DNA of 64,000 nucleotides from Hornefia butyriciproducens (GTDB lineage Bacteria > Bacillota > Clostridia > Peptostreptococcales > Anaerovoracaceae): assembly GCF_009695915.1 (NCBI RefSeq), contig NZ_VUMZ01000004.1:62001-126000 (forward strand), written 5' to 3'. Shown piece after piece: positions 1-64,000 of this stretch; position 1 is the stretch's first letter, and every line of letters begins with the position of its first letter. A model generated the notes under the pieces. That model was not told where the DNA came from and made no database searches. It saw only the letters and a program-made list of their open reading frames with translations. The position numbers were made by a program, and so were the translations under genes.

Positions 1-494
1 TTCTCCTTAAGCGTCTTCCCCGTCTCCACAATGTCCACGATCACGTCGGAAAGTCCTACCAGCGGCGCAAGCTCGATACTGCCGTGAAGCTTGATGATGT
101 CGATGTCCCTGTTCTCCCTGGCATAATAGTTCGATGCGATATTAGGGAACTTGCTGGCCACCCGGAGAGTCCGCTCCGGATTGTCGTGGTACCCCTTCAG
201 AGCCGCCACAGCCATCCGGCATTTTCCCATGTTGAGATCCAGCAGTTCGAACACGTCTGGCTCGTACTCCAGGATGATGTCCTTTCCGGCAATACCGATA
301 TCCGCGGCGCCTCGCTCCACATAGATAGTCACATCGGTAGGTTTCACCCAGAAATAGCGTATTCCCTTTTCTTCATTCTCAAAGATCAGCCGCCGGTTGT
401 CTTCTCTGATCGCCGGACACTCATAGCCGGCCTTCTCGAACATATCGTATACTTTTTTGCCCAGTCTGCCCTTCGGCAGCGCCACATTAATCAT
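1..494 (-). CDS. hisG: ATP phosphoribosyltransferase catalytic subunit, 3' end beyond window
   Basis: Catalyses the first step of histidine biosynthesis, joining ATP and PRPP. The protein starts MINVALPKGRLGKK, typical of HisG, and about 164 residues are visible before the gene runs off the left edge. The ATG (first base 494) lies inside the last codons of hisZ, an 8-bp overlap that implies translational coupling. A neighbouring hisZ indicates the short HisG form, which lacks the C-terminal regulatory domain and needs HisZ for activity and histidine feedback. The C-terminus cannot be seen, so the short form is inferred from context. Confidence 0.93.
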   Translation of the reverse strand, partial: MINVALPKGRLGKKVYDMFEKAGYECPAIREDNRRLIFENEEKGIRYFWVKPTDVTIYVERGAADIGIAGKDIILEYEPDVFELLDLNMGKCRMAVAALKGYHDNPERTLRVASKFPNIASNYYARENRDIDIIKLHGSIELAPLVGLSDVIVDIVETGKTLKE

Positions 495-1608
495 TTTCTT
501 CAACCGTCACAACCTCACTTCCATCCAGTCTGATCAATTTGCGGTAACGCAGTTTCTCCGGGATTTCCTTCTCCACCAGCACCGTACTTCCCTCCTGAAT
601 CATCTGCCGTACAGCCTTGTACATCGCGCCCAGATCGTCCTCAAGCGTATACAGGAACACGATATCCACGTCGTATTCCCGGTCGCTCCCCTCCATCCGA
701 TCCAAATCGTCCAGATAGACAGCAAACCCCAGTGCACCGCCCTTCTTCCCCATTCGGCTCATCAGTCTGTCGTAGCGTCCGCCGGAAAGCACCGCTTTCG
801 GCACACCTTCCACAAAGCCTTTGAACAGGATCCCGCTGTAATAGGTCAGGTCATTGACGATGGAGAAATCAATGTTCACCCTGGAAGCCATCTTGTACGA
901 AGCAAGCAGACTGACAACGTCGCTGAGCTGATCCAGCGCCTCTCTGCCCCTCTCCGTCAGCGGCAGTTCCCTCATTTTCCGGATCACACGCTTATGATCT
1001 CCGTAAGTGGATACCAGCATCTCCAGCGCCCGTATCGTCTCCTCCGCAATTCCGTTCTCCTCTGCGACCTTTCTCAGTTCGTGGATGTTTTTTTCTCCGA
1101 TGCACTCTACGATTCTGTCCTGCACCTCTGTCTCCACATCCCTCAGCAGGTCCGCCACAACGCCCATATGGGAAATCTCCAGTACGTAGTCGCTGTGGAT
1201 GGACGCGAGCGAGCGGAGCGCCAGCATCGTCACCTCGAAGGTGTCATACAGACCGACGTCTCCCAGGCACTCCAGTCCGGTCTGCGCGATCTCCCGATAG
1301 CGGCGGGAGTTCTGGGACGCCCTGTAGATGTTTTCGCTGTAATAGACCTTCTGCACAAAGCCGGGACGATAACGGTAATTTTTTACGATGGACAAAGTAA
1401 GATCCGGCTTCAGCGCCATCAGTCTCCCGTTCAGATCGCTGAATGCGATGATGTTTTCCGTCCCGATAAAGTCTTTGTTCCTCAGATACAGATCGTATTC
1501 CTCGAATTTTCCCATCTTGTATCGGGAATAGCCGTATTTCTGATACAGAGAATGCAGCTCAAGCTGTGTCTTCTCCTCCGTTGTCATTCGGTTTCTGTCG
1601 ATTCTCAT
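487..1608 (-). CDS. hisZ: ATP phosphoribosyltransferase regulatory subunit (HisRS-like)
   Basis: A 373-residue HisZ, a catalytically inactive relative of histidyl-tRNA synthetase that binds short-form HisG. The class II synthetase core is visible: ALKPDLTLSIVKNY in the first third, a YYSGILFKGF segment and SGGRYDRL near the end. The start at 1608 (MRIDRNRMTTEEK) follows AAGGGAG at good spacing. The frame stays open upstream to 1743 but crosses a terminator hairpin, so that extension is rejected. It overlaps hisG by 8 bp, making a hisZ-hisG operon whose promoter should lie in 1609-1693. Confidence 0.93.
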   Translation of the reverse strand: MRIDRNRMTTEEKTQLELHSLYQKYGYSRYKMGKFEEYDLYLRNKDFIGTENIIAFSDLNGRLMALKPDLTLSIVKNYRYRPGFVQKVYYSENIYRASQNSRRYREIAQTGLECLGDVGLYDTFEVTMLALRSLASIHSDYVLEISHMGVVADLLRDVETEVQDRIVECIGEKNIHELRKVAEENGIAEETIRALEMLVSTYGDHKRVIRKMRELPLTERGREALDQLSDVVSLLASYKMASRVNIDFSIVNDLTYYSGILFKGFVEGVPKAVLSGGRYDRLMSRMGKKGGALGFAVYLDDLDRMEGSDREYDVDIVFLYTLEDDLGAMYKAVRQMIQEGSTVLVEKEIPEKLRYRKLIRLDGSEVVTVEEND

Positions 1609-1693
1609 TATTTCTCCCTTCACCAGTATAGAATTGAGGACGCCTCCGGGCTCAGCATTTTCAGACTCCGCGCCGCATCTGCCCGTCAGCCAT

Positions 1694-1730
1694 AAAAAAA
1701 GCACCCCGGCGAAAAAGTTCGTCAAGGTGC
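1694..1730 (-). terminator. Intrinsic terminator between the Cys-rich membrane gene and hisZ
   Basis: On the minus strand GGCACC...GGTGC-type arms form about 13 pairs (two G-U, one mismatch) with a tiny loop, followed by seven T. It lies 38 bp after the stop of the 1768-1995 gene and 86 bp before hisZ. It could end the upstream transcript or attenuate hisZ; no His-rich leader peptide or T-box was seen, so I favour simple termination. Confidence 0.75.
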
Positions 1731-1767
1731 CATCATGCGCCAATACACGTCAAGACCGCACCTCCTG

Positions 1768-1995
1768 TCAATGGACAGGGGCGCTGGTATGGTTGTTTTC
1801 CTGCTTGCCGCAGTTTCCGGACAGGGCACAGCCGCTGCATCCCATGCTGCAGCTCCAGCCGTCGCTGCTCGATTCTCCGTCTGCCTTCTTCTGTTCCTCC
1901 CAGCGGGCGGCGGCAAAAGCCCAGACACAGCAGATTGCACCGATCACCAGTCCTGCAATTATGATATAGATGATGTGATCCAGAAAATATTCCAT
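1768..1995 (-). CDS. FeoB-associated-type Cys-rich small membrane protein
   Basis: A 75-residue protein with one N-terminal membrane helix (residues 8-31, IIYIIIAGLVIGAICCVWAF), a short charged stretch, then a Cys-rich tail with CSMGCSGCALSGNC. This layout matches the FeoB-associated Cys-rich membrane family (PF12669), usually linked to ferrous iron uptake. The start is well fixed by AAAGGAG, seven bases upstream. No feoA or feoB is in view, so the iron link rests on family resemblance only. The gene is monocistronic, with its own promoter and terminator. Confidence 0.75.
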   Translation of the reverse strand: MEYFLDHIIYIIIAGLVIGAICCVWAFAAARWEEQKKADGESSSDGWSCSMGCSGCALSGNCGKQENNHTSAPVH

Positions 1996-2029
1996 TGCAA
2001 TCTCCTTTCATGTTCTCTTAACGCCTATT

Positions 2030-2057
2030 AGTATACCACATCTGATACAAAAAACAA
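2030..2057 (-). promoter_or_regulatory. Promoter for the Cys-rich membrane protein gene
   Basis: TTGTTT, 16-bp spacer, TATACT on the minus strand, with the -10 box 34 bp upstream of the start codon. The -35 box lies in the U-tract region of the preceding terminator. Confidence 0.5.
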
Positions 2058-2099
2058 CACAAAAATTGAAAATACAGCCTAAATAACAGGCTGTATTTT
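2046..2099 (-). terminator. Terminator of the GGGtGRT operon
   Basis: The 12-bp perfect stem AAAATACAGCCT/AGGCTGTATTTT (2069-2080 with 2088-2099) has a 7-base loop. On the minus strand a T-rich run follows. It lies about 110 bp after the stop of the 2211-3209 gene. Confidence 0.85.
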
Positions 2100-2210
2100 T
2101 GTTGTTTTTCACAAAAGCCAATTGGCTGCGGCAAGCCGCTGCGCAGACACACGGCGCGTCAGACAATACGGCGCTCCGCCGGTAATGTCTCTGCGGCTCC
2201 GTCCGCCGTT

Positions 2211-3209
2211 TTATTTGCAGTGCTCCTGCACCGCGACGGCAGTGGCCACACTGGCACCAACCATCGGATTGTTTCCCATGCCGATGAAACCCATCATTTC
2301 AACGTGAGCCGGCACGGAAGAACTTCCCGCAAACTGTGCGTCTGAATGCATTCTGCCCATGGTGTCGGTCATTCCGTAGGAAGACGGTCCCGCCGCCATG
2401 TTGTCAGGATGCAGAGTTCTGCCTGTACCGCCGCCGGAAGCAACAGAGAAGTATTTCTTTCCCTGCTGGATACGTTCTTTTTTATAGGTACCCGCGACAG
2501 GATGCTGGAATCTCGTGGGGTTCGTGGAGTTTCCGGTAATGGAGACATCCACGTTCTCATGATGCATAATCGCGACGCCCTCTCTGACGTCAAATGCACC
2601 GTAGCATTTCACCTTCGCCCGGTCGCCGTCGGAATAAGGAACCTCCTCTACAATTTTCAGTTCCCCGGTGAAAAAGTCGAATTCTGTTTTCACGTAGGTG
2701 AAACCGTTGATTCTGGAGATAATCTTCGCGGCATCCTTTCCGAGACCGTTCAGAATGACGCGGAGCGGTTTCGTTCTGACTTTGTTTGCAGAGTTCGCGA
2801 TTCCGATAGCTCCCTCTGCAGCGGCAAAGGATTCATGTCCTGCCAGAAACGCGAAGCACTCGGTCTCCTCATCAAGAAGCATGGACGCCAGATTTCCGTG
2901 CCCGATTCCCACCTTCCGGTCATCCGCGACAGATCCCGGAATGCAGAAGGCCTGAAGTCCCTCGCCGATAGCACGAGCCGCATCTTTCGCGTCCGTCGCT
3001 CCTTTTTTTATCGCAATAGCCGCTCCCAGCACGTAAGCCCATGCGGCATCCTCAAAGCAGATGGTCTGGACGCCCTTAGTGATTTCATAGGGGTCAAATC
3101 CCTTATCTGTACATATTTTTCTCGCTTCGTCGAGACTGCCGATACCGTACTGGCTCATGACCTTCTCGATACCTTCAATTCTTCTCTCGTAGTTCTCGAA
3201 TACTGCCAT
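2211..3209 (-). CDS. GGGtGRT protein
   Basis: A 332-residue member of the GGGtGRT family (PF14057), named for its glycine-rich signature, seen here as SGGGTGRT around residues 258-265. Its function is not established; it is regularly found beside a NifU-like iron-sulfur scaffold in anaerobes, exactly as here. The start at 3209 (MAVFENYERR) is chosen because AGGAGGT lies seven bases upstream; a GTG nine bases earlier would be too close. It is downstream of the NifU-like gene in one operon (12-bp gap) and is followed by a strong terminator. Confidence 0.9.
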   Translation of the reverse strand: MAVFENYERRIEGIEKVMSQYGIGSLDEARKICTDKGFDPYEITKGVQTICFEDAAWAYVLGAAIAIKKGATDAKDAARAIGEGLQAFCIPGSVADDRKVGIGHGNLASMLLDEETECFAFLAGHESFAAAEGAIGIANSANKVRTKPLRVILNGLGKDAAKIISRINGFTYVKTEFDFFTGELKIVEEVPYSDGDRAKVKCYGAFDVREGVAIMHHENVDVSITGNSTNPTRFQHPVAGTYKKERIQQGKKYFSVASGGGTGRTLHPDNMAAGPSSYGMTDTMGRMHSDAQFAGSSSVPAHVEMMGFIGMGNNPMVGASVATAVAVQEHCK

Positions 3210-3221
3210 AGTCCGCACCTC

Positions 3222-3917
3222 CTATTCCTTCCTCGGATCGATCTTTTTGACCGCTTCATCGAATCTTCCGTAGGAGCCTGTGGCCTTGTCAATCGCTTCC
3301 TTCGGATCCATTCCGTCCTTGATGAATTCCAGGAGTTTCCCGGTATTGATATATTTGTACCCGATAATGTTATTGTCCTTATCCAGTCCCTGCTCCAGAA
3401 TGTATCCCTCTGTCAGCTGCAGATAACGGGGACCCTTCAGTGCCGTGGAATGAATCGTTCCCACCTGGCTGATCGTGCCTTTTCCGAGATCCTCCAGACC
3501 GGCGCCGACCGCCAGACCGTCCTCGGAGAATGCGGACTGTGTTCTGCCGTAGATAATCTGAAGGAACAGTTCGCGCATAGCAGTATTGATTGCGTCACAG
3601 ACCAGGTCGGTGTTCATCGCTTCCAGGATCGTCTTCCCTACAAGGATTTCTCCGGCCATAGCCGCGGAATGAGTCATGCCGGAGCATCCGATGGTTTCAA
3701 TCAGAGCCTCCTGAATAATCCCTTCTTTCACGTTCAGAGTCAGCTTACATGCTCCCTGCTGCGGCGCACACCAGCCCACGCCATGCGTCAGGCCGGAAAT
3801 ATCGCTGATCTCCTTCGCCTGCACCCATTTCCCCTCTTCCGGGATCGGAGACGGACCGTGAGTTGCATCCATCCTGCCAACAGGACACATGCTTTCGACT
3901 TCTTTTGTATATATCAT
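3222..3917 (-). CDS. NifU/IscU-like iron-sulfur scaffold protein partnered with GGGtGRT
   Basis: A 231-residue protein resembling the NifU-like family that accompanies GGGtGRT proteins. Cysteines fall at positions 11, 50, 57, 78 and 107 in contexts such as GWCAPQQGAC and IGCSGMTH, the latter like the NifU_N cluster site. Start 3917 (MIYTKEVESMCPV) follows GGAGG. It is longer than a plain IscU (about 130 residues); the second half carries no motif I recognise. It is first in an operon with the GGGtGRT gene, suggesting Fe-S assembly or storage, which is inference. Confidence 0.82.
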   Translation of the reverse strand: MIYTKEVESMCPVGRMDATHGPSPIPEEGKWVQAKEISDISGLTHGVGWCAPQQGACKLTLNVKEGIIQEALIETIGCSGMTHSAAMAGEILVGKTILEAMNTDLVCDAINTAMRELFLQIIYGRTQSAFSEDGLAVGAGLEDLGKGTISQVGTIHSTALKGPRYLQLTEGYILEQGLDKDNNIIGYKYINTGKLLEFIKDGMDPKEAIDKATGSYGRFDEAVKKIDPRKE

Positions 3918-4090
3918 AAGCCAAAACCTCCATAAAAACAGTGCAATCACGTACTCAGGCGAAGCGCAGCCTTCCCGGAGGGAGTACCCGCCAAAGGTAA
4001 AACGACCGCCTGCTTCCGGAGACTCCGCCGTCGTACATTGCCGCGGCAGGTGCGCCTGTGCCCCATCAGCTGCAGACGCGCGCTCCGGTA
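3918..4090 (-). promoter_or_regulatory. Long GC-rich structured 5' leader of the GGGtGRT operon
   Basis: About 170 nt separate the promoter from the start codon. The leader can fold: GTACTC pairs with GAGTAC around 3950-3985, enclosing an AGGC/GCCT hairpin, and other GC-rich palindromic stretches occur. No match to a riboswitch class I know and no terminator inside it. Confidence 0.4.
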
Positions 4091-4097
4091 TGAGTTA

Positions 4098-4126
4098 AGT
4101 ATAGCATCAGTTGATTTTTTTAGCAA
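4098..4126 (-). promoter_or_regulatory. Promoter of the NifU-like/GGGtGRT operon
   Basis: TTGCTA, 17-bp spacer, TATACT on the minus strand. The -35 box sits at the end of the preceding radical SAM gene's terminator. Confidence 0.7.
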
Positions 4127-4154
4127 CTAAAAACCGGCACCCTTCGATGCCGGT
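4124..4154 (-). terminator. Terminator of the radical SAM gene
   Basis: ACCGGCA/TGCCGGT stem (4133-4139 with 4148-4154) followed on the minus strand by TTTTTAG. The rest of the 125-bp gap between it and the stop codon holds nothing I can name. Confidence 0.8.
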
Positions 4155-4278
4155 CTGTCTTATCGGATTCATCCCTGCGCCGCCTCTGTTCAAAGCCCGA
4201 ACTGATTGTCAAAAAGCGCGGGACAGCCTGCACCTGGCCACTCTTAGCCGGTCGTCTGGAAATCGAATCAGCCCGCGG

Positions 4279-5694
4279 CTACTGGTTGACTGCCTTCTTC
4301 GGCGGCTCAACCGCCTCACCCGGAAGTGACTTCCCAGTTTCTTTGTCCCAGAGTTCTTCCGCATACGGTTTCCAGCATTCCGCATACTCCCGGCACTTGG
4401 CGCAAAGATGCTCTACACTCTCCGGTGACTGCAGATCTGTGGACTTCGCTCCGCTCTCATGAACAAGCTTAGGCAGCACGTCCGGGTTCTCCAGCATCGG
4501 ACAAGGCCTCAGATGATTGTCGTTGAACGGCTGATTGTTGTGATACGCCATAAACAGCGGTGACTGCAGAATCTCAAGCAGTGAATTCTTCTTGATATTC
4601 GTGTTGGAATAGTGGATAAACACACATGGCTCCGCATCTCCGTTAGCGTTGATATGGAAATAGTTTCTACCACCGGCGATACAGCCGCCCACATACTCTC
4701 CGTCATTCTGGAAGTCAAAGCAGAACAGTCCCTTACCGTCCTTCATCGCTCTGATCTGTCTCAGTCTGTCCTTAATCATTATTCTCTGATCCGGCGTCGG
4801 CATCAGCTCAGGCGATGCGTCGTTTCCTACCGGCATCAGATGGAAATACATCGAGAACTTGACGCCCTTCTGGATTTCCATATCAATGAATTCATCTGAT
4901 GTAACATAGTCGATATTATTCTTTGTATACGCAATCGAAGTGCCGAACAGGCACCCGTTCTCCTTCAGCAGATCCATCGCATGCATGACCTTCTGGAAAA
5001 CTCCTGAGCCGCGTCTGTCATCGTTAGCCTCCTCGAAGCCCTCCAGGCTAATGGCCAGGTAGAGGTTTCCGACCCTCTTCAGCTCTGCAACAAAAGCCTC
5101 GTCCACCAGCGTTCCGTTGGTGAAGGAAATGAATGCGCAGTCCGGATGCATCTCACAAAGCCGGATCAGATCGTCCTTCCGCACCAGCGGCTCTCCGCCG
5201 GTATACATATAATAGTAGATTCCCAGTTCCTTGCCTTCGCGGATCACCTTGTCCATGTCCTCAACGCTGAGGTTCAGACGGTTTCCGTACTCTGCCGCCC
5301 AGCATCCGGTACAGTGCAGATTGCATGCGCTGGTGGGATCCATCAGAATCAGCCATGGCACATTGCACTGATACTTTTCCCTCGCCTCATGCATGACCTT
5401 GGTTCCGCAGAACATCGCCTCATAGAGGAAATTCAGCAGGAATGTTTTCAGAACATGCTCGTCGGTCTCATCAATGATACGGCAGATGTACTTGTTCAGC
5501 GCACTGTTCTCGTCCTCCAGGCAGGCTTTCATGCCGCTGAGATCTATGCCCATACCCAGATTATTGATATACTTTTCGGCGAGATTGAAAATGTCCATCA
5601 TTCCCTTCTGCCGATCCTTGCCAACTTTATTGTAAGCCACATCAAACGCTTTGCTGAACGCCATGCGTCCCATCTTATGTTTCATTGTCGCCAT
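4279..5694 (-). CDS. Radical SAM protein with C-terminal Cys-rich (SPASM-like) region
   Basis: A 471-residue radical SAM enzyme. The SAM-binding 4Fe-4S motif CNLHCTGC is at residues 124-131, followed by YYYMYTGGEPLVR. A C-terminal set of cysteines (CIAGG, PCVF, RPCPM, CAKCREYAEC) suggests one or two auxiliary clusters as in SPASM proteins. About 115 residues precede the core; their role is unknown. Start 5694 (MATMKHKMGR) follows GGAGAG. No peptide substrate gene lies next to it, so I name no substrate. A -10 box TATAAT at about 5755 lacks a good -35. Confidence 0.85.
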   Translation of the reverse strand: MATMKHKMGRMAFSKAFDVAYNKVGKDRQKGMMDIFNLAEKYINNLGMGIDLSGMKACLEDENSALNKYICRIIDETDEHVLKTFLLNFLYEAMFCGTKVMHEAREKYQCNVPWLILMDPTSACNLHCTGCWAAEYGNRLNLSVEDMDKVIREGKELGIYYYMYTGGEPLVRKDDLIRLCEMHPDCAFISFTNGTLVDEAFVAELKRVGNLYLAISLEGFEEANDDRRGSGVFQKVMHAMDLLKENGCLFGTSIAYTKNNIDYVTSDEFIDMEIQKGVKFSMYFHLMPVGNDASPELMPTPDQRIMIKDRLRQIRAMKDGKGLFCFDFQNDGEYVGGCIAGGRNYFHINANGDAEPCVFIHYSNTNIKKNSLLEILQSPLFMAYHNNQPFNDNHLRPCPMLENPDVLPKLVHESGAKSTDLQSPESVEHLCAKCREYAECWKPYAEELWDKETGKSLPGEAVEPPKKAVNQ

Positions 5695-5791
5695 AATGTT
5701 ACTCTCCAATCTCTAAATTTTTACCAACATAAATCACAATTCTCCCGAATCTGTGCTTATTATAAAGCATGTTTTCGCGGATTCCTATTTA

Positions 5792-5829
5792 CAAAAAAGC
5801 CCGTTTGTCTAAAATTTTGTCAAACGGGC
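5792..5829 (-). terminator. Terminator of the permease-fur operon
   Basis: Perfect 9-bp stem GCCCGTTTG/CAAACGGGC (5799-5807 with 5821-5829), followed on the minus strand by six T. It lies 55 bp after the fur stop. Confidence 0.88.
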
Positions 5830-5883
5830 AAAGTTTATCACCATTGTTATTTCTGTTTTGCTGCCGTGTCGCTGCCGCATTGC

Positions 5884-6303
5884 TCACCGCGCGCCCCGAC
5901 CGAGGCAGCCGGCGCATATGCCGTAGATCACTGAATTTCTGCACTGGATCTGAAACCCGTGTTCCTTCATGATATGTTCTTCAATCTCATCCATGAACCC
6001 GCAGTCCAGATGCTGAATGCAGCCGCAGCGCACGCATTTCAGATGCAGATGCTCGCTGCACCTGCGCTCCCGGTTCGTCAGCTGATAGGAGGTCTTTTTC
6101 CCGTTTTCTTCTACAAAACGCGCTGCCGTCCCTTCCCTTTCCAGCTTGTCGAGATAACGGTAAATTGTGGTTTTGTTCACCGCAACGCCCGTCTCGTCCA
6201 GATGCGCCTGAATCTGAGCGACGCTGACCGCACGGTCTCCGTTCTCCTTAAGAAACTCCAGAATTTTCATCCTGCTGTTTGTCTTATATTCTCTGCCTGC
6301 CAT
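5884..6303 (-). CDS. Fur-family metal-responsive repressor
   Basis: A 139-residue Fur/Zur/PerR family regulator: N-terminal winged helix (VNKTTIYRYLDKLEREG as recognition region), a HLHLKCVRCG segment, and two structural zinc CxxC pairs (C90/C93 and C130/C133). Start 6303 (MAGREYKT) follows AGGGAG. It lies 13 bp downstream of a metal permease gene in the same operon, and the operon promoter carries TTGCA inverted repeats, so auto-regulation is likely. Which metal it senses cannot be read from the sequence. Confidence 0.88.
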   Translation of the reverse strand: MAGREYKTNSRMKILEFLKENGDRAVSVAQIQAHLDETGVAVNKTTIYRYLDKLEREGTAARFVEENGKKTSYQLTNRERRCSEHLHLKCVRCGCIQHLDCGFMDEIEEHIMKEHGFQIQCRNSVIYGICAGCLGRGAR

Positions 6304-6316
6304 AACTTTGTTCTCC

Positions 6317-7174
6317 CTAAAAACTGATTCCCAGAACCTCAATCACAACGCCCCAGAAGACGCTGACCACATAGAGGATTCCGATGACCATTCCGTCCTG
6401 CTTCCAGTGATGATTTTCCCGAATCAGGACAAGCAGGCCCACTCCGGCGCTGCACAGAAGTCCGCTCATCATCGGACCGGCGCCGATGACCCCCTCCAGA
6501 TACATCTGCGTGATCACAACGGACGCCGCACAGTTGGGAATCAGCCCCACAAGTGCCGCAATCAGCTCACCCGCAACGGGCAGATCCTGAAAAAGACCTG
6601 AAATTGCCTGGTGTCCAACAGCTTCGATGGCGCATCCGATGACGATTGAAACAAGCAGAATGAACGCGAAAACCTGCAGTGTCTTCTGAACAGATTCAAT
6701 GAAGAGCCCCGTCCCGCATCCACAGCCGCAACCCGGTCCGGATTCACCGTCATAACCTTTCGGCACTCTGCGACGTCTGGCCAGCCATCCGAAAAAGAAT
6801 TCCACCGCATATCCGGAAATCACGCCGATGATCACCTTGGCTGCCATAATGGACACAATCGTCCCGACCGGAACCTTCTCAGAAATAAAAATCGGAAGCA
6901 TCTCATCCGAAGTGGACAAATAGATGGAGATAAGCGTCCCCAGTGTAACAACCTTTCCCACATAAAAATACGTCGCCGCCGCGGAAAAACCGCACTGCGG
7001 GATTGCACCCAGTAAGCCGCCCCAAATCGGTCCGACCTTCCCGGCCTCTTGTATAACTGCTCTGGCATGCCGACCCGCAGCCCGTTCCAGCGCTCCCATC
7101 ACCAGATAGGTGACAAACAGAAACGGAACCAGCTTGACGCTGTCTACCGCCGCCTCAATAATCGCTTCCTTCAT
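6317..7174 (-). CDS. Polytopic heavy-metal/arsenic-type permease (ArsP_2-like)
   Basis: A 285-residue membrane protein with about eight to ten hydrophobic segments, resembling the putative 10-TM metal exporter family (PF11449, sometimes called putative manganese transporter). Two internal repeats each carry a P-x-C motif: GAIPQCGFSAAA and GLIPNCAASVVI. A central cytoplasmic loop holds a cysteine run, PGCGCGCGTG, a likely metal-binding site. It is first gene of an operon with the Fur-family regulator, which fits metal-responsive export or uptake; substrate not determined. Confidence 0.8.
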   Translation of the reverse strand: MKEAIIEAAVDSVKLVPFLFVTYLVMGALERAAGRHARAVIQEAGKVGPIWGGLLGAIPQCGFSAAATYFYVGKVVTLGTLISIYLSTSDEMLPIFISEKVPVGTIVSIMAAKVIIGVISGYAVEFFFGWLARRRRVPKGYDGESGPGCGCGCGTGLFIESVQKTLQVFAFILLVSIVIGCAIEAVGHQAISGLFQDLPVAGELIAALVGLIPNCAASVVITQMYLEGVIGAGPMMSGLLCSAGVGLLVLIRENHHWKQDGMVIGILYVVSVFWGVVIEVLGISF

Positions 7175-7195
7175 AAAACTCCATATTTCCCATTA

Positions 7196-7263
7196 TTTGC
7201 AACTTGATATCATTTGCAACTCAGTTGCATTTTGTATTATAACAGGAGATTTGCTTTTGTCAA
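7196..7263 (-). promoter_or_regulatory. Promoter with Fur-type TTGCA operator ahead of permease-fur
   Basis: On the minus strand TTGACA (7258-7263), 16-bp spacer, TATAAT (7236-7241). Just downstream lies a perfect 7-1-7 inverted repeat TGCAACT-n-AGTTGCA (7215-7229), the geometry of Fur-family boxes, and a further TTGCAA at about 7197-7202. They cover the transcription start, where a repressor would block initiation. Confidence 0.8.
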
Positions 7264-7372
7264 TATGCAAAAGTCGTCTGGCGGCGGGAAATTCATGAGG
7301 AGTCGCGGCGGCGAGGACAAAAGCCATATGGGGCCGGCCCGCCCTCGTCATCGTTTTTTTCGGGCTATGCTT

Positions 7373-8569
7373 TCAGTTCTGGAGTTCCCGAATCCGGTCC
7401 GCGATGAGTTTTGCCACATCGGCTTTGCTCATCAGGGTATGTGCCTCGTCTGTATTGGCGGTGATCAGCGTCACGAGATTTGTATCGGTACCGAAGCCCG
7501 CGCCGTCGTCCTTCAGATTATTTGCAACGATCATATCTACATGCTTGCGCTCCAGTTTCCTGCGGGAATTCTCCAGCAGGTTCTCCGTTTCCATGGAAAA
7601 TCCGCAGAGAAACTGCCCTTCCCTGCGATGTTCACCGAGATACGCCAGGATATCACGGGTTCGTACCAGAGGAATCGAAAGGTCGCCGTCCTTTTTCTTG
7701 ACCTTCTCCTCTTTATATTCGGCAGGCGTATAATCCGATACTGCGGCCGCCATCACGATGACGTCCATTTCCGGCGCACGGGAGGTGATTTCGTCAAACA
7801 GCGCAGAAGCACTCACGGCTTCCACGATGTTGCAGAACATCGGCGGCTCAGCAGTGACGGCCGCCTTCACAATCGTAACGTCCGCTCCCCGCAGCATATA
7901 CTCCTTCGCGATGGCGAATCCCATCTTGCCGCTTGAATGATTTGTGATAAAGCGGACCGGATCCATCGCCTCCCGCGTCGCGCCCGCGGAAACCAGCACA
8001 TGCTTTCCGGTCATATCCTTCGGACGGGCGATTGCCTTCTCCACGTATGCATACAGCACTTCCGGCTCAGGCATCTTGCCGGCTCCGACGTCGCCACAGG
8101 CCAGATACCCTGAAGCCGGTTCGATCACCTCAAAGCCGTAAGCCCTGAGCTTCTCCAGATTATCCTGCGTTACCGGATTTTCATACATTCCGGTGTTCAT
8201 CGCAGGCACCACAATTTTAGGACAGGAGGCGGCCAGAACCGTGGTCGTCAGCATATCATCCGCAATTCCACAGGCCAGCTTCGCCAGAACGTTTGCCGTT
8301 GCCGGTGCAACCATGATCAGATCCGCCTTCTTGGCCAGTTCCACATGCTCAACTTCATAATGCCCCTTACGCGCAAAAGTGTCAGTCACACACTCCCGGC
8401 CGCTGAGAGTTTCAAAAGTCAGCGGCGTGATGAACTCACAGGCGTTTTTTGTCATAATCACATGAACCTCCGCCCCCGCCTTATGCAGGCGGCTGACCAG
8501 ATACGCTGTTTTGTACGCCGCTATTCCTCCACTGACTCCGATTACTACCGTCCTTCCATTCAGATTCAT
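7373..8569 (-). CDS. coaBC: Bifunctional phosphopantothenoylcysteine decarboxylase/phosphopantothenate-cysteine ligase
   Basis: 398 residues. Makes 4'-phosphopantetheine precursors in coenzyme A synthesis. The N-terminal flavoprotein CoaC half shows GVSGGIAAYK and PAMNTGMYENP; the C-terminal CoaB half begins near KHVLVSAGATREAMDPVRFITN and uses CTP. Start 8569 (MNLNGRTVVIGV) follows AAGGAAG and overlaps the DUF3842 stop as ATGA. It is the last gene of the lar operon. Its presence among nickel-pincer genes is unusual; the gene itself looks fully intact. Confidence 0.93.
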   Translation of the reverse strand: MNLNGRTVVIGVSGGIAAYKTAYLVSRLHKAGAEVHVIMTKNACEFITPLTFETLSGRECVTDTFARKGHYEVEHVELAKKADLIMVAPATANVLAKLACGIADDMLTTTVLAASCPKIVVPAMNTGMYENPVTQDNLEKLRAYGFEVIEPASGYLACGDVGAGKMPEPEVLYAYVEKAIARPKDMTGKHVLVSAGATREAMDPVRFITNHSSGKMGFAIAKEYMLRGADVTIVKAAVTAEPPMFCNIVEAVSASALFDEITSRAPEMDVIVMAAAVSDYTPAEYKEEKVKKKDGDLSIPLVRTRDILAYLGEHRREGQFLCGFSMETENLLENSRRKLERKHVDMIVANNLKDDGAGFGTDTNLVTLITANTDEAHTLMSKADVAKLIADRIRELQN

Positions 8570-8988
8570 GCCTGCTTCCTTTCTCCGCAAGCCGCCGCAA
8601 TTTTCTCGACGGCATCCTCAATCAGATCCGATCCCGACTGTGCGTTGACACCCGCAATGAGATTGTCGCACATGTTCATCGGGATCAGGACACGCACCGC
8701 AGCGCTCTGGCATACAGCCATCGCCATTCCGGGCGTGACCTCGCCCATCAGAGAATCCGCGATTACTATTCCCAGCGGTCCCACAATAAAATCCGCGTGA
8801 CGGCATGCGACAACCACGGGATTCTCCCCCGTCGCGCCTTCGTTTGCGCCCGCCTTCAGCATCGTTGCCGTCGCCACACTGTTCGTCCCGATCGCCTGAA
8901 TCACTGCATCCGGAAAACGCCTTCTCAGAGAACTCACCAGTTCCCTTCCCAGCCGACCGCCCTGACCGTCAATTGCAACAATAATCAT
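8566..8988 (-). CDS. DUF3842 family protein
   Basis: A 140-residue protein of the DUF3842 family: starts MIIVAIDGQGGRLG, an NAD(P)-binding-like glycine motif, then IGTNSVATATMLKAGA and a conserved FIVGPLGIVIADSLMGEVTP stretch, with two cysteines (C93, C107). Function is unknown. ATGA overlaps on both sides (with larC and coaBC) tie it tightly to the nickel-pincer operon, so a role in that pathway is a reasonable inference. Confidence 0.8.
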   Translation of the reverse strand: MIIVAIDGQGGRLGRELVSSLRRRFPDAVIQAIGTNSVATATMLKAGANEGATGENPVVVACRHADFIVGPLGIVIADSLMGEVTPGMAMAVCQSAAVRVLIPMNMCDNLIAGVNAQSGSDLIEDAVEKIAAACGERKQA

Positions 8989-10358
8989 TCCTTCTCTCCC
9001 TTCATGTCGATCAGCGAACCGTCCCGGCTCCGCGCCAGCTCCGCCAGATCTTCATATTCCGGTTTGCTTCGTTCCACGCCGTATCCGCGGTAAGACTTGA
9101 CCCGGAGACCGTCTCGTTCCGTACTTTCTCTTTGCAGCACGTATCGCACAAAATCCTGTCTGCGGATCCCTGCGGTGCGGGTGTGTCTGAAGATCACTTC
9201 CGCCATGGCTTTCGCTTTCTCCCTTCTGCAAAGGCAGGACAGCTTCACGGCCGGTCTCGATTTCTTCATTACTATGGGCGTATAATAGACGTCCAGCGCT
9301 CCCGCTTCCAGGATCCGTTCCATTGCAAAGCCAAGCTCTTCTCCGGTCATGTCATCGATATTCGCAGAGAGTTCGCAGATCCGATCCATCTGAGAGTCAT
9401 CGCTGCTGTCACAAAACATTTCTTCGTCTGCAGCCGGCCGGAAATCTCTGACTTCCGGCTGTGTTCCGTCATCATCGCCGGAGGTTTCCCGGGCTTCACC
9501 CAGGAAAACCCTCAGAATGTTCGCCTTAGGAAAATCCTTTGTTCCTGCACCGACACCCACAGAATCAACCCTCATGCGTGGTCTCTCCGCAGTCTCATCA
9601 GCAAAATGCGTCAGGATTGCCGCACCCGTAGGCGTACAGAGCTCGCCCCGGATCTCATCACTGTAATATTCTGTTCCCTTCAGGATTTCTGCAGTTGCAG
9701 GAGCCGGCACCGGAAGAATTCCGTGCGCACACCGGACGCTTCCTGACCCAACATTGACCGGAGAGCTCACGATGCGCTCTGCACCGATGGCTTCCAGCAG
9801 AAAGCAGTTACCTACCACATCTGCGACAGCGTCCATAGCGCCGACCTCGTGGAAATGAATTTCACTGACCGGCTGTCCATGTACCTTGGATTCCGCGGAT
9901 GCGATACGTGTGTAAATGGCCAAAGCATTTTCTTTGACCGATGCCGGCACGGGGAGCCCGTTGATAATGCTTCGGATATCCTCTATTCCATAATGATGGT
10001 GTTCGTGGTGATGAACATGCTCCGCGTCATGGTCGTGTCCGCCGTGGCTGTGGTGATGAGCATGCTCCGTGTCATGATCGTGTCCGCCGTGTCCGTGGTG
10101 ATGAACATGCTCCGTTTCATGGTCGTGTCCACCGTGGCCGTGCTCCCCGACGCTGCCCTCTTCCTCTCCGTGTACCAGGACGTGCGCACGCGTTCCGCCG
10201 ATGCCGCACTTTTCGCCGTGCTCAAATGAAATCTCTGTTCCCGGGATTTTCAGAGTGCGGAGCTTTTCAACCGCTTCAGCCGGCGCGATTTCCGCCAGCG
10301 CTCCCATCAGCATATCGCCGGCGATGCCCATATTGCATTCAATATATAAAGTTTTCAT
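8985..10358 (-). CDS. larC: Nickel insertion protein LarC, uninterrupted form
   Basis: 457 residues. LarC is a CTP-dependent cyclometallase that inserts nickel into the pincer nucleotide. Seen: MKTLYIECNMGIAGDM at the N-terminus, a His-rich insert (about residues 74-120), FHEVGAMDAVADVVG, and a C-terminal domain with SANIDDMTGEELG and YYTPIVMKKSRPA. In Lactobacillus plantarum larC is split and needs a ribosomal frameshift; here it is one open frame. The His-rich segment holds three near-identical 15-residue units and may bind or store nickel. Overlaps larB and DUF3842 by 4 bp each. Confidence 0.94.
   Translation of the reverse strand: MKTLYIECNMGIAGDMLMGALAEIAPAEAVEKLRTLKIPGTEISFEHGEKCGIGGTRAHVLVHGEEEGSVGEHGHGGHDHETEHVHHHGHGGHDHDTEHAHHHSHGGHDHDAEHVHHHEHHHYGIEDIRSIINGLPVPASVKENALAIYTRIASAESKVHGQPVSEIHFHEVGAMDAVADVVGNCFLLEAIGAERIVSSPVNVGSGSVRCAHGILPVPAPATAEILKGTEYYSDEIRGELCTPTGAAILTHFADETAERPRMRVDSVGVGAGTKDFPKANILRVFLGEARETSGDDDGTQPEVRDFRPAADEEMFCDSSDDSQMDRICELSANIDDMTGEELGFAMERILEAGALDVYYTPIVMKKSRPAVKLSCLCRREKAKAMAEVIFRHTRTAGIRRQDFVRYVLQRESTERDGLRVKSYRGYGVERSKPEYEDLAELARSRDGSLIDMKGEKE
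10005..10139 (-). repeat. Three 45-bp tandem repeats encoding the LarC His-rich segment
   Basis: Three units (10005-10049, 10050-10094, 10095-10139) differ at only a few bases and encode HGGHDHxxEHxHHHx each time. The count could vary between strains by slippage. Confidence 0.9.
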
Positions 10359-11113
10359 ACAGCAACTCCTTTGTGATTAATCATGCTGGCCAGATAGCCG
10401 GCGCCGAACCCGTTATCGATATTTACGACGCTGACGCCGCTGGCGCAGGAATTCAGCATTGAAAGCAGGGCGGTCACTCCGCCGAAGGCCGTCCCGTAAC
10501 CTACACTTGTGGGGACGGCGATCACCGGACAGTCCGCCAGTCCGCCCACGACGCTGGCCAGCGCGCCTTCCATTCCTGCGATGGCGATGATAACGTTGGC
10601 TGCCATAATAGAATCCGTGTTGCTCAGCAGGCGGTGAATTCCGGCAACGCCCACATCAAACACCCGCTCTACTTTGTTCCCCAACGTTTCCGCTGTAATC
10701 GCAGCCTCCTCCGCGACCGGGATATCACTGGTACCGCCGGTAATCACAAGTACCGTGCCTTCGCAGTCCGGCTCGATCATCGAGCCGACCACTCCCGCAT
10801 GTGCATCGCTGTAATAGGTGAATGGAATGTCCTTTGTCAGCGCATCCGCGGCCTCCTGTGTCATACGCGTGATCAGGATCGTCCTCTGTCCGTCCTTCCA
10901 CAGCGCATGAGCGATGCGGTCGATCTGTTCAGGAGTTTTGCCCGCACCGTAAATTACCTCACCGATGCCCTGCCGCAGTCCCCGGTGAGTGTCCAATCTG
11001 GCGATATCGATATCATCATATGGCGCCATTTTCAGTTTCATTACTGCGTCCTCCACAGAGGATGAGCCTTCCGCAACCGCCTGCAGCAGTGCTCTTGTCT
11101 CCGATTCAGTCAT
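10355..11113 (-). CDS. larB: Pyridinium-3,5-biscarboxylic acid mononucleotide synthase LarB
   Basis: 252 residues. LarB carboxylates and hydrolyses nicotinic acid adenine dinucleotide, the first step of nickel-pincer cofactor synthesis. The C-terminal half is PurE-like: GGTSDIPVAEEA, DVGVAGIHRL, AGMEGALASVVGGL and PTSVGYG are all present. Start 11113 (MTESETRALLQAV) has AAGGAAAG upstream and lies 8 bp inside the larE end; a longer open frame to 11185 is ignored because it would overlap larE much further. Confidence 0.94.
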   Translation of the reverse strand: MTESETRALLQAVAEGSSSVEDAVMKLKMAPYDDIDIARLDTHRGLRQGIGEVIYGAGKTPEQIDRIAHALWKDGQRTILITRMTQEAADALTKDIPFTYYSDAHAGVVGSMIEPDCEGTVLVITGGTSDIPVAEEAAITAETLGNKVERVFDVGVAGIHRLLSNTDSIMAANVIIAIAGMEGALASVVGGLADCPVIAVPTSVGYGTAFGGVTALLSMLNSCASGVSVVNIDNGFGAGYLASMINHKGVAV

Positions 11114-11861
11114 GAGCTTTCCTTCCTTCAAGATCCAAAGCGATTTTTTCAAAATAGGGACGTATACCCAGAGCGATTTCCTCACGCAGCCGAATTACTG
11201 AAACCATCTGGCATTCCGGGACCTGAATCAGCCCCGTATCGCCTCTTTTGCGAACCCGGAAATCAGAGAATCCCATCATTCGGAGCACGTTTTCCGCGCC
11301 CTCTACACGATGCAGTTTATCATCTGTGATTTCCTCGCCGTGGGGAATGCGGGTCGCGAGACATGCATAGGACGGCTTGTTCCATGTGAACAGTCCGGCC
11401 TCCCGGGACAGGCGTCGGACATCGTCCTTGGTGAGTCCGCATTCGCGAAGGGGCGACCGGACCTTCATTTCCGCCAGAGCGCGGGTTCCCGGACGATCCG
11501 ATGCATCGTCAGAAGCGTTGGTTCCGTCAATGATTACAGAATAGCCGTCCTTTGCCGCCTGCGCAAGGATGTTTCCAAAGACGTTGTTTTTACAATAGTA
11601 GCAGCGGTCCTCGGGATTCCTCGCGACATCCGGATCGCACAGCGCATCCAGCTCCATTATACAAAGTCCTGCTCCGACTTCATCGGCAAGACGCCGGGCG
11701 TCCTCCAACTCAAACTCAGGCTGGAACTGACTTTTGACAAAATACGCCTGAACGTCCGCCCCATATTTGGTCGCCGCATAAAGCAGATACGACGAGTCAA
11801 CGCCTCCGGAGAACCCGAGTGCAACTTTGTTGTTTTCGCGAAAAAAATCCTGTAATGTCAT
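11106..11861 (-). CDS. larE: ATP-dependent sacrificial sulfur transferase LarE
   Basis: 251 residues. LarE adenylates and thiolates the pincer precursor. The PP-loop SGGVDSS is at residues 18-24. In the sulfur-donor region, NKPSYACLATRIP, only one cysteine (C167) is present, which fits the sacrificial single-Cys type rather than the Fe-S three-Cys type; CYYC at 87-90 is a further pair. It is the first gene of the operon, with GGAGG ten bases upstream of ATG. No larA follows. Confidence 0.93.
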   Translation of the reverse strand: MTLQDFFRENNKVALGFSGGVDSSYLLYAATKYGADVQAYFVKSQFQPEFELEDARRLADEVGAGLCIMELDALCDPDVARNPEDRCYYCKNNVFGNILAQAAKDGYSVIIDGTNASDDASDRPGTRALAEMKVRSPLRECGLTKDDVRRLSREAGLFTWNKPSYACLATRIPHGEEITDDKLHRVEGAENVLRMMGFSDFRVRKRGDTGLIQVPECQMVSVIRLREEIALGIRPYFEKIALDLEGRKAHD

Positions 11862-12013
11862 ATTGTTTGTTCCTCCATCTGAATCAGCGGCGTCCGGCTG
11901 TTATACAGCCATTCCCAGGTCTGCCGGGGGGCGGTCAGCCCCGCCCCCCGGTGCTTCAGCGCGCTGTTCTGCTCTGCCGCCGGTACTGCCGTGCCTGTCC
12001 CCGGCACGCATTT
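11862..12013 (-). promoter_or_regulatory. Structured 5' leader of the lar operon
   Basis: The ~150-nt leader contains three hairpins: CGTGCC/GGCACG (11990-12008), a perfect 11-bp CCGGGGGGCGG/CCGCCCCCCGG stem with 6-base loop (11924-11951), and GGCTG/CAGCC (about 11897-11911). None is followed by a U-tract. It does not fit a riboswitch consensus known to me. Confidence 0.5.
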
Positions 12014-12019
12014 AAGTAA

Positions 12020-12048
12020 AGGATAGTACAGCGCCAAAGAAAAATCAA
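12020..12048 (-). promoter_or_regulatory. Candidate promoter of the lar operon
   Basis: TTGATT, 17-bp spacer, TATCCT on the minus strand. The -10 box is a weak match. Confidence 0.45.
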
Positions 12049-12081
12049 GTTATTTCGGCAGCAGTCTCCGGTGCCGCGGAT

Positions 12082-12107
12082 TTGCAACAAAATATGCGTA
12101 ATTGCAA
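12082..12107. promoter_or_regulatory. Paired TTGCAA operator between the lar and nik promoters
   Basis: TTGCAA, 14 bp, TTGCAA (each half is self-complementary, so the whole is an inverted repeat). It sits between the two divergent -35 boxes. NikR and related metal regulators bind widely spaced palindromes, so a metal-sensing repressor is plausible; the regulator is not in view. The same half-site occurs ahead of the permease-fur operon. Confidence 0.5.
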
Positions 12108-12119
12108 CGCTCTGCCCTA

Positions 12120-12148
12120 TTGACTTGACCTGCTGTCACTGCTAAAAT
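12120..12148 (+). promoter_or_regulatory. Promoter of the nik operon
   Basis: TTGACT, 17-bp spacer, TAAAAT. Predicted transcription start is near 12155, just ahead of the tandem hairpins. Confidence 0.75.
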
Positions 12149-12154
12149 ATGTGA

Positions 12155-12249
12155 AACAGAGGTCACGAAGACCGAAAGACACCCACGAAGGGCTGCTCAA
12201 CGCGGACAATCCGCGGATTTTACGATACAGTACCCTTGGTGGTTTTTTT
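12155..12249 (+). promoter_or_regulatory. Riboswitch-like leader with tandem ACGAA hairpins and terminator
   Basis: Hairpin 1 is GGTC-ACGAA-GACC (12161-12173), hairpin 2 CCC-ACGAA-GGG (12182-12192), hairpin 3 CGCGGA-CAA-TCCGCG (12201-12215). CCACGAAGGG (12183-12192) can instead pair with CCCTTGGTGG (12233-12242), nine pairs with one mismatch, followed by seven T: an intrinsic terminator that excludes hairpin 2. The ribosome site of nikMN follows directly. This is the architecture of a transcription-attenuating RNA switch; class unknown to me. Confidence 0.6.
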
Positions 12250-12265
12250 GTAGGAGGTAAGCAAT

Positions 12266-13342
12266 ATGCATATTCCTGACGGATATATGGCGCCGCAGAC
12301 GACGATTCCGGCGCTGGCGGCGATGGTTCCGATGTGGGGAATCGCCGCACGGAAGGTCAAAAAAGAAGTCGGTGAAAAGAACCTGCCGACACTGGCTCTC
12401 GGAGCCGCTTTTTCCTTTACTGTAATGATGATGAACGTACCGGTGATCGGCGGAAGCTCGGCCCACGCGGTAGGAGCGGTTCTGGTGGCTGTCCTGCTGG
12501 GACCGTGGGCCGCCGTAATCGCTGTGTCCTGCGCCCTGCTGATACAGGCGCTGATTTTCGGTGACGGAGGGATTCTCGCCTTCGGGATGAACTGCCTGAA
12601 TATGGCTGTAATCATGCCGTTTGCGGGATACGGCGTTTACCGGCTCATTGAGGGCCGGAACAAAATCGGGAGCAGCCGCAGTATTCTCGGTGCGGCGATC
12701 GCCGGCTATATCGGCATTAACCTGGCGGCGTTCTGTGCCGCCGTCGAGTTCGGCATACAGCCTCTGCTTTTCCGCGCCTCGGACGGAAGTGCGCTGTACT
12801 GTCCATATCCGCTCTCTGTCTCGATCCCCGCGATGATGCTGCCGCACCTTCTTGTTGCGGGCGTTCTCGAGGGCGCGGTCACAGCCGCTGCAGTTGCGTA
12901 TATCCGGAAAGCCGCGCCGCAGATCTTTCTGCGTAACCAGACGCTTTTACCGGCGAATCCGGGAGCAGCGTCAGAAACGCAGCCGGGAACCGTGCCGGCA
13001 GCTCAGCCGGAAACGCAGACAGAGCCTTTCCTGCGGCGTTACAAAAAACTTCTGATTCCTCTCGGCGTACTCGTTCTTCTGACACCGCTGGGGCTTCTGA
13101 CCGGTGCAACCGCCTGGGGTGAATGGGGCGCAGATGAACTGAAATCCCTTGCCGGATACGTGCCGAAGGGATTCGCCGCCGCCGCGGAATGGTGGACCGC
13201 AGCTATACCGGATTACTCTGTTGCGGGACTCGGCGAAACCGGAGGGTATATTCTCTCGGCTGTAATCGGGATTCTGCTCATCACGCTGCTGATCCTCGCT
13301 CTGTCTGTCTTCATGAAGAAATCCGGCAGAAGGGAGCAGTAA
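12266..13342 (+). CDS. nikMN: ECF-type nickel transporter fused NikM-NikN component
   Basis: 358 residues. The N-terminus MHIPDGYM is the metal-binding signature of NikM/CbiM substrate-specificity proteins, whose N-terminal residues and His2 coordinate Ni or Co. About seven hydrophobic helices follow to residue 215. After a polar linker (about 220-260) a second unit with two membrane helices resembles NikN/CbiN (VLVLLTPLGLLTGATAWGEWG). GTAGGAGG stands nine bases before ATG. Divergence from the nickel-pincer operon points to nickel rather than cobalt, though substrate cannot be read from sequence. Confidence 0.88.
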   Translation: MHIPDGYMAPQTTIPALAAMVPMWGIAARKVKKEVGEKNLPTLALGAAFSFTVMMMNVPVIGGSSAHAVGAVLVAVLLGPWAAVIAVSCALLIQALIFGDGGILAFGMNCLNMAVIMPFAGYGVYRLIEGRNKIGSSRSILGAAIAGYIGINLAAFCAAVEFGIQPLLFRASDGSALYCPYPLSVSIPAMMLPHLLVAGVLEGAVTAAAVAYIRKAAPQIFLRNQTLLPANPGAASETQPGTVPAAQPETQTEPFLRRYKKLLIPLGVLVLLTPLGLLTGATAWGEWGADELKSLAGYVPKGFAAAAEWWTAAIPDYSVAGLGETGGYILSAVIGILLITLLILALSVFMKKSGRREQ

Positions 13343-14188
13343 ATGCGAAAATCCGTAAATGTCTGCGGAACGGGATTCCTCGCTCATACGCTGGACCGTT
13401 TCGCAGCGCTTTTTGAGAACGAGCTGTACAACGACTATTATTCCAGAAACGGAAAAATGCTGCAGAGCCTTGATCCCCGGATCAAGGTTATTGTTGTTCT
13501 CGCCTTCATTATCTACGGGAATTTCACCACAAGTCTTGTGATTCTTCTCGCCCTCGGAATCGTCGCGGCGCTGTACGCCGCTGCCTCCGGTCTTCCCATG
13601 AGCAGTTATCTCCGCCGAACCTGGCTGTATCTTCCCGCACTGCTCTTTCTCTGCTCGCTGCCCGGCGCCTCAAGCCTTCTGACACACGGAACTCCTCTGA
13701 TCGGAAATGAAACATTTTATTTCACCGCCGCCGGACTTCAGATGGCGTGCCGGATCGGGCTCCGAACAGGTGATTCCCTGGCCTTCGCTTTTCTTCTTCT
13801 GATGACCACGCGCTGGACGGACCTTATGGCAGGTCTGCGGGCGCTGCATCTTCCGTCGCTTTTCATTTCCGTGCTGAACATGGCCTACCGTTATATCTTT
13901 TTAATCGCAGAAACCGGAAGTTCCATGATGCAGGCACGGTATCTCCGGACAGTCGGCCGGATATCCGCACGTTCAGGGCGGCAGTATATGGGGAACAGCT
14001 TCGGGCGGATTTTCGTCAGTGTTCATTCATTCAGCGAAAACATCTACGACGCCATGGTCCTGCGAGGCTACGACGGTACGCCCCGGACGATGCGCTGTCT
14101 GAAAATACAGGCTGCGGACTGGCTATTTCTCCTCATTAATATTATAATATTGATGATTCTAACAGTAGGAGGTTTCATCTTTGGATAA
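13343..14188 (+). CDS. nikQ: ECF transporter transmembrane component NikQ/CbiQ
   Basis: 281 residues, the T component that couples NikMN to the ATPase. Six or so hydrophobic segments, an early SLDPRIKVIVVLAFI motif typical of CbiQ/EcfT, and the cytoplasmic coupling motifs AMVLRGYDG (Ala-Arg-Gly type) near residue 233. ATG directly follows the nikMN stop, with GGGAG upstream. The first 40 residues before the CbiQ core are longer than usual but read without interruption. Confidence 0.88.
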   Translation: MRKSVNVCGTGFLAHTLDRFAALFENELYNDYYSRNGKMLQSLDPRIKVIVVLAFIIYGNFTTSLVILLALGIVAALYAAASGLPMSSYLRRTWLYLPALLFLCSLPGASSLLTHGTPLIGNETFYFTAAGLQMACRIGLRTGDSLAFAFLLLMTTRWTDLMAGLRALHLPSLFISVLNMAYRYIFLIAETGSSMMQARYLRTVGRISARSGRQYMGNSFGRIFVSVHSFSENIYDAMVLRGYDGTPRTMRCLKIQAADWLFLLINIIILMILTVGGFIFG

Positions 14189-14954
14189 ATATGCGTTTGA
14201 ACTGAAGGACATCACCTTCTCCTATCCCGTCTCCGAGCCGGTTCTTCGAGGTCTGACGCTGCGGATACGCAGCGGCGAGAGCCTCTGCATTCTCGGTGCG
14301 AACGGCTGCGGAAAGTCCACACTGCTCAGAATTCTAGGCGGGCTGCTGATTCCTCAGGAAGGTAGTTTTTATTTTTACGGAAGCATGATCGACTGGCGGT
14401 CGATCACAAAAAAAGACGCCGCTGCTTACCATCTCCGGGTCGGCTACGTTTTTCAGGACTCCGACGTCCAACTGTTCTGCGGCAGCGTCCTGGATGAAAT
14501 CGCCTTCGGACCTCTTCAGACCGGACTTCCGCGGGAAGAGATCATGGATCGGGTAACCTCTCTGGCCCGTTCCCTTGATATTGAAAAGCTCCTGGACAAG
14601 GCTCCCTACCACCTCAGCGGAGGAGAGAAGAAAAAGGTCGCCATCGCCAGCACTCTGATTCTTGATCCTGATGTTCTCATCCTGGACGAACCCACCAACG
14701 ATCTGGATCCCCGCTCCCAGACCTGGCTCCTGAAGCTTCTGAAAGATCTGCGGAATCAGGGAAAAACTCTGATCTTCGCCACCCATAATCTTGAACTTGT
14801 TCCCCACGTCGCCGACCGTGCGATTCTGTTCGCGGAGGATCACACGCTTCGCGCGGACAAACCGGTACGCGAGCTCCTGGAAGACACTGCGCTCCTGCGG
14901 AAGGTCAATCTGGTGGACGAGCATTTCCATACCCATCCCTGGGATTTTGAATAA
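14181..14954 (+). CDS. nikO: ECF transporter ATP-binding component NikO/CbiO, TTG start
   Basis: 257 residues. ABC ATPase with Walker A GANGCGKST (39-47), signature LSGGEKKKVAIAS, Walker B VLILDEPTNDLD and switch His in FATHNLE. No in-frame ATG fits: the protein starts at TTG (MDKYAFELKD), placed eight bases after TAGGAGG, and overlaps nikQ by 8 bp. It ends two bases before the stop of the convergent PucR-type gene; no terminator is evident between them apart from an AATAACGTTATT palindrome. Confidence 0.93.
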   Translation: MDKYAFELKDITFSYPVSEPVLRGLTLRIRSGESLCILGANGCGKSTLLRILGGLLIPQEGSFYFYGSMIDWRSITKKDAAAYHLRVGYVFQDSDVQLFCGSVLDEIAFGPLQTGLPREEIMDRVTSLARSLDIEKLLDKAPYHLSGGEKKKVAIASTLILDPDVLILDEPTNDLDPRSQTWLLKLLKDLRNQGKTLIFATHNLELVPHVADRAILFAEDHTLRADKPVRELLEDTALLRKVNLVDEHFHTHPWDFE

Positions 14955-14956
14955 CG

Positions 14957-16492
14957 TTATTTTCCTCTGACGATGATACAGGAGAGCAGCATCTGAACAA
15001 TTTCATTTTCGTTCAGGTCGTCCAGATGCACTCCCAGAAAGTTCTCCGCAGTCTGAAGGCGATAGGTCAGCGTATTGCGATGGATAAACATCTCCCGGGC
15101 CGTCGACGCCACACTGCGGCCGTTGACGAGATACATCCGGATACTTTCCAGCAGTTCCTCCCGATTGTTGCGGTCGCTCTGACTCAGCGCCAGAATGCCC
15201 GGATCGCAGAGAGAACGCAGTTCCCCCGTCTTTTTTAATTCATCCAGAAGAAATTCCATATATTTTTCGGTAAAGGCGACGCATCGCTTCTCATCCGCGT
15301 CGAGCTCCGCATAATGCAGCGCATTGCTGCACTGTACAAAATACGTCCCCAGATCCATAAAATCATGGAAACAGTTGCTGACGCCGCAGTACATCCGGCT
15401 TCCCAGACAGAAATTCTCCAGTTCCCCGCGCTCTCCGGGCTCCAGCAGATCACAGTCTTTTTTCCTCATAACGGTAATGATGTAATCGTTATAATAGAAA
15501 ATCAGCGCCTTCGGATATTTCTTCTGGATCCTCCGGTGATAGGAATGCCCCTCGCGGGAAATCGTAAATCCGTCGGAAAACCGGAAAGCCGCCATGTAGT
15601 AATCATCCTTTGTCGTCCACCCCAGACGCGCCAGATGCTGCTCCACAGTCCTGGTGTCATTGCTCTTCCCGGCAATCAGCTGCAGCGCATAAAAGACATC
15701 CTCCTCGTTGGAATAGGCGTGGGTTCTGAACTTGAAAATATAATTCAGTAGCTGTCCGATGCGATGGCAGAGTTCCAGCTGTCCCTGAGTGATCGGCTCC
15801 CGCAGATCCACCATTCCGATTGAACCGATCTGCCGCCCGTCCGCCCGTATCGCGCCCATCAGATAACAATGTTCCGGATCCCGTCGGGGATTCATCAGCA
15901 CCGGTTTGTCCCCGGACATGAATTTCCGGTTGACCCACTCGATTTCAGAGCGGCTGAAAAAACTGACCGTCGGATATTCCTGTGCCAGTGATTCCTCCCA
16001 TATTGTCCCTCTGGCTTCCTCCGGGGTAATGGATGAATGATAGATCAGCGCCTGGGCTGCGTCATAGATGCCGATCGGATTTTTCAGTTTCTGAATCGCA
16101 ATGGCCATAAAGTCATCCAGGCTACGCTCCTCCATCACCTCGGTACACAGATCCGAGTCCCAGGCGGAATATTCCTCACAGATACGCGCCACGGCGGGAA
16201 ATATCCGGTCGACGGAAATATTTTTTCGCAGCACAAGCATATTGGCGTAGAGCGCCCTCCCCAGCTCATTCTTTGTCTTCTCTGAACAAAAAATAAGATT
16301 CCCCGGAATCTCTTCTGCCTCCTCCAGCAAATTCTCGTCCTCCGCGATGTACAGATATCGAGGATCGCCGGCCCCGTCTCCCGGCTTCCACCAGCGGATC
16401 CCCCTCGTTCCGGCAGCATCCGGAATCATCTCTATATATTCCGGGGCAAACCCGTTCAGCTCGTCTTTTATCACAGCCAGATGTACGCTCAA
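14957..16492 (-). CDS. PucR-type transcriptional regulator
   Basis: 511 residues. The C-terminal PucR helix-turn-helix (PF13556) is clear: ESIRMYLVNGRSVASTAREM then FIHRNTLTYRLQ and LLSC. The middle has a GAF-like stretch (about 130-240) and a GGDEF-related PucR region. Start is TTG at 16492, eight bases after AAAGGAT. It is transcribed divergently from the MFS-SDR-AKR genes with back-to-back promoters and so is their likely regulator; family members usually activate catabolic genes when they sense substrate. Confidence 0.85.
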   Translation of the reverse strand: MSVHLAVIKDELNGFAPEYIEMIPDAAGTRGIRWWKPGDGAGDPRYLYIAEDENLLEEAEEIPGNLIFCSEKTKNELGRALYANMLVLRKNISVDRIFPAVARICEEYSAWDSDLCTEVMEERSLDDFMAIAIQKLKNPIGIYDAAQALIYHSSITPEEARGTIWEESLAQEYPTVSFFSRSEIEWVNRKFMSGDKPVLMNPRRDPEHCYLMGAIRADGRQIGSIGMVDLREPITQGQLELCHRIGQLLNYIFKFRTHAYSNEEDVFYALQLIAGKSNDTRTVEQHLARLGWTTKDDYYMAAFRFSDGFTISREGHSYHRRIQKKYPKALIFYYNDYIITVMRKKDCDLLEPGERGELENFCLGSRMYCGVSNCFHDFMDLGTYFVQCSNALHYAELDADEKRCVAFTEKYMEFLLDELKKTGELRSLCDPGILALSQSDRNNREELLESIRMYLVNGRSVASTAREMFIHRNTLTYRLQTAENFLGVHLDDLNENEIVQMLLSCIIVRGK

Positions 16493-16524
16493 AAAAACAT
16501 CCTTTCGTCATATCGTGAGAAAAA

Positions 16525-16581
16525 ATTATAACTTTTTCTAATTATATGACCATTCATCGTAAAAAGCAACAGTGCTACAAT
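16525..16581. promoter_or_regulatory. Back-to-back promoters of the PucR-type gene and the MFS operon
   Basis: Minus strand: TGGTCA (16547-16552), 16 bp, TATAAT (16525-16530). Plus strand: TTCATC (16553-16558), 17 bp, TACAAT (16576-16581). Both -35 boxes are weak and abut, as expected where activation by a shared regulator is needed. Confidence 0.45.
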
Positions 16582-16614
16582 TCTTGTATTAAAACAAATA
16601 CATACGCACAGGGT

Positions 16615-16677
16615 ATTCAAAGTTACTGGCCACACATTGAATTCTTCTCCTGAAGTCACGAAGACTTTCAGGTAACT
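16615..16677 (+). promoter_or_regulatory. Pseudoknot-capable leader hairpins before the MFS gene
   Basis: ATTCAA pairs with TTGAAT (16615-16620, 16637-16642); its loop contains AGTTAC (16621-16626), complementary to GTAACT (16672-16677) after a second hairpin CCTGAAGTC-ACGAA-GACTTTCAGG (16649-16672). The hairpin tip GTCACGAAGAC is identical to one in the nik leader. No terminator follows; AGGAGG lies about 14 nt beyond. Confidence 0.4.
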
Positions 16678-16705
16678 GTAGTTGCTGTATGAGGAGGTAC
16701 AAATT

Positions 16706-17929
16706 ATGAGTAGCACAAACAAAGGAGCGGGCGGAAAGGCCTGGGCAATCGTAATATTTTTTACACTGTTCATGGTCACGATGACGTTCAATCTGATCGT
16801 CTACCCCGCATGCGCCGCGGATACGATGCGGCAGTACGGCATTTCACAGGCGGGTCTGACGACACTGTCGTCCGTCACCTCTGTCGTCGGTCTGTTCGCC
16901 GGATTTATCTTCGGGCCGATTCTCGACAAACGGGGCTCCAGAAAAACCATTCTTTTCGGACTTCTTGTCGGAGCGGTTCTGTTCTTCGTGAGGGTGCTGG
17001 TTACCAGCTACGCACTCGCTATCGTTCTGACCTTCCTGGCGTCCTTCTTCGTCGGAGTCTGTCAGGTGGCAGCATCTAAAGTTCTGGCCACCTGGTTTAC
17101 GCCGCAGACGGTTTCCGTCGCTTATTCGTTTCAGGCCGCCGGAGCCGGCTTCGGTTCTGCGGGGGCGTTCATTATCGGCGCGGCTCTCGGACTGAAAGGC
17201 TCGCTTCTTTTAATCGCCATCGCCTACACTGTTCTGTTTATCTATTGGCTTATCGCCGGGAAGGACGGCCCAATCGCCGTACAGGGCGCGCAGCCGCCCA
17301 AAGGAAGTTCCGCCATGGTCTGGAAGAGCCGGACGCTCTGGCTCATGGCCATCGCCGCTTCCTGTGCAGTCGGCTCCACACTGCTGATCAATTCCTACTG
17401 CATCAACGCTTTTGTCGGAAAGGGAATGAACCCCGGACAGGCCGCTCTCATCGGCACCGTGCTGAATCTGTCACTGCTGGTCGGCGGATATCTGGGAACC
17501 TTCCTGATGAGTGTGATCAAGCGCTACAATATCGTCACTCTGATCTGCTTTATCGGGGGCGCTGTCGGTTATCTGATGAGCTGGTTCTCGCCTCTGGGCG
17601 CCGCAACATGGTGCTGGCTGGTCATCGGCGGACTTCTGATGGGAGGCACTGTCGGACTGACCATGGGCAGAACCGCCCTCATCCCTCTTACCGGACAGTT
17701 TCCCGTGGAGGCAATCGGGAGCGCCGGGGGTGCGCTGGAAGCCATCAAGGGTGCCATCACCTTTGTATTCCCCATCGTGATCGCGAACATCTTCGCCACA
17801 AATTACAACGCGATTTTCATCACCTTCGGGGTGCTCTGCGTCATCGGATTCGTGACCGGCGGTCTTCTGGTTCCGGAACTGGGACCGAAGGGGAAGCTGC
17901 AGCAGGAGCAGGCACAAAACTCACACTGA
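16706..17929 (+). CDS. Major facilitator superfamily transporter
   Basis: 407 residues with about 12 membrane helices in two halves joined by a cytoplasmic loop near residue 190. The A-like motif FGPILDKRGSRKT follows helix 2 as in MFS proteins, and the fold resembles the oxalate/formate antiporter group. Start 16706 (MSSTNKGAGGKAW) follows GAGGAGG. It heads a cluster with an SDR and an aldo/keto reductase under a divergent PucR-type regulator, so it probably imports the compound they oxidise or reduce; the compound is unknown. Confidence 0.85.
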   Translation: MSSTNKGAGGKAWAIVIFFTLFMVTMTFNLIVYPACAADTMRQYGISQAGLTTLSSVTSVVGLFAGFIFGPILDKRGSRKTILFGLLVGAVLFFVRVLVTSYALAIVLTFLASFFVGVCQVAASKVLATWFTPQTVSVAYSFQAAGAGFGSAGAFIIGAALGLKGSLLLIAIAYTVLFIYWLIAGKDGPIAVQGAQPPKGSSAMVWKSRTLWLMAIAASCAVGSTLLINSYCINAFVGKGMNPGQAALIGTVLNLSLLVGGYLGTFLMSVIKRYNIVTLICFIGGAVGYLMSWFSPLGAATWCWLVIGGLLMGGTVGLTMGRTALIPLTGQFPVEAIGSAGGALEAIKGAITFVFPIVIANIFATNYNAIFITFGVLCVIGFVTGGLLVPELGPKGKLQQEQAQNSH

Positions 17930-18083
17930 CCGGTATCTGCCGACGCGCTCTGCAATTGGCTCTCGCGCCGAGGCGCTGCCGAAAGAGCGCCGTCAGCGCC
18001 CGCCGGATCCGGCAGGGGCACAATAAGCAGACATTATTTTTCAATATTTATCGTATTTAACACATAACAAGGAGGTTTACATT

Positions 18084-18911
18084 ATGAAGGATATGCTGAA
18101 GGATCAGGTCGCTATCGTTACAGGAGGAGGCTCCGGAATGGGAGAAGCCACCGCGAAACTCTTTGCACGGGAAGGAGCTAAGGTCGTCATTGCCGATTTC
18201 AACGAAGCAAACGCGAATAAAGTCGTAAAGGATATCACCGACGAGGGCGGCGTTGCCAGATTTTATCAGAAAATGGACGTTTCTGACCGGGCGCAGGTCG
18301 AGAAGATCGCAGAAATGACTTATGACGAATTCGGACGCATCGACATTCTCGCCGCATACGCGGGCGGAACCTTCGACGGAGATCCGAATCTGAGCCAGCA
18401 GGAGGTGCTGGAAAAGACCACTGCTGTGAATCAGTGGGGCATGTATTACAGCTGTTTTGCTGTCGTTCCGTATATGAAAAAGGCGCACAGCGGCAAAATC
18501 ATCATTTGTTCCTCAAACGGAGCCTTCAACCCCACCGCACCGGCCTATGAATATCATATGGCGAAGGGTGCCTGTGAATCTCTCTGCGTCAACCTGGCCA
18601 TGGATCTGGCGAAGTTCGGCATCCGTGTGAACTGCATCAAGCCGGGCCCCATCGTCACCGCCTTCTGGGACGAGCTGATGGAGGACGGGCCGGAGCGGAA
18701 GGCGATTCTGAAGGGAATCGCAGACGTGGAGATTCCGCTGGGACGCACCGGAACCGCAGAGGACATCGCCGGGCCCGCTCTGTTCTTCGCATCTGATCTT
18801 TCGCAGTATGTCACCGGTCTGTGCATGTATGTCGCAGGCGGCGCGGGATATGTCTACGCCTTCGGACAGTCATCCATCGCTCACGCCGGCGTCGGGCGCA
18901 GTGATCTTTAA
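18084..18911 (+). CDS. Short-chain dehydrogenase/reductase
   Basis: 275 residues. NAD(P)-binding TGGGSGMGEA (residues 13-22), the SDR catalytic serine in ICSSNGAF and the YHMAK (YxxxK) pair are present, with the C-terminal AGGAGY common in the family. ADFN after strand 2 suggests NAD preference. AAGGAGG precedes ATG. It lies between the MFS transporter and an Fe-S aldo/keto reductase in the same orientation. The 154-bp gap before it contains a GGCGCT/AGCGCC hairpin but no clear terminator. Confidence 0.9.
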   Translation: MKDMLKDQVAIVTGGGSGMGEATAKLFAREGAKVVIADFNEANANKVVKDITDEGGVARFYQKMDVSDRAQVEKIAEMTYDEFGRIDILAAYAGGTFDGDPNLSQQEVLEKTTAVNQWGMYYSCFAVVPYMKKAHSGKIIICSSNGAFNPTAPAYEYHMAKGACESLCVNLAMDLAKFGIRVNCIKPGPIVTAFWDELMEDGPERKAILKGIADVEIPLGRTGTAEDIAGPALFFASDLSQYVTGLCMYVAGGAGYVYAFGQSSIAHAGVGRSDL

Positions 18912-18977
18912 TCGGTGACAGAGCACACACAGACTGATCATATTTCGCTAACAAAGAATAATTCGGAGGACTTTCTG

Positions 18978-20204
18978 ATGAAAAAGGAAATTGATTTTGG
19001 GAAACGCCTCGCCTACGGCTGCCTGCGTCTCCCGATTGTGGAGGCCGGTTTTGTCGCTCCGGGATTTCGGGACGATTCCAATGTGGATGAGGCCGCATGG
19101 CAGAAAATCGTGGATCGCGGCATGGCGAACGGATATAACTACTTTGACACCTCCTGGTTTTACCATAACGGTAATTCCGAACGGGCCATCGGCCATTGTG
19201 TAGCCGACAGATATCCGAGAGAATCCTTCATTCTCTCGGATAAGATGCCGGTCAAGTTCATGAAGGACGGGTCGGAAATGGAGCCGATCTTTGAGGAACA
19301 GCTGAAAAAATGTCACGTGGACTACTTTGACTTCTATCTGATCCACGCCATCAGCTCGGAAACCTATGACAAATGGACGAAGGAAGGACTCTTTGACTTC
19401 CTCGTCAAAAAGAGAGAAGAAGGAAAATACCGCGAATTCGGGCTGTCGCTCCACGAGACCCCGGAATTCCTCGACCGGATTCTGACGGAACATCCCGAAG
19501 TGGATTTCGTAATGCTGCAGATCAATTATCTGGACTGGGATTCTCCTGCGATACGCTCCCGGGAACTGTATGAAACTGCCGTCCGGCACGGAAAGCCCAT
19601 CGTGGTCATGGAGCCCTGCAAGGGCGGCACACTGGCGAATCCGCCCGAAGAGGCAGTAAAGCTGATGAAGGACTACAATCCTGACGCTTCCATCGCCTCA
19701 TGGGCATATCGATTTGTCGGTTCCCTGCCGGGAGTCCGGGTCGTTTCTGTCGGTATGCCGAGAATGGAATTCCTGGAAGACAACATGAAGACCTTCGACA
19801 ACTTCCAGCCGCTGAACGATGAGGAATACAAGATCCTCGATCAGGTTACAGACATCATCAACAGCAAAACCGCCATTCCCTGCACCAACTGCAAATACTG
19901 TGAGGAAGCATGCCCCTTCGACATCCCCTCCGGCGACTATTTCCAGCTGTTCAACGACTATTACCGGATGACGGAAAGCTCCGACTACAACGATGTCTGC
20001 ACACCGGCCATCACTTACGGTTTCATGAAGGAACGGCGCGCCGGTGCAGATAAATGCGTCGCCTGCGGCAAATGCGAGAAGGTCTGTCCGCAGCACCTGG
20101 ATATCGCGAATCTGCTGAAGGAGAAAATCGCCGGCGAGCTCTACTCACATAACCCCGATTCCATGCTGACTGACAAAACCGATGAAATGGGGAAGCCGGA
20201 ATAA
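18978..20204 (+). CDS. Aldo/keto reductase with C-terminal 2x[4Fe-4S] ferredoxin domain
   Basis: 408 residues. The aldo/keto reductase barrel has GYNYFDTSWFYHNG and HAISSETYDKW-type segments; the C-terminus has two cluster motifs, CTNCKYCEEACP (near 318) and CVACGKCEKVCP (near 371). Such fusions are common in anaerobes and probably exchange electrons with ferredoxin. Start 18978 (MKKEIDFGKRL) is set by CGGAGG; the frame opens 63 bp earlier at a GTG without ribosome site. Last gene of the MFS-SDR-AKR cluster. Confidence 0.9.
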   Translation: MKKEIDFGKRLAYGCLRLPIVEAGFVAPGFRDDSNVDEAAWQKIVDRGMANGYNYFDTSWFYHNGNSERAIGHCVADRYPRESFILSDKMPVKFMKDGSEMEPIFEEQLKKCHVDYFDFYLIHAISSETYDKWTKEGLFDFLVKKREEGKYREFGLSLHETPEFLDRILTEHPEVDFVMLQINYLDWDSPAIRSRELYETAVRHGKPIVVMEPCKGGTLANPPEEAVKLMKDYNPDASIASWAYRFVGSLPGVRVVSVGMPRMEFLEDNMKTFDNFQPLNDEEYKILDQVTDIINSKTAIPCTNCKYCEEACPFDIPSGDYFQLFNDYYRMTESSDYNDVCTPAITYGFMKERRAGADKCVACGKCEKVCPQHLDIANLLKEKIAGELYSHNPDSMLTDKTDEMGKPE

Positions 20205-20233
20205 AAAAAACTCACCAAAGAACTTATTATAAA

Positions 20234-20289
20234 AGGGAGTGCGAAAAAATAAATTATTTCACACTCCCTCGATTCGCTTAATGCGAATC
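20234..20289. terminator. Convergent-region hairpins, minus-strand terminator
   Basis: AGGGAGTG/CACTCCCT (20234-20241 with 20262-20269) with further A-T pairs inside; on the minus strand TTTTAT follows, so it should end the 20321-22930 transcript. A second hairpin GATTCGC/GCGAATC (20271-20289) adjoins it without a U-tract. Confidence 0.6.
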
Positions 20290-20320
20290 TGGTATTATCG
20301 GGAGAAAATGGGGGTTTGTT

Positions 20321-22930
20321 TTATCGGATCTTTGTACTTTTCGCTTTACTCCAGGAGGAATAAATCTTAGTCCCCTTGACTTTTTTATATGTGCGAACCC
20401 GGACATAGTACTTTCCCTTCTTCGCCTTCAGCGTTTTCAACAGTTTGGCTCCGGCTTTTATCCCGGTTTTTCTCTTCACCGTATACGTTTTCGCTTTCCT
20501 GAACGATTTCTTTGCCGCGATCTGAAGCTGGTATCCGGAGATCTGTGTCGGCTGTGCATACCAGTAAACTGTGACTTTTTTCTTGCTCGCCTTGAGTTTT
20601 TTCAGTTTGGTTCCCACCGGATGAATCGTAACCTTAAAGGAAGTGCGGTACTTATATCTGCCGTTAAAATCAAGTTTTACAGTATAGATACCGACGGAGC
20701 CGGAGAGTGTTGTAACAAGATACTGATCTCTCGATACGTTCTTCTTGTTCGAGTCTTTCACCTTGATCTGCGGTATGATCTCGACTCCTTCATAAATATA
20801 ATCTTTGACAGGTGACACAGTTGTCAGTTTCGGGATCGTTTCTTTATAACTTCCTCCACAAATTTCACATGTATAGGTCAGCACGCCGTTTTTTGTCCTT
20901 GTCGCCTGCTTCGTGACGTTACCGGAGTCGAACGCACAGTCTTCAGTCTCAATGATTTTTCCTGTATCTTTATCGATCACATCATGCCTGCGAGTCGATT
21001 TATCATACTTGTATTCGTATTTCAGTTCGTATTCATAATCGGTTCCGTCGGACCGATCGCTCTTCAGCGGCGCAGATTCAATCTTTTTCAGATTCCATGC
21101 GGCATCCCAGTCGAATCCGTCGGTAACGGCCATAGCATCCTTATACGACGAGATATTTCCCTTTGCGACTGAATGAACCTTGCCGCCCTTCATAAAGGAA
21201 ATATATGGCAAATACGGGTTAGAATACACGAAACTGTCTTTCGAATCAATATGCTTATACATATCATAAGCCAGTTTCTTGTCTCCGTTGCTGTCGATCA
21301 GTCCGAACGACGCATTGTTCTTCGTTTCCGCTTCATGATCTACAAGGCGGTAGTAACAAAGTGCCTTAACTGCATCCAGGTTCGCACAGCGGTAGTATAG
21401 CTGCGCAATGTATGCGGCCTGCCGTTTTTGGCCGACCTCAGAGCAGTCTCCTGAGGATACGCCGGTCTCTGTCAGATAGATGCCTCTCGGTTTGCCGTCA
21501 TACATCATATCTGCCTGTGACAGATATTTCTGAAGTACTTCAAGGTTCAATACTGTTATGAACTGGGACGTGTTGTAATCCCCTGTAATTTTAAAGTACG
21601 GATGCGTCGAATCGGCCCCGGTATCGACCATACCTATATCCGTAGCCGGAAGGCTGCCGCTGTAGTTATGCTGCGCAACTCCCCAGTCGTAATCTCCACG
21701 GGCGGATTCCCGTTTCTCAATCCAGCTGAGAACGGCTTTCGGAGCGTATGTATTACGAATCAGCGGAGAATAATTATGCCGTACAGATTGTTCATTGTAC
21801 GCCCAGTCATGTGTCAGCGAAACGAGCACGGCTGCATCCGCAGCATATTTTTTAACAGCCAGGTTGGCAATGCGAAGCGCTCTGGTATACTCTTCCATAA
21901 AGGTGTCCAGGGATTCTCTCTTTTCGATCCATTTGCCCTTCCATGCACCGCTTTTATACTTCGCAGTGTTCTTTGAGACCTTCCAATAATTGTACGGATG
22001 ATCAATTTCATTCCCGATTACATAGCTGGATATCACTCCATGTCCGGTGTTCGAATAACGCGAAGCCAGAAATTCCATGACGGCCTCGAAATACCCGAGC
22101 CCCTTCCGGTTTGATGTGTTGAATCCCATGACAGGGGTCAGCGCTCCGTCTCCGTAAGTCAGGGACACCGGATGGGATGAGTAATCTGAATTCGGCATTG
22201 CAACCATAATGGCGGTAACGTTAATCCCGGCAGCGGTCGCTTCAGATATGGCCTTGTCGTAATAGTCAACGCGTTTTTTATTAAAGAAATATGTTTTCCC
22301 GTTGGAACGAAATGCGATTCCGCCGTGCTCCCGTTCGTCGACAGGTTTCCCGTTTTTGTCTTCGTTCGCATACAGGAGTTCGGTTACATCAATATTCAAA
22401 GCTGCCTGCTGTGCACCCAGATCCTTTGCCGGAGTGACCGGGTCGTCTCCTTCCAGAAGGATGCCTTTTTTACTCGTCGTTTCAACACGAATCCGATTTT
22501 TCTTTGATTGAATATCGGTTGCATAGACCGGCCCCGCAAGAATTTTTTTGTCCTGTATGACATAATATTTATCGTACAGACGGTCTTCGCTTTTCTCGTT
22601 GTATCTGTCGATCGTCAGCGTTTTGCTGCCTCCGCAGGAATATGTACCGATAAGATCGCCATTCCCGCGTATCGTGCTGATTCCGTGAATCGAATCACCC
22701 TCTGCATACTCATTTGCTGATGCTGCGTATACCTGCGCTGTGCCGCTGTCACCAATATCAGAAAGGGTAATTGTAATCTGATCTGATCTAACAGCAACCT
22801 TCATATTTCCGGAATCGGCATATACCGGTCGGAACATTCCCAGGCAGAGCATACCGATCAGCACTATCAGGACAGGACTCAGTCTGATGATCCGTGCTGA
22901 TCTGCAACCTGTTTCTTGTAATTTTCTCAT
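20321..22930 (-). CDS. Secreted DUF5722-type protein with Fn3-like C-terminus
   Basis: 869 residues. Signal peptide: basic start, hydrophobic core (LSPVLIVLIGMLCLGMF), cleavage near VYADS. A beta-rich leader (about 40-150) is followed by a DUF5722-type region (about 160-600), related to TIM-barrel glycosidases: VIGNEIDHPYNYW, LVSLTHDWAY and YLTETGVSSGD fit acid/base and nucleophile positions, but activity is unproven. Then a CEICGG Cys pair, an Ig-like unit and a terminal Fn3-like module ending SSWSKAKSTKIR. Of two adjacent ATGs I choose 22930 because GGGGAG is then six bases away. Paralogous to the protein at 25310. Confidence 0.8.
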   Translation of the reverse strand: MRKLQETGCRSARIIRLSPVLIVLIGMLCLGMFRPVYADSGNMKVAVRSDQITITLSDIGDSGTAQVYAASANEYAEGDSIHGISTIRGNGDLIGTYSCGGSKTLTIDRYNEKSEDRLYDKYYVIQDKKILAGPVYATDIQSKKNRIRVETTSKKGILLEGDDPVTPAKDLGAQQAALNIDVTELLYANEDKNGKPVDEREHGGIAFRSNGKTYFFNKKRVDYYDKAISEATAAGINVTAIMVAMPNSDYSSHPVSLTYGDGALTPVMGFNTSNRKGLGYFEAVMEFLASRYSNTGHGVISSYVIGNEIDHPYNYWKVSKNTAKYKSGAWKGKWIEKRESLDTFMEEYTRALRIANLAVKKYAADAAVLVSLTHDWAYNEQSVRHNYSPLIRNTYAPKAVLSWIEKRESARGDYDWGVAQHNYSGSLPATDIGMVDTGADSTHPYFKITGDYNTSQFITVLNLEVLQKYLSQADMMYDGKPRGIYLTETGVSSGDCSEVGQKRQAAYIAQLYYRCANLDAVKALCYYRLVDHEAETKNNASFGLIDSNGDKKLAYDMYKHIDSKDSFVYSNPYLPYISFMKGGKVHSVAKGNISSYKDAMAVTDGFDWDAAWNLKKIESAPLKSDRSDGTDYEYELKYEYKYDKSTRRHDVIDKDTGKIIETEDCAFDSGNVTKQATRTKNGVLTYTCEICGGSYKETIPKLTTVSPVKDYIYEGVEIIPQIKVKDSNKKNVSRDQYLVTTLSGSVGIYTVKLDFNGRYKYRTSFKVTIHPVGTKLKKLKASKKKVTVYWYAQPTQISGYQLQIAAKKSFRKAKTYTVKRKTGIKAGAKLLKTLKAKKGKYYVRVRTYKKVKGTKIYSSWSKAKSTKIR

Positions 22931-22955
22931 CATTTTCTCCCCTTTAATATCTGAG

Positions 22956-22992
22956 AAAAAGCCGCCGCAGTTTTCCGCTGCAGCGGCTTTTT
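22956..22992 (-). terminator. Terminator between the two surface-protein genes
   Basis: AAAAAGCCGC-type arms (GCCGCcGCAG/CTGCaGCGGC) with a 7-base loop and T5 on either strand. It follows the stop of the 23014-25227 gene by 22 bp. Confidence 0.85.
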
Positions 22993-23013
22993 GAGCGGTT
23001 TATGCCGAAATTC

Positions 23014-25227
23014 TTATCTCACCTTAGCGCTCTTCACAGAACTCCACGATCCGTAAAGTTTCACCTTTTTACCCGAGATGTTCTTTACCGTCTTGTAGGA
23101 GCGTACCTGTACATACTTTTTCCCCTTCTTGACTTTCGAGAACTTATAGGATGTTGTCTTATAGCTCTTGATCGTCTTGACCTTCGCACTCTTCATCGAC
23201 TTCTTCGCAGAGTAGCGAACCTGATATCCGCTGACTTTGGAATCCTTTTTCCAAGACGCTTTCAGCGTCTTTTTGCCGGCCTTGACCGATTTCAGCGAAG
23301 TCTTCTTCGGGTTGATCGTATAGGTCAGCTTCTTCGTTCCGTCATATTCATTCTGGAATTTCACAGTCAGTGTATAGTAACCGATGTTCTTGCTCGATTT
23401 AGCACGAGTCACCAGATAGTGATCATTCTCGACGATAGTCTTGCCGTCCGCATCTATTACTTCCACGATCGGCTTAATGGTCTTTCCTGTGTATGCATAG
23501 GCGGATTTTGAAGTCTTAACGGACGCAATCTTTGCGATCTTGCCGGTCACAACATGCTTGTGGCACACTGTGCAGGTCTCCGCATACTCGCCGTCCTCTT
23601 TATCAGTGGCTTTCTTGCTTACAATTGTCTTTCCGTCAAGCTTATGACCGAGTGCCGGGATGAAATCCTGCTTCGTTTCACCGCATAATTTACAGGTGTA
23701 TGTACCGGAACCCTTGTCTGTACAGGTCGGTTCACTCTCCGTTTTTGTCAGCTCCCACTCATGTCCGGTGATCTTGACATTTTCGATCGTCTGAATCGGA
23801 TAATCATATCCTGCGTCTCCGTAAAGGATGATCTTATATGCTCCCTCGTCCAGACGATTCTTCCAGTCCTTGTTTTCCCGGTTATTGGATACCGCATGAA
23901 GAAGATCGACCTCTTTACCGTTTTCCCAGGAAAGTGTCGTCTTGTCGGCAGGATCCTTCCAGTAGCCTGTCGTTTTATCGACATCATCGGAACCGTCTAC
24001 ATAGTACCAGAAATAGGACTCTTTGCCGCCCTTCGAATGGTTCGTGTTCTCATCCGACTGCTTGTAGATTGCGACCCACGCTCCGGAATCTTTCGGAGCG
24101 GACGCCGTTACCGGAAGCTTACCGCACGACGCATAGGACTTCGTGTTATCAACCGAAAGCTTATAGTCATCCTTGTTGATGACCTTCTTGATGCTCACAT
24201 CAAAGCTCTTCTCGATGATATACGGATTTCCACTGCCACTTTTGATCAGTACCAGCTTGTACTCGCCCGCCGGAACCGTACGATCCTTAGTATCGTTATC
24301 CTTCAGCAGATTGAAGGTTCCCTTGCGGTCTGAATTAATCATTGCAAATGTTGCAGATGTATCTTTGTTAATAACATTATCACCCTTCTTATACAGACCA
24401 ACCCATGCTTCCGTATCGCTGTCCGGAACAGAAGCCTTGATGTTCAATGCTTCACCGTCATTGATTTTTTCATTCTCAACGGTCAGATCGTAGCCGGCAT
24501 CCGCTTTCACCGTAATGTCCTTCGTTGCGTACTCTGTGTACGGCGGCTGAGCTCCGGTCTGAAGAGAAATGATATATTTGCCCGGCATAAGCTGAGTCAG
24601 CGATTTCGGTCTTCCCGTACCCGTTGTTCCTTTGGTGATGTCCGCGGTTTTATTTCCATCGATCCACCAGTATGACGCCTGCGTACCATCCAGGTAATCT
24701 CCCTCGTCCACGCCGTAAATACCGACCCAGGAACCGCTCGGACCGACCGAAGTGACATTGATCGCTTCGCCGACCGTGTACTCGTCTTTGTCCGTCGTTA
24801 CACTGTAACGGCTGTCCGCCTTTACAGTAATAGTTTTTTCGGCGTACTGCGTGTACGGCGGCTGAGCTCCGGTGAGAAGAACAATCTTGTACTTTCCCGG
24901 CTTCAACTGAGTCAGCGATTTCGGTCTTCCCGCACCCGTTGTTCCTTTGGTGATGTCCGCGGTTTTATTTCCATCGATATACCAGTATGACGCCTGCGTA
25001 CCATCCAGGTAATCTCCCTCGTCCACGCCGTAAATACCGACCCAGGAACCACTCGGACCGACCGAAGTGACATTGATCGCTTCGCCGACCGTGTACTCGT
25101 CTTTGTCCGTCGTTACGCTGTATTCGCTGTCTGCATAGACCGATCCCGGCGCAAATGCCGCAAATACGGTAATACACAGGAGCGCAATAAGCCATCTGAC
25201 AGACTTTCTCTTGCGTGCTGTTACCAT
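23014..25227 (-). CDS. Secreted multi-Ig repeat protein with Fn3-like C-terminus
   Basis: 737 residues. Signal peptide at 1-32 (RWLIALLCITVFAAFAPGSVYA). Two almost identical 105-residue units (36-140, 141-245) with GSWVGIYGVDEGDYLDG, then two diverged copies (about 246-355, 356-490) sharing the AWVxxYKxxD core; these look like Ig-like all-beta domains. Then a Cys-rich GTYTCKLCG/ETCTVCHK stretch, an Ig-like unit and a terminal Fn3-like module ending YGSWSSVKSAKVR. No sortase LPxTG or S-layer motif is seen, so its attachment is unclear. AGGAGGG precedes ATG. No enzymatic domain; an adhesion or matrix role is guesswork. Confidence 0.8.
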   Translation of the reverse strand: MVTARKRKSVRWLIALLCITVFAAFAPGSVYADSEYSVTTDKDEYTVGEAINVTSVGPSGSWVGIYGVDEGDYLDGTQASYWYIDGNKTADITKGTTGAGRPKSLTQLKPGKYKIVLLTGAQPPYTQYAEKTITVKADSRYSVTTDKDEYTVGEAINVTSVGPSGSWVGIYGVDEGDYLDGTQASYWWIDGNKTADITKGTTGTGRPKSLTQLMPGKYIISLQTGAQPPYTEYATKDITVKADAGYDLTVENEKINDGEALNIKASVPDSDTEAWVGLYKKGDNVINKDTSATFAMINSDRKGTFNLLKDNDTKDRTVPAGEYKLVLIKSGSGNPYIIEKSFDVSIKKVINKDDYKLSVDNTKSYASCGKLPVTASAPKDSGAWVAIYKQSDENTNHSKGGKESYFWYYVDGSDDVDKTTGYWKDPADKTTLSWENGKEVDLLHAVSNNRENKDWKNRLDEGAYKIILYGDAGYDYPIQTIENVKITGHEWELTKTESEPTCTDKGSGTYTCKLCGETKQDFIPALGHKLDGKTIVSKKATDKEDGEYAETCTVCHKHVVTGKIAKIASVKTSKSAYAYTGKTIKPIVEVIDADGKTIVENDHYLVTRAKSSKNIGYYTLTVKFQNEYDGTKKLTYTINPKKTSLKSVKAGKKTLKASWKKDSKVSGYQVRYSAKKSMKSAKVKTIKSYKTTSYKFSKVKKGKKYVQVRSYKTVKNISGKKVKLYGSWSSVKSAKVR
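24493..25122 (-). repeat. 315-bp tandem duplication inside the surface-protein gene
   Basis: Units 24808-25122 and 24493-24807 are nearly identical at DNA level and encode the two 105-residue domains, which implies a recent duplication or gene conversion. Confidence 0.88.
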
Positions 25228-25309
25228 TTCTTGTCCCTCCTTATATCATGATATGCAGCGCTTGCGGCAGTGCAGGCGCCACATATCGTCTAAACGTGTG
25301 TCTGAAGAT

Positions 25310-28300
25310 TTATTTAACGGTTACTTTCACGTCTTTTCGGTTCATCGTCTTCGTTCCGCTTCCGTCCGAGGTGATCGTGATGACAGCTGTTCCCGCCTTC
25401 TTAGGCGTCACTTTTCCAGAGCTGCTGACCGTCGCGATCGAGGCGTCTGAGGAAACATAGGACAATGCCGCATTTGATGCAGACTTTGCATTCAGGCTGT
25501 ATGCCTTTGATGTCTTCTTCAGCCTGACAGATGTCTTTGATACGGTAATCGGATCTTTTTCTACAATGAACATTGCAGACGGGATCCATTTGCCGTTCAC
25601 AAAGTCACGGCCCAGCACCGCGATCTTATCATTATATACGCGGATATAATATCCGTTCGATCCCTCGGTGTACTCCCCGGCTGTCTCATTGTAGCTTGTC
25701 CAGAGATATCCGACCGAGGCGGTATTGAATGCAACCGGCGCATTCGTACTGCCGCTGAACATACATCCGATTGAATTCAGCTCCCAGTGGCTGTGTCCGT
25801 TGTACAGGATGATCTGTCCGTATTTTTTCAGGATCTGCTGGAACGATTCTGTGTTGTCCACGCCATCCCAGCCCTGTCCGCTGAAACTTCCCGCTACGGT
25901 GTTTTTCATGGACTGATGCAGGAATACGAATACAGGTCTGTTCGGATCTTTTTCAGTGTCTTCCTTCATTTTTTCGTCGAACCACTTCAGTTGCGCATCG
26001 GACATCTGCGCGTGCAGACCTTCCTTTTCACCACCCAGATAAATAAAGTGATATCCGTTAATCCACTCGTCATAATAGACATTCTTCGGCGTTGATACCG
26101 ACGGATTGAACAGGTGCACAAAATCCTGGAACTGATTGTTCGGGTTCCCAGCCATCCAGTCGTGGTTTCCGATAGCAATGTGGAGTTTCGGCGTAACGCC
26201 GGCGGAGTCGTACAAGGATTTCATCTTGTAGAACTGATCTTTTCTTCCGTTATTCGCCATATCTCCGTTGATCACAATCGCACGGCTGTTCGGACTGTTT
26301 TTCTTCACATCGTTCAGCATTTCCGTGAAGTGCTCGTTATTGTACTTATCATAGTATTGCAGCGAGCTGTCATTTGTGATATGGACGTCACTCACGATCT
26401 GGAATTCCATGATCGGTGAACCGAGCTGATAGCTGCTGCCTTCCGGAAGATCAACTGAAACCGCTTTGGAAGACAGTTTTTTTCCGTTTGCCGCATAAGC
26501 GATCAGTTTCTTCGCACCCTCCGGAATAATCGTATGCTCGTACATGTGGAATGTGGTCGTATCGCCTGTCAGCCTGAATTTCGCCAGTGCATCGTATCCG
26601 GCCAGCGGGTTGCCATCTGCACCTGCCCAGTACATCACGCAGTCTGTCGCAGTTTCGTTCGCAGCATCTTTTGTTATTGTAACTGTGCCATTCGCATAAC
26701 CGTCCGAGGTGTTATCCTGCGAATAGTGAATCGATTTCAACGTGTCCGGAGCTGATTCTCCAACGGAGATCTTAGTCGACGCTACTTCATCATACCCAGA
26801 GCCCCTGAACAGAATAACCTTGTATTTTCCTGCCGGGATCTCATGTGTAGGAACCCTGTCAGTCCGGTTATAGTTTGTATTCTGGAGAATGACCGGAACA
26901 CCGGCTTTCTTTCCACTGTCCTTATCGTTTACATAATACCAGTAGATTGAAGTCGTCGTTCCGCTTCCCGTACCATAGGTGTCATCTTCATTATATATGC
27001 CGACCCAGTACGCTCCCTCTCCGGTTGCTGTTGCGATGATGTTTTCTCCGACATGGTAGCTGGTCTTGTTCGTTTTGACCGATTCCTTCGCTGTATCAAT
27101 GCTTCCGGTGATGGTAATGTCCCGGCTCGAGACCACATCAGTACCGTCTGAAAGCAGCGCAATCTTGTATTTACCGGCGGTCAGCGTCGCTTCATCATAG
27201 CGTGAATCGCTGATCTGCCCGGCGGCGCGAACATCATAGGTCTTCCCGGAAGTGTGACTGATTCCGTTATTCGTATTTCCGACATAGTACCAGAAGATCG
27301 GTGCTTTCGATTCCGGATCATCTCCTGCTTTGTAGAGTCCCACAATATCGCTGGATGCCCCGGCAGCCGTTACCCTGATCGAATCGTTTGCATCATAAGA
27401 ATCTGCACTTACAGAAAGAGACCGTTCGACCTTGCCAGTTTTCCGTTTTTCAATCTTTCCTGTGCTCCACTGCGTATCCCAGTTGAATGTGGAATCGACG
27501 ACCTTCATCGCATCCTTCCAGGTGCTGATGTTGCCGTTGGCCTTCTTGTATACCTTTCCGCCCTTCTGGAACTGAATATATCCAAGATACCGGTTTGAAT
27601 AGTCAAAACTCTTATCCGTATCAATGTACTTCCACAAAGTATATGCCGGCTTCTTCTTTCCATCCATTCCGATCAGACCGAAGTTCGCATTGGCCTTTTC
27701 AAGTTCCTTCGTATCATGCAGCCGGAAATACATCAGACTGCTGACGCAGTTCATATGCGCCGCTTTGTAATAAAGCTGTGCAATATATGCAGCCTGCCGA
27801 TACTTATCGGCTTCTGTATTCTTCTCCGAGGACACACCGGTTTCCTGCAGAATCACGTCACGGACTTTTGTACCATAGCGCATTTTATTCTGTTCCAGGT
27901 ATTTCTGCAGGATTTCGAAGTTCGAAATAGTGAGCCATTTTGACGAATTGTAATTTCCGCCGACTTTAACATTCGGGTACATCGGATTCATTCCCGTATC
28001 GTTATAGCCGACATCCGATGCCGGCAGGTTGAATCCGTATATATGCGGCGTGATACCCCAGTCATAGCCGCCTCTCCGGTTCGAATACTTCGCCAGCCAT
28101 TCCAGCATTGCCTTCGGTGCATAGGCAGTTCCGCCTACAGCTTCATTTCCCGGAGCTGCCCAGTTATGTGTAATGGAGATATGAACCTTCGCATCCCCCG
28201 CATATTTTTTTACTGCCGCATTCGAAAGGCGAAGCGCTCTCGCATACTCCTCCATATATTCGTTGAAGCGAGCCGTTTGCTTTTTGCCCTTTGCTTTTTT

Positions 28301-29260
28301 CTCCGGCATAAAGCATCCGGTGAAATCCACTTCATTTCCGATCACATAATTATTGATCATCCCATGTTCCTGACCTCTGGAATAACGGGATGCCAAAAAC
28401 TCCATACATGCGATAAAGTAGTCTCTGCCGGAGGAATTGGATGTGTTCATTCCGAAAGATTCTCCCGTACGGTTGCTGTACAGAAGTGCAGACGGAATTC
28501 CGTTACTCTCGCCGTTGTCCATCAGAAGTATTGTCGCCGTAGTATTGAGACCATTCTGCGTATTTGCTGAAATCAGATTGTCATACTGTTCAATCTTACT
28601 CTTATTGAAATAATATGTTTTTCCGTTTGACTTGAAGCGAATTGCATTCGAATGATATTTCGGGTACAGAATTCCAGCCAGATTGATATTGATCGCCATC
28701 GAGGATGCACCCAGGTCCTTCGCATCACTCAAAGCGGCAGCATCATCCATAAAGAGTCCCTTCTTGGAGGCCATTTTTATGGTTACAGACTTCACCGGGG
28801 AATAAATTTTCGATGCATAGATCGGGCCTTTGACAATCTTCCCTTTCTTGTCCACGAGATAGTACTTGTTATACAGCAGGTCAACACCTTTTTTGTATCG
28901 TTTGACTGTAAACGTCTTGTTCGATCCCATCTTGTACTTACCGATGTACGTTCCCTTGACCTTTGCAGATTTGCTGATACCGTTAAGCTTATCCTTTTTA
29001 TTGTACTGGTTCGCCCGGCACATATAAAGCTTGGCTGTGCCTTTCTTTCCGACTCGTTTGATCTTGATTTTGACTTTTGACTTCTCCACGCTGACCGTCA
29101 TGCCGGAGGATTTCGCATCCTTTGAGCTGACCGCATACGTGTCATGGCAGACAAAAGAGAATGCCGCCGTGACAAAGATGATCGCGAGCAACGTAATGAC
29201 AGCCGTATGAATGCCTCCTTTTCTTAATTCAGCACGGAGGCTAATTTCTTTCCTAAACAT
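25310..29260 (-). CDS. Giant secreted DUF5722 / Ig / metallophosphoesterase / BIG2 protein
   Basis: 1316 residues. An N-terminal membrane or signal segment (about 17-43). The DUF5722-type region (about 150-600) parallels the 20321 protein (VIGNEVDFTG, ISITHNWAAP, LQETGVSSEKN). Two Ig-like units of the GSWVGIY type follow (about 610-830, YWVGIYNEDD). A calcineurin-like phosphoesterase spans about 951-1225 with metal motifs SDVHIT, INGDMANNG, IGNHDW and YNGHSHWE. A BIG2-like domain ends the protein (SVRLKKTSKAYSLNAK...). GAAAGGAA lies only just ahead of ATG, so the exact start is less sure. Substrate unknown. Confidence 0.82.
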   Translation of the reverse strand: MFRKEISLRAELRKGGIHTAVITLLAIIFVTAAFSFVCHDTYAVSSKDAKSSGMTVSVEKSKVKIKIKRVGKKGTAKLYMCRANQYNKKDKLNGISKSAKVKGTYIGKYKMGSNKTFTVKRYKKGVDLLYNKYYLVDKKGKIVKGPIYASKIYSPVKSVTIKMASKKGLFMDDAAALSDAKDLGASSMAININLAGILYPKYHSNAIRFKSNGKTYYFNKSKIEQYDNLISANTQNGLNTTATILLMDNGESNGIPSALLYSNRTGESFGMNTSNSSGRDYFIACMEFLASRYSRGQEHGMINNYVIGNEVDFTGCFMPEKKAKGKKQTARFNEYMEEYARALRLSNAAVKKYAGDAKVHISITHNWAAPGNEAVGGTAYAPKAMLEWLAKYSNRRGGYDWGITPHIYGFNLPASDVGYNDTGMNPMYPNVKVGGNYNSSKWLTISNFEILQKYLEQNKMRYGTKVRDVILQETGVSSEKNTEADKYRQAAYIAQLYYKAAHMNCVSSLMYFRLHDTKELEKANANFGLIGMDGKKKPAYTLWKYIDTDKSFDYSNRYLGYIQFQKGGKVYKKANGNISTWKDAMKVVDSTFNWDTQWSTGKIEKRKTGKVERSLSVSADSYDANDSIRVTAAGASSDIVGLYKAGDDPESKAPIFWYYVGNTNNGISHTSGKTYDVRAAGQISDSRYDEATLTAGKYKIALLSDGTDVVSSRDITITGSIDTAKESVKTNKTSYHVGENIIATATGEGAYWVGIYNEDDTYGTGSGTTTSIYWYYVNDKDSGKKAGVPVILQNTNYNRTDRVPTHEIPAGKYKVILFRGSGYDEVASTKISVGESAPDTLKSIHYSQDNTSDGYANGTVTITKDAANETATDCVMYWAGADGNPLAGYDALAKFRLTGDTTTFHMYEHTIIPEGAKKLIAYAANGKKLSSKAVSVDLPEGSSYQLGSPIMEFQIVSDVHITNDSSLQYYDKYNNEHFTEMLNDVKKNSPNSRAIVINGDMANNGRKDQFYKMKSLYDSAGVTPKLHIAIGNHDWMAGNPNNQFQDFVHLFNPSVSTPKNVYYDEWINGYHFIYLGGEKEGLHAQMSDAQLKWFDEKMKEDTEKDPNRPVFVFLHQSMKNTVAGSFSGQGWDGVDNTESFQQILKKYGQIILYNGHSHWELNSIGCMFSGSTNAPVAFNTASVGYLWTSYNETAGEYTEGSNGYYIRVYNDKIAVLGRDFVNGKWIPSAMFIVEKDPITVSKTSVRLKKTSKAYSLNAKSASNAALSYVSSDASIATVSSSGKVTPKKAGTAVITITSDGSGTKTMNRKDVKVTVK

Positions 29261-29309
29261 TTCCTTTCTTCGCCTTCTTCCCTTTCTTCACTTTCTTCGC
29301 ACTTTGATT

Positions 29310-29385
29310 TAACTGTTGCCCTATACCGGGAAAATCTGTTAAACCCTGAAACCCAATCCTTCAGGCAACGAGCACATAAATCGGC
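29310..29385 (-). promoter_or_regulatory. Foldable leader upstream of the giant surface-protein gene
   Basis: On the minus strand GTTGCC...GGCAAC encloses a CCTGAA/TTTCAGG hairpin, and TTTAAC inside can pair with GTTAAA just outside, a pseudoknot-like layout. Polypurine sequence (GAAGAAAG repeats) fills 29261-29305. No terminator is visible. The rest of 29386-29474 shows nothing I can name. Confidence 0.3.
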
Positions 29386-29474
29386 CTGATACCTCTGGTA
29401 TAACTGAATCATCCGATATTGAATACTAAATTCACCGAAAGTTCATTACACCTTATCAGATTATCTGCAATTGC

Positions 29475-29509
29475 AAAAAGGACCAGAATAATGCGACTTA
29501 CTCTGATCC
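29475..29509 (-). terminator. Terminator of infC-rpmI-rplT
   Basis: GGATCAGA/TCTGGTCC stem (29502-29509 with 29481-29488) and TTTTT on the minus strand. It lies 180 bp after the rplT stop; the sequence between (29510-29689) has no gene I accept. Confidence 0.7.
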
Positions 29510-29689
29510 CTCATTCAAGTTCTGTTTTAGCGGACGATTTTGACAGAATACAAACTGCATATTACATTCCCGGCCGAATTCCGCAGCAGCCGGACTGCAG
29601 CCGCAACGCCCTGTATCAGACCGGATATCATCCAGTTCATATAAGCGCATTTTATAATAACGTCCCTTTTCCCGATGTTAAAAGCTCAT

Positions 29690-30049
29690 TTATTTCGCGA
29701 CAGCGGTCTTCGCTGTTTCACAGAGCTTCGCGAATCCGGCCTCGTCATAGATCGCCATCTCGGAGAGCATTTTTCTGTTGATTTCGATTCCGCTCTTCTT
29801 CAGTCCGTCCATCAGACGGCTGTAGCTGATGCCGTTCATTCTCGCGCCGGCGTTGATCCGGGCGATCCAGAGTTTCCGGTAATCTCTCTTTTTGCGCTTT
29901 CTTCCGACGTATGCGGACCGCAGTGATCTCATCACCGCGGGATTCGCCGCGCGGAAGACCTTGCTCTTCTGTCCGTAGAAGCCCTTTGCCTGCTTCAGAA
30001 TTTTCTTATGTCTCTTGTGAGCGTTTACGCCCTTCTTTACTCTTGCCAT
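29690..30049 (-). CDS. rplT: 50S ribosomal protein L20
   Basis: 119 residues, the usual length. Starts [16 protein letters not shown] and contains [20 protein letters not shown], both diagnostic of bL20. L20 assembles early on 23S rRNA and in Bacillota represses its own operon by binding the infC leader. Third gene of infC-rpmI-rplT, with AGGAGG upstream. Confidence 0.98.
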
Positions 30050-30108
30050 ATTCTATACCTCCTGTATACTGATATTTCAACCTTTAGTAACGCGATCCTT
30101 CCGATGCG

Positions 30109-30309
30109 CTATTTCGCCATTGATCTGAGCATTCTCTTCTGATCCGCTGAGGTCAGAACCGTGGATTTACGCAGACCCTGTTTTCTCTTCGGCGTCTTCT
30201 TGGTCAGAATATGACTCTTGTATGCCTTATGTCTCTGGATCTTTCCGGATCCGGTGACCTTCATTCTCTTGCACGCGCCTCTGTGAGACTTCATCTTGCA
30301 TTTTGCCAT
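30109..30309 (-). CDS. rpmI: 50S ribosomal protein L35
   Basis: 66 residues. [22 protein letters not shown] is the bL35 start, with the basic [16 protein letters not shown] segment. Lies between infC and rplT with short gaps (24 and 59 bp). Confidence 0.98.
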
Positions 30310-30333
30310 AATTATACCCTCCTATGTCAATTA

Positions 30334-30879
30334 TTATTTCTCGTTATCCTTGGATTTCTTATGCTTCTCAGCAGGCTTCGGCGACAAAAACATGGTCAGA
30401 CTTCTACCCTCGAAGGAAGGTTTTTTGTCCATAACCCCATATTCTCCACAGGCCTCTGCAAAGGAATTCATGACCTGACGTCCTCTGTTGACGTAGTCGC
30501 GTTCACGTCCTCTGAACCGGAGACTGACCTTGACTTTGTCCCCGTCCTTCAGAAACTTGCTGGCAGTCTTCGCCTTCACCAGAATATCATGCTCCTCGAT
30601 AAAGGTGCTCAGTCTGATTTCCTTGACCTGAATCGTCTTCTGCTTTTTCTTGGCCTCTTTTTCCCGCTTCTGAAGTTCATAGCGGTACTTTCCATAGTCC
30701 AGTATTTTCGCAACAGGCGGCTTCGCGTTCGGTGAGATTTCCACTAAATCCAGCTTCCGCTGTTCTGCCAGTTCCAAAGCCTCGCTCCGGCTCATGATTC
30801 CGACCATTTCTCCATTGCTGTCGATCACTCTCAGTTCTCTGGCACGAATCTCTTCGTTGATTCTACTTTCTCTGCTAAT
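30334..30879 (-). CDS. infC: Translation initiation factor IF-3, ATT start codon
   Basis: 181 residues. The true N-terminus lies upstream of any ATG/GTG: ATT at 30877-30879 opens (I)SRESRINEEIRAREL, the universal IF-3 start, seven bases after GGAGG. A start at GTG 30828 would delete this conserved region. Rare initiation codons in infC are a known autoregulatory device, because IF-3 itself discriminates against them. The C-terminal domain carries VKVSLRFRGRE and a lysine-rich tail. First gene of infC-rpmI-rplT. Confidence 0.95.
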   Translation of the reverse strand: MSRESRINEEIRARELRVIDSNGEMVGIMSRSEALELAEQRKLDLVEISPNAKPPVAKILDYGKYRYELQKREKEAKKKQKTIQVKEIRLSTFIEEHDILVKAKTASKFLKDGDKVKVSLRFRGRERDYVNRGRQVMNSFAEACGEYGVMDKKPSFEGRSLTMFLSPKPAEKHKKSKDNEK

Positions 30880-30894
30880 TTCTCTACCTCCTAC

Positions 30895-30997
30895 TAAAAA
30901 ACGGATACCTTCTGTATCCGCTTCAAAAAACGCAAGCTACGCTGTTTTCAACTATTTACCCAACAAACACGATCGTCTGAAAGGTGAGAAGCGGATA
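30895..30997 (-). promoter_or_regulatory. infC leader attenuator (L20-leader type)
   Basis: A terminator CGGATAC-agaag-GTATCCG (30902-30920) with six T lies immediately before the infC ribosome site. Upstream TATCCGCTTC (30988-30997) is complementary to GAAGCGGATA (30915-30924) and would form an antiterminator that destroys the terminator. Leaders of this operon in Bacillota bind L20, so L20-controlled attenuation is likely. Confidence 0.85.
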
Positions 30998-31019
30998 ACT
31001 TCTTCTTGATTACTTCAAC

Positions 31020-31048
31020 AGTATACCATCCGTTTCCGTCCCTGTCAA
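31020..31048 (-). promoter_or_regulatory. Promoter of infC-rpmI-rplT
   Basis: Consensus TTGACA, 17-bp spacer, TATACT on the minus strand. Confidence 0.88.
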
Positions 31049-31064
31049 ATATTTTTCAGGAATT

Positions 31065-31097
31065 CAGAGGCCGCCCGGACAATCCGGGCGGCCTCTG
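31065..31097 (-). terminator. Terminator of the AGCS symporter gene
   Basis: Perfect 14-bp stem CAGAGGCCGCCCGG/CCGGGCGGCCTCTG with 5-base loop, 72 bp after the symporter stop; the U-tract is poor. Confidence 0.7.
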
Positions 31098-31169
31098 AAA
31101 ATGTAATTATTTCTTCCGTTTTATTTACTCAATCATTTAACCTAACTGCCGCAGAACCGCGATATCTCA

Positions 31170-32558
31170 TTACAAGTCCGCGATCTGCTTATGCACAACC
31201 GGAATCGGCGTCGGATCCACCTCGTCGATGTTGTGTACATATTTATGCACGTCATCCATCAGATGCCCGCTCAGCAGCCACACCCCGATAACGTTCGGGA
31301 TGACCATCAGACCGTTCAGGATATCCGCAATCGTCCAAACGGTATTCAGTGCGATTACGCAGCCGACAAAGGACAGAACCACAAACGCGATCTTATACGG
31401 CATAATGATCTTCGGTCCACAGAGGTATTCCGCACACCGCTCACCGTAGTAGGACCATCCGAGAATCGTTGAGAATGCGAACAGTGCCAGCGAGAGGGCG
31501 ATGATCGGACGTCCGACAACCGGAATCAGTCCGAACGCATGGAAGGTCAGAACTGTCGTGTCAGTATTGCTTCCGGCCTCGATGAATTCAGGATGCGCCA
31601 GTGCGGAGCTTACCAGCGTAAGTCCGGTCAGCAGACAGATGACTACTGTATCCCAGAAGGTACCGGTCATGGATACCAGAGACTGTCTCACAGGGTTTCT
31701 GGTCTTCGCCGACGCCGCTACGATCGGAGCGGAGCCCATGCCGGACTCGTTGGAGAACAGGCCTCTCGCACATCCGTAACGCAGTGCGACTGCAACGCTG
31801 TAACCGAACAGTCCACCGGCGCCTGCCTGTACTGAAAATGCCGATTTGATAATGAGAACGAGCGCTTCACCGACGAAATGACCGTTCATAATCATGACCC
31901 AGATGGAACCGATTACATAGAACGCCGCCATAAACGGTACCAGCTTCTCGGTAACCATCGTGATGGACTTGACTCCGCCGATGATCACGATCGCCGTGAA
32001 TACCGCAACCAGTATTCCGGCCACCCATTCAGGAAGTCCGAAGTTCTGCTTCAGGGCTGTGGAAATGGAGTTCGCCTGCGTCATACAGCCGATTCCGAAC
32101 GCCGCGATAGCACCGAACAGTGCGAACAGGACGCCCAGCCATTTGGCGTGCAGACCTCTCTCCAGCGCAGTGAACGCGCCGCCGATCATGCGTCCGTCTT
32201 CCGTCTGCTCTCTGTACTTGACAGACATCGCGGTTTCCATGTATTTGGTCGCGATGCCTAGAACGCCGGTCATCCACATCCAGAAGACTGCTCCCGGTCC
32301 GCCGCTCGCCACCGCAGTGGCGACGCCGATGATGTTTCCGGTTCCGATTGTCGCCGCAAGGGCGGTCGTCAGCGCACCGAACTGCGATACTTCGCCTTCT
32401 CCATCCGGATCCGGCGTAACGGATAACTTGATCCCCTTAAATGTATGCTTCTGGATAAAACCTGTTCTGATGGTGCAGAACAGATGTGTTCCGAGCAGAA
32501 CAATAATCAGGGGCAAGCCCCATAGAAAAGCGTCAAAGTTGTCTAGGGCCTTTACCAT
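31170..32558 (-). CDS. Sodium:alanine (AGCS family) symporter
   Basis: 462 residues with 10-11 hydrophobic segments. AGCS signatures: ATIGTGNIIGVATAVASGGPGAVFWMW after helix 2 (seen in parts) and GLFSNESGMGSAPIVAAS mid-protein. Imports alanine, glycine or a related amino acid with Na+. Start 32558 (MVKALDNFDAFLWG) follows GGAGG at nine bases; a longer frame to 32579 has no ribosome site. Single-gene unit with its own promoter and terminator. A second AGCS protein lies at the right window edge. Confidence 0.93.
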   Translation of the reverse strand: MVKALDNFDAFLWGLPLIIVLLGTHLFCTIRTGFIQKHTFKGIKLSVTPDPDGEGEVSQFGALTTALAATIGTGNIIGVATAVASGGPGAVFWMWMTGVLGIATKYMETAMSVKYREQTEDGRMIGGAFTALERGLHAKWLGVLFALFGAIAAFGIGCMTQANSISTALKQNFGLPEWVAGILVAVFTAIVIIGGVKSITMVTEKLVPFMAAFYVIGSIWVMIMNGHFVGEALVLIIKSAFSVQAGAGGLFGYSVAVALRYGCARGLFSNESGMGSAPIVAASAKTRNPVRQSLVSMTGTFWDTVVICLLTGLTLVSSALAHPEFIEAGSNTDTTVLTFHAFGLIPVVGRPIIALSLALFAFSTILGWSYYGERCAEYLCGPKIIMPYKIAFVVLSFVGCVIALNTVWTIADILNGLMVIPNVIGVWLLSGHLMDDVHKYVHNIDEVDPTPIPVVHKQIADL

Positions 32559-32616
32559 ACTCTCATGCCTCCTTTGCAAAAGTGCTAAGACAATAACGAA
32601 TAATAATTACGTTCTT

Positions 32617-32644
32617 ATTATATCACACACTCTTCACAAAGCAA
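32617..32644 (-). promoter_or_regulatory. Promoter of the AGCS symporter gene
   Basis: TTGCTT, 16-bp spacer, TATAAT on the minus strand; start codon 59 bp downstream. Confidence 0.7.
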
Positions 32645-32728
32645 ACCCCTTTTCTAAATAATCACATTATTTTAAGTGACTTTTTTGTGATTCACATACA
32701 AGCATACCGTATATTTTATATTTTAAGC

Positions 32729-32771
32729 GCACAAAAAGCGCTCCGCAATATTCGGCGAAGCACTTTTTGTG
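32729..32771 (-). terminator. Terminator of the pyc transcript
   Basis: CACAAAAAG(T/C)GCT-type arms around a short loop, with T5 on both strands, 62 bp after the pyc stop. Confidence 0.8.
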
Positions 32772-32833
32772 TATATTCCGTGTATATTTCAGAGGCATTT
32801 CAGCGGAAATTATTCCGTGCCGGATCGTATCCC

Positions 32834-35800
32834 CTACTTCAGAAGCGCGATCAACTGGCCGGCTTTGACCTGCTGTCCCTTCTTGATAAAGATTTTCTCC
32901 ACCTCTCCGGAGGTTCTCGCAATGATATTGGTCTCCATCTTCATGGCTTCGATTACCGCGATCGGCTGCTGATCCGCCACAGTATCACCCTCGTTGACCA
33001 GCACCTTGACGATGTTCCCCGGGATGTTTGCGCCGATCTCCATGGGGTTCTCCTCATCCGCATAGCGTGCTGATGAGCTGGAGACTGCGGCCTCCACCTG
33101 ATTATCCTTGATGCGGACGACCCTGCGGTTTCCGTTGACCTCGAAATCCAGATCCCGGAACCCTTCTTTGTCCACATCCCTGACCTCCGTCAGACGGATG
33201 ACCAGCTCTTTTCCTTCGTCCAGCTTGACCTCACAGGTTTCGCCCTCACGCAGCCCATGGAAGAACACATCAGAGCCCATCAGGGTGAAGTGCCCGTCCT
33301 TCTTGATACTCTTCTGGTACTCCTCGTAGACCTTCGGATACATGGCGTAGCTGATGACCTCACGGTCTGTTCCCTCCAGTCCGAAATAGTTCTGCAGGCC
33401 CGTGCGTATGTACTCGAAATCCTCCGGCTCCAGCAGTTCTCCCGGCCGTTTGGTAATCGGCTCCTTGTCCTTCAGCACCAGTTTCTGCAGATCCTTCGGG
33501 AAACCGCCCTCCGGCTGTCCCATCATTCCCTCGAAGAAAGCGACGATGGAATCGGGGAAGTCGATGCTCTTTCCCTTCTCCATAATATTCTCCGGTGTCA
33601 GGTCATTCTGCACCATGAAGATCGCCATATCGCCGACCGCCTTGGAGGACGGAGTAACCTTGACGATGTCGCCCAGCATATCGTTGACGCGCTTGTACAT
33701 CTCCTTGACCTCACGGAGCTTGTGACCCAGTCCGAAACTCTCCACCTGCGACTGCAGATTGGAGTACTGCCCGCCCGGAATCTCATATTTGTAGATCTCC
33801 GCGGAAGCCGTCTTCAGATCACTCTCAAACGGCTGATACACCGGCCGCACATCCTGCCAGTAATCCGAGATCTCCTGCAGTCTGTCCGCGTCGATTCCGG
33901 TCTCTCTGTCGGAAAATTCCAGCGCGGCGACGATAGAGTTCAGCGCCGGCTGCGAGGTGAGGCCTGACATGCTGTTTACCGCGGCATCGATAATATCCAC
34001 TCCCGCATCCGCCGCCCGCAGACAGGTCGCAACACCGTTTCCGCTGGTGTCGTGGGTATGAAGATGAATCGGTACGCCCACTTCCTCCTTCAGTGCGCGG
34101 ACCAGTTTATACGCCGCTTCCGGCTTCAGCAGGCCGGACATATCCTTGATTCCGATAATGTGCGTTCCGCGCTTCTCAAGTTCTTTTGCCATCCGAACAT
34201 AATACTGCAGATTATATTTGTCTCTGCTGGCGTCCATGATGTCGCCGGTATAGCACAGCGTCGCCTCTGCGATCTTGCCCTGGTTCAGCACCTCGTCCAA
34301 TGCGATTTCCATTCCCGGAATCCAATTCAGCGAATCGAAGATGCGGAACACGTCGATGCCGCCCTTCGCCGCCTGCTTCACGAACTCCCGGATGACATTG
34401 TCCGGATAGTTTTTGTACCCCACCGCGTTCGCGCCGCGGATCAGCATCTGAAACAGGATGTTCGGAATCTTCTCACGCAGCTCGTCCAGCCGCTTCCACG
34501 GCGATTCCTTCAGGAATCTGTACGCGGTATCGAAGGTCGCGCCGCCCCACATCTCCAGAGAGAACGCATCCTTCTCGTACAAAGCCACTGCCGGAGCGAT
34601 CTTGGTCATATCGATGGTCCTCACCCGCGTCGCCATCAGGGACTGCTGCGCGTCCCGCATCGTAGTGTCGGTGACCAGCAGTTTCTTCTGGTCCAGGATC
34701 CAGTTTTTCACAAATTCCGGTCCGTGTCTGTCCAGCAGCTGCTTGGTTCCGGACAGCTGATTGATCTGAGTCATCTTGATTTTCGGGAATACCGGTACGT
34801 TAAACTCCGGCTTGTTCCCGTGGGTCTCGTTAACCACAATATTCCCGATGTAGCTGAGCACCTTCAGCTCGCGGTCCACCTTGGTGCTGATGTCCAGCAG
34901 TTCCGGGTTCGCCGCGATAAAGCCCGTGTCGCACCTCCCCGCAATGAAGTCCGGGTGGTTCAGCACGTTAAGCAGGAATCCGATATTGGTTTTAACTCCT
35001 TTGATCTGGGTTTCCTTCAGCGCCCGAATAGCCTTCCGGCGCGTATCCTCGAAGGTGAGCGCGCTGGCCGTAATCTTGACCAGCAGGCTGTCGTAATACG
35101 GGGTGACCACCGAGCCGGTGAAGCCGTTCCCGCCGTCCAGACGGATTCCGAATCCGGAAGCGCTCCGGTACAGTTCAATCGTGCCCGTATCCGGCGCGAA
35201 TCCGTTGGCAGGATCCTCGGTCGTGATCCTGCACTGAATCGCCGCTCCACGCACGTTCACATCGCTCTGCCCGCGGATCCCGATCTCATCGGAATCCAGG
35301 GTATAACCCTGTGCGATTTTAATCTGCGCCTGCACAATGTCGATGCCTGTCACAAGCTCCGTCACGGTATGCTCAACCTGAATTCTCGGGTTCATCTCGA
35401 TGAAATAGTGATTTCCGTGCTTATCCAGCAGGAACTCCACCGTTCCGGCACTGCGGTAATTCACATGTCTTGCGATTTTCAGCGCATCCTCACAGATTGC
35501 CGCTCTCTGATCTTCTGTCAGACACAGCGCCGGCGTGAACTCAACTACCTTCTGGTGTCTTCTCTGAATCGAGCAGTCGCGCTCGAACAGATGCACGATG
35601 TTGCCCTCTTTGTCCCCCAGAATCTGGACCTCGATGTGCTTAGGATTCTCCAGATATTTTTCGATGAAAATGTCGTCGTTTCCGAACGCCTTCGCCGCTT
35701 CGCTCTTCGCCGTCCGGTACTCATTGATGATATCCGCCTTTTCGCGGACCACACGCATTCCCCGGCCGCCGCCGCCGGCTGCCGCCTTCAGAATCACCGG

Positions 35801-36277
35801 GTATCCGCATTTGTCAGCGAATTCCACTGCCTCGTCCTCACTCCGGATCGCCGCCTCGACGCCCGGAATCGTCGGAACTCCTACTTCCTCCGCCACCAGC
35901 TTGGACTGGATCTTGTCACCCAGCTGATTCATCATATCCGCAGTCGGTCCGATGAACTCGATGCCTGCGTCCTCACAGGCCTGAGCAAAATCGGGGTTTT
36001 CCGAAAGGAAACCGTATCCCGGGTGAATCGCATCTACGCCCTTCGCTCTGGCGATTTCAATTATCTCATCGATTCCCAGATAGGCGTCCACCGGTGATTT
36101 ACCCTTGCCCAGCTGATAGGACTCGTCCGCCTTGGTACGGAAAAGGGACGTGTTGTCCTCCTCCGAATAAATGGCGACCGTCCGGATCCCCAGTTCACTG
36201 CAGGCTCTGAAAATCCGAATCGCGATCTCACCGCGGTTGGCGACCAGTACTCGCTTGAATCTCTTGATTTGCTTCAT
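32834..36277 (-). CDS. pyc: Pyruvate carboxylase
   Basis: 1147 residues, the normal single-chain length. Biotin carboxylase domain at the N-terminus (VLVANRGEIAIRIFRA, AAGGGGRGM, EMNPRIQVEHTVTE), carboxyltransferase domain in the middle (LLVTDTTMRDAQQSL, IHLHTHDTSGNG), and a biotinyl domain at the end with EAMKMET (biotin Lys near 1113). Makes oxaloacetate from pyruvate and bicarbonate, supplying fumarate and aspartate; fumarase and malic enzyme elsewhere in the window fit. Start 36277 (MKQIKRFKRVLV) follows AGGAG; the frame remains open to 36361 without conservation. Confidence 0.97.
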   Translation of the reverse strand: MKQIKRFKRVLVANRGEIAIRIFRACSELGIRTVAIYSEEDNTSLFRTKADESYQLGKGKSPVDAYLGIDEIIEIARAKGVDAIHPGYGFLSENPDFAQACEDAGIEFIGPTADMMNQLGDKIQSKLVAEEVGVPTIPGVEAAIRSEDEAVEFADKCGYPVILKAAAGGGGRGMRVVREKADIINEYRTAKSEAAKAFGNDDIFIEKYLENPKHIEVQILGDKEGNIVHLFERDCSIQRRHQKVVEFTPALCLTEDQRAAICEDALKIARHVNYRSAGTVEFLLDKHGNHYFIEMNPRIQVEHTVTELVTGIDIVQAQIKIAQGYTLDSDEIGIRGQSDVNVRGAAIQCRITTEDPANGFAPDTGTIELYRSASGFGIRLDGGNGFTGSVVTPYYDSLLVKITASALTFEDTRRKAIRALKETQIKGVKTNIGFLLNVLNHPDFIAGRCDTGFIAANPELLDISTKVDRELKVLSYIGNIVVNETHGNKPEFNVPVFPKIKMTQINQLSGTKQLLDRHGPEFVKNWILDQKKLLVTDTTMRDAQQSLMATRVRTIDMTKIAPAVALYEKDAFSLEMWGGATFDTAYRFLKESPWKRLDELREKIPNILFQMLIRGANAVGYKNYPDNVIREFVKQAAKGGIDVFRIFDSLNWIPGMEIALDEVLNQGKIAEATLCYTGDIMDASRDKYNLQYYVRMAKELEKRGTHIIGIKDMSGLLKPEAAYKLVRALKEEVGVPIHLHTHDTSGNGVATCLRAADAGVDIIDAAVNSMSGLTSQPALNSIVAALEFSDRETGIDADRLQEISDYWQDVRPVYQPFESDLKTASAEIYKYEIPGGQYSNLQSQVESFGLGHKLREVKEMYKRVNDMLGDIVKVTPSSKAVGDMAIFMVQNDLTPENIMEKGKSIDFPDSIVAFFEGMMGQPEGGFPKDLQKLVLKDKEPITKRPGELLEPEDFEYIRTGLQNYFGLEGTDREVISYAMYPKVYEEYQKSIKKDGHFTLMGSDVFFHGLREGETCEVKLDEGKELVIRLTEVRDVDKEGFRDLDFEVNGNRRVVRIKDNQVEAAVSSSSARYADEENPMEIGANIPGNIVKVLVNEGDTVADQQPIAVIEAMKMETNIIARTSGEVEKIFIKKGQQVKAGQLIALLK

Positions 36278-36368
36278 CTCTCGTTTCTCCTGTTCTCTAA
36301 AGATGCTGTTAAAAAGATGTTGTTTCTGTCTCTCCGTTTTCTGTACACCGATACATTTCATCCTCGCG

Positions 36369-37187
36369 TTACCGCGTCAGATCCTGTCCGGTTTTCGTAA
36401 CCTCGATATGTGGATACGGGATTCGTATCCCTCGCCTGTCGAATTCTTTTTTGATTGCTTCTTCCATATAAATCAGGGCTTCGCCGCGGTTCTCGGTCCG
36501 GCACCAGATGCCGACGTCGAACACAAGTCCCCTCTCGCCGTGCTGTTTCAGGCATATCCAGGGCTCCGGCTCTTCCAGAAGCATCGGTCCCTCGCGAACA
36601 ACCTGACGGATAGCGTCTCTCGCCTGATCGATGTCCGAGTCGTAACTGATGATGAATTCTCCGCTCACCCGACGCAGCTCGCGCCTGGACGCATTGATTA
36701 CCATGGACGTCGTTACATTTCCGTTGGGAACGATGATATCCCGGTTATCATAGGTATGCAGATGCGTCGTCAACAGATCGATCCGGTCAACGATGCCGGT
36801 GGTTCCGTTAATCTCGACCTCATCTCCCGCCACAAAAGGCTTTGTGAACAAAAGAATGATTCCGCCTGCCACATTGCTCAGCGAGTCGCGCAGTGCCAGC
36901 GCAACCGCCACCCCCGCAGCGGCAAGCGCTGTCACCAGAGGCGCCATGTCCACGCCCAGTTTGGACAGAATCGTCAGAATCAGCAGAATCCACAGGACGA
37001 TGCCGGTGGTTCGCATGATCAGAGTATGAACCGACCGGTCCAGGGCGGACTTTTCCAGCGCCGTTCTCTCAATGCGGCGGACGACCCGGATGAAAATCCA
37101 ACCAATAACCAGAATGAGCAGTGCCTCTCCGAATTTTTCCAGCAACGCCCATCCGTTTTCCGCCGTAAAAATATTGCTGAAATTCAT
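36369..37187 (-). CDS. mscS: Small-conductance mechanosensitive channel (MscS family)
   Basis: 272 residues. Two N-terminal helices, then the pore helix rich in Gly/Ala (LVTALAAAGVAVALALRDSLSNVAGG) and the MscS beta domain (GDEVEINGTTGIVDRIDLLTT, DNRDIIVPNGNV). A typical minimal three-helix MscS that releases solutes on hypo-osmotic shock. AGGAGG precedes ATG. It lies 12 bp after typA and 91 bp before pyc, all on one strand. Confidence 0.95.
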   Translation of the reverse strand: MNFSNIFTAENGWALLEKFGEALLILVIGWIFIRVVRRIERTALEKSALDRSVHTLIMRTTGIVLWILLILTILSKLGVDMAPLVTALAAAGVAVALALRDSLSNVAGGIILLFTKPFVAGDEVEINGTTGIVDRIDLLTTHLHTYDNRDIIVPNGNVTTSMVINASRRELRRVSGEFIISYDSDIDQARDAIRQVVREGPMLLEEPEPWICLKQHGERGLVFDVGIWCRTENRGEALIYMEEAIKKEFDRRGIRIPYPHIEVTKTGQDLTR

Positions 37188-37199
37188 GAAAGGAACCTC

Positions 37200-39071
37200 C
37201 TATCTCCCCGCTCTGCGGCGATCCAGTTCATGCAGGAGTTTCTTGCGCAGGCGGATATCGTCCGGCGTAACCTCCACCAGCTCGTCGTCGGCGATAAACT
37301 CCAGCGCCTCCTCCAGTGTAAAGGTTCTCGGCGGTGACAGCTTAATCGTCTCATCGGATCCCGCCGCGCGCATATTGCTGACTTTCTTGGCCTTGCACGG
37401 GTTGACATCCATATCGTCACTCCGGGAATTCATCCCCACAATCATGCCTTCATACACATGTGTTCCCGGCTCTACGAACATCTGAACCCGCTCGCCGATA
37501 TTGAACAAAGCATACGGGGTGCAGTTTCCTTCCTCGATGGCGATGGCGACGCCGTTGGTCCGTCCGGGGATCTCCCCTTTATATGGTTCGAAATCGAAGA
37601 ACCGCCGCTCCATGCTTCCCTCTCCCCGGGTATCGTTGATAAACTCAGAACGGTACCCTAGCAGTCCTCGGGTAGGCACATGGTATTCCAGCCTGGAATA
37701 CCCGTTTTCTCCGCTCATCTGCACCATCATTCCCTTTCTCTGATTGAGCTTGGAAATCACAGATCCTGAGTACTCATCCGGAACGTTGATGACGACCTCC
37801 TCCACCGGTTCCAGTTTCCGTCCGTTCTCATCCTTATGGAAAATAACCTCAGGCTTGGAAACCGCCAGTTCATAGCCTTCCCTTCTCATATTTTCTATCA
37901 GAATCGACAGATGCAGCTCGCCTCTTCCTGAAACCTTGAAGCAATCGGTCGAATCCGTATCCTCCACCAGAAGTCCCACGTTGACTTCAAGTTCTTTGTT
38001 CAGGCGCTCCCGGATGTGGCGCGAGGTCACATATTTCCCCACTCTGCCGGCAAAGGGCGATGTGTTGACCATGAAATTCATGGACAGGGTCGGTTCTTCA
38101 ATGTGAATCATCTCCATCGGCTGCGGATCGGAGGGATCGCAGATGGTTTCCCCGATGGAAATATCCGAGATTCCGGAGACCACAACGATGTCTCCGCACT
38201 CTGCCTGCGGCACAGCCATGCGCTTGAGGCCCCGGTAAACAAAGACCTGGTTGATTTTTTTGTTCTCGATAGTTCCGTCTTCTCTGGCGACAGCGACAGT
38301 CTGTCCCTCCCGGATCACGCCCCTGGTGATCCTGCCAATGCCGAGCCTGCCGATGTAATCGTCATACGCCAGCGTGGAAACCTGAAACTGCAGCGGCTCA
38401 TCGCGCAGATCAGGATAAGGCGCACAGTGCTCCACAATCGTGTCAAACAGCGGCGTGATATCCAGTCCGCCAATTCCTCTTGGCGTATGGCGGAGTTTTT
38501 TGTCGCCCTCGCCGACCTCGATGCCTTTTACCTCCTCCGGATCGCGTACCGCGATTCCCTGACGGGCGATGCCGTAAAGAATAGGGAAATCCAGCTGCTC
38601 ATCATTGGCGTTCAGATCCATGAAGAGTTCATAGACCTCGTCCACCACCTCGTCGATGCGGGCGTCCTTCTTATCGATTTTGTTGATCAGAAGAATAGGA
38701 TTCAGCCCCTGCTCCAGCGATTTGCTCAGCACGAATCTCGTCTGGGGCATCGGTCCTTCGCTGGAATCCACCAGCAGGATCACCGTATCCACCGTCTTCA
38801 TGATCCGCTCCACCTCAGATGAAAAGTCCGCATGTCCCGGAGTATCCACGATGTTGATCTTTGTATCTCCATGCATAATGGAACAGTTCTTGGAATAAAT
38901 CGTGATTCCCCGTTCTCTCTCTATATCATCGCTGTCCATGACACAATCCACGACCTCTTCGTTTTCACGGAAAACGCCGCTCTGGTTCAGGAACGCATCC
39001 ACCAGCGTAGACTTTCCCGCATCTACATGGGCAATCACAGCGATATTGATTATTTTTTGTTTTTCTGCCAT
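37200..39071 (-). CDS. typA: Ribosome-associated GTPase TypA/BipA
   Basis: 623 residues. Translational GTPase with G1 AHVDAGKST, G3 DTPGHADF and G4 NKIDKKDAR, EF-G-like domains, and the TypA C-terminal domain (GLLGYRSEFINDTRGEG; EGMIVGMNSRSDDMDVNPCK). Acts in ribosome assembly and stress. Start 39071 (MAEKQKIINIAVIAH) follows GGAGGGG; an upstream open frame is not conserved. Confidence 0.97.
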   Translation of the reverse strand: MAEKQKIINIAVIAHVDAGKSTLVDAFLNQSGVFRENEEVVDCVMDSDDIERERGITIYSKNCSIMHGDTKINIVDTPGHADFSSEVERIMKTVDTVILLVDSSEGPMPQTRFVLSKSLEQGLNPILLINKIDKKDARIDEVVDEVYELFMDLNANDEQLDFPILYGIARQGIAVRDPEEVKGIEVGEGDKKLRHTPRGIGGLDITPLFDTIVEHCAPYPDLRDEPLQFQVSTLAYDDYIGRLGIGRITRGVIREGQTVAVAREDGTIENKKINQVFVYRGLKRMAVPQAECGDIVVVSGISDISIGETICDPSDPQPMEMIHIEEPTLSMNFMVNTSPFAGRVGKYVTSRHIRERLNKELEVNVGLLVEDTDSTDCFKVSGRGELHLSILIENMRREGYELAVSKPEVIFHKDENGRKLEPVEEVVINVPDEYSGSVISKLNQRKGMMVQMSGENGYSRLEYHVPTRGLLGYRSEFINDTRGEGSMERRFFDFEPYKGEIPGRTNGVAIAIEEGNCTPYALFNIGERVQMFVEPGTHVYEGMIVGMNSRSDDMDVNPCKAKKVSNMRAAGSDETIKLSPPRTFTLEEALEFIADDELVEVTPDDIRLRKKLLHELDRRRAGR

Positions 39072-39109
39072 AAAATATAATCCCCTCCAATGTGTAGGCT
39101 TAACAATTA

Positions 39110-39138
39110 ATGTTACCATAATTTCAAAGCCAATTCAA
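39110..39138 (-). promoter_or_regulatory. Promoter of typA
   Basis: TTGAAT, 17-bp spacer, TAACAT on the minus strand, 39 bp upstream of the start codon. Confidence 0.65.
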
Positions 39139-39140
39139 CA

Positions 39141-39190
39141 CCCGGAAGGGATTTTCTTACACTCACCCGGAAGGGATTTTCTCTCACTCA
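39141..39190. repeat. 25-bp direct repeat, two copies
   Basis: 39141-39165 and 39166-39190 share CCCGGAAGGGATTTTCT and CACTCA, differing at two bases. They lie between the zincin gene end and the typA promoter. Confidence 0.85.
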
Positions 39191-39207
39191 TCGGCAGAGC
39201 GATCTTC

Positions 39208-39585
39208 TCATGCTCTCCCATGACTTCGCAGATAGCGGGCAAGAAAAATCTCGTCTTCGATTTCCAGGCCTCTCTCCCCGGACAGACTCTCCAGATGATG
39301 ACGGAACTCATGGCGAAGCACCTCCCGGATCTTCCGGGTCACCTGTTCCTCGTCAGCGTCCTCCATCATCCGGACAAATGAACCGTAATACAGCGTGATT
39401 CCTCTCCCGAAGTTCGGCGAGCGCGTATACTCTCCGAGGATGTACAGATCGTCCGCTACGCCTCTGGGATGGGGCCTGGCATATTCCTGAACGATCACGC
39501 CGTTATTCAGCTCCCGGAAAAACGCCGCCGGAAGCTCATCCATCATATCTCCCGTGATTTCGCGGAAGCGTGCGAGGCTTACCAT
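39208..39585 (-). CDS. Metallopeptidase-like zincin (PF06262)
   Basis: 125 residues. Zincin motif LRHEFRHHLESLSG near residues 90-103 fits HExxH and the extra His of family PF06262 (DUF1025); a conserved GITLYYGSF strand precedes it. Family members are small predicted metalloproteases of unknown substrate. ATG overlaps the DUF2207 gene's last codons. Last gene of the ung-lemA-DUF2207 operon. Confidence 0.85.
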   Translation of the reverse strand: MVSLARFREITGDMMDELPAAFFRELNNGVIVQEYARPHPRGVADDLYILGEYTRSPNFGRGITLYYGSFVRMMEDADEEQVTRKIREVLRHEFRHHLESLSGERGLEIEDEIFLARYLRSHGRA

Positions 39586-41513
39586 GCTCCGCCTCCGCCG
39601 CCTCCGAAACCGCCTCCGGAAAAGCCGCCTCCGCCGAAGCCTCCGCCGCCGTCACCGCCGATGTCGCCCCAGCCTTCTGACACAGCATCCGCGACAGCTG
39701 AATCGAATTCGCCGGCGATTCCCCGTCCCCAGGAGTTCAGCATACTCCCGTACCACAGCGGAGTCCATACAGAAGCGGTATCGTAGCTGTCGTACCATTC
39801 CGGCTGCGGAACCTTGATATCGGTGAATTTCTTCGCCCATCGGGTTGACATTCCCATGACATACGCATACGGCATGATATCGAAAAAATATTCCGGATCC
39901 TGATCGGACAGCATTTTCAGCCGGTCGTACTCTGCGTCCCGGATGAAGTCGCGGAAGCCCAGGATCTTTCCCTGCCACTCCGCGCTTTTCTTTGTGCGGG
40001 CCTTCATCAGCGCCACGAAGACATAGGATATCGCAATGGAAACAAGCACTGCCGCCGCAACCGGCATGCTGCCCAGCCGGTCGAAAGCAAGCGACGCCGC
40101 CAGCATCGCTCCGGCTCCGGTCAGAGCGATTCCCGCGGAAAAGCGGACGATATTTGAACCTCTGGTCCGGGCGTCCTTGTGATCGAAGGCGCTCATAACG
40201 CTTCCGATTCCGATGATCTGAATAATCAGTTCGATTGCGATCCACAGAATGCTCGTGCCCGCGCCTGTTTCCATCCTGGGCAGCTGAATCGCCGCAAGCG
40301 GCGGAACGACCAGAAGAGCCATTCCGATCCCTCGGCAGACCTTGGACGCTTCTGTGAACAGCCTGTTCTTTTTCTTATTGTAATGACCGATCAGCTTATC
40401 CTTTGTCACCATCAGCGCATCGCCAAACCCGGCGGGCGGGTTCTGCATATCCGCCTCATCTCCCTCGGCAAACAGCTGATTGAACAGATATTTCACAAAG
40501 CCCTTTTCCTGTTCGTCAATCTCCCGGAGCTTTGTCACCCGGAAGGCATTACGCTCATACTCCCGGATCTTCAGATAGCCCTTCGATGCGTAGTACATCA
40601 GGAGAGAGGAAATATCCGTTCCCTCCACGTTCCCGTCGATGATGTACCCCAGTTCTGCCGGCGTCATATTGTCCGGCGGATAGAATTCCACCGTCCTGAC
40701 CACCCTGGGATCCCGTCCGAACAGGAACCACAGGAGCAGGAGGATCAAAGGAATCAGCGCCAGCACACAGTAAAGCAGAACCCTGAAAATGTGTCGGCTG
40801 GCAGGATCCACCCAATAGCCCTGCGGCAGCGTCGCCTTGACCGTCACGCCGTAATGGCGCGGCAGACTGCTGCCCTGAATAGTGAGCGTATTAGTCTTCT
40901 TATCCACTGTCCTGCTGAACATCGGATCCAGGCCGCCGACCGTCCGGTACGCGCCGCTGTAATAGCTGACCTTATCCCAGTCTATCGCTTTCGGCATGGT
41001 CAGGGTCAGCTTCGTCTTTCCTATCGCGGTCACCCACTCGGTGGGAAGCAGATCCAGCGACAGGTAGTCCTCCTTTTCCGAGTCGTCCTCGTAGCAGACC
41101 AGATCGTAGGAAAGCGTATAGGTATGCTTTCCGGTGATGACCTCGTCGGGATCGCCGATCTTGATGTAACAGAAGGAATACTGACCGCCCAGACTGCTGT
41201 CGGAGCCGGCTTCCATCTCATAATCCGACGGATCCTTACCGCTGTCGATATTCCGTATTTTATAATACTTCTCCGGTACAGGTATGTACCGGGTGATGCC
41301 GTGGTGCGCAGACTGATTGAAATTGACCCGTATAGTCTCCTTCACATGGATCACATGGTTTTCACTGACGGTCGCGCTGACATTGAATATCTCCGTTTCA
41401 AAGTCGTCCGATGTCGCGAACGCGTCGTGTGGCGAAGACCAGATCACCGCAATCAGCGCCAGAAACAAAACAAAGGCTGCGATCCGCGGCCTTTTAAATG
41501 ATGCGCTATGCAT
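39579..41513 (-). CDS. DUF2207 membrane protein with Gly-rich tail
   Basis: 644 residues. Signal or first helix near 10-30 (RIAAFVLFLALIAVI), a large extracellular DUF2207 region (YSFCYIKIGD, HTYTLSYDL), a helix near 265-285, cytoplasmic part, further helices near 400-480, and a tail GGGGFGGGGFSGGGFG ending GGGGGAW, typical of DUF2207 proteins. Start 41513 (MHSASFKRPR) overlaps lemA by 8 bp; the longer frame to 41681 lies fully within lemA and is rejected. LemA-DUF2207 pairs are common; function unknown. Confidence 0.9.
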   Translation of the reverse strand: MHSASFKRPRIAAFVLFLALIAVIWSSPHDAFATSDDFETEIFNVSATVSENHVIHVKETIRVNFNQSAHHGITRYIPVPEKYYKIRNIDSGKDPSDYEMEAGSDSSLGGQYSFCYIKIGDPDEVITGKHTYTLSYDLVCYEDDSEKEDYLSLDLLPTEWVTAIGKTKLTLTMPKAIDWDKVSYYSGAYRTVGGLDPMFSRTVDKKTNTLTIQGSSLPRHYGVTVKATLPQGYWVDPASRHIFRVLLYCVLALIPLILLLLWFLFGRDPRVVRTVEFYPPDNMTPAELGYIIDGNVEGTDISSLLMYYASKGYLKIREYERNAFRVTKLREIDEQEKGFVKYLFNQLFAEGDEADMQNPPAGFGDALMVTKDKLIGHYNKKKNRLFTEASKVCRGIGMALLVVPPLAAIQLPRMETGAGTSILWIAIELIIQIIGIGSVMSAFDHKDARTRGSNIVRFSAGIALTGAGAMLAASLAFDRLGSMPVAAAVLVSIAISYVFVALMKARTKKSAEWQGKILGFRDFIRDAEYDRLKMLSDQDPEYFFDIMPYAYVMGMSTRWAKKFTDIKVPQPEWYDSYDTASVWTPLWYGSMLNSWGRGIAGEFDSAVADAVSEGWGDIGGDGGGGFGGGGFSGGGFGGGGGGAW

Positions 41514-42072
41514 TGAAATCCACCTTGACGTTCCGGCGTTCCTCCTCGTTTTCCACCTCAAACATCGGCTTCCGGGTATAATGGAAAACGTTCGCAATGA
41601 TGTTGCTCGGGAACATCTGACATTTGTTGTTGAAAATCTTGACGACCGCGTTGTAGTACTTCCTGGAGTTCGCGATCTCATCTTCGATTCTCTGGAGCTG
41701 CGACTGCAGATCCATGAAATTCTGATTCGCCTTCAGATCCGGATAAGCCTCCGAAATCGCAAAAAGAGACTTCAGCGTGCCGGACAGAATGTTCTCTGCC
41801 TGCGCTCTTTCCTCCACTGTCGACGCGCTCTGCGCCATGTTGCGGGCCTCCACGACCTTCTGCAGTGTGTTCGACTCATGAGCCGCATACCCCTTGACGG
41901 TTTCCACGAGATTCGGAATCAGATCGTATCTCTTCTTCATGTACACGTCCATGGTGGCAAACGCCTCTTCACAGTTGTTGTTCGCCCGGACAAAGCCATT
42001 GTACGCGGCAATCAGCCACACTACAATGACGCCGACGATGACGGCGATAATAATACCGGCAATAGCAATCAT
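41506..42072 (-). CDS. lemA: LemA family protein
   Basis: 188 residues. One N-terminal helix (2-24) and a helical bundle with the LemA motifs YDLIPNLVETVKGYAAHES and AYPDLKANQNF. Begins four bases after the ung stop with GGGAGG upstream and overlaps the DUF2207 gene. Usually an envelope protein of unknown role. Confidence 0.95.
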   Translation of the reverse strand: MIAIAGIIIAVIVGVIVVWLIAAYNGFVRANNNCEEAFATMDVYMKKRYDLIPNLVETVKGYAAHESNTLQKVVEARNMAQSASTVEERAQAENILSGTLKSLFAISEAYPDLKANQNFMDLQSQLQRIEDEIANSRKYYNAVVKIFNNKCQMFPSNIIANVFHYTRKPMFEVENEEERRNVKVDFNA

Positions 42073-42076
42073 TCAA

Positions 42077-42754
42077 CTACCTCCCTGTCTCCCAGTTGAC
42101 CGGTTCCTGACCGGTGCTGACCAGGAATTCATTCGCTCTGGAAAAGTACCGCCCTCCGAAAAAACCGTTATAGGCCGACAGCGGACTGGGATGCGCTCCT
42201 GTGAGTACGAGGTGTCTGCGGTTGGTAAGCAGCGGCCGTTTCGCCTTTGCGTTCCCTCCCCACAAAATAAATACCAGCGGTTTTTCCCGTTCGTTCAGCA
42301 GCTGGATGATCCGGTCTGTGAGAATCTCCCAGCCCCTGCCCTTGTGAGAGTTTGCCTGATGTTCTCTGACCGTGAGCACCGTATTCAGAAGAAGCACGCC
42401 GTCTTTCGCCCAGTTCACCAGGCTGCCGTTATCCCGGGGCGGCGGAGAGATTCCGAGATCCTCCTGCAGCTCCCTGAAAATGTTCACCAGCGACGGCGGC
42501 TGCGGTACTCCCGGCATCACGGAAAAAGCCAGACCGTGCGCCTGTCCCTCTTCATGATACGGATCCTGCCCCAGAATCACAACCTTCACATCATTGTACG
42601 ACGTATATTTCAGCGCATTGAAAATATCGTACATATCCGGATAAATTCTGCGGCTGCGGTACTCCCGGATCAGAAACTGCCTCAGTTTCTGATAATAATC
42701 CTTATCAAATTCTCCCTTCAGGATTTCATCCCATTCATTTCCAATACTAACCAT
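42077..42754 (-). CDS. ung: Uracil-DNA glycosylase, apparently leaderless
   Basis: 225 residues, family 1 UDG. Catalytic water-activating motif VILGQDPYHEEGQAHGLAFSV, LLLNTVLTV and the minor-groove loop GAHPSPLSA are complete. ATG at 42754 (MVSIGNEWDEIL) aligns with the known start of Ung. There is no ribosome-binding sequence; instead a strong -10 box ends only six bases before ATG, so the mRNA probably begins at the start codon. First gene of the ung-lemA-DUF2207-zincin operon. Confidence 0.95.
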   Translation of the reverse strand: MVSIGNEWDEILKGEFDKDYYQKLRQFLIREYRSRRIYPDMYDIFNALKYTSYNDVKVVILGQDPYHEEGQAHGLAFSVMPGVPQPPSLVNIFRELQEDLGISPPPRDNGSLVNWAKDGVLLLNTVLTVREHQANSHKGRGWEILTDRIIQLLNEREKPLVFILWGGNAKAKRPLLTNRRHLVLTGAHPSPLSAYNGFFGGRYFSRANEFLVSTGQEPVNWETGR

Positions 42755-42760
42755 GTCACA

Positions 42761-42789
42761 ATTATACCTGAAAGACACATGAGATTCAA
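42761..42789 (-). promoter_or_regulatory. Promoter abutting the ung start codon
   Basis: TTGAAT (42784-42789), 17-bp spacer, TATAAT (42761-42766) on the minus strand; transcription should start at or within a base or two of the ATG. Confidence 0.8.
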
Positions 42790-42893
42790 GATAAATGCGG
42801 AACGGGGGCGGCTCCCGGCTCCATCTCTGACGACAAAGGATCTGCCCCGACGCCGCAGAGCGGCGGATTCCCAAAGCCGCGAAACGACTGCTC

Positions 42894-44096
42894 TTAAAGG
42901 CGGAACGCTTCAGACAGCGCGATGACCGCTTCGTTCTTTTTGTCAGAATCAATCGCCGCGGAAATCGAAATCTCCGAGGTCGTGATGTTATAATGCCGTA
43001 TACCGTTTTCCGCCAGCGTTGCAAAGGTTTTTCCGGCAACTCCCACATGAGTAGTCATCCCCACGCCCACCAGCGAAACCAGGCAGATGTCTTCCTTCTT
43101 CATGACCTCCAGATTACAAAATCGGGAATTTCCGGCAAAAGCTTTGTCGATAGCCTCAATATCCCCGCCGGAGCAGCTGAAGGATACCGCGCACGCATTC
43201 TCCGAATACGTCTGCTGCGAGATCACATCGACATTCACGCTGAGATCACCCAGCATCTCAAACAGTTCCGATATCGCGTCCCCGCTGGTGGCGATATCCT
43301 TGATAGTATAAATCACGATGTCATCCGACACGCTGATTCCGCTGACCGCAGCTTCCTGCACAATCACACTTCTGTCCACGATGAATGTACCTCCAATCCT
43401 GTTTTCATTGAACGCCGGACCCACAAAGACCTCAACGCCCAATGTCTTCGCCAGTTCTATGGCGCCTGCCTCCAGATCCGTTTCACCCAGAGCTGTCAGC
43501 TCCATCGCCTCTTCATAGCTTATTTTCGGGAACACGGTACGGCTTTCCGAAACCTTCGGATCCACGACACAAACGCCCTCAGCATTTCCGTAGAGTTCGC
43601 AGCCGCATTTCAGGCCGCCCGCAATCGCCACGGCCGTCGCGGCGGAACCGTACCGTCCCAGCCGGTCCTCCATGCCGAAATCTCCAAACCCCTGAAATCC
43701 GGGAATAACCGCAACCTCTCCGGCAAGGAACGCGTGCTCTATACGATCCAGCATAATCTCATGCTTCCCCCGATACCGATCCACGATATCCAGAGACTGC
43801 CCCCGGATATCCTCGATCACACGGGCTCCGACACCTCTCTTTTCCAGAGCGCACGCCATCAGTGCCGCAGTCTGAAGCTCCGACGCCGAAAACAGCGCGT
43901 CCAGCTTATCCCGGCTGATCTCTTCCCCGAAGGTTTCTGCACGTGTCAGCGTCTGCTCCGCGATTTCGTGCATAGACGCCATAACGAGCACCAGCCCGTC
44001 CACGCGGCTGCGGTATTCCGCCACATGATCCGCGATCCGGTTCAGATCCTCCATGTTCCTGAGGTACTTTCCCCCATATTTCTGTACCAGATTCAT
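42894..44096 (-). CDS. Aspartokinase-like protein with altered catalytic motifs
   Basis: 400 residues with aspartokinase layout: amino-acid kinase domain (1-260) and two C-terminal ACT domains. But signature residues differ: the N-terminal VQKYGG is followed by KY instead of T/S-S; the usual VVSAMG region reads LVMASM; GRGGSDTTA reads GRYGSAATA; the DVDGVYTADPR region reads NAEGVCVVDPK. Substrate and phosphate ligands are therefore largely lost. It may be a regulatory pseudo-kinase or act on another substrate. Start 44096 (MNLVQKYGG) follows GGAGG. Single gene with own promoter. Confidence 0.82.
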   Translation of the reverse strand: MNLVQKYGGKYLRNMEDLNRIADHVAEYRSRVDGLVLVMASMHEIAEQTLTRAETFGEEISRDKLDALFSASELQTAALMACALEKRGVGARVIEDIRGQSLDIVDRYRGKHEIMLDRIEHAFLAGEVAVIPGFQGFGDFGMEDRLGRYGSAATAVAIAGGLKCGCELYGNAEGVCVVDPKVSESRTVFPKISYEEAMELTALGETDLEAGAIELAKTLGVEVFVGPAFNENRIGGTFIVDRSVIVQEAAVSGISVSDDIVIYTIKDIATSGDAISELFEMLGDLSVNVDVISQQTYSENACAVSFSCSGGDIEAIDKAFAGNSRFCNLEVMKKEDICLVSLVGVGMTTHVGVAGKTFATLAENGIRHYNITTSEISISAAIDSDKKNEAVIALSEAFRL

Positions 44097-44145
44097 AGTT
44101 CCTCCATTTTCTCCCGGTTCTTCACAACCCTGTCTTATATCGGAT

Positions 44146-44173
44146 ATTCTAACATAATCGCACAATTTAACAA
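44146..44173 (-). promoter_or_regulatory. Promoter of the aspartokinase-like gene
   Basis: TTGTTA, 16-bp spacer, TAGAAT on the minus strand. Confidence 0.55.
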
Positions 44174-44239
44174 GTCTTTTTTTGTTGTTTTTCAACAAAT
44201 AATATTGTGCGCCGCCTTCGCGAAAAATACTGCCCGGCA

Positions 44240-44268
44240 TTTACATTTCCGTTCCGCACGTATATAAT
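44240..44268 (+). promoter_or_regulatory. Promoter of the radical SAM-ACT-UPF0210 operon
   Basis: TTTACA, 17-bp spacer, TATAAT, about 105 bp upstream of the first start codon. Confidence 0.7.
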
Positions 44269-44379
44269 GTTGGCAGCGTTATCCCGCCGGCAGTTACTGC
44301 ATAACGACGGCCGCCGGCTGGCATCCTGCAGCAGATTCTGCACCGGTGACGAATCAAAAAGGAGAAATCTGAAACTGAT

Positions 44380-45426
44380 ATGAAGAAGCATGCGATCATC
44401 CCGATATTCATTCCGCACCTCGGATGCCCCTATAACTGTATTTTCTGCGACCAACGCACGATTACGGCTCACACGGCACCCGTCAGCGAGGAGGAGGTCA
44501 CGGAAACCATTGAAACCTGGCTCTCCACACTGGAACACGTGGAGACGCGGGAGATCGCCTTTTACGGCGGAAGCTTCACGGCCATTCCCATGGAACTCCA
44601 GAACCGGTATCTGCGGATCGCCGGACGATACAAGGATAGCGGCAGGATTCACAAAATACATCTGTCCACACGGCCGGACGCCATCAGTCCGTCCATTCTG
44701 GAAAACCTCAGACGACATGGCGTCGATACTGTCGAACTGGGCGTGCAGTCCTTCGATGACCGGGTTCTGACCCTGAGCCGCCGCGGACATGACAGCGCCG
44801 TCGTTTACCGGAGTGCCCGTATGATACAGGAATACGGCTTTGAACTTGGAATTCAACTGATGATCGGCCTTCCCGGTGACAGCCCCGAAGCCTGCATCCG
44901 CAGCGCCCGTGAGACGGTTCGCATCCGTCCGCAGATCGCCCGGCTCTATCCTGTCATTGTCATTGAAAACACCGAACTGTATCATCTGTGGCAGAGAGGC
45001 GCCTATCATCCGCTTACGCAGTATGAGGCAGTGCAGTGGACAAAGGAAATGTACAAAATCCTTGACGCCGCCGGTATCAATATCATCCGCGTCGGTCTGA
45101 AAAGCAGTGATCATATCCGGACGGGCGGAAGCATCGCGGGAACCACTTTTCATCCCGCTTTCCGTCAGCTGGTGGAGGGGGAAATCGCAAAAGAGCGAAT
45201 CGAAGAGCAGCTCGCCGCATCCGGCTTTGTTCCCCGCAGCAGCAGAAATCCGAAGAGGGAAGTTCTGTGCATGGCAAACGCCCGCGGACTCTCGAATCTC
45301 GTGGGAAACGGAGGCCGCAACCGCAAATATTTCCTTGATAAATACCCCGGAATTGTTTTATCATATAGAGTATGCAATGAACTACACGATGGTGAATACA
45401 TCGCGAGAATAAAGGGAGACAAATAA
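44380..45426 (+). CDS. Elp3/HemN-type radical SAM protein
   Basis: 348 residues. Cluster motif CPYNCIFCDQ (CxxxxCxxC-type spacing of the Elp3-like group) at residues 16-25, then FYGGSFTAIP and LSTRPDAI, VELGVQSFDD and GLPGDSPE, all Elp3/oxygen-independent coproporphyrinogen oxidase-like features. No acetyltransferase domain, so it is the short form found in many Clostridia; substrate unknown. The clear AAGGAG lies 15 bases upstream of ATG, farther than usual, and no other in-frame start fits. The next gene's ATG overlaps its stop by one base. Confidence 0.87.
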   Translation: MKKHAIIPIFIPHLGCPYNCIFCDQRTITAHTAPVSEEEVTETIETWLSTLEHVETREIAFYGGSFTAIPMELQNRYLRIAGRYKDSGRIHKIHLSTRPDAISPSILENLRRHGVDTVELGVQSFDDRVLTLSRRGHDSAVVYRSARMIQEYGFELGIQLMIGLPGDSPEACIRSARETVRIRPQIARLYPVIVIENTELYHLWQRGAYHPLTQYEAVQWTKEMYKILDAAGINIIRVGLKSSDHIRTGGSIAGTTFHPAFRQLVEGEIAKERIEEQLAASGFVPRSSRNPKREVLCMANARGLSNLVGNGGRNRKYFLDKYPGIVLSYRVCNELHDGEYIARIKGDK

Positions 45427-45701
45427 TGAACGAAACACAGAAAGCAGTCGTTACTGTCATCGGAAGGGATATGGTCGGAATTCTGGCCAGGGTTTCCACC
45501 GCGGCAGCAGAAGGAAACGCGAACGTTATGGAAGTGACTCAGTCCGTTCTGGACGGTTATTTCTGCATGATCATGATCATCGACATCACAGAAGCGACCC
45601 GGTCCATCGAGGAGCTTCAGGACAGCATCCGCACGGCCGTACCCGATATGCAGGTCCATGTCATGCACGAGAACATCTTTAATTCGATGCACCGGATCTA
45701 G
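45426..45701 (+). CDS. ACT domain protein (UPF0237)
   Basis: 91 residues, a single ACT domain: VTVIGRDMVGILARVSTAAAE then MEVTQSVLDGYFCMIMIID. Family members are thought to bind amino acids and always accompany UPF0210 proteins. GGGAGA precedes ATG. Confidence 0.93.
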   Translation: MNETQKAVVTVIGRDMVGILARVSTAAAEGNANVMEVTQSVLDGYFCMIMIIDITEATRSIEELQDSIRTAVPDMQVHVMHENIFNSMHRI

Positions 45702-45719
45702 GAAAGGGGTGGGCACAGT

Positions 45720-47078
45720 ATGCTGAATATGAGCGACATCATGGAAACCATCACCATGATCCGGGAGGAAAATCTGGACATCCGGACCATTACTATGGGA
45801 ATCTCTCTGATCGACTGCGCCGACGCAGATATCGACCGATCCTGTGAGAAAGTCTACCGGAAGATCTATTCCCACGCAAAGGATCTAGTGAGAACCGGCG
45901 AAGTCATTGAAAAAAAATACGGTATTCCCATCGTGAACAAGCGTATCTCCGTCACTCCCGTCTCGCTTCTGGCGGGAGTCAGCGGTGGCGATCCTGTAAA
46001 ATACGCCCGGACTCTGGACCGGGTTGCGCATGATGTAGGCGTGGATTTTCTGGGCGGCTATTCTGCGCTGGTGCAGAAGGGCTTCAGCGCCGGAGACCGG
46101 GAACTGATCGATTCCATTCCGCAGGCGCTTGCGGAAACGGAGCTGGTCTGTTCCTCTGTCAACATCGGATCCACCAAAGCGGGAATCAACATGGATGCGG
46201 TAAGTCTGATGGGCGAGAAGGTTCGAGAGGCTGCAGAACTCACAAAAGATCGTCAGTGCATCGGCGACGCCAAGCTGGTTATATTCTGTAACGCCGTGGA
46301 AGACAATCCATTTATGGCAGGGGCCTTCCACGGAATCACGGAGGCCGACACAGTTGTCAGCGTCGGCGTGTCGGGCCCCGGCGTGGTTCGCTCCGTACTC
46401 TCGAAAATGCCTAAGGACGCTCCTCTGAACGAGGTGGCGGAAACTATCAAGCGCACCGCCTTCAAGATCACGCGGGTCGGTCAGCTGGTGGGGACGGAGG
46501 CCGCAGAGATGCTGGGCGTCCGGTTCGGCATCATCGATCTGTCACTGGCCCCCACTCCTGCAGTCGGAGACTCGGTCGCCCATATCCTGGAAGAAATCGG
46601 TCTGGAGCAGTGCGGCGCTCACGGGACGACGGCTGCGTTGGCAATGCTCAACGATGCGGTGAAAAAGGGAGGTCTGATGGCTTCTTCCAGCGTCGGCGGA
46701 CTTTCCGGCGCCTTCATTCCGGTCACTGAAGATGCGGGGATGATTGCCGCCGCCCGCGCCGGCACCCTTTCCATTGAAAAGCTGGAGGCCATGACAGCTG
46801 TCTGCTCTGTCGGGCTGGACATGATCGTCATTCCGGGCGATACGCCGGCGGATGTGATCTCCGCAATCATCGCCGACGAAGCCGCCATCGGTATGGTCAA
46901 CTCCAAGACCACCGCCGTCCGTGTGATTCCGGCGATCGGACTGGCCGAAGGCGAGGAGCTGGACTTCGGCGGTCTCCTGGGCAGCGGGCCGGTCATGAAG
47001 GTCCGGAGTCAGTCCCCCTCCGTCATGATCCGCCGCGGAGGAAGAATCCCCGCGCCGATGCAGAGTCTGAAGAACTGA
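45720..47078 (+). CDS. PFL-like UPF0210 protein
   Basis: 452 residues, UPF0210/DUF711 family, structurally related to pyruvate formate-lyase-type barrels. It begins [14 protein letters not shown] and has [20 protein letters not shown]-type glycine motifs and [12 protein letters not shown]-like stretches ([13 protein letters not shown]). No glycyl-radical motif is seen. Catalytic role unknown. GGGGTGG precedes ATG; conserved pairing with the ACT protein upstream (18-bp gap). Confidence 0.92.
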
Positions 47079-47089
47079 CATCACATGCC

Positions 47090-47138
47090 AAAGCGCCCTG
47101 CGGGCAGCAGCGTCACACAGCTGTCCGCAAGGCGCTTT
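47090..47138. terminator. Convergent terminator between UPF0210 and copA
   Basis: AAAGCGCCcTGCGG pairs with CCGCAaGGCGCTTT across a 21-base loop. It can serve both convergent operons, though U-tracts are short. Confidence 0.65.
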
Positions 47139-47199
47139 AGTATTTCAGCGTTTTGGCATCTCAGCGGATTTTTGTTTTCAGACTTCCAGCGCTTGCGGT

Positions 47200-47409
47200 T
47201 TACTGAATCGACAGAACCTTGTAATCCTTCGCCTCTACCGCCTGCTTCAGCACATCATCCGACACGTCTCCGCTCAGTGTGACCACAGCTTTGTTCGCCT
47301 CGTGGCTCACTTCAGCGCTCTCTACGCCCTGCACCTCTTCCAGCGCCTTCTTCACGGTCGCTTCGCAGTGTCCGCACATCATTCCTTCGATATTCATTGT
47401 CTTTTCCAT
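47200..47409 (-). CDS. copZ: Possible internal-start CopZ copper chaperone
   Basis: Within copA and in the same frame, CAGGAGG stands eight bases before ATG at 47409. Initiation there would give a 69-residue protein ([15 protein letters not shown]...) that is a complete CopZ, with CxxC at 12-15. In many Bacillota copZ is a separate gene directly after copA; here the stop between them is absent, so both a fusion and free CopZ may be made. Confidence 0.55.
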
Positions 47410-49854
47410 TTCTGTAACCTCCTGATTTACATTTTCCTTTCGCTTTATCTTTTTATCCTTTGAAGCGTCATGCAGTCTGAAAAGATTCAGGCGCAGCGCG
47501 TTCATACACACGCAGAAGCTGGACAAGCTCATGGCCGCGGCTCCCAGCATGGGATTCATGGACCATCCCGTCAGGTGGACATAGGCGCCTGCCGCCACCG
47601 GAATAAGGATGGCGTTATAGAAGAACGCCCAGAACAGATTCTCATGTATATTCTTCACCGTCTGACGGCTCAGCCGCAGCGCCGCCGGAACATCGCTGAG
47701 TCTGCTGTTCATCAGCACCACATCCGCCGCGTCGATGGCAACGTCCGTTCCCGCACCGATGGCGATGCCGGTATCTGCCCGTGTCAGAGCAGGCGCATCA
47801 TTGATTCCGTCCCCGACCATGGCGACCTTGCCCTGCTTTTTCAGTCTGCGTATTACGGCCTCCTTGCCGGTCGGCAGAACGCCCGCGATAACCTCGTCCA
47901 CGCCGGCCTGCCTTCCGATCGCCCGGGCGGTACGCTCGTTGTCCCCCGTCAGCATGACCACATGGATGCCCATATTTCTGAGCTGCCGGATCGCCTCCGG
48001 GCTGTCCTCCTTGATGGTATCCGCCACCGCGATCATTCCGGCGAACCGGTCGTCCTCTGCGAAATACAGACAGGTTTTTCCTTCCTCTGCAAGCTTCTCT
48101 GCCCTGTCAAGGATCGCCTGAGGCACCGGGCATTTCTTTTGTACAAAATCAAGGTTTCCCCCGGTCAGAGACAAGCCGCTCCGCATCCCATGCAGCCCGT
48201 GACCGCTGACGGCCTGAAAAGCCGTAACATCGTCGGGTACGACTCCCTGCGATTCCGCCCGGGACAGCACTGCCCGCGCCAGCGGATGCTCACTCTTTCC
48301 TTCCAGCGCCGCGGCCAGGGACAGCAGTTCAGTTTCTGTGAAGCCTTCTGCAGGAACCATATCCGTCACCTGCGGCTCGCCTCTGGTAATCGTTCCGGTC
48401 TTATCCAGCGCGACGATCTGCGTGCGGCCGGTTTCCTCCAGCGACTCCGCAGTTTTAAACAAAATCCCGTTCTTCGCGCCCAGGCCGTTTCCGACCATGA
48501 TTGCGACCGGCGTCGCGAGCCCCAGTGCGCAGGGACAGCTGATTACCAGAACAGCAATTCCGCGGGCCAGCGCATATCCCGGATCCTGCCCGACGAGGAG
48601 CCAGATAATCATCGTAACGATTGCAATTCCGATGACAGCGGGAACGAAAATCCCCGAAACCTTATCTGCGATCTTGGCAATCGGAGCCTTTGTCGCCGCA
48701 GCATCGCTGACCATCTGAATAATCTGCGCCAGGGTAGTATCCTCGCCTACGCGGGTCGCTTCGGCCCGGATGAATCCGCCCTGATTCACCGTCGCTGCTG
48801 AAACCATATCGCCTTTTCCTTTGTCCACCGGAATACTCTCTCCGGTCAGCGCCGATTCGTCAACCGCGGTCTCACCCTCCAGAATCACTCCATCCACCGG
48901 AATGTTCTCCCCCGGACGGACCACGAACTGATCTCCCGCACGGACCGAATCAACGGCAACCTCCGTCTCCACGCCGTCCCGCAGAATCGTTGCGGTTTTC
49001 GGTGCAAGTTTCATCAGGCCTTTCAGCGCGTCAGTCGTTCTTCCCTTCGACATCGCCTCCAGCATCTTTCCGATTGTGATCAGCGTTACAATCATCGCGG
49101 CTGCTTCGAAATAAAAGTCGTGCATATCCGCCATCACTGCCGCGCTGTCTCCGGCAACCTGATCCCCTGTCATGCGGAACAGAACGAATACGCTCCATCC
49201 GAAGGAAACCGCCGACCCCATCGCCACAAGAGTGTCCATGTTCGGCGCGCCGTGCATCAGGCTTTTGAAGCCGCTGACAAAGAATTTTTTGTTGATCATC
49301 ATAACGACGACTGCCAGGATCATCTCCAGAAGTCCCATGGCCACATGATTCCCCTGAAAGAACGCCGGCACCGGCCAGCTCCACATCATATGTCCCATGG
49401 AGAAATACATCAGCACCAGCAGAAATCCCACGGACGCGATCAGGCGGCGCTTCAGGACCGGCGTTTCGTGATCCGCAAGAGCCTCCTCCTCCGCCGCGTA
49501 ACGGTCATAACCGGTTCCGGCCGCCGATGCTGACGCGGCCACTGGTGATGACGCGTCCGTTGATGCTGACGCGCCCACTGATACGGGCGATCCCGGAGTT
49601 CCTCCGACAACTTCTTTTGCCGCGCCCTGCACCGAAACGCCCCCTGCATTTCCCCGCGTCTTCGGCGAAGCGCCGTATCCCGCGTCCTGCACTGCTTTGA
49701 TGATTTCCGCATCCGATGCGGTGCCTTCAACCCCCATGGAATTGGTCAGAAGACTGACTGAGCATCCGGTAACTCCCGGTACTCTGTTCACCGCCTTCTC
49801 CACCCGGCTCTGACAGGCCGCGCAGCTCATTCCCGTAACAATATACTGCTTCAA
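47200..49854 (-). CDS. copA: Copper-exporting P1B-type ATPase with fused C-terminal CopZ domain
   Basis: 884 residues. N-terminal HMA domain with GMSCAAC (8-14), then an Ala/Ser/Thr/Pro-rich linker (about 66-118), eight membrane helices, the copper site SCPCALG, phosphorylation motif DKTGT, hinge GDGIND. After the last helices a second HMA domain (about 816-884, GMMCGHC) corresponds to a whole CopZ chaperone. Exports Cu(I). csoR lies 28 bp upstream in the same operon. The C-terminal HMA is unusual because most CopA have them only at the N-terminus. Confidence 0.95.
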
Positions 49855-49882
49855 AATCTCGCCTCCCTTGCGTTGTATCTCA

Positions 49883-50383
49883 TTATTTCATCAGTTTCTG
49901 AAGTGTCTTCAGAAGCTCGTCAATCGTTTCGTCATTTCCCTCACGAATATCGTCAGCCACACAGGTGCGGATGTGATTCGCCATCAGTACCCGGTTGAAA
50001 CTGTTCAGCGCCGAGCCGGCCGCCGCGCTCTGGGTCAGGATGTCAGGACAGTAGGCGCCCTCCTCCACCATGCGTTTCAGCCCGCGAATCTGGCCTTCAA
50101 TGCGGCTCAGCCGATTGATCAGATCTTTATATTCCTCCGGAGTCCGCTCCTTGGTTCGATGCTGGCAGCAGCAGTTCGGTGCTGATCCTGCCGCCATATC
50201 CGGCGGCGTTGGCAGAGTCGTCGGCTCGGCTGACGGCGAGACCGCGGGCACTGTTGACGGCGAGACTGCGGACGAAGTTCCGGACTTTGACGAAGCACCG
50301 GATGCTGACGAGGCTGTGGTCGCTGTTGGCGGCGAGGCCGCCGTTTCCGCTGTTTCTATTTCTGATTTAGTACGGTTCTCCAT
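49883..50383 (-). CDS. csoR: Copper-sensing repressor CsoR with low-complexity N-terminal extension
   Basis: 166 residues. The DUF156 core (about 78-166) contains [25 protein letters not shown] and MANHIRTCV, giving the Cys-His-Cys copper site. CsoR is normally 85-120 residues; here about 50 residues rich in Ala, Ser, Thr and Pro (13-64) and a CCCQH segment precede it. The linker resembles in composition the one in CopA of the same operon. Start 50383 (MENRTKSE) follows GGGG. Binds the two operators upstream and derepresses when Cu(I) is high. Confidence 0.92.
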
Positions 50384-50479
50384 GATTTTCCCCTTCCTTC
50401 TTCCACCGGCACTCCGCAGACTGTGCTCCACCTGCCGCGGCACATACATGCCGCATCGTTTTTCTTTTGTTGTCCCTAC

Positions 50480-50540
50480 ATACCCCATCGGGGTATCTGC
50501 CAGACACAGCTATTATATACCCACCTGGGGTATCAGTCAA
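50480..50540 (-). promoter_or_regulatory. csoR-copA promoter with two CsoR operators
   Basis: Minus strand TTGACT (50535-50540), 17 bp, TATAAT (50512-50517). Operator 1, ATACCCC-atc-GGGGTAT (50480-50496), is perfect and downstream of -10; operator 2, ATACCC-ac..-GGGGTAT (50517-50533), fills the spacer. Both match the CsoR consensus. Confidence 0.92.
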
Positions 50541-50584
50541 ACATCAGATTCTCTGCAGTCTGCAGCAATAATTTCCGTCGGTTA

Positions 50585-50613
50585 TTGCGAATCATCTCAC
50601 TCTGTGGCATAAT
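50585..50613 (+). promoter_or_regulatory. Promoter of the Fe-S aldo/keto reductase gene
   Basis: TTGCGA, 17-bp spacer, CATAAT; start codon 21 bp after the -10 box. Confidence 0.6.
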
Positions 50614-50634
50614 GACCGCAAGGAGGAATCACTC

Positions 50635-51657
50635 ATGAAAAAAATCAGTCTTGGAAAAACAGGAATCACTTCCGACAAAAACGGATTCGGTGCGCTGCCC
50701 ATCCAGCGCATTTCCTTCGAAGATGCCGAGCGCATCATTCTCAGGGCCATCGAAGGCGGCATCACCTATTTCGACACCGCCCGTTTTTACACAGACAGTG
50801 AGCAGAAGCTGGGACGCGCACTCGCGGGCCGGCGGCACGAAGTCACTATCGCCACAAAGACAATGTGCAAAACCACCGAAGAATTCTGGACTCAGCTTAA
50901 TCAGTCGCTGACCGATCTGCGCACCGACTACATCGATATCTACCAGTTCCATAACCCGGACTTCTGTCCCAGGCCAGGCGACGGCACCGGACTTTATGAG
51001 GCCATGCTGGATGCGAAAAAGCAGGGGAAAATACTCCATATCGGCATCACCAATCATCGTCTTCCGGTAGCCGAGGAAGCTGTTGACTCCGGACTCTATG
51101 AAACACTACAGTTCCCGTTTTCTTATCTGGCGGCCCCACAGGATCTCGCGCTGGCCGAAAAATGCGCACAGAGCGGAATGGGATTCATCGCAATGAAAGC
51201 TCTTAGCGGCGGTCTGATTAACCGCGCCGACGTTGCTTATGCATTCTGCGATCAATACGATTATGTACTGCCTATCTGGGGAATCCAGAAAATGTCCGAG
51301 CTGGAAGAATTCCTGGAATGCAGAAAGAATCCACCCGCCTACGACGAGGAAATGCAGGCTTTCGTCGCTTCCGAGCGCGCCCAGCTCTCCGGTGATTTCT
51401 GTCGCGGATGCGGTTATTGTATGCCATGTCCCGCAGGTATAAAAATCAACGATTGTGCCCGGATGTCACTGCTGATACGCCGTGCGCCTGTCGAGATTTA
51501 TATGAACAAAGAATACCAGGCTGAGATGCAGAAGATAAAAGGATGCTTGCACTGTGACAGTTGCCGGCAAAAATGTCCCTACGGCCTGGACACACCGGCA
51601 CTGCTGGAGAAAAACCTCCTGGATTACGAAGAAGTTCTGGCCGGAAAAGCTTTGTAA
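50635..51657 (+). CDS. Aldo/keto reductase with C-terminal Fe-S cysteines
   Basis: 340 residues. Barrel motifs TYFDTARFYTDSEQKLG and LHIGITNH; the C-terminal part has CRGCGYCMPCPAGI (near 264) and CLHCDSCRQKCP (near 305), two ferredoxin-like cluster sites. Related in layout to the 18978 gene but clearly diverged. AAGGAGG precedes ATG. Single gene on its strand; substrate unknown. Confidence 0.9.
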   Translation: MKKISLGKTGITSDKNGFGALPIQRISFEDAERIILRAIEGGITYFDTARFYTDSEQKLGRALAGRRHEVTIATKTMCKTTEEFWTQLNQSLTDLRTDYIDIYQFHNPDFCPRPGDGTGLYEAMLDAKKQGKILHIGITNHRLPVAEEAVDSGLYETLQFPFSYLAAPQDLALAEKCAQSGMGFIAMKALSGGLINRADVAYAFCDQYDYVLPIWGIQKMSELEEFLECRKNPPAYDEEMQAFVASERAQLSGDFCRGCGYCMPCPAGIKINDCARMSLLIRRAPVEIYMNKEYQAEMQKIKGCLHCDSCRQKCPYGLDTPALLEKNLLDYEEVLAGKAL

Positions 51658-52255
51658 CTGCAGCAGCGCTTACTTTGCTACAACGACGCAGCGAGGCCTC
51701 GTACCCCTGCAAGCAGACGGACAGCCCCGGGAGGCCTCGCAAAGCCCGGCATTGTTTCATATCTATTGTCAGCAGCAAGCACTGCATCACAATGTATCGT
51801 AATTAGCCGATTTCAAAGCTTCCTAAATGGCCCTTGATCTGAAAATCTGCCACATTTCTCGAAAAATCCAAAAATGTGGCAACTCTGACCATCATCTAAC
51901 CCGTACCTGGCTTTAACTCCGGCACCGGCCGTTCTTGGCCGACAGTCTCCAGGCTAATCCGAGAAAGTCCGACATAATCAACATAATCCGAAAAGACCGC
52001 CGAAAAAAAGAGGCTGTACATCAGCTTTTTGTATTGCCAGATGCCGCAGCCTCCTGTTTATGCATATTCCGATGTTTTAATTTCGTCCCTGCCCAGTTCC
52101 GCAGGTTAATCTGCGTTTTCTCCGGTCTTATTGTCCCCTGTGCAGCAAATCCGATTAAATTCTGTCAACTTCGCCGGACTCGGCTTCATTCCCTTGCGGG
52201 CTCGTTCGCAGTGCCTTGTGGATTCGGTCGCAGTTTCCTACGGACTCGGCCGCAG
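51658..52255. other. 600-bp gene-free stretch
   Basis: No convincing gene. It holds a hairpin GCCACATTT/AAATGTGGC (about 51850-51882) without U-tract, a terminator at 52003-52033 and degenerate repeats at 52169-52258. The rest looks like decayed sequence. Confidence 0.6.
52003..52033 (-). terminator. Terminator of the cobalamin-riboswitch operon
   Basis: GCTG/CAGC stem extended by A-T pairs, with seven T on the minus strand; it lies about 225 bp after the DUF4430 gene stop. Confidence 0.55.
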
Positions 52256-52258
52256 CTA
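52169..52258 (-). repeat. Degenerate 22-23 bp repeats, about four copies
   Basis: Units on the minus strand follow CTGCG(G/A)CCGA(G/A)TCC(G/A)-like pattern, each ending before the next CTGCG. They start at the stop codon of the DUF4430 gene and run into the 3' untranslated region. Confidence 0.6.
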
Positions 52259-53314
52259 TTTAACCTTTACGGTTTTGGTTGCGGAGAATTTGCCGAAATA
52301 GTTTTTGCCGCCGACTGTCTTGTACGCGCGGACTTTGACGGAATACTTCTTTCCTTTCTTCAGGTTCTTAATGGTCTTTTTGGTCAGCTTCGTGTTGACC
52401 TTGAACCACTTACTTGAGCCCTTCTTCTTATATTTGATCTGATACTTCGCGCCTTTGATCTTTTTTACGGAAACTGTGGCTTTCTTTGTTCCTGCCTTAA
52501 GCCCTGTAATCTTCGCGGTCGCGATTTTCGGGGCTTTGACAGTGACAGTCGACGCCTCACCGAAGATTTTGCCTGTAATATTTGCGCCGGTCCAGTCCTT
52601 AATGTTGACGGTTCCTGTCGGCGCAATTGTATAGGTACCCGGCTTTGTCAGAGTAAATGTCGCCGCACCGTTCTTGTAGGATGTCTCGACGGCGGTCAGT
52701 TTTCCGGTACTCTTATCGACTGTATTCAGCGTTACGGCGGCCGGCTTGATGCTGCTGTTGCTTACGGCGTCATATACTGAAACCTTTGCCGTGATTTTCT
52801 CGCCTGCCGTCGCGGTGTACGCGGTCTTTGTCAGATAGCTATACTGATCCGAGTAATTTTTGTCGCTGTAGGCTCCTGCGAAGAGCCTGTCTCCATCCTT
52901 CACCGCGATTTCAGAAACGCCCATCTTATTATATTCGCCGTTTGTAAAATAGTATCCGACGATATCATGCCCGAACTGCTTTGTGACCAGCGAACCGTAG
53001 TCGGTTCTGGAGAGCCCGAGATACTCCGTCACCTTGTCTTCTCCGTATGTCTGAATGGTTGCCGCGACAAGGACGTCAGCGTAGGACACACCGTCCGCCT
53101 CCACGGTTTTCAGATCCGGGAAATACTTCTCCGCCAGATCGCCGGTGGCCGTAACCTTCTCATTTACCATATCATACTGATCCGGAATGCCGGCACTGAA
53201 CGTAACCGTCGCCTTCTGCGACGCCGTACCCTCCGCGAACGCCATTCCCGGCATAAACGCCATTACCATTGTCAGGGCGAGCACCGCGATCAGTGCTCTG
53301 GAAAACTTCTTCAT
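52256..53314 (-). CDS. Secreted DUF4430 (transcobalamin C-terminal-like) protein
   Basis: 352 residues. Signal peptide 1-28 (ALIAVLALTMVMAFMPGMAFA). Residues about 34-160 fit DUF4430: an early beta strand, YADVLVAATIQTYG, then YYFTNGEYNKMGVSEIAVKDGDRLFAGAYS, matching the NG..A....V.DGD pattern. DUF4430 resembles the C-terminal domain of intrinsic factor and transcobalamin. An Ig-like unit (about 165-265) and an Fn3-like C-terminus follow. ATG 53314 has AGGAGG seven bases away. Second gene behind a cobalamin riboswitch, hence a corrinoid-binding role is proposed. Match made by eye; no anchor motif seen. Confidence 0.7.
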   Translation of the reverse strand: MKKFSRALIAVLALTMVMAFMPGMAFAEGTASQKATVTFSAGIPDQYDMVNEKVTATGDLAEKYFPDLKTVEADGVSYADVLVAATIQTYGEDKVTEYLGLSRTDYGSLVTKQFGHDIVGYYFTNGEYNKMGVSEIAVKDGDRLFAGAYSDKNYSDQYSYLTKTAYTATAGEKITAKVSVYDAVSNSSIKPAAVTLNTVDKSTGKLTAVETSYKNGAATFTLTKPGTYTIAPTGTVNIKDWTGANITGKIFGEASTVTVKAPKIATAKITGLKAGTKKATVSVKKIKGAKYQIKYKKKGSSKWFKVNTKLTKKTIKNLKKGKKYSVKVRAYKTVGGKNYFGKFSATKTVKVK

Positions 53315-53335
53315 CACTTAACCTCCTCTGATAAT

Positions 53336-55105
53336 CTACTTTACCTTCTTATATACGATACCGGAATATGCTCCGTATATCTTCTTACCGCTTACTGTGC
53401 GGTATGCGCGAACCTTGTAATAATATGTCTTGCCTTTTTTGAGCTTCTGGTTGGTGTATTTCACGGAAGATCCCTTCTTCAGGGTCGCGGCGGTTTTATA
53501 CTTTCCGCTTTTACTGGTGGCTCGAACTACCTGATAACCGCTGGCTTTAGACACCTTTTTCCAGCTCACGGTAATTTTCCTGCTTCCCGCTCTGGCTTTC
53601 ACTGAACCCGGCGCCGGTGGCAGAGCCTTCACCTTGAGTGTCGACGAATTGTCCGTCACCGAACCGTCCATCAGCTCCGCGCGAATCCGGAGGTAATAGG
53701 TTTTCCCTGTTTTCAGACTTCCGACGGCCGCCGATGTGGCGCTGTTCTTTGCGGTTTTCACCTTCCTGTAAGTCTTTTTGTCTGTACTCTGGTAAATAAC
53801 AAAGGATCTTACATTCTCCCGCGGCGACCAGGACAGCGTGACCGACTCGGTCGTCTTCGGCGCGGATTTCAGACCGGTCACTGCCGAAGTGCTCTTGCCG
53901 CTGCCGACGGCCATAATGTCGCCGGCGTCATTTTTGTAGTACAAATTCCCGTCCGCGTCGCTCACGACCGGCGAAATGCAATACTGCTGCAGGGGCGGTA
54001 TAAAGGTTTCGCCCTGAGCCGAGACTCTCAGATCGTCAGTCAGTTCTATGTAATAAATCCCACCCGGCGGCCGGTTGTAGGTGGAGTAGATGCAGATTTT
54101 TCCGCTGTTTCCTGTGGAGATCAGCATTTCGCCCTGTACGTTTGCGGGAGCCTTCACGGTTGTCGCAATCTCCATCTTATCCTTGTCAATCGCGTAGATA
54201 TTCCCGCCGTTGCTGCCTATGTAGAGGTTATCACCGCTGATGAGCGGCGTGTTGACAGAGGGAGCGATTTTGACCTTTCCGGCTTCTGTCAGACTCGTTC
54301 CTGAAACCTTGTACTTTGTCAGATAGCCGACCCCTGTGCTGTCCATGGACATGTATGTGGCAGTCTTGGATGCAACATAGACACTGTTGCCGTCAGACAC
54401 CGGGGTGGAACGGATGGTCATGCCATCTCCGGCATTCAGGACCTTGGTAACAGTTGTTCCTGTTTTCGACGCGATGTAGAGATTCCCGCCGTCGCTTCCG
54501 AAGACCACTGAATCGCCCACCTCACAGGCGCCGTCCCAGTAATACCCTTCTTTGTCATACTGTCCCTGCTCCCAGGCAAGGGAAAGGTCTGAAAGCTTCA
54601 GCGCAAAGTATGTTCCGCCCTCAGCACTGTCGTTCCAGGTTCCGCCGTAGATCCGGTCTCCGATGATCTTCAACGGTCCTTCGTTCTGTCCTTGAAATTT
54701 CTTGCTCGTTGCGAGCTTCTTCAGATCGCTGCTGTACTTCACCACGGAGGAGCCGTTCACAAAGACATATACGTTGTGGCTGCTGTCGACGGCGACCGGC
54801 GATGTACCAAAGCCCGCCGTACCGGGCAGCGTGCTGCCGGCCAGCACCTTGCCGGTGTCTTTGTCCAGCTTGTACAGCTTCTTTCCCGCGACGAAGTATA
54901 CATAATTTCCGTCCACTGCCGGCGGTGTCGGCGCGTTTGTGAAGTCCATCGGCTTACTGGACGTGATGAAGCGCCACTTCAGATGTGTATTCCAGGTTCC
55001 GACCGGCGTCGCAGCCGTTGTAACCGCCGCAAACGCACTGGCCGGCATCAGCATCGCAACTGCGATGACAAAGGTCAGAAGACCGATTGACATTTTTTTC
55101 TTCAT
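53336..55105 (-). CDS. Secreted PQQ-type beta-propeller protein with two Fn3 modules
   Basis: 589 residues. Signal peptide 1-27 (IGLLTFVIAVAMLMPASAFA). Propeller-like blades (about 40-390) of the pattern VYVFVNGSSVVKYSSDL, LYIGSNGGNIYAIDKDK, VVFGSDGGNLYIASK resemble PQQ-binding-like repeats. Two Fn3 modules follow (about 395-490, 495-589), the last ending KKIYGAYSGIVYKKVK. GAGGAG precedes ATG. First gene directly after a cobalamin riboswitch and terminator; the DUF4430 gene lies 21 bp downstream. Probably binds or positions a corrinoid at the cell surface; this is inference from regulation. Confidence 0.78.
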   Translation of the reverse strand: MKKKMSIGLLTFVIAVAMLMPASAFAAVTTAATPVGTWNTHLKWRFITSSKPMDFTNAPTPPAVDGNYVYFVAGKKLYKLDKDTGKVLAGSTLPGTAGFGTSPVAVDSSHNVYVFVNGSSVVKYSSDLKKLATSKKFQGQNEGPLKIIGDRIYGGTWNDSAEGGTYFALKLSDLSLAWEQGQYDKEGYYWDGACEVGDSVVFGSDGGNLYIASKTGTTVTKVLNAGDGMTIRSTPVSDGNSVYVASKTATYMSMDSTGVGYLTKYKVSGTSLTEAGKVKIAPSVNTPLISGDNLYIGSNGGNIYAIDKDKMEIATTVKAPANVQGEMLISTGNSGKICIYSTYNRPPGGIYYIELTDDLRVSAQGETFIPPLQQYCISPVVSDADGNLYYKNDAGDIMAVGSGKSTSAVTGLKSAPKTTESVTLSWSPRENVRSFVIYQSTDKKTYRKVKTAKNSATSAAVGSLKTGKTYYLRIRAELMDGSVTDNSSTLKVKALPPAPGSVKARAGSRKITVSWKKVSKASGYQVVRATSKSGKYKTAATLKKGSSVKYTNQKLKKGKTYYYKVRAYRTVSGKKIYGAYSGIVYKKVK

Positions 55106-55126
55106 TTACTCACTCCTCATTGAAAC

Positions 55127-55154
55127 AACAAAAAACTGCGGCTTGCGCCGCAGT
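55127..55154 (-). terminator. Terminator of the cobalamin riboswitch expression platform
   Basis: Perfect ACTGCGGC-ttgc-GCCGCAGT followed by six T on the minus strand, 30 bp ahead of the propeller gene start. Between it and the aptamer ATTCTGC...GCAGAAT can pair and may act as alternative structure. Confidence 0.88.
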
Positions 55155-55189
55155 CCGTTTTCACTGCTGTGCATTCTGCATAGGAGTAC

Positions 55190-55385
55190 ACCGCTCCCGC
55201 AGAATTCCATTCATGCAGGTTTCCTGACTCGTGCTCTTCATCCTGACCCCGTCTTCCCGGAAATACCAGTGACTGCCCGTGCGGGCGGGGGCCGGACTCC
55301 CACTTACAGTGGCGGTACCGCGCAGGTCTCTCACCTGCTTCCCTCTCAGCGCCGCGTTCCACGCGGCGAACATGAACTGACTTCT
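55190..55385 (-). ncRNA. Cobalamin (B12) riboswitch
   Basis: Minus-strand core elements in order: AGGGAAGCAGGTGAGAG, GCGGTACCGCCACTGTAAG (55303-55320), AGTCACTGG, GGGAAGACGGGG, and the B12 box GAGTCAGGAAACCTGC (55215-55230). All match the cobalamin aptamer in order and spacing. A strong GCCGCGT hairpin (55350-55369) lies at the 5' side. Binding of cobalamin should favour the downstream terminator and shut off the two secreted proteins. Confidence 0.96.
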
Positions 55386-55391
55386 TTTACT

Positions 55392-55420
55392 ATCGTACCC
55401 GTCTTCACAGAAAAAGTCAA
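55392..55420 (-). promoter_or_regulatory. Promoter of the cobalamin-riboswitch operon
   Basis: TTGACT, 17-bp spacer, TACGAT on the minus strand; the transcript would start near 55385, at the aptamer's 5' end. Confidence 0.7.
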
Positions 55421-55434
55421 TCATTTTAATGTTC

Positions 55435-55463
55435 TTGATTATATATCGGTTGACCGTTATAAT
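55435..55463 (+). promoter_or_regulatory. Promoter of the XRE-nucleotidyltransferase pair
   Basis: TTGATT, 17-bp spacer, TATAAT; expected start near 55470, which rules out the ATG at 55468 and supports 55486. Confidence 0.8.
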
Positions 55464-55485
55464 ATAGATGAAAGCAGGTGAAAAA

Positions 55486-56055
55486 ATGTCCCTACGTGAA
55501 GCGTTAAAGAAAAAAAATATGTCCATATACCGGCTGTCCAAAATAAGCGGACTCCCTTATACAACTGTACATGATATTTACAATAACAAAGCACAGCTGA
55601 AAAAATGTAGCGCCGAAACAGTTTATAAGCTCGCTCGTACGCTAGGGGTTTCCATGGAAGAACTTCTGGCGCCCTCCTTCTTTAAACGCGGCAGTTTTGA
55701 AAACTTCAAAAGCGCTGTCTGCCATCGTGTCAGGGAACTGGGAGATATTGATTTTATTATCAACACACTGGAAAGCGGGGATATCCGCACTTATTATAAC
55801 CTGCAGTGGTATCCTGAGAGCCTTTATCTTCTTGGTATGCTGGATTATATAAGCCGGGAAAATGACATACCGCCGGACAGCGAATATGATGACCTCCGTC
55901 AATGCCGTCTGGAAAAACCAATTTATCCGTCCAGCCTCCTGGCTCTGTCCGCAGCAGCCGGGAACAGCAGCGCTTTGGAAGAAGCGGTGAAAACAGCAAT
56001 TCCAGAGTTTATTCGATTTAATATTGTAGAAAATGAGGTTCGAGATATCATCTGA
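55486..56055 (+). CDS. XRE-family helix-turn-helix protein (putative antitoxin)
   Basis: 189 residues. N-terminal XRE helix-turn-helix (MSIYRLSKISGLPYTTVHDIYNNKAQLKKCSAETVYKLA region, seen in parts) in about residues 5-60; the rest, with acidic and aromatic segments, I do not recognise. AGGTG precedes ATG. It overlaps the downstream nucleotidyltransferase gene by 23 bp, a layout typical of toxin-antitoxin pairs. Lower GC than neighbours suggests transfer. Confidence 0.75.
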   Translation: MSLREALKKKNMSIYRLSKISGLPYTTVHDIYNNKAQLKKCSAETVYKLARTLGVSMEELLAPSFFKRGSFENFKSAVCHRVRELGDIDFIINTLESGDIRTYYNLQWYPESLYLLGMLDYISRENDIPPDSEYDDLRQCRLEKPIYPSSLLALSAAAGNSSALEEAVKTAIPEFIRFNIVENEVRDII

Positions 56056-56839
56056 TCTGCGATTTGAATTTACCAAAGAGAATATTGACATTTATCTGAA
56101 AGAGCTTGGAAAGGAATATCGCAGGCAGCGTGGTAAGGGTATGCCTGCCGAACTGATATTGATCGGTGGAGCCTCAGTTCTGATCAATTACGGTTTCCGG
56201 AACATGACGACAGATGTCGACGCTGTGATTCAGGCAGCTTCCGGCATGAAGGATGCAATCAATGCGGTCAGAGATCGATATGGGCTTCCCAACCATTGGC
56301 TGAATGATGATTTCAAGAATACGAGTTCATACACGCCAAAGTTAATCGAGTTTTCCGTCTACTACAAAACCTTCTCCAATGTTCTCTCCATCCGCACCAT
56401 AGCATCGGAGTATCTGATTGCAATGAAATTGCGTTCCGGGAGACAATATAAAAGCGATTTATCCGATGTACTGGGCATCCTGGCAGAGCATGAAAAAGAA
56501 GGAACACCGCTCAGCATGAAACAGATACGAAAAGCTGTAACTGACCTGTACGGTGATTGGAATTCTCTTCCGAACGTATCTCAGGTATTCATAGAAAATG
56601 TCATGGAGAACTCCGGATTTGAACAACTGTATGAGCAGATCACACGAGAGGAGCAGGAAACTAAAGAATTGCTGATTCAGCTTGAAGAAAACTATCCGGG
56701 TATAATCACCAGAGCCAATGTGAACGGCATCGCTGAAAATCTTCAAGAAAAGGCTGACAGAGCTTCAATTCTTGCTAGGCTCAGACAAAAGAAATCTGTC
56801 GATACGAAAATAACTGACGAAAAGAAATCAGGCGGCTGA
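56033..56839 (+). CDS. Nucleotidyltransferase-fold protein (DUF6036/AbiEii-like)
   Basis: 268 residues. The nucleotidyltransferase core is seen as LILIGGASVLINYG (42-54) and TTDVDAVI (59-66), giving the G-G/S and D-x-D catalytic signature; IASEYLIAMKLRSGRQYKSDLSDV is the conserved second half seen in AbiEii and DUF6036 proteins. Lys/Glu-rich C-terminus. Start ATG lies inside the end of the XRE gene and has no strong ribosome site, so it is probably translated by coupling. Toxin or anti-phage function is inferred from the pairing. Confidence 0.78.
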   Translation: MRFEISSDLRFEFTKENIDIYLKELGKEYRRQRGKGMPAELILIGGASVLINYGFRNMTTDVDAVIQAASGMKDAINAVRDRYGLPNHWLNDDFKNTSSYTPKLIEFSVYYKTFSNVLSIRTIASEYLIAMKLRSGRQYKSDLSDVLGILAEHEKEGTPLSMKQIRKAVTDLYGDWNSLPNVSQVFIENVMENSGFEQLYEQITREEQETKELLIQLEENYPGIITRANVNGIAENLQEKADRASILARLRQKKSVDTKITDEKKSGG

Positions 56840-56887
56840 ACGTATCTGGAGAAACTTTATTTTACTGTAACTCACATCCAGCCGCCT
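56830..56887. terminator. Possible convergent terminator
   Basis: AGGCGGCTG pairs with CAGCCGCCT over a 40-base loop; followed by TTCTTC on the plus strand. It includes the last codons of the nucleotidyltransferase gene. Confidence 0.4.
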
Positions 56888-56893
56888 TCTTCA

Positions 56894-58261
56894 TCACACC
56901 ATCTTCGACGGGTCCACCCAGGCGTCGAAATCCTCCTCAGACACCAGCCCCAGCTTGAGGGCCGCTTCCTTCAGCGTCGTTCCTTCCTTATGCGCCAGCT
57001 TGGCGATCTTCGCAGCGTTTTCGTATCCGATGTGCGGGTTCAGCGCGGTGACCAGCATCAGCGATTTCCGCAGATTTTCATCTATTCGCTCCCTGTTCGG
57101 ACGAATCCCCTCCGCGCAGTTTCTGCGGAAGGAATCGCAGGCGTCCGCCAGCAGGTTCACTGACTCCAGAAAATCGTAAATCATCACCGGCATGAACACA
57201 TTCAGCTGAAAGTTCCCCTGCGACGCCGCCAGCCCGATGGTCGTGTCGTGACCCATGACCTGAACACAGACCATGGTCATCGCTTCACACTGCGTGGGGT
57301 TGACCTTTCCGGGCATGATGGAGCTGCCGGGCTCGTTCTCCGGAATCGTGAGTTCGCCGATTCCGCATCGCGGGCCTGATGCCAGCCACCGGACGTCGTT
57401 GGCGATTTTCATGAGATCCGCGGCCAGCGCTTTCACGGCTCCGTGAACAAAGACCAGTCCGTCCTTACTTGTCAGGGAGTGAAATTTGTTTTCTGCGGTA
57501 ACAAAATCCCTGCCCGTGATCCGGCTGACGGCGGCAGCCGACTCTCTTCCAAATTCTTTGTGTGCGTTCAGACCCGTTCCGACTGCCGTGCCGCCCAGCG
57601 CAAGCTCCCGCAGATAGTGCAGAGAGTCCCGAAGCATGGCGGCGTCGTGCTCCAGCATAGACCTCCACCCGCTGATCTCCTGACCCAGCGTCAGCGGAGT
57701 GGCGTCCTGCAGATGCGTCCGCCCCGTCTTGACGATGTCCATGTACTCCGTTTCCAGCCGCCGGAAGGTCTGCGTCAGACACTCCACTGCGGGAAGCAGA
57801 CGGTCCTCTGTGGCGCAGAGCGCCGCGATATGCATCGCGGTCGGGAAGGTGTCGTTAGAGCTCTGAGACTTGTTGACATGGTCGTTAGGATGAAGGAGCT
57901 TTTTCCCGGCGATTTCGTTTCCGCGATTGGCGATGACTTCGTTTACATTCATGTTCGACTGCGTTCCGCTTCCTGTCTGAAAAATCACCAGCGGAAAATT
58001 CCCCTCCAGCTTCCCCTCTGTAATCTCATCGCAGACACGGCCGATTAACTCCGCACGCTCCGCGTCAAGCATTCCGAGCTTTTCGTTGGCCTGCGCCGCC
58101 GCCTTTTTCAGCACCGCGAATGCGCGGATCACCTCTGGCGGCATCCGGTGCGTCCCGATTTTGAAATTCTCAAAGCTTCGCTCCGTCTGCGCGCCCCAGT
58201 ATTTGTCCGCGGGGACTTTTACCTCGCCCATCGTATCGTGCTCGATTCTGTACCGTTCCAT
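56894..58261 (-). CDS. fumC: Class II fumarate hydratase
   Basis: 455 residues. Signature [15 protein letters not shown], active-site [11 protein letters not shown] and [16 protein letters not shown] are intact. Iron-free enzyme that interconverts fumarate and malate. AGGAGGG precedes ATG. It follows the malic enzyme gene (74-bp gap) on the same strand; with pyruvate carboxylase these link pyruvate, malate and fumarate. Confidence 0.97.
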
Positions 58262-58335
58262 TCGTCTCCCTCCTCATTTGTGTTCCGTGCTCCGGCTTTC
58301 ATCTTCGTGCTCCGGCCTGTCGCCCGGTTTTCGTA

Positions 58336-59499
58336 TCATGCTCCGTATTTTTTCCAGGCCTCTTTTACCGCTGCTGCCACACGCTCCACCACAAGGGGGT
58401 TGAATCCGTCCGGGAGCACATAATCCGCCCTGAGTTCCTCCTCAGGAATTACGGCCGCGATCGCCCTCGCCGCGGCCTCCTTCATCTCCTCGGTAATCTT
58501 TGTCGCCCGGCAGTCAAGCGCGCCGCGGAAGATTCCCGGAAAAGCGATGACATTATTGACCTGGTTCGCGAAATCTGAGCGTCCGGTTCCCACAACCGCC
58601 GCACCGGCTTCTCTGGCCAGTTCAGGCATAATTTCCGGGACCGGATTGGCCATCGGGAACACGATGGGATCCTTCGCCATAGAGCGGATCATATCCTGCG
58701 TCACGACGCCGGGTCTGGAAACGCCAATAAAGATATCCGCACCTTTCATCGCGTCCGCGAGAGAACCCTCCAGGTTGTCTTTGTTGGTCACCCTCGCCAT
58801 GGCCTCCTGCTCCGGATTGTTGTACGGCGCTCCCTCATAGATCGTTCCCTTACTGCCACAGAGAATGATATCGCCGAAGCCGAACCGCAGAAACATCTTT
58901 GCGATGGAAATTCCCGCCGCCCCGGCACCGCTGAAAGCGATCCGCAGTCCTCCCGGTTTCTTTCCCGTGACCTTCAGCGCGTTCAGAATTGCAGCTGCGG
59001 TGATGATGGCGGTTCCGTGCTGGTCATCATGGAATACCGGAATATCACATTTCTCAATGAGCCTGCGCTCAATCTCAAAACAGCGCGGAGCACCGATATC
59101 CTCCAGGTTGATACCGCCGAAGCTTTTGGAAATGTGGAACACCGTATTCACAATCACATCCGGATCCTTACTGTTCACGCAGATCGGCACCGCGTCGATA
59201 TTCGCGAAGGTCTTGAACAGCGCGCACTTTCCCTCCATGACCGGCATTCCGGCCGACGGTCCGATGTCTCCGAGCCCGAGGACCGCGCTGCCGTCTGTAA
59301 TCACAGCCACGGTATTGCCCTTTCCCGTGTAGGTATAGGCCAGCGATTCGTCCTTACTTATCTCCAGGCAGGGCGCGGCGACTCCCGGCGTATAAGCGAC
59401 CGACAACTCATCCCGGTTGGTTATCGGAGCTTTGCTCTCGACGGAAAGCTTTCCTCTCCATTCCGCATGTTTCTTCAACGCAATTTCATTATAGTCCAT
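58336..59499 (-). CDS. NAD(P)-dependent malic enzyme
   Basis: 387 residues, the short bacterial form. Motifs: LSVAYTPGVAAPCLEI, VITDGSAVLGLGDIGP, FHDDQHGTAII and the nucleotide-binding FSGAGAAGISIAKM. Converts malate to pyruvate and CO2. Start 59499 (MDYNEIALKKHAEW) follows AAAGGG. Lies between argH and fumC. Cofactor choice cannot be decided by eye. Confidence 0.95.
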   Translation of the reverse strand: MDYNEIALKKHAEWRGKLSVESKAPITNRDELSVAYTPGVAAPCLEISKDESLAYTYTGKGNTVAVITDGSAVLGLGDIGPSAGMPVMEGKCALFKTFANIDAVPICVNSKDPDVIVNTVFHISKSFGGINLEDIGAPRCFEIERRLIEKCDIPVFHDDQHGTAIITAAAILNALKVTGKKPGGLRIAFSGAGAAGISIAKMFLRFGFGDIILCGSKGTIYEGAPYNNPEQEAMARVTNKDNLEGSLADAMKGADIFIGVSRPGVVTQDMIRSMAKDPIVFPMANPVPEIMPELAREAGAAVVGTGRSDFANQVNNVIAFPGIFRGALDCRATKITEEMKEAAARAIAAVIPEEELRADYVLPDGFNPLVVERVAAAVKEAWKKYGA

Positions 59500-59518
59500 A
59501 GTATATTCCCTTTCGTTC

Positions 59519-59553
59519 AAAAAGAAAAGGGCTGCGGTCTTCGCGACAGCCCT
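59519..59553 (-). terminator. Terminator of argH
   Basis: GAGGGCTG/CAGCCCTT stem with 12-base loop and TTTTCTTTTT on the minus strand, 16 bp after the argH stop. Confidence 0.85.
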
Positions 59554-59568
59554 CTGTTTCCATTATTT

Positions 59569-60951
59569 TCAGTTCTTCAATGATTCAAGCCAGCTTCTTC
59601 CGACACGAATCTGGCGGCGAACCTCATCGGGAGCTGTCCCGCCGAAGGATTTTCTGGCGCTGACACACGCCGGAATGCTGATGTCGCCCAATGCCTTCCG
59701 GCTCAGCCGCGAGTCGATGGACCGCAGAGATTCCTCATCCAGTTCTTCCAGCTGACAGCCGCGCTCTTCGCACGCCTTGACCATGCGTCCCACGATATTG
59801 TGTGCCTCACGGAACGGAATTCCTTCCATCGCAAGATGCTCCGCGACATCAGTCGCGTTCAGGAAGCCTTTTGACAGCTGTTTTTCAATCTGATCCATGC
59901 GGAACTCGGTTTTGTCCAGCATCTTCGTAAAGATCTGTATGCACGCCTTCCAGGTGTCCACAGCGTCAAACAGCCCTTCCTTGTCCTCCTGGAAATCTTT
60001 GTTGTAGGCGAGAGGCGTTCCCTTGAGCACGGTGAGCATCTGCATCAGATCGCCGTAGACTCTTCCGCTCTTGCCCCGGAGCAGTTCTGCCATGTCCGGA
60101 TTCTTTTTCTGCGGCATGATGCTGGATCCGGTGCAGAAGCTATCATCGATGGCGATATAGGAGAATTCCGAGGTATTCCACCATGCGAATTCCTCTGCCC
60201 AACGGGAAATATGCATCATGGAAATTGATGCATCGCTGAGGAACTCAATCGCATAATCCCGGTCGCTGACGGAATCCATCGCATTCTCCGTCGGTGCACG
60301 GAATCCCAGAAGCTCTGCGGTTCTGGCACGGTCTGTGGGGAAGGTGGTGCCGGCGAGAGCGCATGCTCCCAGCGGACAAAGATCCATCCTCTCATAGGTG
60401 TCCGTCAGACGCTCGATATCCCGGCGGAACATCTGGAAATACGCCATGAACACGAATCCGATGGTGATGGGCTGAGCGTGCTGGATATGAGTAAAGCCGA
60501 CAGTAATCTCCTCCGCATACTGATCTGCCTTGCGCAGGATCACCTCCTCCAGCTCAATGAGTTCTGCCACAATAGCGCGAATCTCCTCCTTCAGGTACAG
60601 CCGGCCGTCCACCTGGCACTGATCGTTGCGGCTGCGGGCGGTATGCAGTTTCTTGCCCACTTCGCCGATCTCCTCGATCAAACGGCTTTCAATCCCCATA
60701 TGGATATCCTCATCCTCCACTGTGAATACGATTTCACCGCTGCGAATCTTTTCCCGGATCCTCTCCAGACCATCTATAATCTGTCTGCTCTCTTCCTCCG
60801 TAACGATTCCCTGCGCCGCCAGCATGGTCACATGCGCAATGCTCCCGTCGATATCTTCATTATACATTCTCTGGTCAAACCCGATGGAAGCGTTGAACTC
60901 CTTCACGATCTGATCCATGTCCTTTTCAAATCTGCCTCCCCAAAGAGCCAT
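59569..60951 (-). CDS. argH: Argininosuccinate lyase
   Basis: 460 residues. MALWGGRFEKDMD at the N-terminus, HTARSRNDQ, TPLxHxQ-like IQHAQPITIG and the fumarase-superfamily loop GSSIMPQKKNPDMAE are intact. Final step of arginine biosynthesis (arginine plus fumarate), so it also feeds the fumarate pool near fumC. AGGAGG precedes ATG. No argG is in view. Confidence 0.97.
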   Translation of the reverse strand: MALWGGRFEKDMDQIVKEFNASIGFDQRMYNEDIDGSIAHVTMLAAQGIVTEEESRQIIDGLERIREKIRSGEIVFTVEDEDIHMGIESRLIEEIGEVGKKLHTARSRNDQCQVDGRLYLKEEIRAIVAELIELEEVILRKADQYAEEITVGFTHIQHAQPITIGFVFMAYFQMFRRDIERLTDTYERMDLCPLGACALAGTTFPTDRARTAELLGFRAPTENAMDSVSDRDYAIEFLSDASISMMHISRWAEEFAWWNTSEFSYIAIDDSFCTGSSIMPQKKNPDMAELLRGKSGRVYGDLMQMLTVLKGTPLAYNKDFQEDKEGLFDAVDTWKACIQIFTKMLDKTEFRMDQIEKQLSKGFLNATDVAEHLAMEGIPFREAHNIVGRMVKACEERGCQLEELDEESLRSIDSRLSRKALGDISIPACVSARKSFGGTAPDEVRRQIRVGRSWLESLKN

Positions 60952-61005
60952 ATATGTTTACCTCCTGCAATTAAATTCGTTTATATTATACAACAAAAGG
61001 GAATA

Positions 61006-61845
61006 TCATTCATCCTGTTTTTTGCTGTACTCCGCAATTTCACCGCATGTCGCGAACCAGACGTCCTTCTCTGACTGCATATGATCCAGCAGCTCCTCCA
61101 GAAGGCCCGTTCTCCCCGGCGCGCCGATCATGGCAGGATCCAGCTGAAGCACATAGCAAAGTCCGTACTCAGCCGCCCCGTCGAATTCATCGATCCAGTT
61201 GTCCAGAACCCCCGTGTAATTCGCGATGCGTCCCTGACCCGCAGGGAACGCCGGATGATAGTTGAAGGCGAAATACGGCAGATCATAGTTGACCCAGTGA
61301 ATGGGAATCTCTGTCATGGTTTCTCCGTTGCCGAGATCAATCTCACAGGGGCGGTCGTCGCAGCTGAGGTTGCTGGAATACGCGAGACCGAGCTCTTTTG
61401 CCGCCTGCAGGGTTTCCAGCGTCAGTTCTCCCTGAGGAGTACGGAACCCCCGCGGCGTTGTCCCGCAGACCCTTTCGACAGTTTCTATGCTCTTTTTCAG
61501 GGAATGCTTCTGCTCTTCCTTTGTGTACAAAGCCATATTCTCATCGCGGCTGCCCATGACGCCGATCTCATGCCCCCGCTCTGCAATGCTCCGCAGGGTG
61601 TCCGCATAATGCTCCGCCACCCATCCGGGCACAAAGGCTGTCGCGCGCAGCTTCCGTTCCTCCAGAATGTCCAGGATTCTGTCGATGCCCCGATTCATTC
61701 CATACTGGCCGAGGGACAGCGTCTTAGGCTTGTCCGCACAGTCCGGATCCAGATCCAGCCAGAACAGCTCCGCATTCAGATTCAACGTGACTGCCGCAGC
61801 ACAGCGATTTCCCTGCGGCCATACCGGTCTTTCCAGTTCCATCAT
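61006..61845 (-). CDS. Polysaccharide deacetylase-fold paralogue lacking metal ligands
   Basis: 279 residues, clearly homologous to the upstream deacetylase. However, the metal Asp region reads LNLNAELFW instead of FDVDGD, and the His motif reads GHEIGVMGSRDE instead of GHEIGHHGYAHE, so Asp and both His ligands are missing; the arginine loop GFRTPQGE is kept. Probably a non-catalytic partner or an enzyme of changed chemistry. AAGGAGG precedes ATG, which overlaps the preceding stop as ATGA. Third gene of the AGCS operon. Confidence 0.85.
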   Translation of the reverse strand: MMELERPVWPQGNRCAAAVTLNLNAELFWLDLDPDCADKPKTLSLGQYGMNRGIDRILDILEERKLRATAFVPGWVAEHYADTLRSIAERGHEIGVMGSRDENMALYTKEEQKHSLKKSIETVERVCGTTPRGFRTPQGELTLETLQAAKELGLAYSSNLSCDDRPCEIDLGNGETMTEIPIHWVNYDLPYFAFNYHPAFPAGQGRIANYTGVLDNWIDEFDGAAEYGLCYVLQLDPAMIGAPGRTGLLEELLDHMQSEKDVWFATCGEIAEYSKKQDE

Positions 61846-62705
61846 TCTGCCTCCTTCCCAATCGGATACTGCCGGCGGTACCAGGCAGCGATTTCGCTTC
61901 CGGTCGCTACCCAGACGTCGTCTCTTGCCGTAATGTTACGGAGCAGATGATCCAGAATCCGGATGCGTCCCGGTGATCCCAGAACCTGTGGATGCCCCAT
62001 GAAGGAAATTGCAAGTCCGTAACGGTAATGCCCCTCGAATTCTCTGAGGAAATTGTCCTCTACGTTCCGGTAGCAGGAGATCCTGTCCTGTCCGCAGGGT
62101 TCTGCCGGATACATGTTATAGGCCATTGCCACATAGTCATCCAGCTCCCATTTGGTGGGAATTTCAATGAAGTCGGTCGGCTCTCCGTCGATAACGGTCC
62201 GATACGGCCGGTCGTCACCGCGCATTGAGCTGGAATAGCGGAAGCCTCTCTCATACAGAAGCTTCGGCGTTTCAACCGCCCAGTCGCCGGAGGGTGTCCG
62301 GAAACCGGTGATTTCTTTACCGATCAGTTTCCTGAAGATGTTCTGTGATTTCTCGATGATCTCAATCTGCTCCTCCGTGCTCCGTCCCGCGAAGCGCTCA
62401 TGGGCGTATCCGTGGTGTCCGATCTCATGTCCCTGCGCGTCGATCCGCCGGATCAGATCGGGATATCTTTCTGCGGTGAGTCCCGGCACAAAGAATGTCG
62501 CGCGCACGCCGTATTCCTCCAGCTTCGCCATAATGCGATCCACACACCGGTTCGGTCCGTACCGGCCCACACTCAGCGACCGCAGGTACCTGTCGCCGTT
62601 GGGCAGGCCTTTGTTGCCGTTTTCCCAGGTCGTGTCCCCGTCCACATCGAACGTGAACATGACCGCACACCGTTTTCCGTCCGGCCATTTTATGCTGTTG
62701 TCCAT
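61842..62705 (-). CDS. Polysaccharide deacetylase / PuuE-like amidohydrolase
   Basis: 287 residues with NodB-fold motifs: TFDVDGDTTW (metal Asp), GHEIGHHGYAHE (two His) and GFRTPSGDW. No signal peptide, so it is cytoplasmic, which fits the PuuE/allantoinase-like subgroup rather than cell-wall deacetylases. Start 62705 (MDNSIKWPDGKRC) follows GAGGG and lies two bases after the AGCS symporter stop. The symporter probably imports an amide or N-acyl compound that this enzyme hydrolyses. Confidence 0.85.
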   Translation of the reverse strand: MDNSIKWPDGKRCAVMFTFDVDGDTTWENGNKGLPNGDRYLRSLSVGRYGPNRCVDRIMAKLEEYGVRATFFVPGLTAERYPDLIRRIDAQGHEIGHHGYAHERFAGRSTEEQIEIIEKSQNIFRKLIGKEITGFRTPSGDWAVETPKLLYERGFRYSSSMRGDDRPYRTVIDGEPTDFIEIPTKWELDDYVAMAYNMYPAEPCGQDRISCYRNVEDNFLREFEGHYRYGLAISFMGHPQVLGSPGRIRILDHLLRNITARDDVWVATGSEIAAWYRRQYPIGKEAE

Positions 62706-62707
62706 GC

Positions 62708-64000
62708 TTATACCCTCTTTCTTCGTTCTTCTGTCCATATATCGGTATCCAATTCCAGTCCAATGTCCGATGCCACGAATCTGCGGCCGTCGTTTTCGAC
62801 ATAATCCCTCAGAGCGCGAAGCACATACTTTCCTCCGAACAGAATAATCGGTGCATTGCAGAACACCAGCGCAATATTGATCAGATCCGACACATACCAG
62901 ATATTGTCAAGTTCCAGTCCGGCGAGTACGCAGAGTGTCCCGAACGGAACAAATACAAGCGCACCGAGAATCCGGATCGTATTTTTGCACGCTTTTCCCT
63001 TGGAAATCCTGGTTCCTGCAATTGATGCAAAGGAAACGAGTCCCAGCAAAGAAGTGAATGCGAACAATGCGTAGCATATACAGATTATCAGAACGATTAT
63101 CGCATCCGCACCGGTTCCGGGGGCCAGAGCCTTGATTGAATCCATAAATACGTCAATTTTCGATTGTGACAGAGTTGACCAGTCAACCTTCGGGTCGTCC
63201 CAGATATGCGCTGTGCATACAACAAAAGCACTGATTGTACAGATGACGATCGTGTCAACGAACACACCGATTGCCTGTACAAAACCCTGATCACAGGGAT
63301 GATCCTGTTCCGATACCGCCGCCGACATTGTAATTGTTCCCTGGCCCGCTTCGTTGGAAAGCAGTCCTCTCCGGATTCCCTGCGACAGCGCTACGCCAAA
63401 GGCTCCTCCGAATACGGATTCGGGCTTGAAGGCGCCGACAAAGACACTTTCAATAAATGCAGGGAAAAACCGAATGTTGATCACCATCAGAAAGAGGACG
63501 ATCGCAATGTAGATCACTGCCATCACCGGCACCATCTTGTCAGTTACCTTTGTGACCCGACGGATTCCACCGAACACGGCAAAGGCTGTTCCTACAATAA
63601 TGACAACGGCCAGAACATAATACAGTGTCGAGGTTCTCTCCGCCACCGTTCCAGTAACGGCTCCGATTGCTCCACCCGTTGCTGTAAATACATGGAATGT
63701 CTGAATCGGAATACTCAGCATGGCGAAGATAATATAAAATACCGTAAGCGCGATGCCGACTGCCTTTTTGTTACCGCAAAGCTTCTGTCCGTAGTACGGC
63801 AGACCTCCAACGTATTCATCGCCGTCGCGCTCCTTAAAGATCTGCGCCAGTGTAGATTCGACAAACGAACTGGCCATTCCGAACAAAGCCGAAACCCACA
63901 TCCACAGCAGCGCTCCCGGTCCGCCAAGAGAAATCGCGCCCGTTACCCCAATGATGTTTCCGGGACCGACGCGCATACCCATGCTGAGCATAAACGCTGC
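62708..64000 (-). CDS. AGCS-family sodium/amino acid symporter, 5' end beyond window
   Basis: At least 427 residues seen, entering the window around the first conserved motif MRVGPGNIIGVTGAIS, so the N-terminal helices lie outside. The second AGCS signature GLLSNEAGQGTITMSAAVS is intact. About ten membrane helices remain. Heads an operon with two deacetylase-fold proteins. Only moderately similar to the AGCS protein at 31170. Confidence 0.92.
   Translation of the reverse strand, partial: AAFMLSMGMRVGPGNIIGVTGAISLGGPGALLWMWVSALFGMASSFVESTLAQIFKERDGDEYVGGLPYYGQKLCGNKKAVGIALTVFYIIFAMLSIPIQTFHVFTATGGAIGAVTGTVAERTSTLYYVLAVVIIVGTAFAVFGGIRRVTKVTDKMVPVMAVIYIAIVLFLMVINIRFFPAFIESVFVGAFKPESVFGGAFGVALSQGIRRGLLSNEAGQGTITMSAAVSEQDHPCDQGFVQAIGVFVDTIVICTISAFVVCTAHIWDDPKVDWSTLSQSKIDVFMDSIKALAPGTGADAIIVLIICICYALFAFTSLLGLVSFASIAGTRISKGKACKNTIRILGALVFVPFGTLCVLAGLELDNIWYVSDLINIALVFCNAPIILFGGKYVLRALRDYVENDGRRFVASDIGLELDTDIWTEERRKRV

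Follow-up and report, generated by a model that had tools for sequence, protein, structure and literature searches.

Results

The locus lies in the window, the whole 64-kb stretch of DNA that was analysed, and holds two minus-strand genes, A and B, which are separated by 18 bases and preceded by a regulatory leader. Gene A (53336..55105, minus strand) encodes a protein of 589 aa with a signal peptide, a PQQ/BamB-type beta-propeller (residues about 30-403; 53897..55018, minus strand; PQQ_2 4.2e-11) and two C-terminal Fn3 domains (residues about 407-480 and 499-589; 53339..53887, minus strand; fn3 6.1e-13). Gene B (52256..53317, minus strand) encodes 353 aa with a signal peptide, a transcobalamin-like N-terminal domain, an Ig-like domain and an Fn3 domain; its likelier start is the ATG at 53314, which is preceded by GAGGAGG and gives a product of 352 aa. 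On the same strand, B's divergent DUF4430/SLBB-type domain, which resembles the transcobalamin beta-domain, covers residues about 35-150 (52868..53215), the Ig-like middle domain residues about 156-260 (52538..52852) and the C-terminal Fn3 domain positions 52259..52534. The Ig-like domain was DUF4198-like in four of nine family members, with a best score of 24.3 bits, below the cut-off of 34. A signal-peptide-like N-terminal stretch was recognised by eye in each protein, and neither LPxTG nor an N-terminal cysteine was present when both sequences were checked. The next sizeable gene downstream of B (50635-51657) is on the opposite strand, therefore the pair is not followed by a gene for transport or biosynthesis, in agreement with the sequence-only reading, which had described two exported proteins unaccompanied by such a gene.

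The same reading had placed a complete B12 aptamer and a terminator ahead of the two genes, and both were recovered. The cobalamin riboswitch aptamer RF00174 (55197..55390, minus strand) scored 101.8 bits (E 2.6e-24; model positions 1-189 of 189) against a gathering score of 31.5 bits, and was the sole Rfam match above gathering score in the window. A promoter-like site, TTGACT and TACGAT with a spacing of 17 (55392..55420, minus strand; 9 of 12 matches), abuts the aptamer on its upstream side; it is not significant alone, because three such sites were found in the region against 2.9 in shuffles. Between the aptamer and gene A lies an intrinsic terminator (55129..55154, minus strand) with an 8-bp stem (55135-55154), a GCAA loop and a T run. 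The stem is paired in all five related leaders (40 of 40 cells) with three pairs changed on both sides, and its covariation score was equalled by 6 of 500 shuffles. By single-sequence measures the terminator is unremarkable, with four sites against 4.5 in shuffles for the region, and the fold of 55085-55200 had a z of -1.52, 17 of 200 shuffles being equally good. A putative 5-bp antiterminator hairpin (55150..55167, minus strand) overlaps the terminator's 5' arm by five bases; 25 of 25 cells are paired in the five leaders, two pairs are changed on both sides and 26 of 500 shuffles equalled this level of pairing. The five leaders together point to a predicted expression platform of terminator and competing antiterminator. 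That the aptamer is a relic, the pair having escaped B12 control, is highly improbable: the G007 terminator, with its weakened T run, escaped the strict terminator pattern, and the window genome has a second propeller/DUF4430 cluster at which no riboswitch was found, but the aptamer at the pair is full-length and high-scoring, and the competing hairpins are maintained by paired changes.

The best fold matches of A are general BamB/PQQ propellers (BamB, YxaL and Rv3035-type) with 14 to 18 percent identity over the fold, which differ from A in regulation and gene context. A is probably a BamB-type propeller with eight blades, the blade number being taken from the best matches rather than counted, and BtuG was absent among the best 50 fold matches listed.

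We take the domain of the transcobalamin-like SLBB clade to be that of Pfam DUF4430 (PF14478), which is consistent with PMC4350170. The proposal that B is a DUF4430 protein stood in one part and failed in another: distant homology and the predicted fold argue for a transcobalamin-like N-terminal domain, but PF14478 gave no match in B in scans at E up to 1 and at E up to 10, the HMMER filters discarding most matches above 0.1 in the latter, and an NCBIfam scan of B gave no DUF4430 match. The Pfam model did match the syntenic Aminicella orthologue, but weakly (E 0.0015; 19.4 and 21.3 bits, below the cut-off of 23.8). An iterated profile search from the B family arrives at true DUF4430 proteins. 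One-pass profiles between the two families gave a weak link, with relatives at 0.02 to 0.65 and the window B at 0.52; a probably unrelated ORF came out at 0.18, and the decoys began at 0.73 when searched one way and at 2.8 when searched the other way. The hhalign comparison with members of the clade gave 75 and 89 percent over 29 and 33 columns, and a PDB search with the DUF4430 alignment returned nothing below E 0.5. When PDB sequences were searched with an alignment of B, the best 60 of 113 matches covered the C-terminal Ig/Fn3 region, and in the fold comparison of B all of the best 50 matches listed fall within residues 156-353, outside the N-terminal domain. DSSP of the predicted structure of that domain gave strands at 35-44 and 47-58, helices at 79-91 and 93-99, a hairpin of strands 100-105 and 108-114, and strands at 120-125 and 144-149. 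This order corresponds to a beta-grasp in which a beta-hairpin is inserted behind the helix, as in the transcobalamin clade, an assignment that is read from strand order rather than from structural superposition. We call B a divergent relative of DUF4430/transcobalamin-like domains, as suggested by distant homology and the predicted fold.

Both genes are under purifying selection between the window and G007 (dN/dS 0.028/0.170 for A and 0.029/0.142 for B). The pair is retained with its riboswitch in G007, G056 and G013, and in G009 and G074 a riboswitch lies upstream of a locus holding both gene types. Eight genomes (G000, G007, G013, G056, G009, G074, G002 and G001) combine the two gene types in a single locus, and six of them have a riboswitch there; none was found at the joint locus of G002 or of G001, the latter on a short contig in which B is cut off. 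In 18 of 20 propeller loci the propeller is accompanied by a transcobalamin-like domain, and CbiQ and CbiO occur in six; these loci were selected for their resemblance to A or B, and the window genome or its twin contributes two of them, therefore the counts are not a random sample. The two domains are fused in L098 and L126 according to Pfam and in L094 and L125 according to our own profiles, and in some other loci both domain types occur in operons with CbiQ/CbiO and ECF-S genes. Nine of the 20 propeller loci show no riboswitch, and in two more the riboswitch leads a different gene; a sensitive search with E up to 0.5 detected none in L101, L096, L099 and L088. Absence of a riboswitch in fragmented relatives is soft evidence because no more than 79 candidates were scored in each genome.

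DUF4430 genes are found behind riboswitches more often than chance. All 30 PF14478 matches of genomes present in both searches were recounted with over-cut-off aptamers only: nine had a same-strand riboswitch within 13 kb upstream (0.35 expected), a limit set after some distances had been seen and with neighbouring matches being non-independent, and five had one within 5 kb (0.14 expected). The other 21 had no over-cut-off riboswitch within 13 kb. The 13-kb count was 7 of 27 without G093, in which the riboswitch leads an adenosyltransferase-like gene (named by eye) and not the DUF4430 genes, and 6 of 21 when the near-twin G007 was also removed. An earlier tally of 12 of 22 (0.41 expected) was discarded: it had dropped eight DUF4430 matches of the riboswitch-less G001, G002, G010 and G011, and had admitted below-cut-off aptamers, on which three of the 12 depend. 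G095 belongs to a different family within the order; there, a riboswitch stands ahead of a DUF4430 gene, behind which comes an ECF-S-like gene.

Discussion

Our results suggest that A and B are probably B12-riboswitch-controlled surface proteins which capture a corrinoid and hand it over to an importer. The aptamer, the conserved terminator, the domain relations, the conservation and the regulon context are computed directly. The two genes would form one transcription unit whose expression is turned off by cobalamin. At low intracellular cobamide the leader would adopt the antiterminator and both genes would be transcribed, and at high cobamide the bound aptamer would let the terminator form, as expected from the general mechanism and from the predicted, conserved hairpins. 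Beyond this regulation, we infer the ligand, the complex, the surface retention and the hand-over as parts of the explanation. Both products carry export signals and are probably retained on the cell surface by the Fn3 modules at their C-termini. The diverged transcobalamin-type domain of B most likely binds a corrinoid or a related tetrapyrrole, and A most likely works with B, either by offering a further binding face or by serving as a platform that keeps B near an importer. The ligand would go to an importer encoded elsewhere, for which the candidates are the riboswitch-led BtuF-type ABC operon and, alternatively, the CbiQ/CbiO/ECF-S operon that adjoins a riboswitch-led DUF4430 gene in the same genome. 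The comparative context ties the two domain types to B12 riboswitches and also to the transport genes of the CbiQ/CbiO/ECF-S kind, and the sequence-only reading of an extracellular corrinoid-capture system receives partial support.

Other riboswitches of the genome lead genes for BtuF-type ABC transport, for DUF4430 and for a secreted CbiK-Fn3 protein, as well as cbi genes, the last forming an anaerobic B12 synthesis operon, therefore the host may not be a plain scavenger. An alpha/alpha toroid was found neither in A or B nor in the window genome by toroid alignment searches, which detected homologues in seven of 14 genomes, the window's not among them; the toroid in L126 was assigned by our own profiles only and was not shown by Pfam. 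The synthesis operon and the lack of a toroid partner in these searches count against a simple scavenger story. The pair might act not on finished cobalamin but on cobalt, or on an incomplete precursor of tetrapyrrole or corrinoid type, and so feed the cell's own B12 synthesis. This would fit the cbi operon, the secreted CbiK-Fn3 protein of the same regulon, the annotation of CbiQ as cobalt transport, and the CbiK-type lipoproteins and NEAT-domain protein (ahead of haem-type genes, the haem names being given by eye) in the regulon of relatives. However, the animal transcobalamin domain touches whole cobalamin (PMC1796856), and the genome has the BtuF-type ABC operon under a riboswitch, so we regard the precursor role as rather unlikely. 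We give still less credence to A and B being adhesion or scaffold proteins of the cell surface whose only tie to B12 uptake is shared regulation, as might serve cell-wall remodelling under B12 limitation. Propellers and Fn3 domains are both frequent in surface proteins, 55 of the 65 proteins with the Fn3 tail in the loci examined have it at their end, and a riboswitch also leads an operon of MoxR-like, DUF58-like (both named by eye) and transglutaminase genes; the recurrent fusions and shared operons that link propeller and DUF4430 domains to CbiQ/CbiO/ECF-S speak against such a role.

Corrinoid capture at the surface was in its general idea already predicted in 2007, and we rate the riboswitch-led pair as a variant of that predicted kind. 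Burroughs et al. 2007 (PMC1796856) predicted B12 scavenging for transcobalamin-like secreted proteins, reported a propeller fusion, proposed low-GC Gram-positive bacteria as the source of animal transcobalamin-like proteins and described bacteria with such proteins as usually lacking key B12 synthesis enzymes. The transcobalamin-like SLBB clade described there resembles the pair in comprising secreted Gram-positive proteins, in a beta-grasp whose helix is followed by a hairpin, and in having Ig-like domains, propellers and CbiO/CbiQ genes among its partners. Unlike the clade as described there, the pair is under a B12 riboswitch and its genome has a cbi operon; the window B is also too diverged for a Pfam match, and the pair is without a transporter. 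The word riboswitch is absent from the text of that paper (PMC1796856). Among the papers listed in searches of the open-licence PMC literature, no title or abstract start described this pair of a propeller and a transcobalamin-like protein. Animal transcobalamin and intrinsic factor share the beta-domain fold type with B, but combine it with an alpha/alpha toroid in one protein; B would be a distant cousin of the ligand-holding part of the human B12 carriers. Because the pair is small, under riboswitch control and represented by an orthologue in the named strain Aminicella lysinilytica DSM 28287, the 2007 prediction becomes testable with two soluble proteins.

Less is known of cobamide acquisition in Firmicutes than in Bacteroidetes, according to the discussion of PMC8941943. 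BtuG (PMC6143338) and the BtuG1-type propeller-BtuH fusions (PMC8941943) are, like A, secreted propellers in a B12-riboswitch regulon, and in the fusions the propeller is likewise joined to a second ligand domain. BtuG of Bacteroidetes is a seven-bladed surface lipoprotein of Gram-negative hosts and adjoins BtuB (PMC6143338), whereas A is a BamB/PQQ-like propeller without a lipobox cysteine, and no BtuB-type gene is in the unit of the pair. A tentative extension of the capture reading, which we think unlikely, is that one corrinoid site on the surface of the Gram-positive cell is built jointly by the propeller and by the diverged domain of B, with the propeller as a second jaw that replaces the animal-type toroid. 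If true, the pair would be a convergent counterpart of the propeller-BtuH proteins of Bacteroidetes, in a bacterium that has a B12 synthesis operon.

Results

The Rfam scan of the window, whose source genome comprises 2.44 Mb in 28 contigs, returned a single family above cut-off, a complete cobalamin aptamer (RF00174, 101.8 bits) at 55197-55390 on the minus strand. It precedes gene A (53336-55105, minus strand), which encodes a BamB-like propeller with two Fn3 domains, and gene B (52256-53317, minus strand), which encodes a transcobalamin-like N-terminal domain followed by Ig-like and Fn3 domains. Downstream of the aptamer, an antiterminator-like hairpin of 5 bp shares one arm with a terminator of 8 bp. 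In an alignment of five leaders (the window, its near-twin G007, the presumed Aminicella lysinilytica DSM 28287 genome G013, G056 and G009) both helices were paired in every cell, and three terminator pairs and two antiterminator pairs were altered on both sides. The shuffle control, modest with five leaders, reached the antiterminator pairing level in 26/500 shuffles and that of the terminator in 6/500. The terminator scan of the region found 4 sites versus 4.5 in shuffles, i.e., no excess, and the single-sequence leader fold was unremarkable (z -1.52), so the case for the terminator rests on its conservation. In G007 the T run of the terminator is weaker, and the strict terminator pattern did not detect this site. 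The complete aptamer and the predicted terminator seen in the sequence-only reading are confirmed, and the leader layout suggests that the riboswitch turns the A/B genes off.

The same reading had called B a DUF4430 protein, which stands only in a weaker form. Window B had no match to DUF4430 (PF14478) in the Pfam scans, and among nine B-family members only the syntenic orthologue in G013 matched (E 0.0015, profile positions 5-67 of 72, 19.4 bits, below the cut-off of 23.8); the genome search with DUF4430 gave 21.3 bits (E 7.5e-4) at the same site. An iterated profile seeded with B residues 31-175 reached proteins matching PF14478 at 1e-13 to 1e-20. Single-pass profiles were weak in both directions (0.02 to 0.65 for relatives, 0.52 for window B) against a background of 0.18 for a probably unrelated ORF and 0.73 and 2.8 for the first decoys. 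With hhalign the values were 75 percent (29 columns) and 89 percent (33 trimmed columns). In the model of B predicted by AlphaFold (mean pLDDT 88.5), the N-terminal order, as read from DSSP, is two strands, a helix, a beta-hairpin and strands, which is the arrangement defining the transcobalamin-like clade in PMC1796856. B is very probably a divergent DUF4430 relative and not a formal member.

Four genomes have A and B next to each other behind a riboswitch: that of the window, G007 (each protein 94 percent identical), G013 and G056. By eye, the window and G013 also agree in their flanking genes, which are fumarase-like, malic-enzyme-like and argininosuccinate-lyase-like on one flank and comprise, on the opposite flank, an aldo-keto reductase gene and one of 452 aa; hence the locus is an inherited one. 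In G009 and G074 the riboswitch heads a longer operon, in which B-type, DUF4430, propeller and toroid genes occur together with MoxR-like, DUF58-like and transglutaminase-like ones. Neither G002, which has both gene types, nor the 5.7-kb contig of G001, which carries a propeller gene and only the start of a truncated B-type gene, showed a riboswitch; one was present in six of the eight genomes holding both types in one locus. Between riboswitch and fumarase-like gene (window 55468-56839, plus strand), an HTH gene overlaps a DUF6036 nucleotidyltransferase gene; the pair, resembling a toxin-antitoxin or defence pair, has no counterpart at the corresponding place in G013.

Twenty propeller loci were listed, and our own profile found the transcobalamin-like domain in 18 of them; the other two (L092 and L124) matched in the single-pass profile comparison. 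CbiQ and CbiO were present in 6/20. The riboswitch lies upstream of the propeller operon in 9/20, leads a different gene in L092 and L093, and was not found in 9/20, some of which are short contigs. In Eubacterium callanderi (L126) a 1337-aa protein carries both DUF4430 (5.3e-8) and PQQ_2 (1.7e-10) and its gene adjoins ECF-S, DUF4430 and CbiQ genes, with no riboswitch within the 17 kb fetched. That genome has thirteen cobalamin riboswitches above cut-off. DUF4430 and propeller domains also share one protein in L098 and, by our own profiles, in L094 and L125. In another family of the order (G095) a riboswitch is followed by a DUF4430 gene and an ECF-S-like gene.

The association was counted for 30 PF14478 matches in genomes common to both searches, with over-cut-off riboswitches upstream on the same strand. 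Nine had one within 13 kb (0.35 expected) and five within 5 kb (0.14 expected); the other 21 had none within 13 kb. In two of the nine, both from G093, the riboswitch leads another gene, and leaving this genome out gave 7/27.

The window's own genome has six cobalamin riboswitches above cut-off and one below. By position, one of the six was assigned to the A/B pair and another to a DUF4430 gene, one gene away from a CbiQ/CbiO/ECF-S operon. A third leads the gene for a secreted protein of 974 aa together with those for a permease, an ATPase and a binding protein of BtuF type (Peripla_BP_2). The remaining three were assigned to a CbiK-Fn3 protein, which is secreted, to an operon with MoxR-like and DUF58-like genes alongside transglutaminase genes, and to a cbi operon (CbiD, CbiG, CbiJ, CbiB, CbiA and others). 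The seventh was assigned to a 1610-aa DUF4430 protein.

The 974-aa protein (L014 9140-12064, contig C25), first in its ABC operon, had no Pfam match at E up to 0.05; its own profile found relatives in other riboswitch-led loci (L110, L113, L114, L115). The CbiK-Fn3 protein (L015 2171-4339, contig C5) combines a full cobalt chelatase domain with Fn3 at its C-terminus. Relatives are L115, L116, L108 and L112; in the last two, CbiK-type proteins precede haem-type genes, and L108 includes a NEAT-domain protein. The MoxR-like operon lies at L016 8028-12346 (contig C23), and such genes sit within DUF4430/propeller operons in L086, L089 and L100. A second cluster in this genome (L101 2-11838, C23:204000-222000) combines the gene for a propeller protein of 1470 aa with those for a DUF4430 protein and two large proteins with Fn3; no B12 riboswitch was detectable there.

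Discussion

At low cobamide, A and B would be produced and exported from the cell, and the pair would take part in the capture of a putative corrinoid-type ligand, an account that we consider probable. Precursors and cobalt stay in play as ligands because the cbi operon, secreted CbiK and NEAT-type proteins occur in like regulons. The toroid, the other jaw of animal transcobalamin and intrinsic factor, was not detected in the window's genome, so an animal-type two-jaw site cannot be assumed there; a bold reading would make the propeller the second jaw.

In PMC1796856, secreted transcobalamin-like proteins were predicted to be scavengers of B12 or of B12 precursors. That paper pointed to CbiO/CbiQ genes in their neighbourhood and to a single fusion with a propeller, and described bacteria with such proteins as usually lacking key enzymes of B12 synthesis; it does not use the word "riboswitch". 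The general kind was thus predicted, and the novelty lies in a riboswitch-controlled, transporter-less pair of propeller and B. PMC5640608 mentioned genes for high-threonine-content proteins beside adenosylcobamide riboswitches in Clostridium ljungdahlii, and these proteins may be relatives; PMC13398666 showed that DUF4465, a beta-jellyroll, binds B12; and in PMC4350170 the C-terminal domain of transcobalamin-like proteins from fish bears the name DUF4430.

The same Fn3 module, at 52259-52534 and 53339-53611 of the window, was the very last domain in 55 of the 65 proteins carrying it in the fetched loci, which were partly chosen by this module. A and B have no LPxTG, and the C-terminal Fn3 may be a surface-retention module. 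Elsewhere in the window, by eye, a copper-type P-ATPase gene adjoins a CsoR-like regulator gene (47200-50488, minus strand), and two neighbouring paralogous genes are polysaccharide-deacetylase-like (61006-62738, minus strand).
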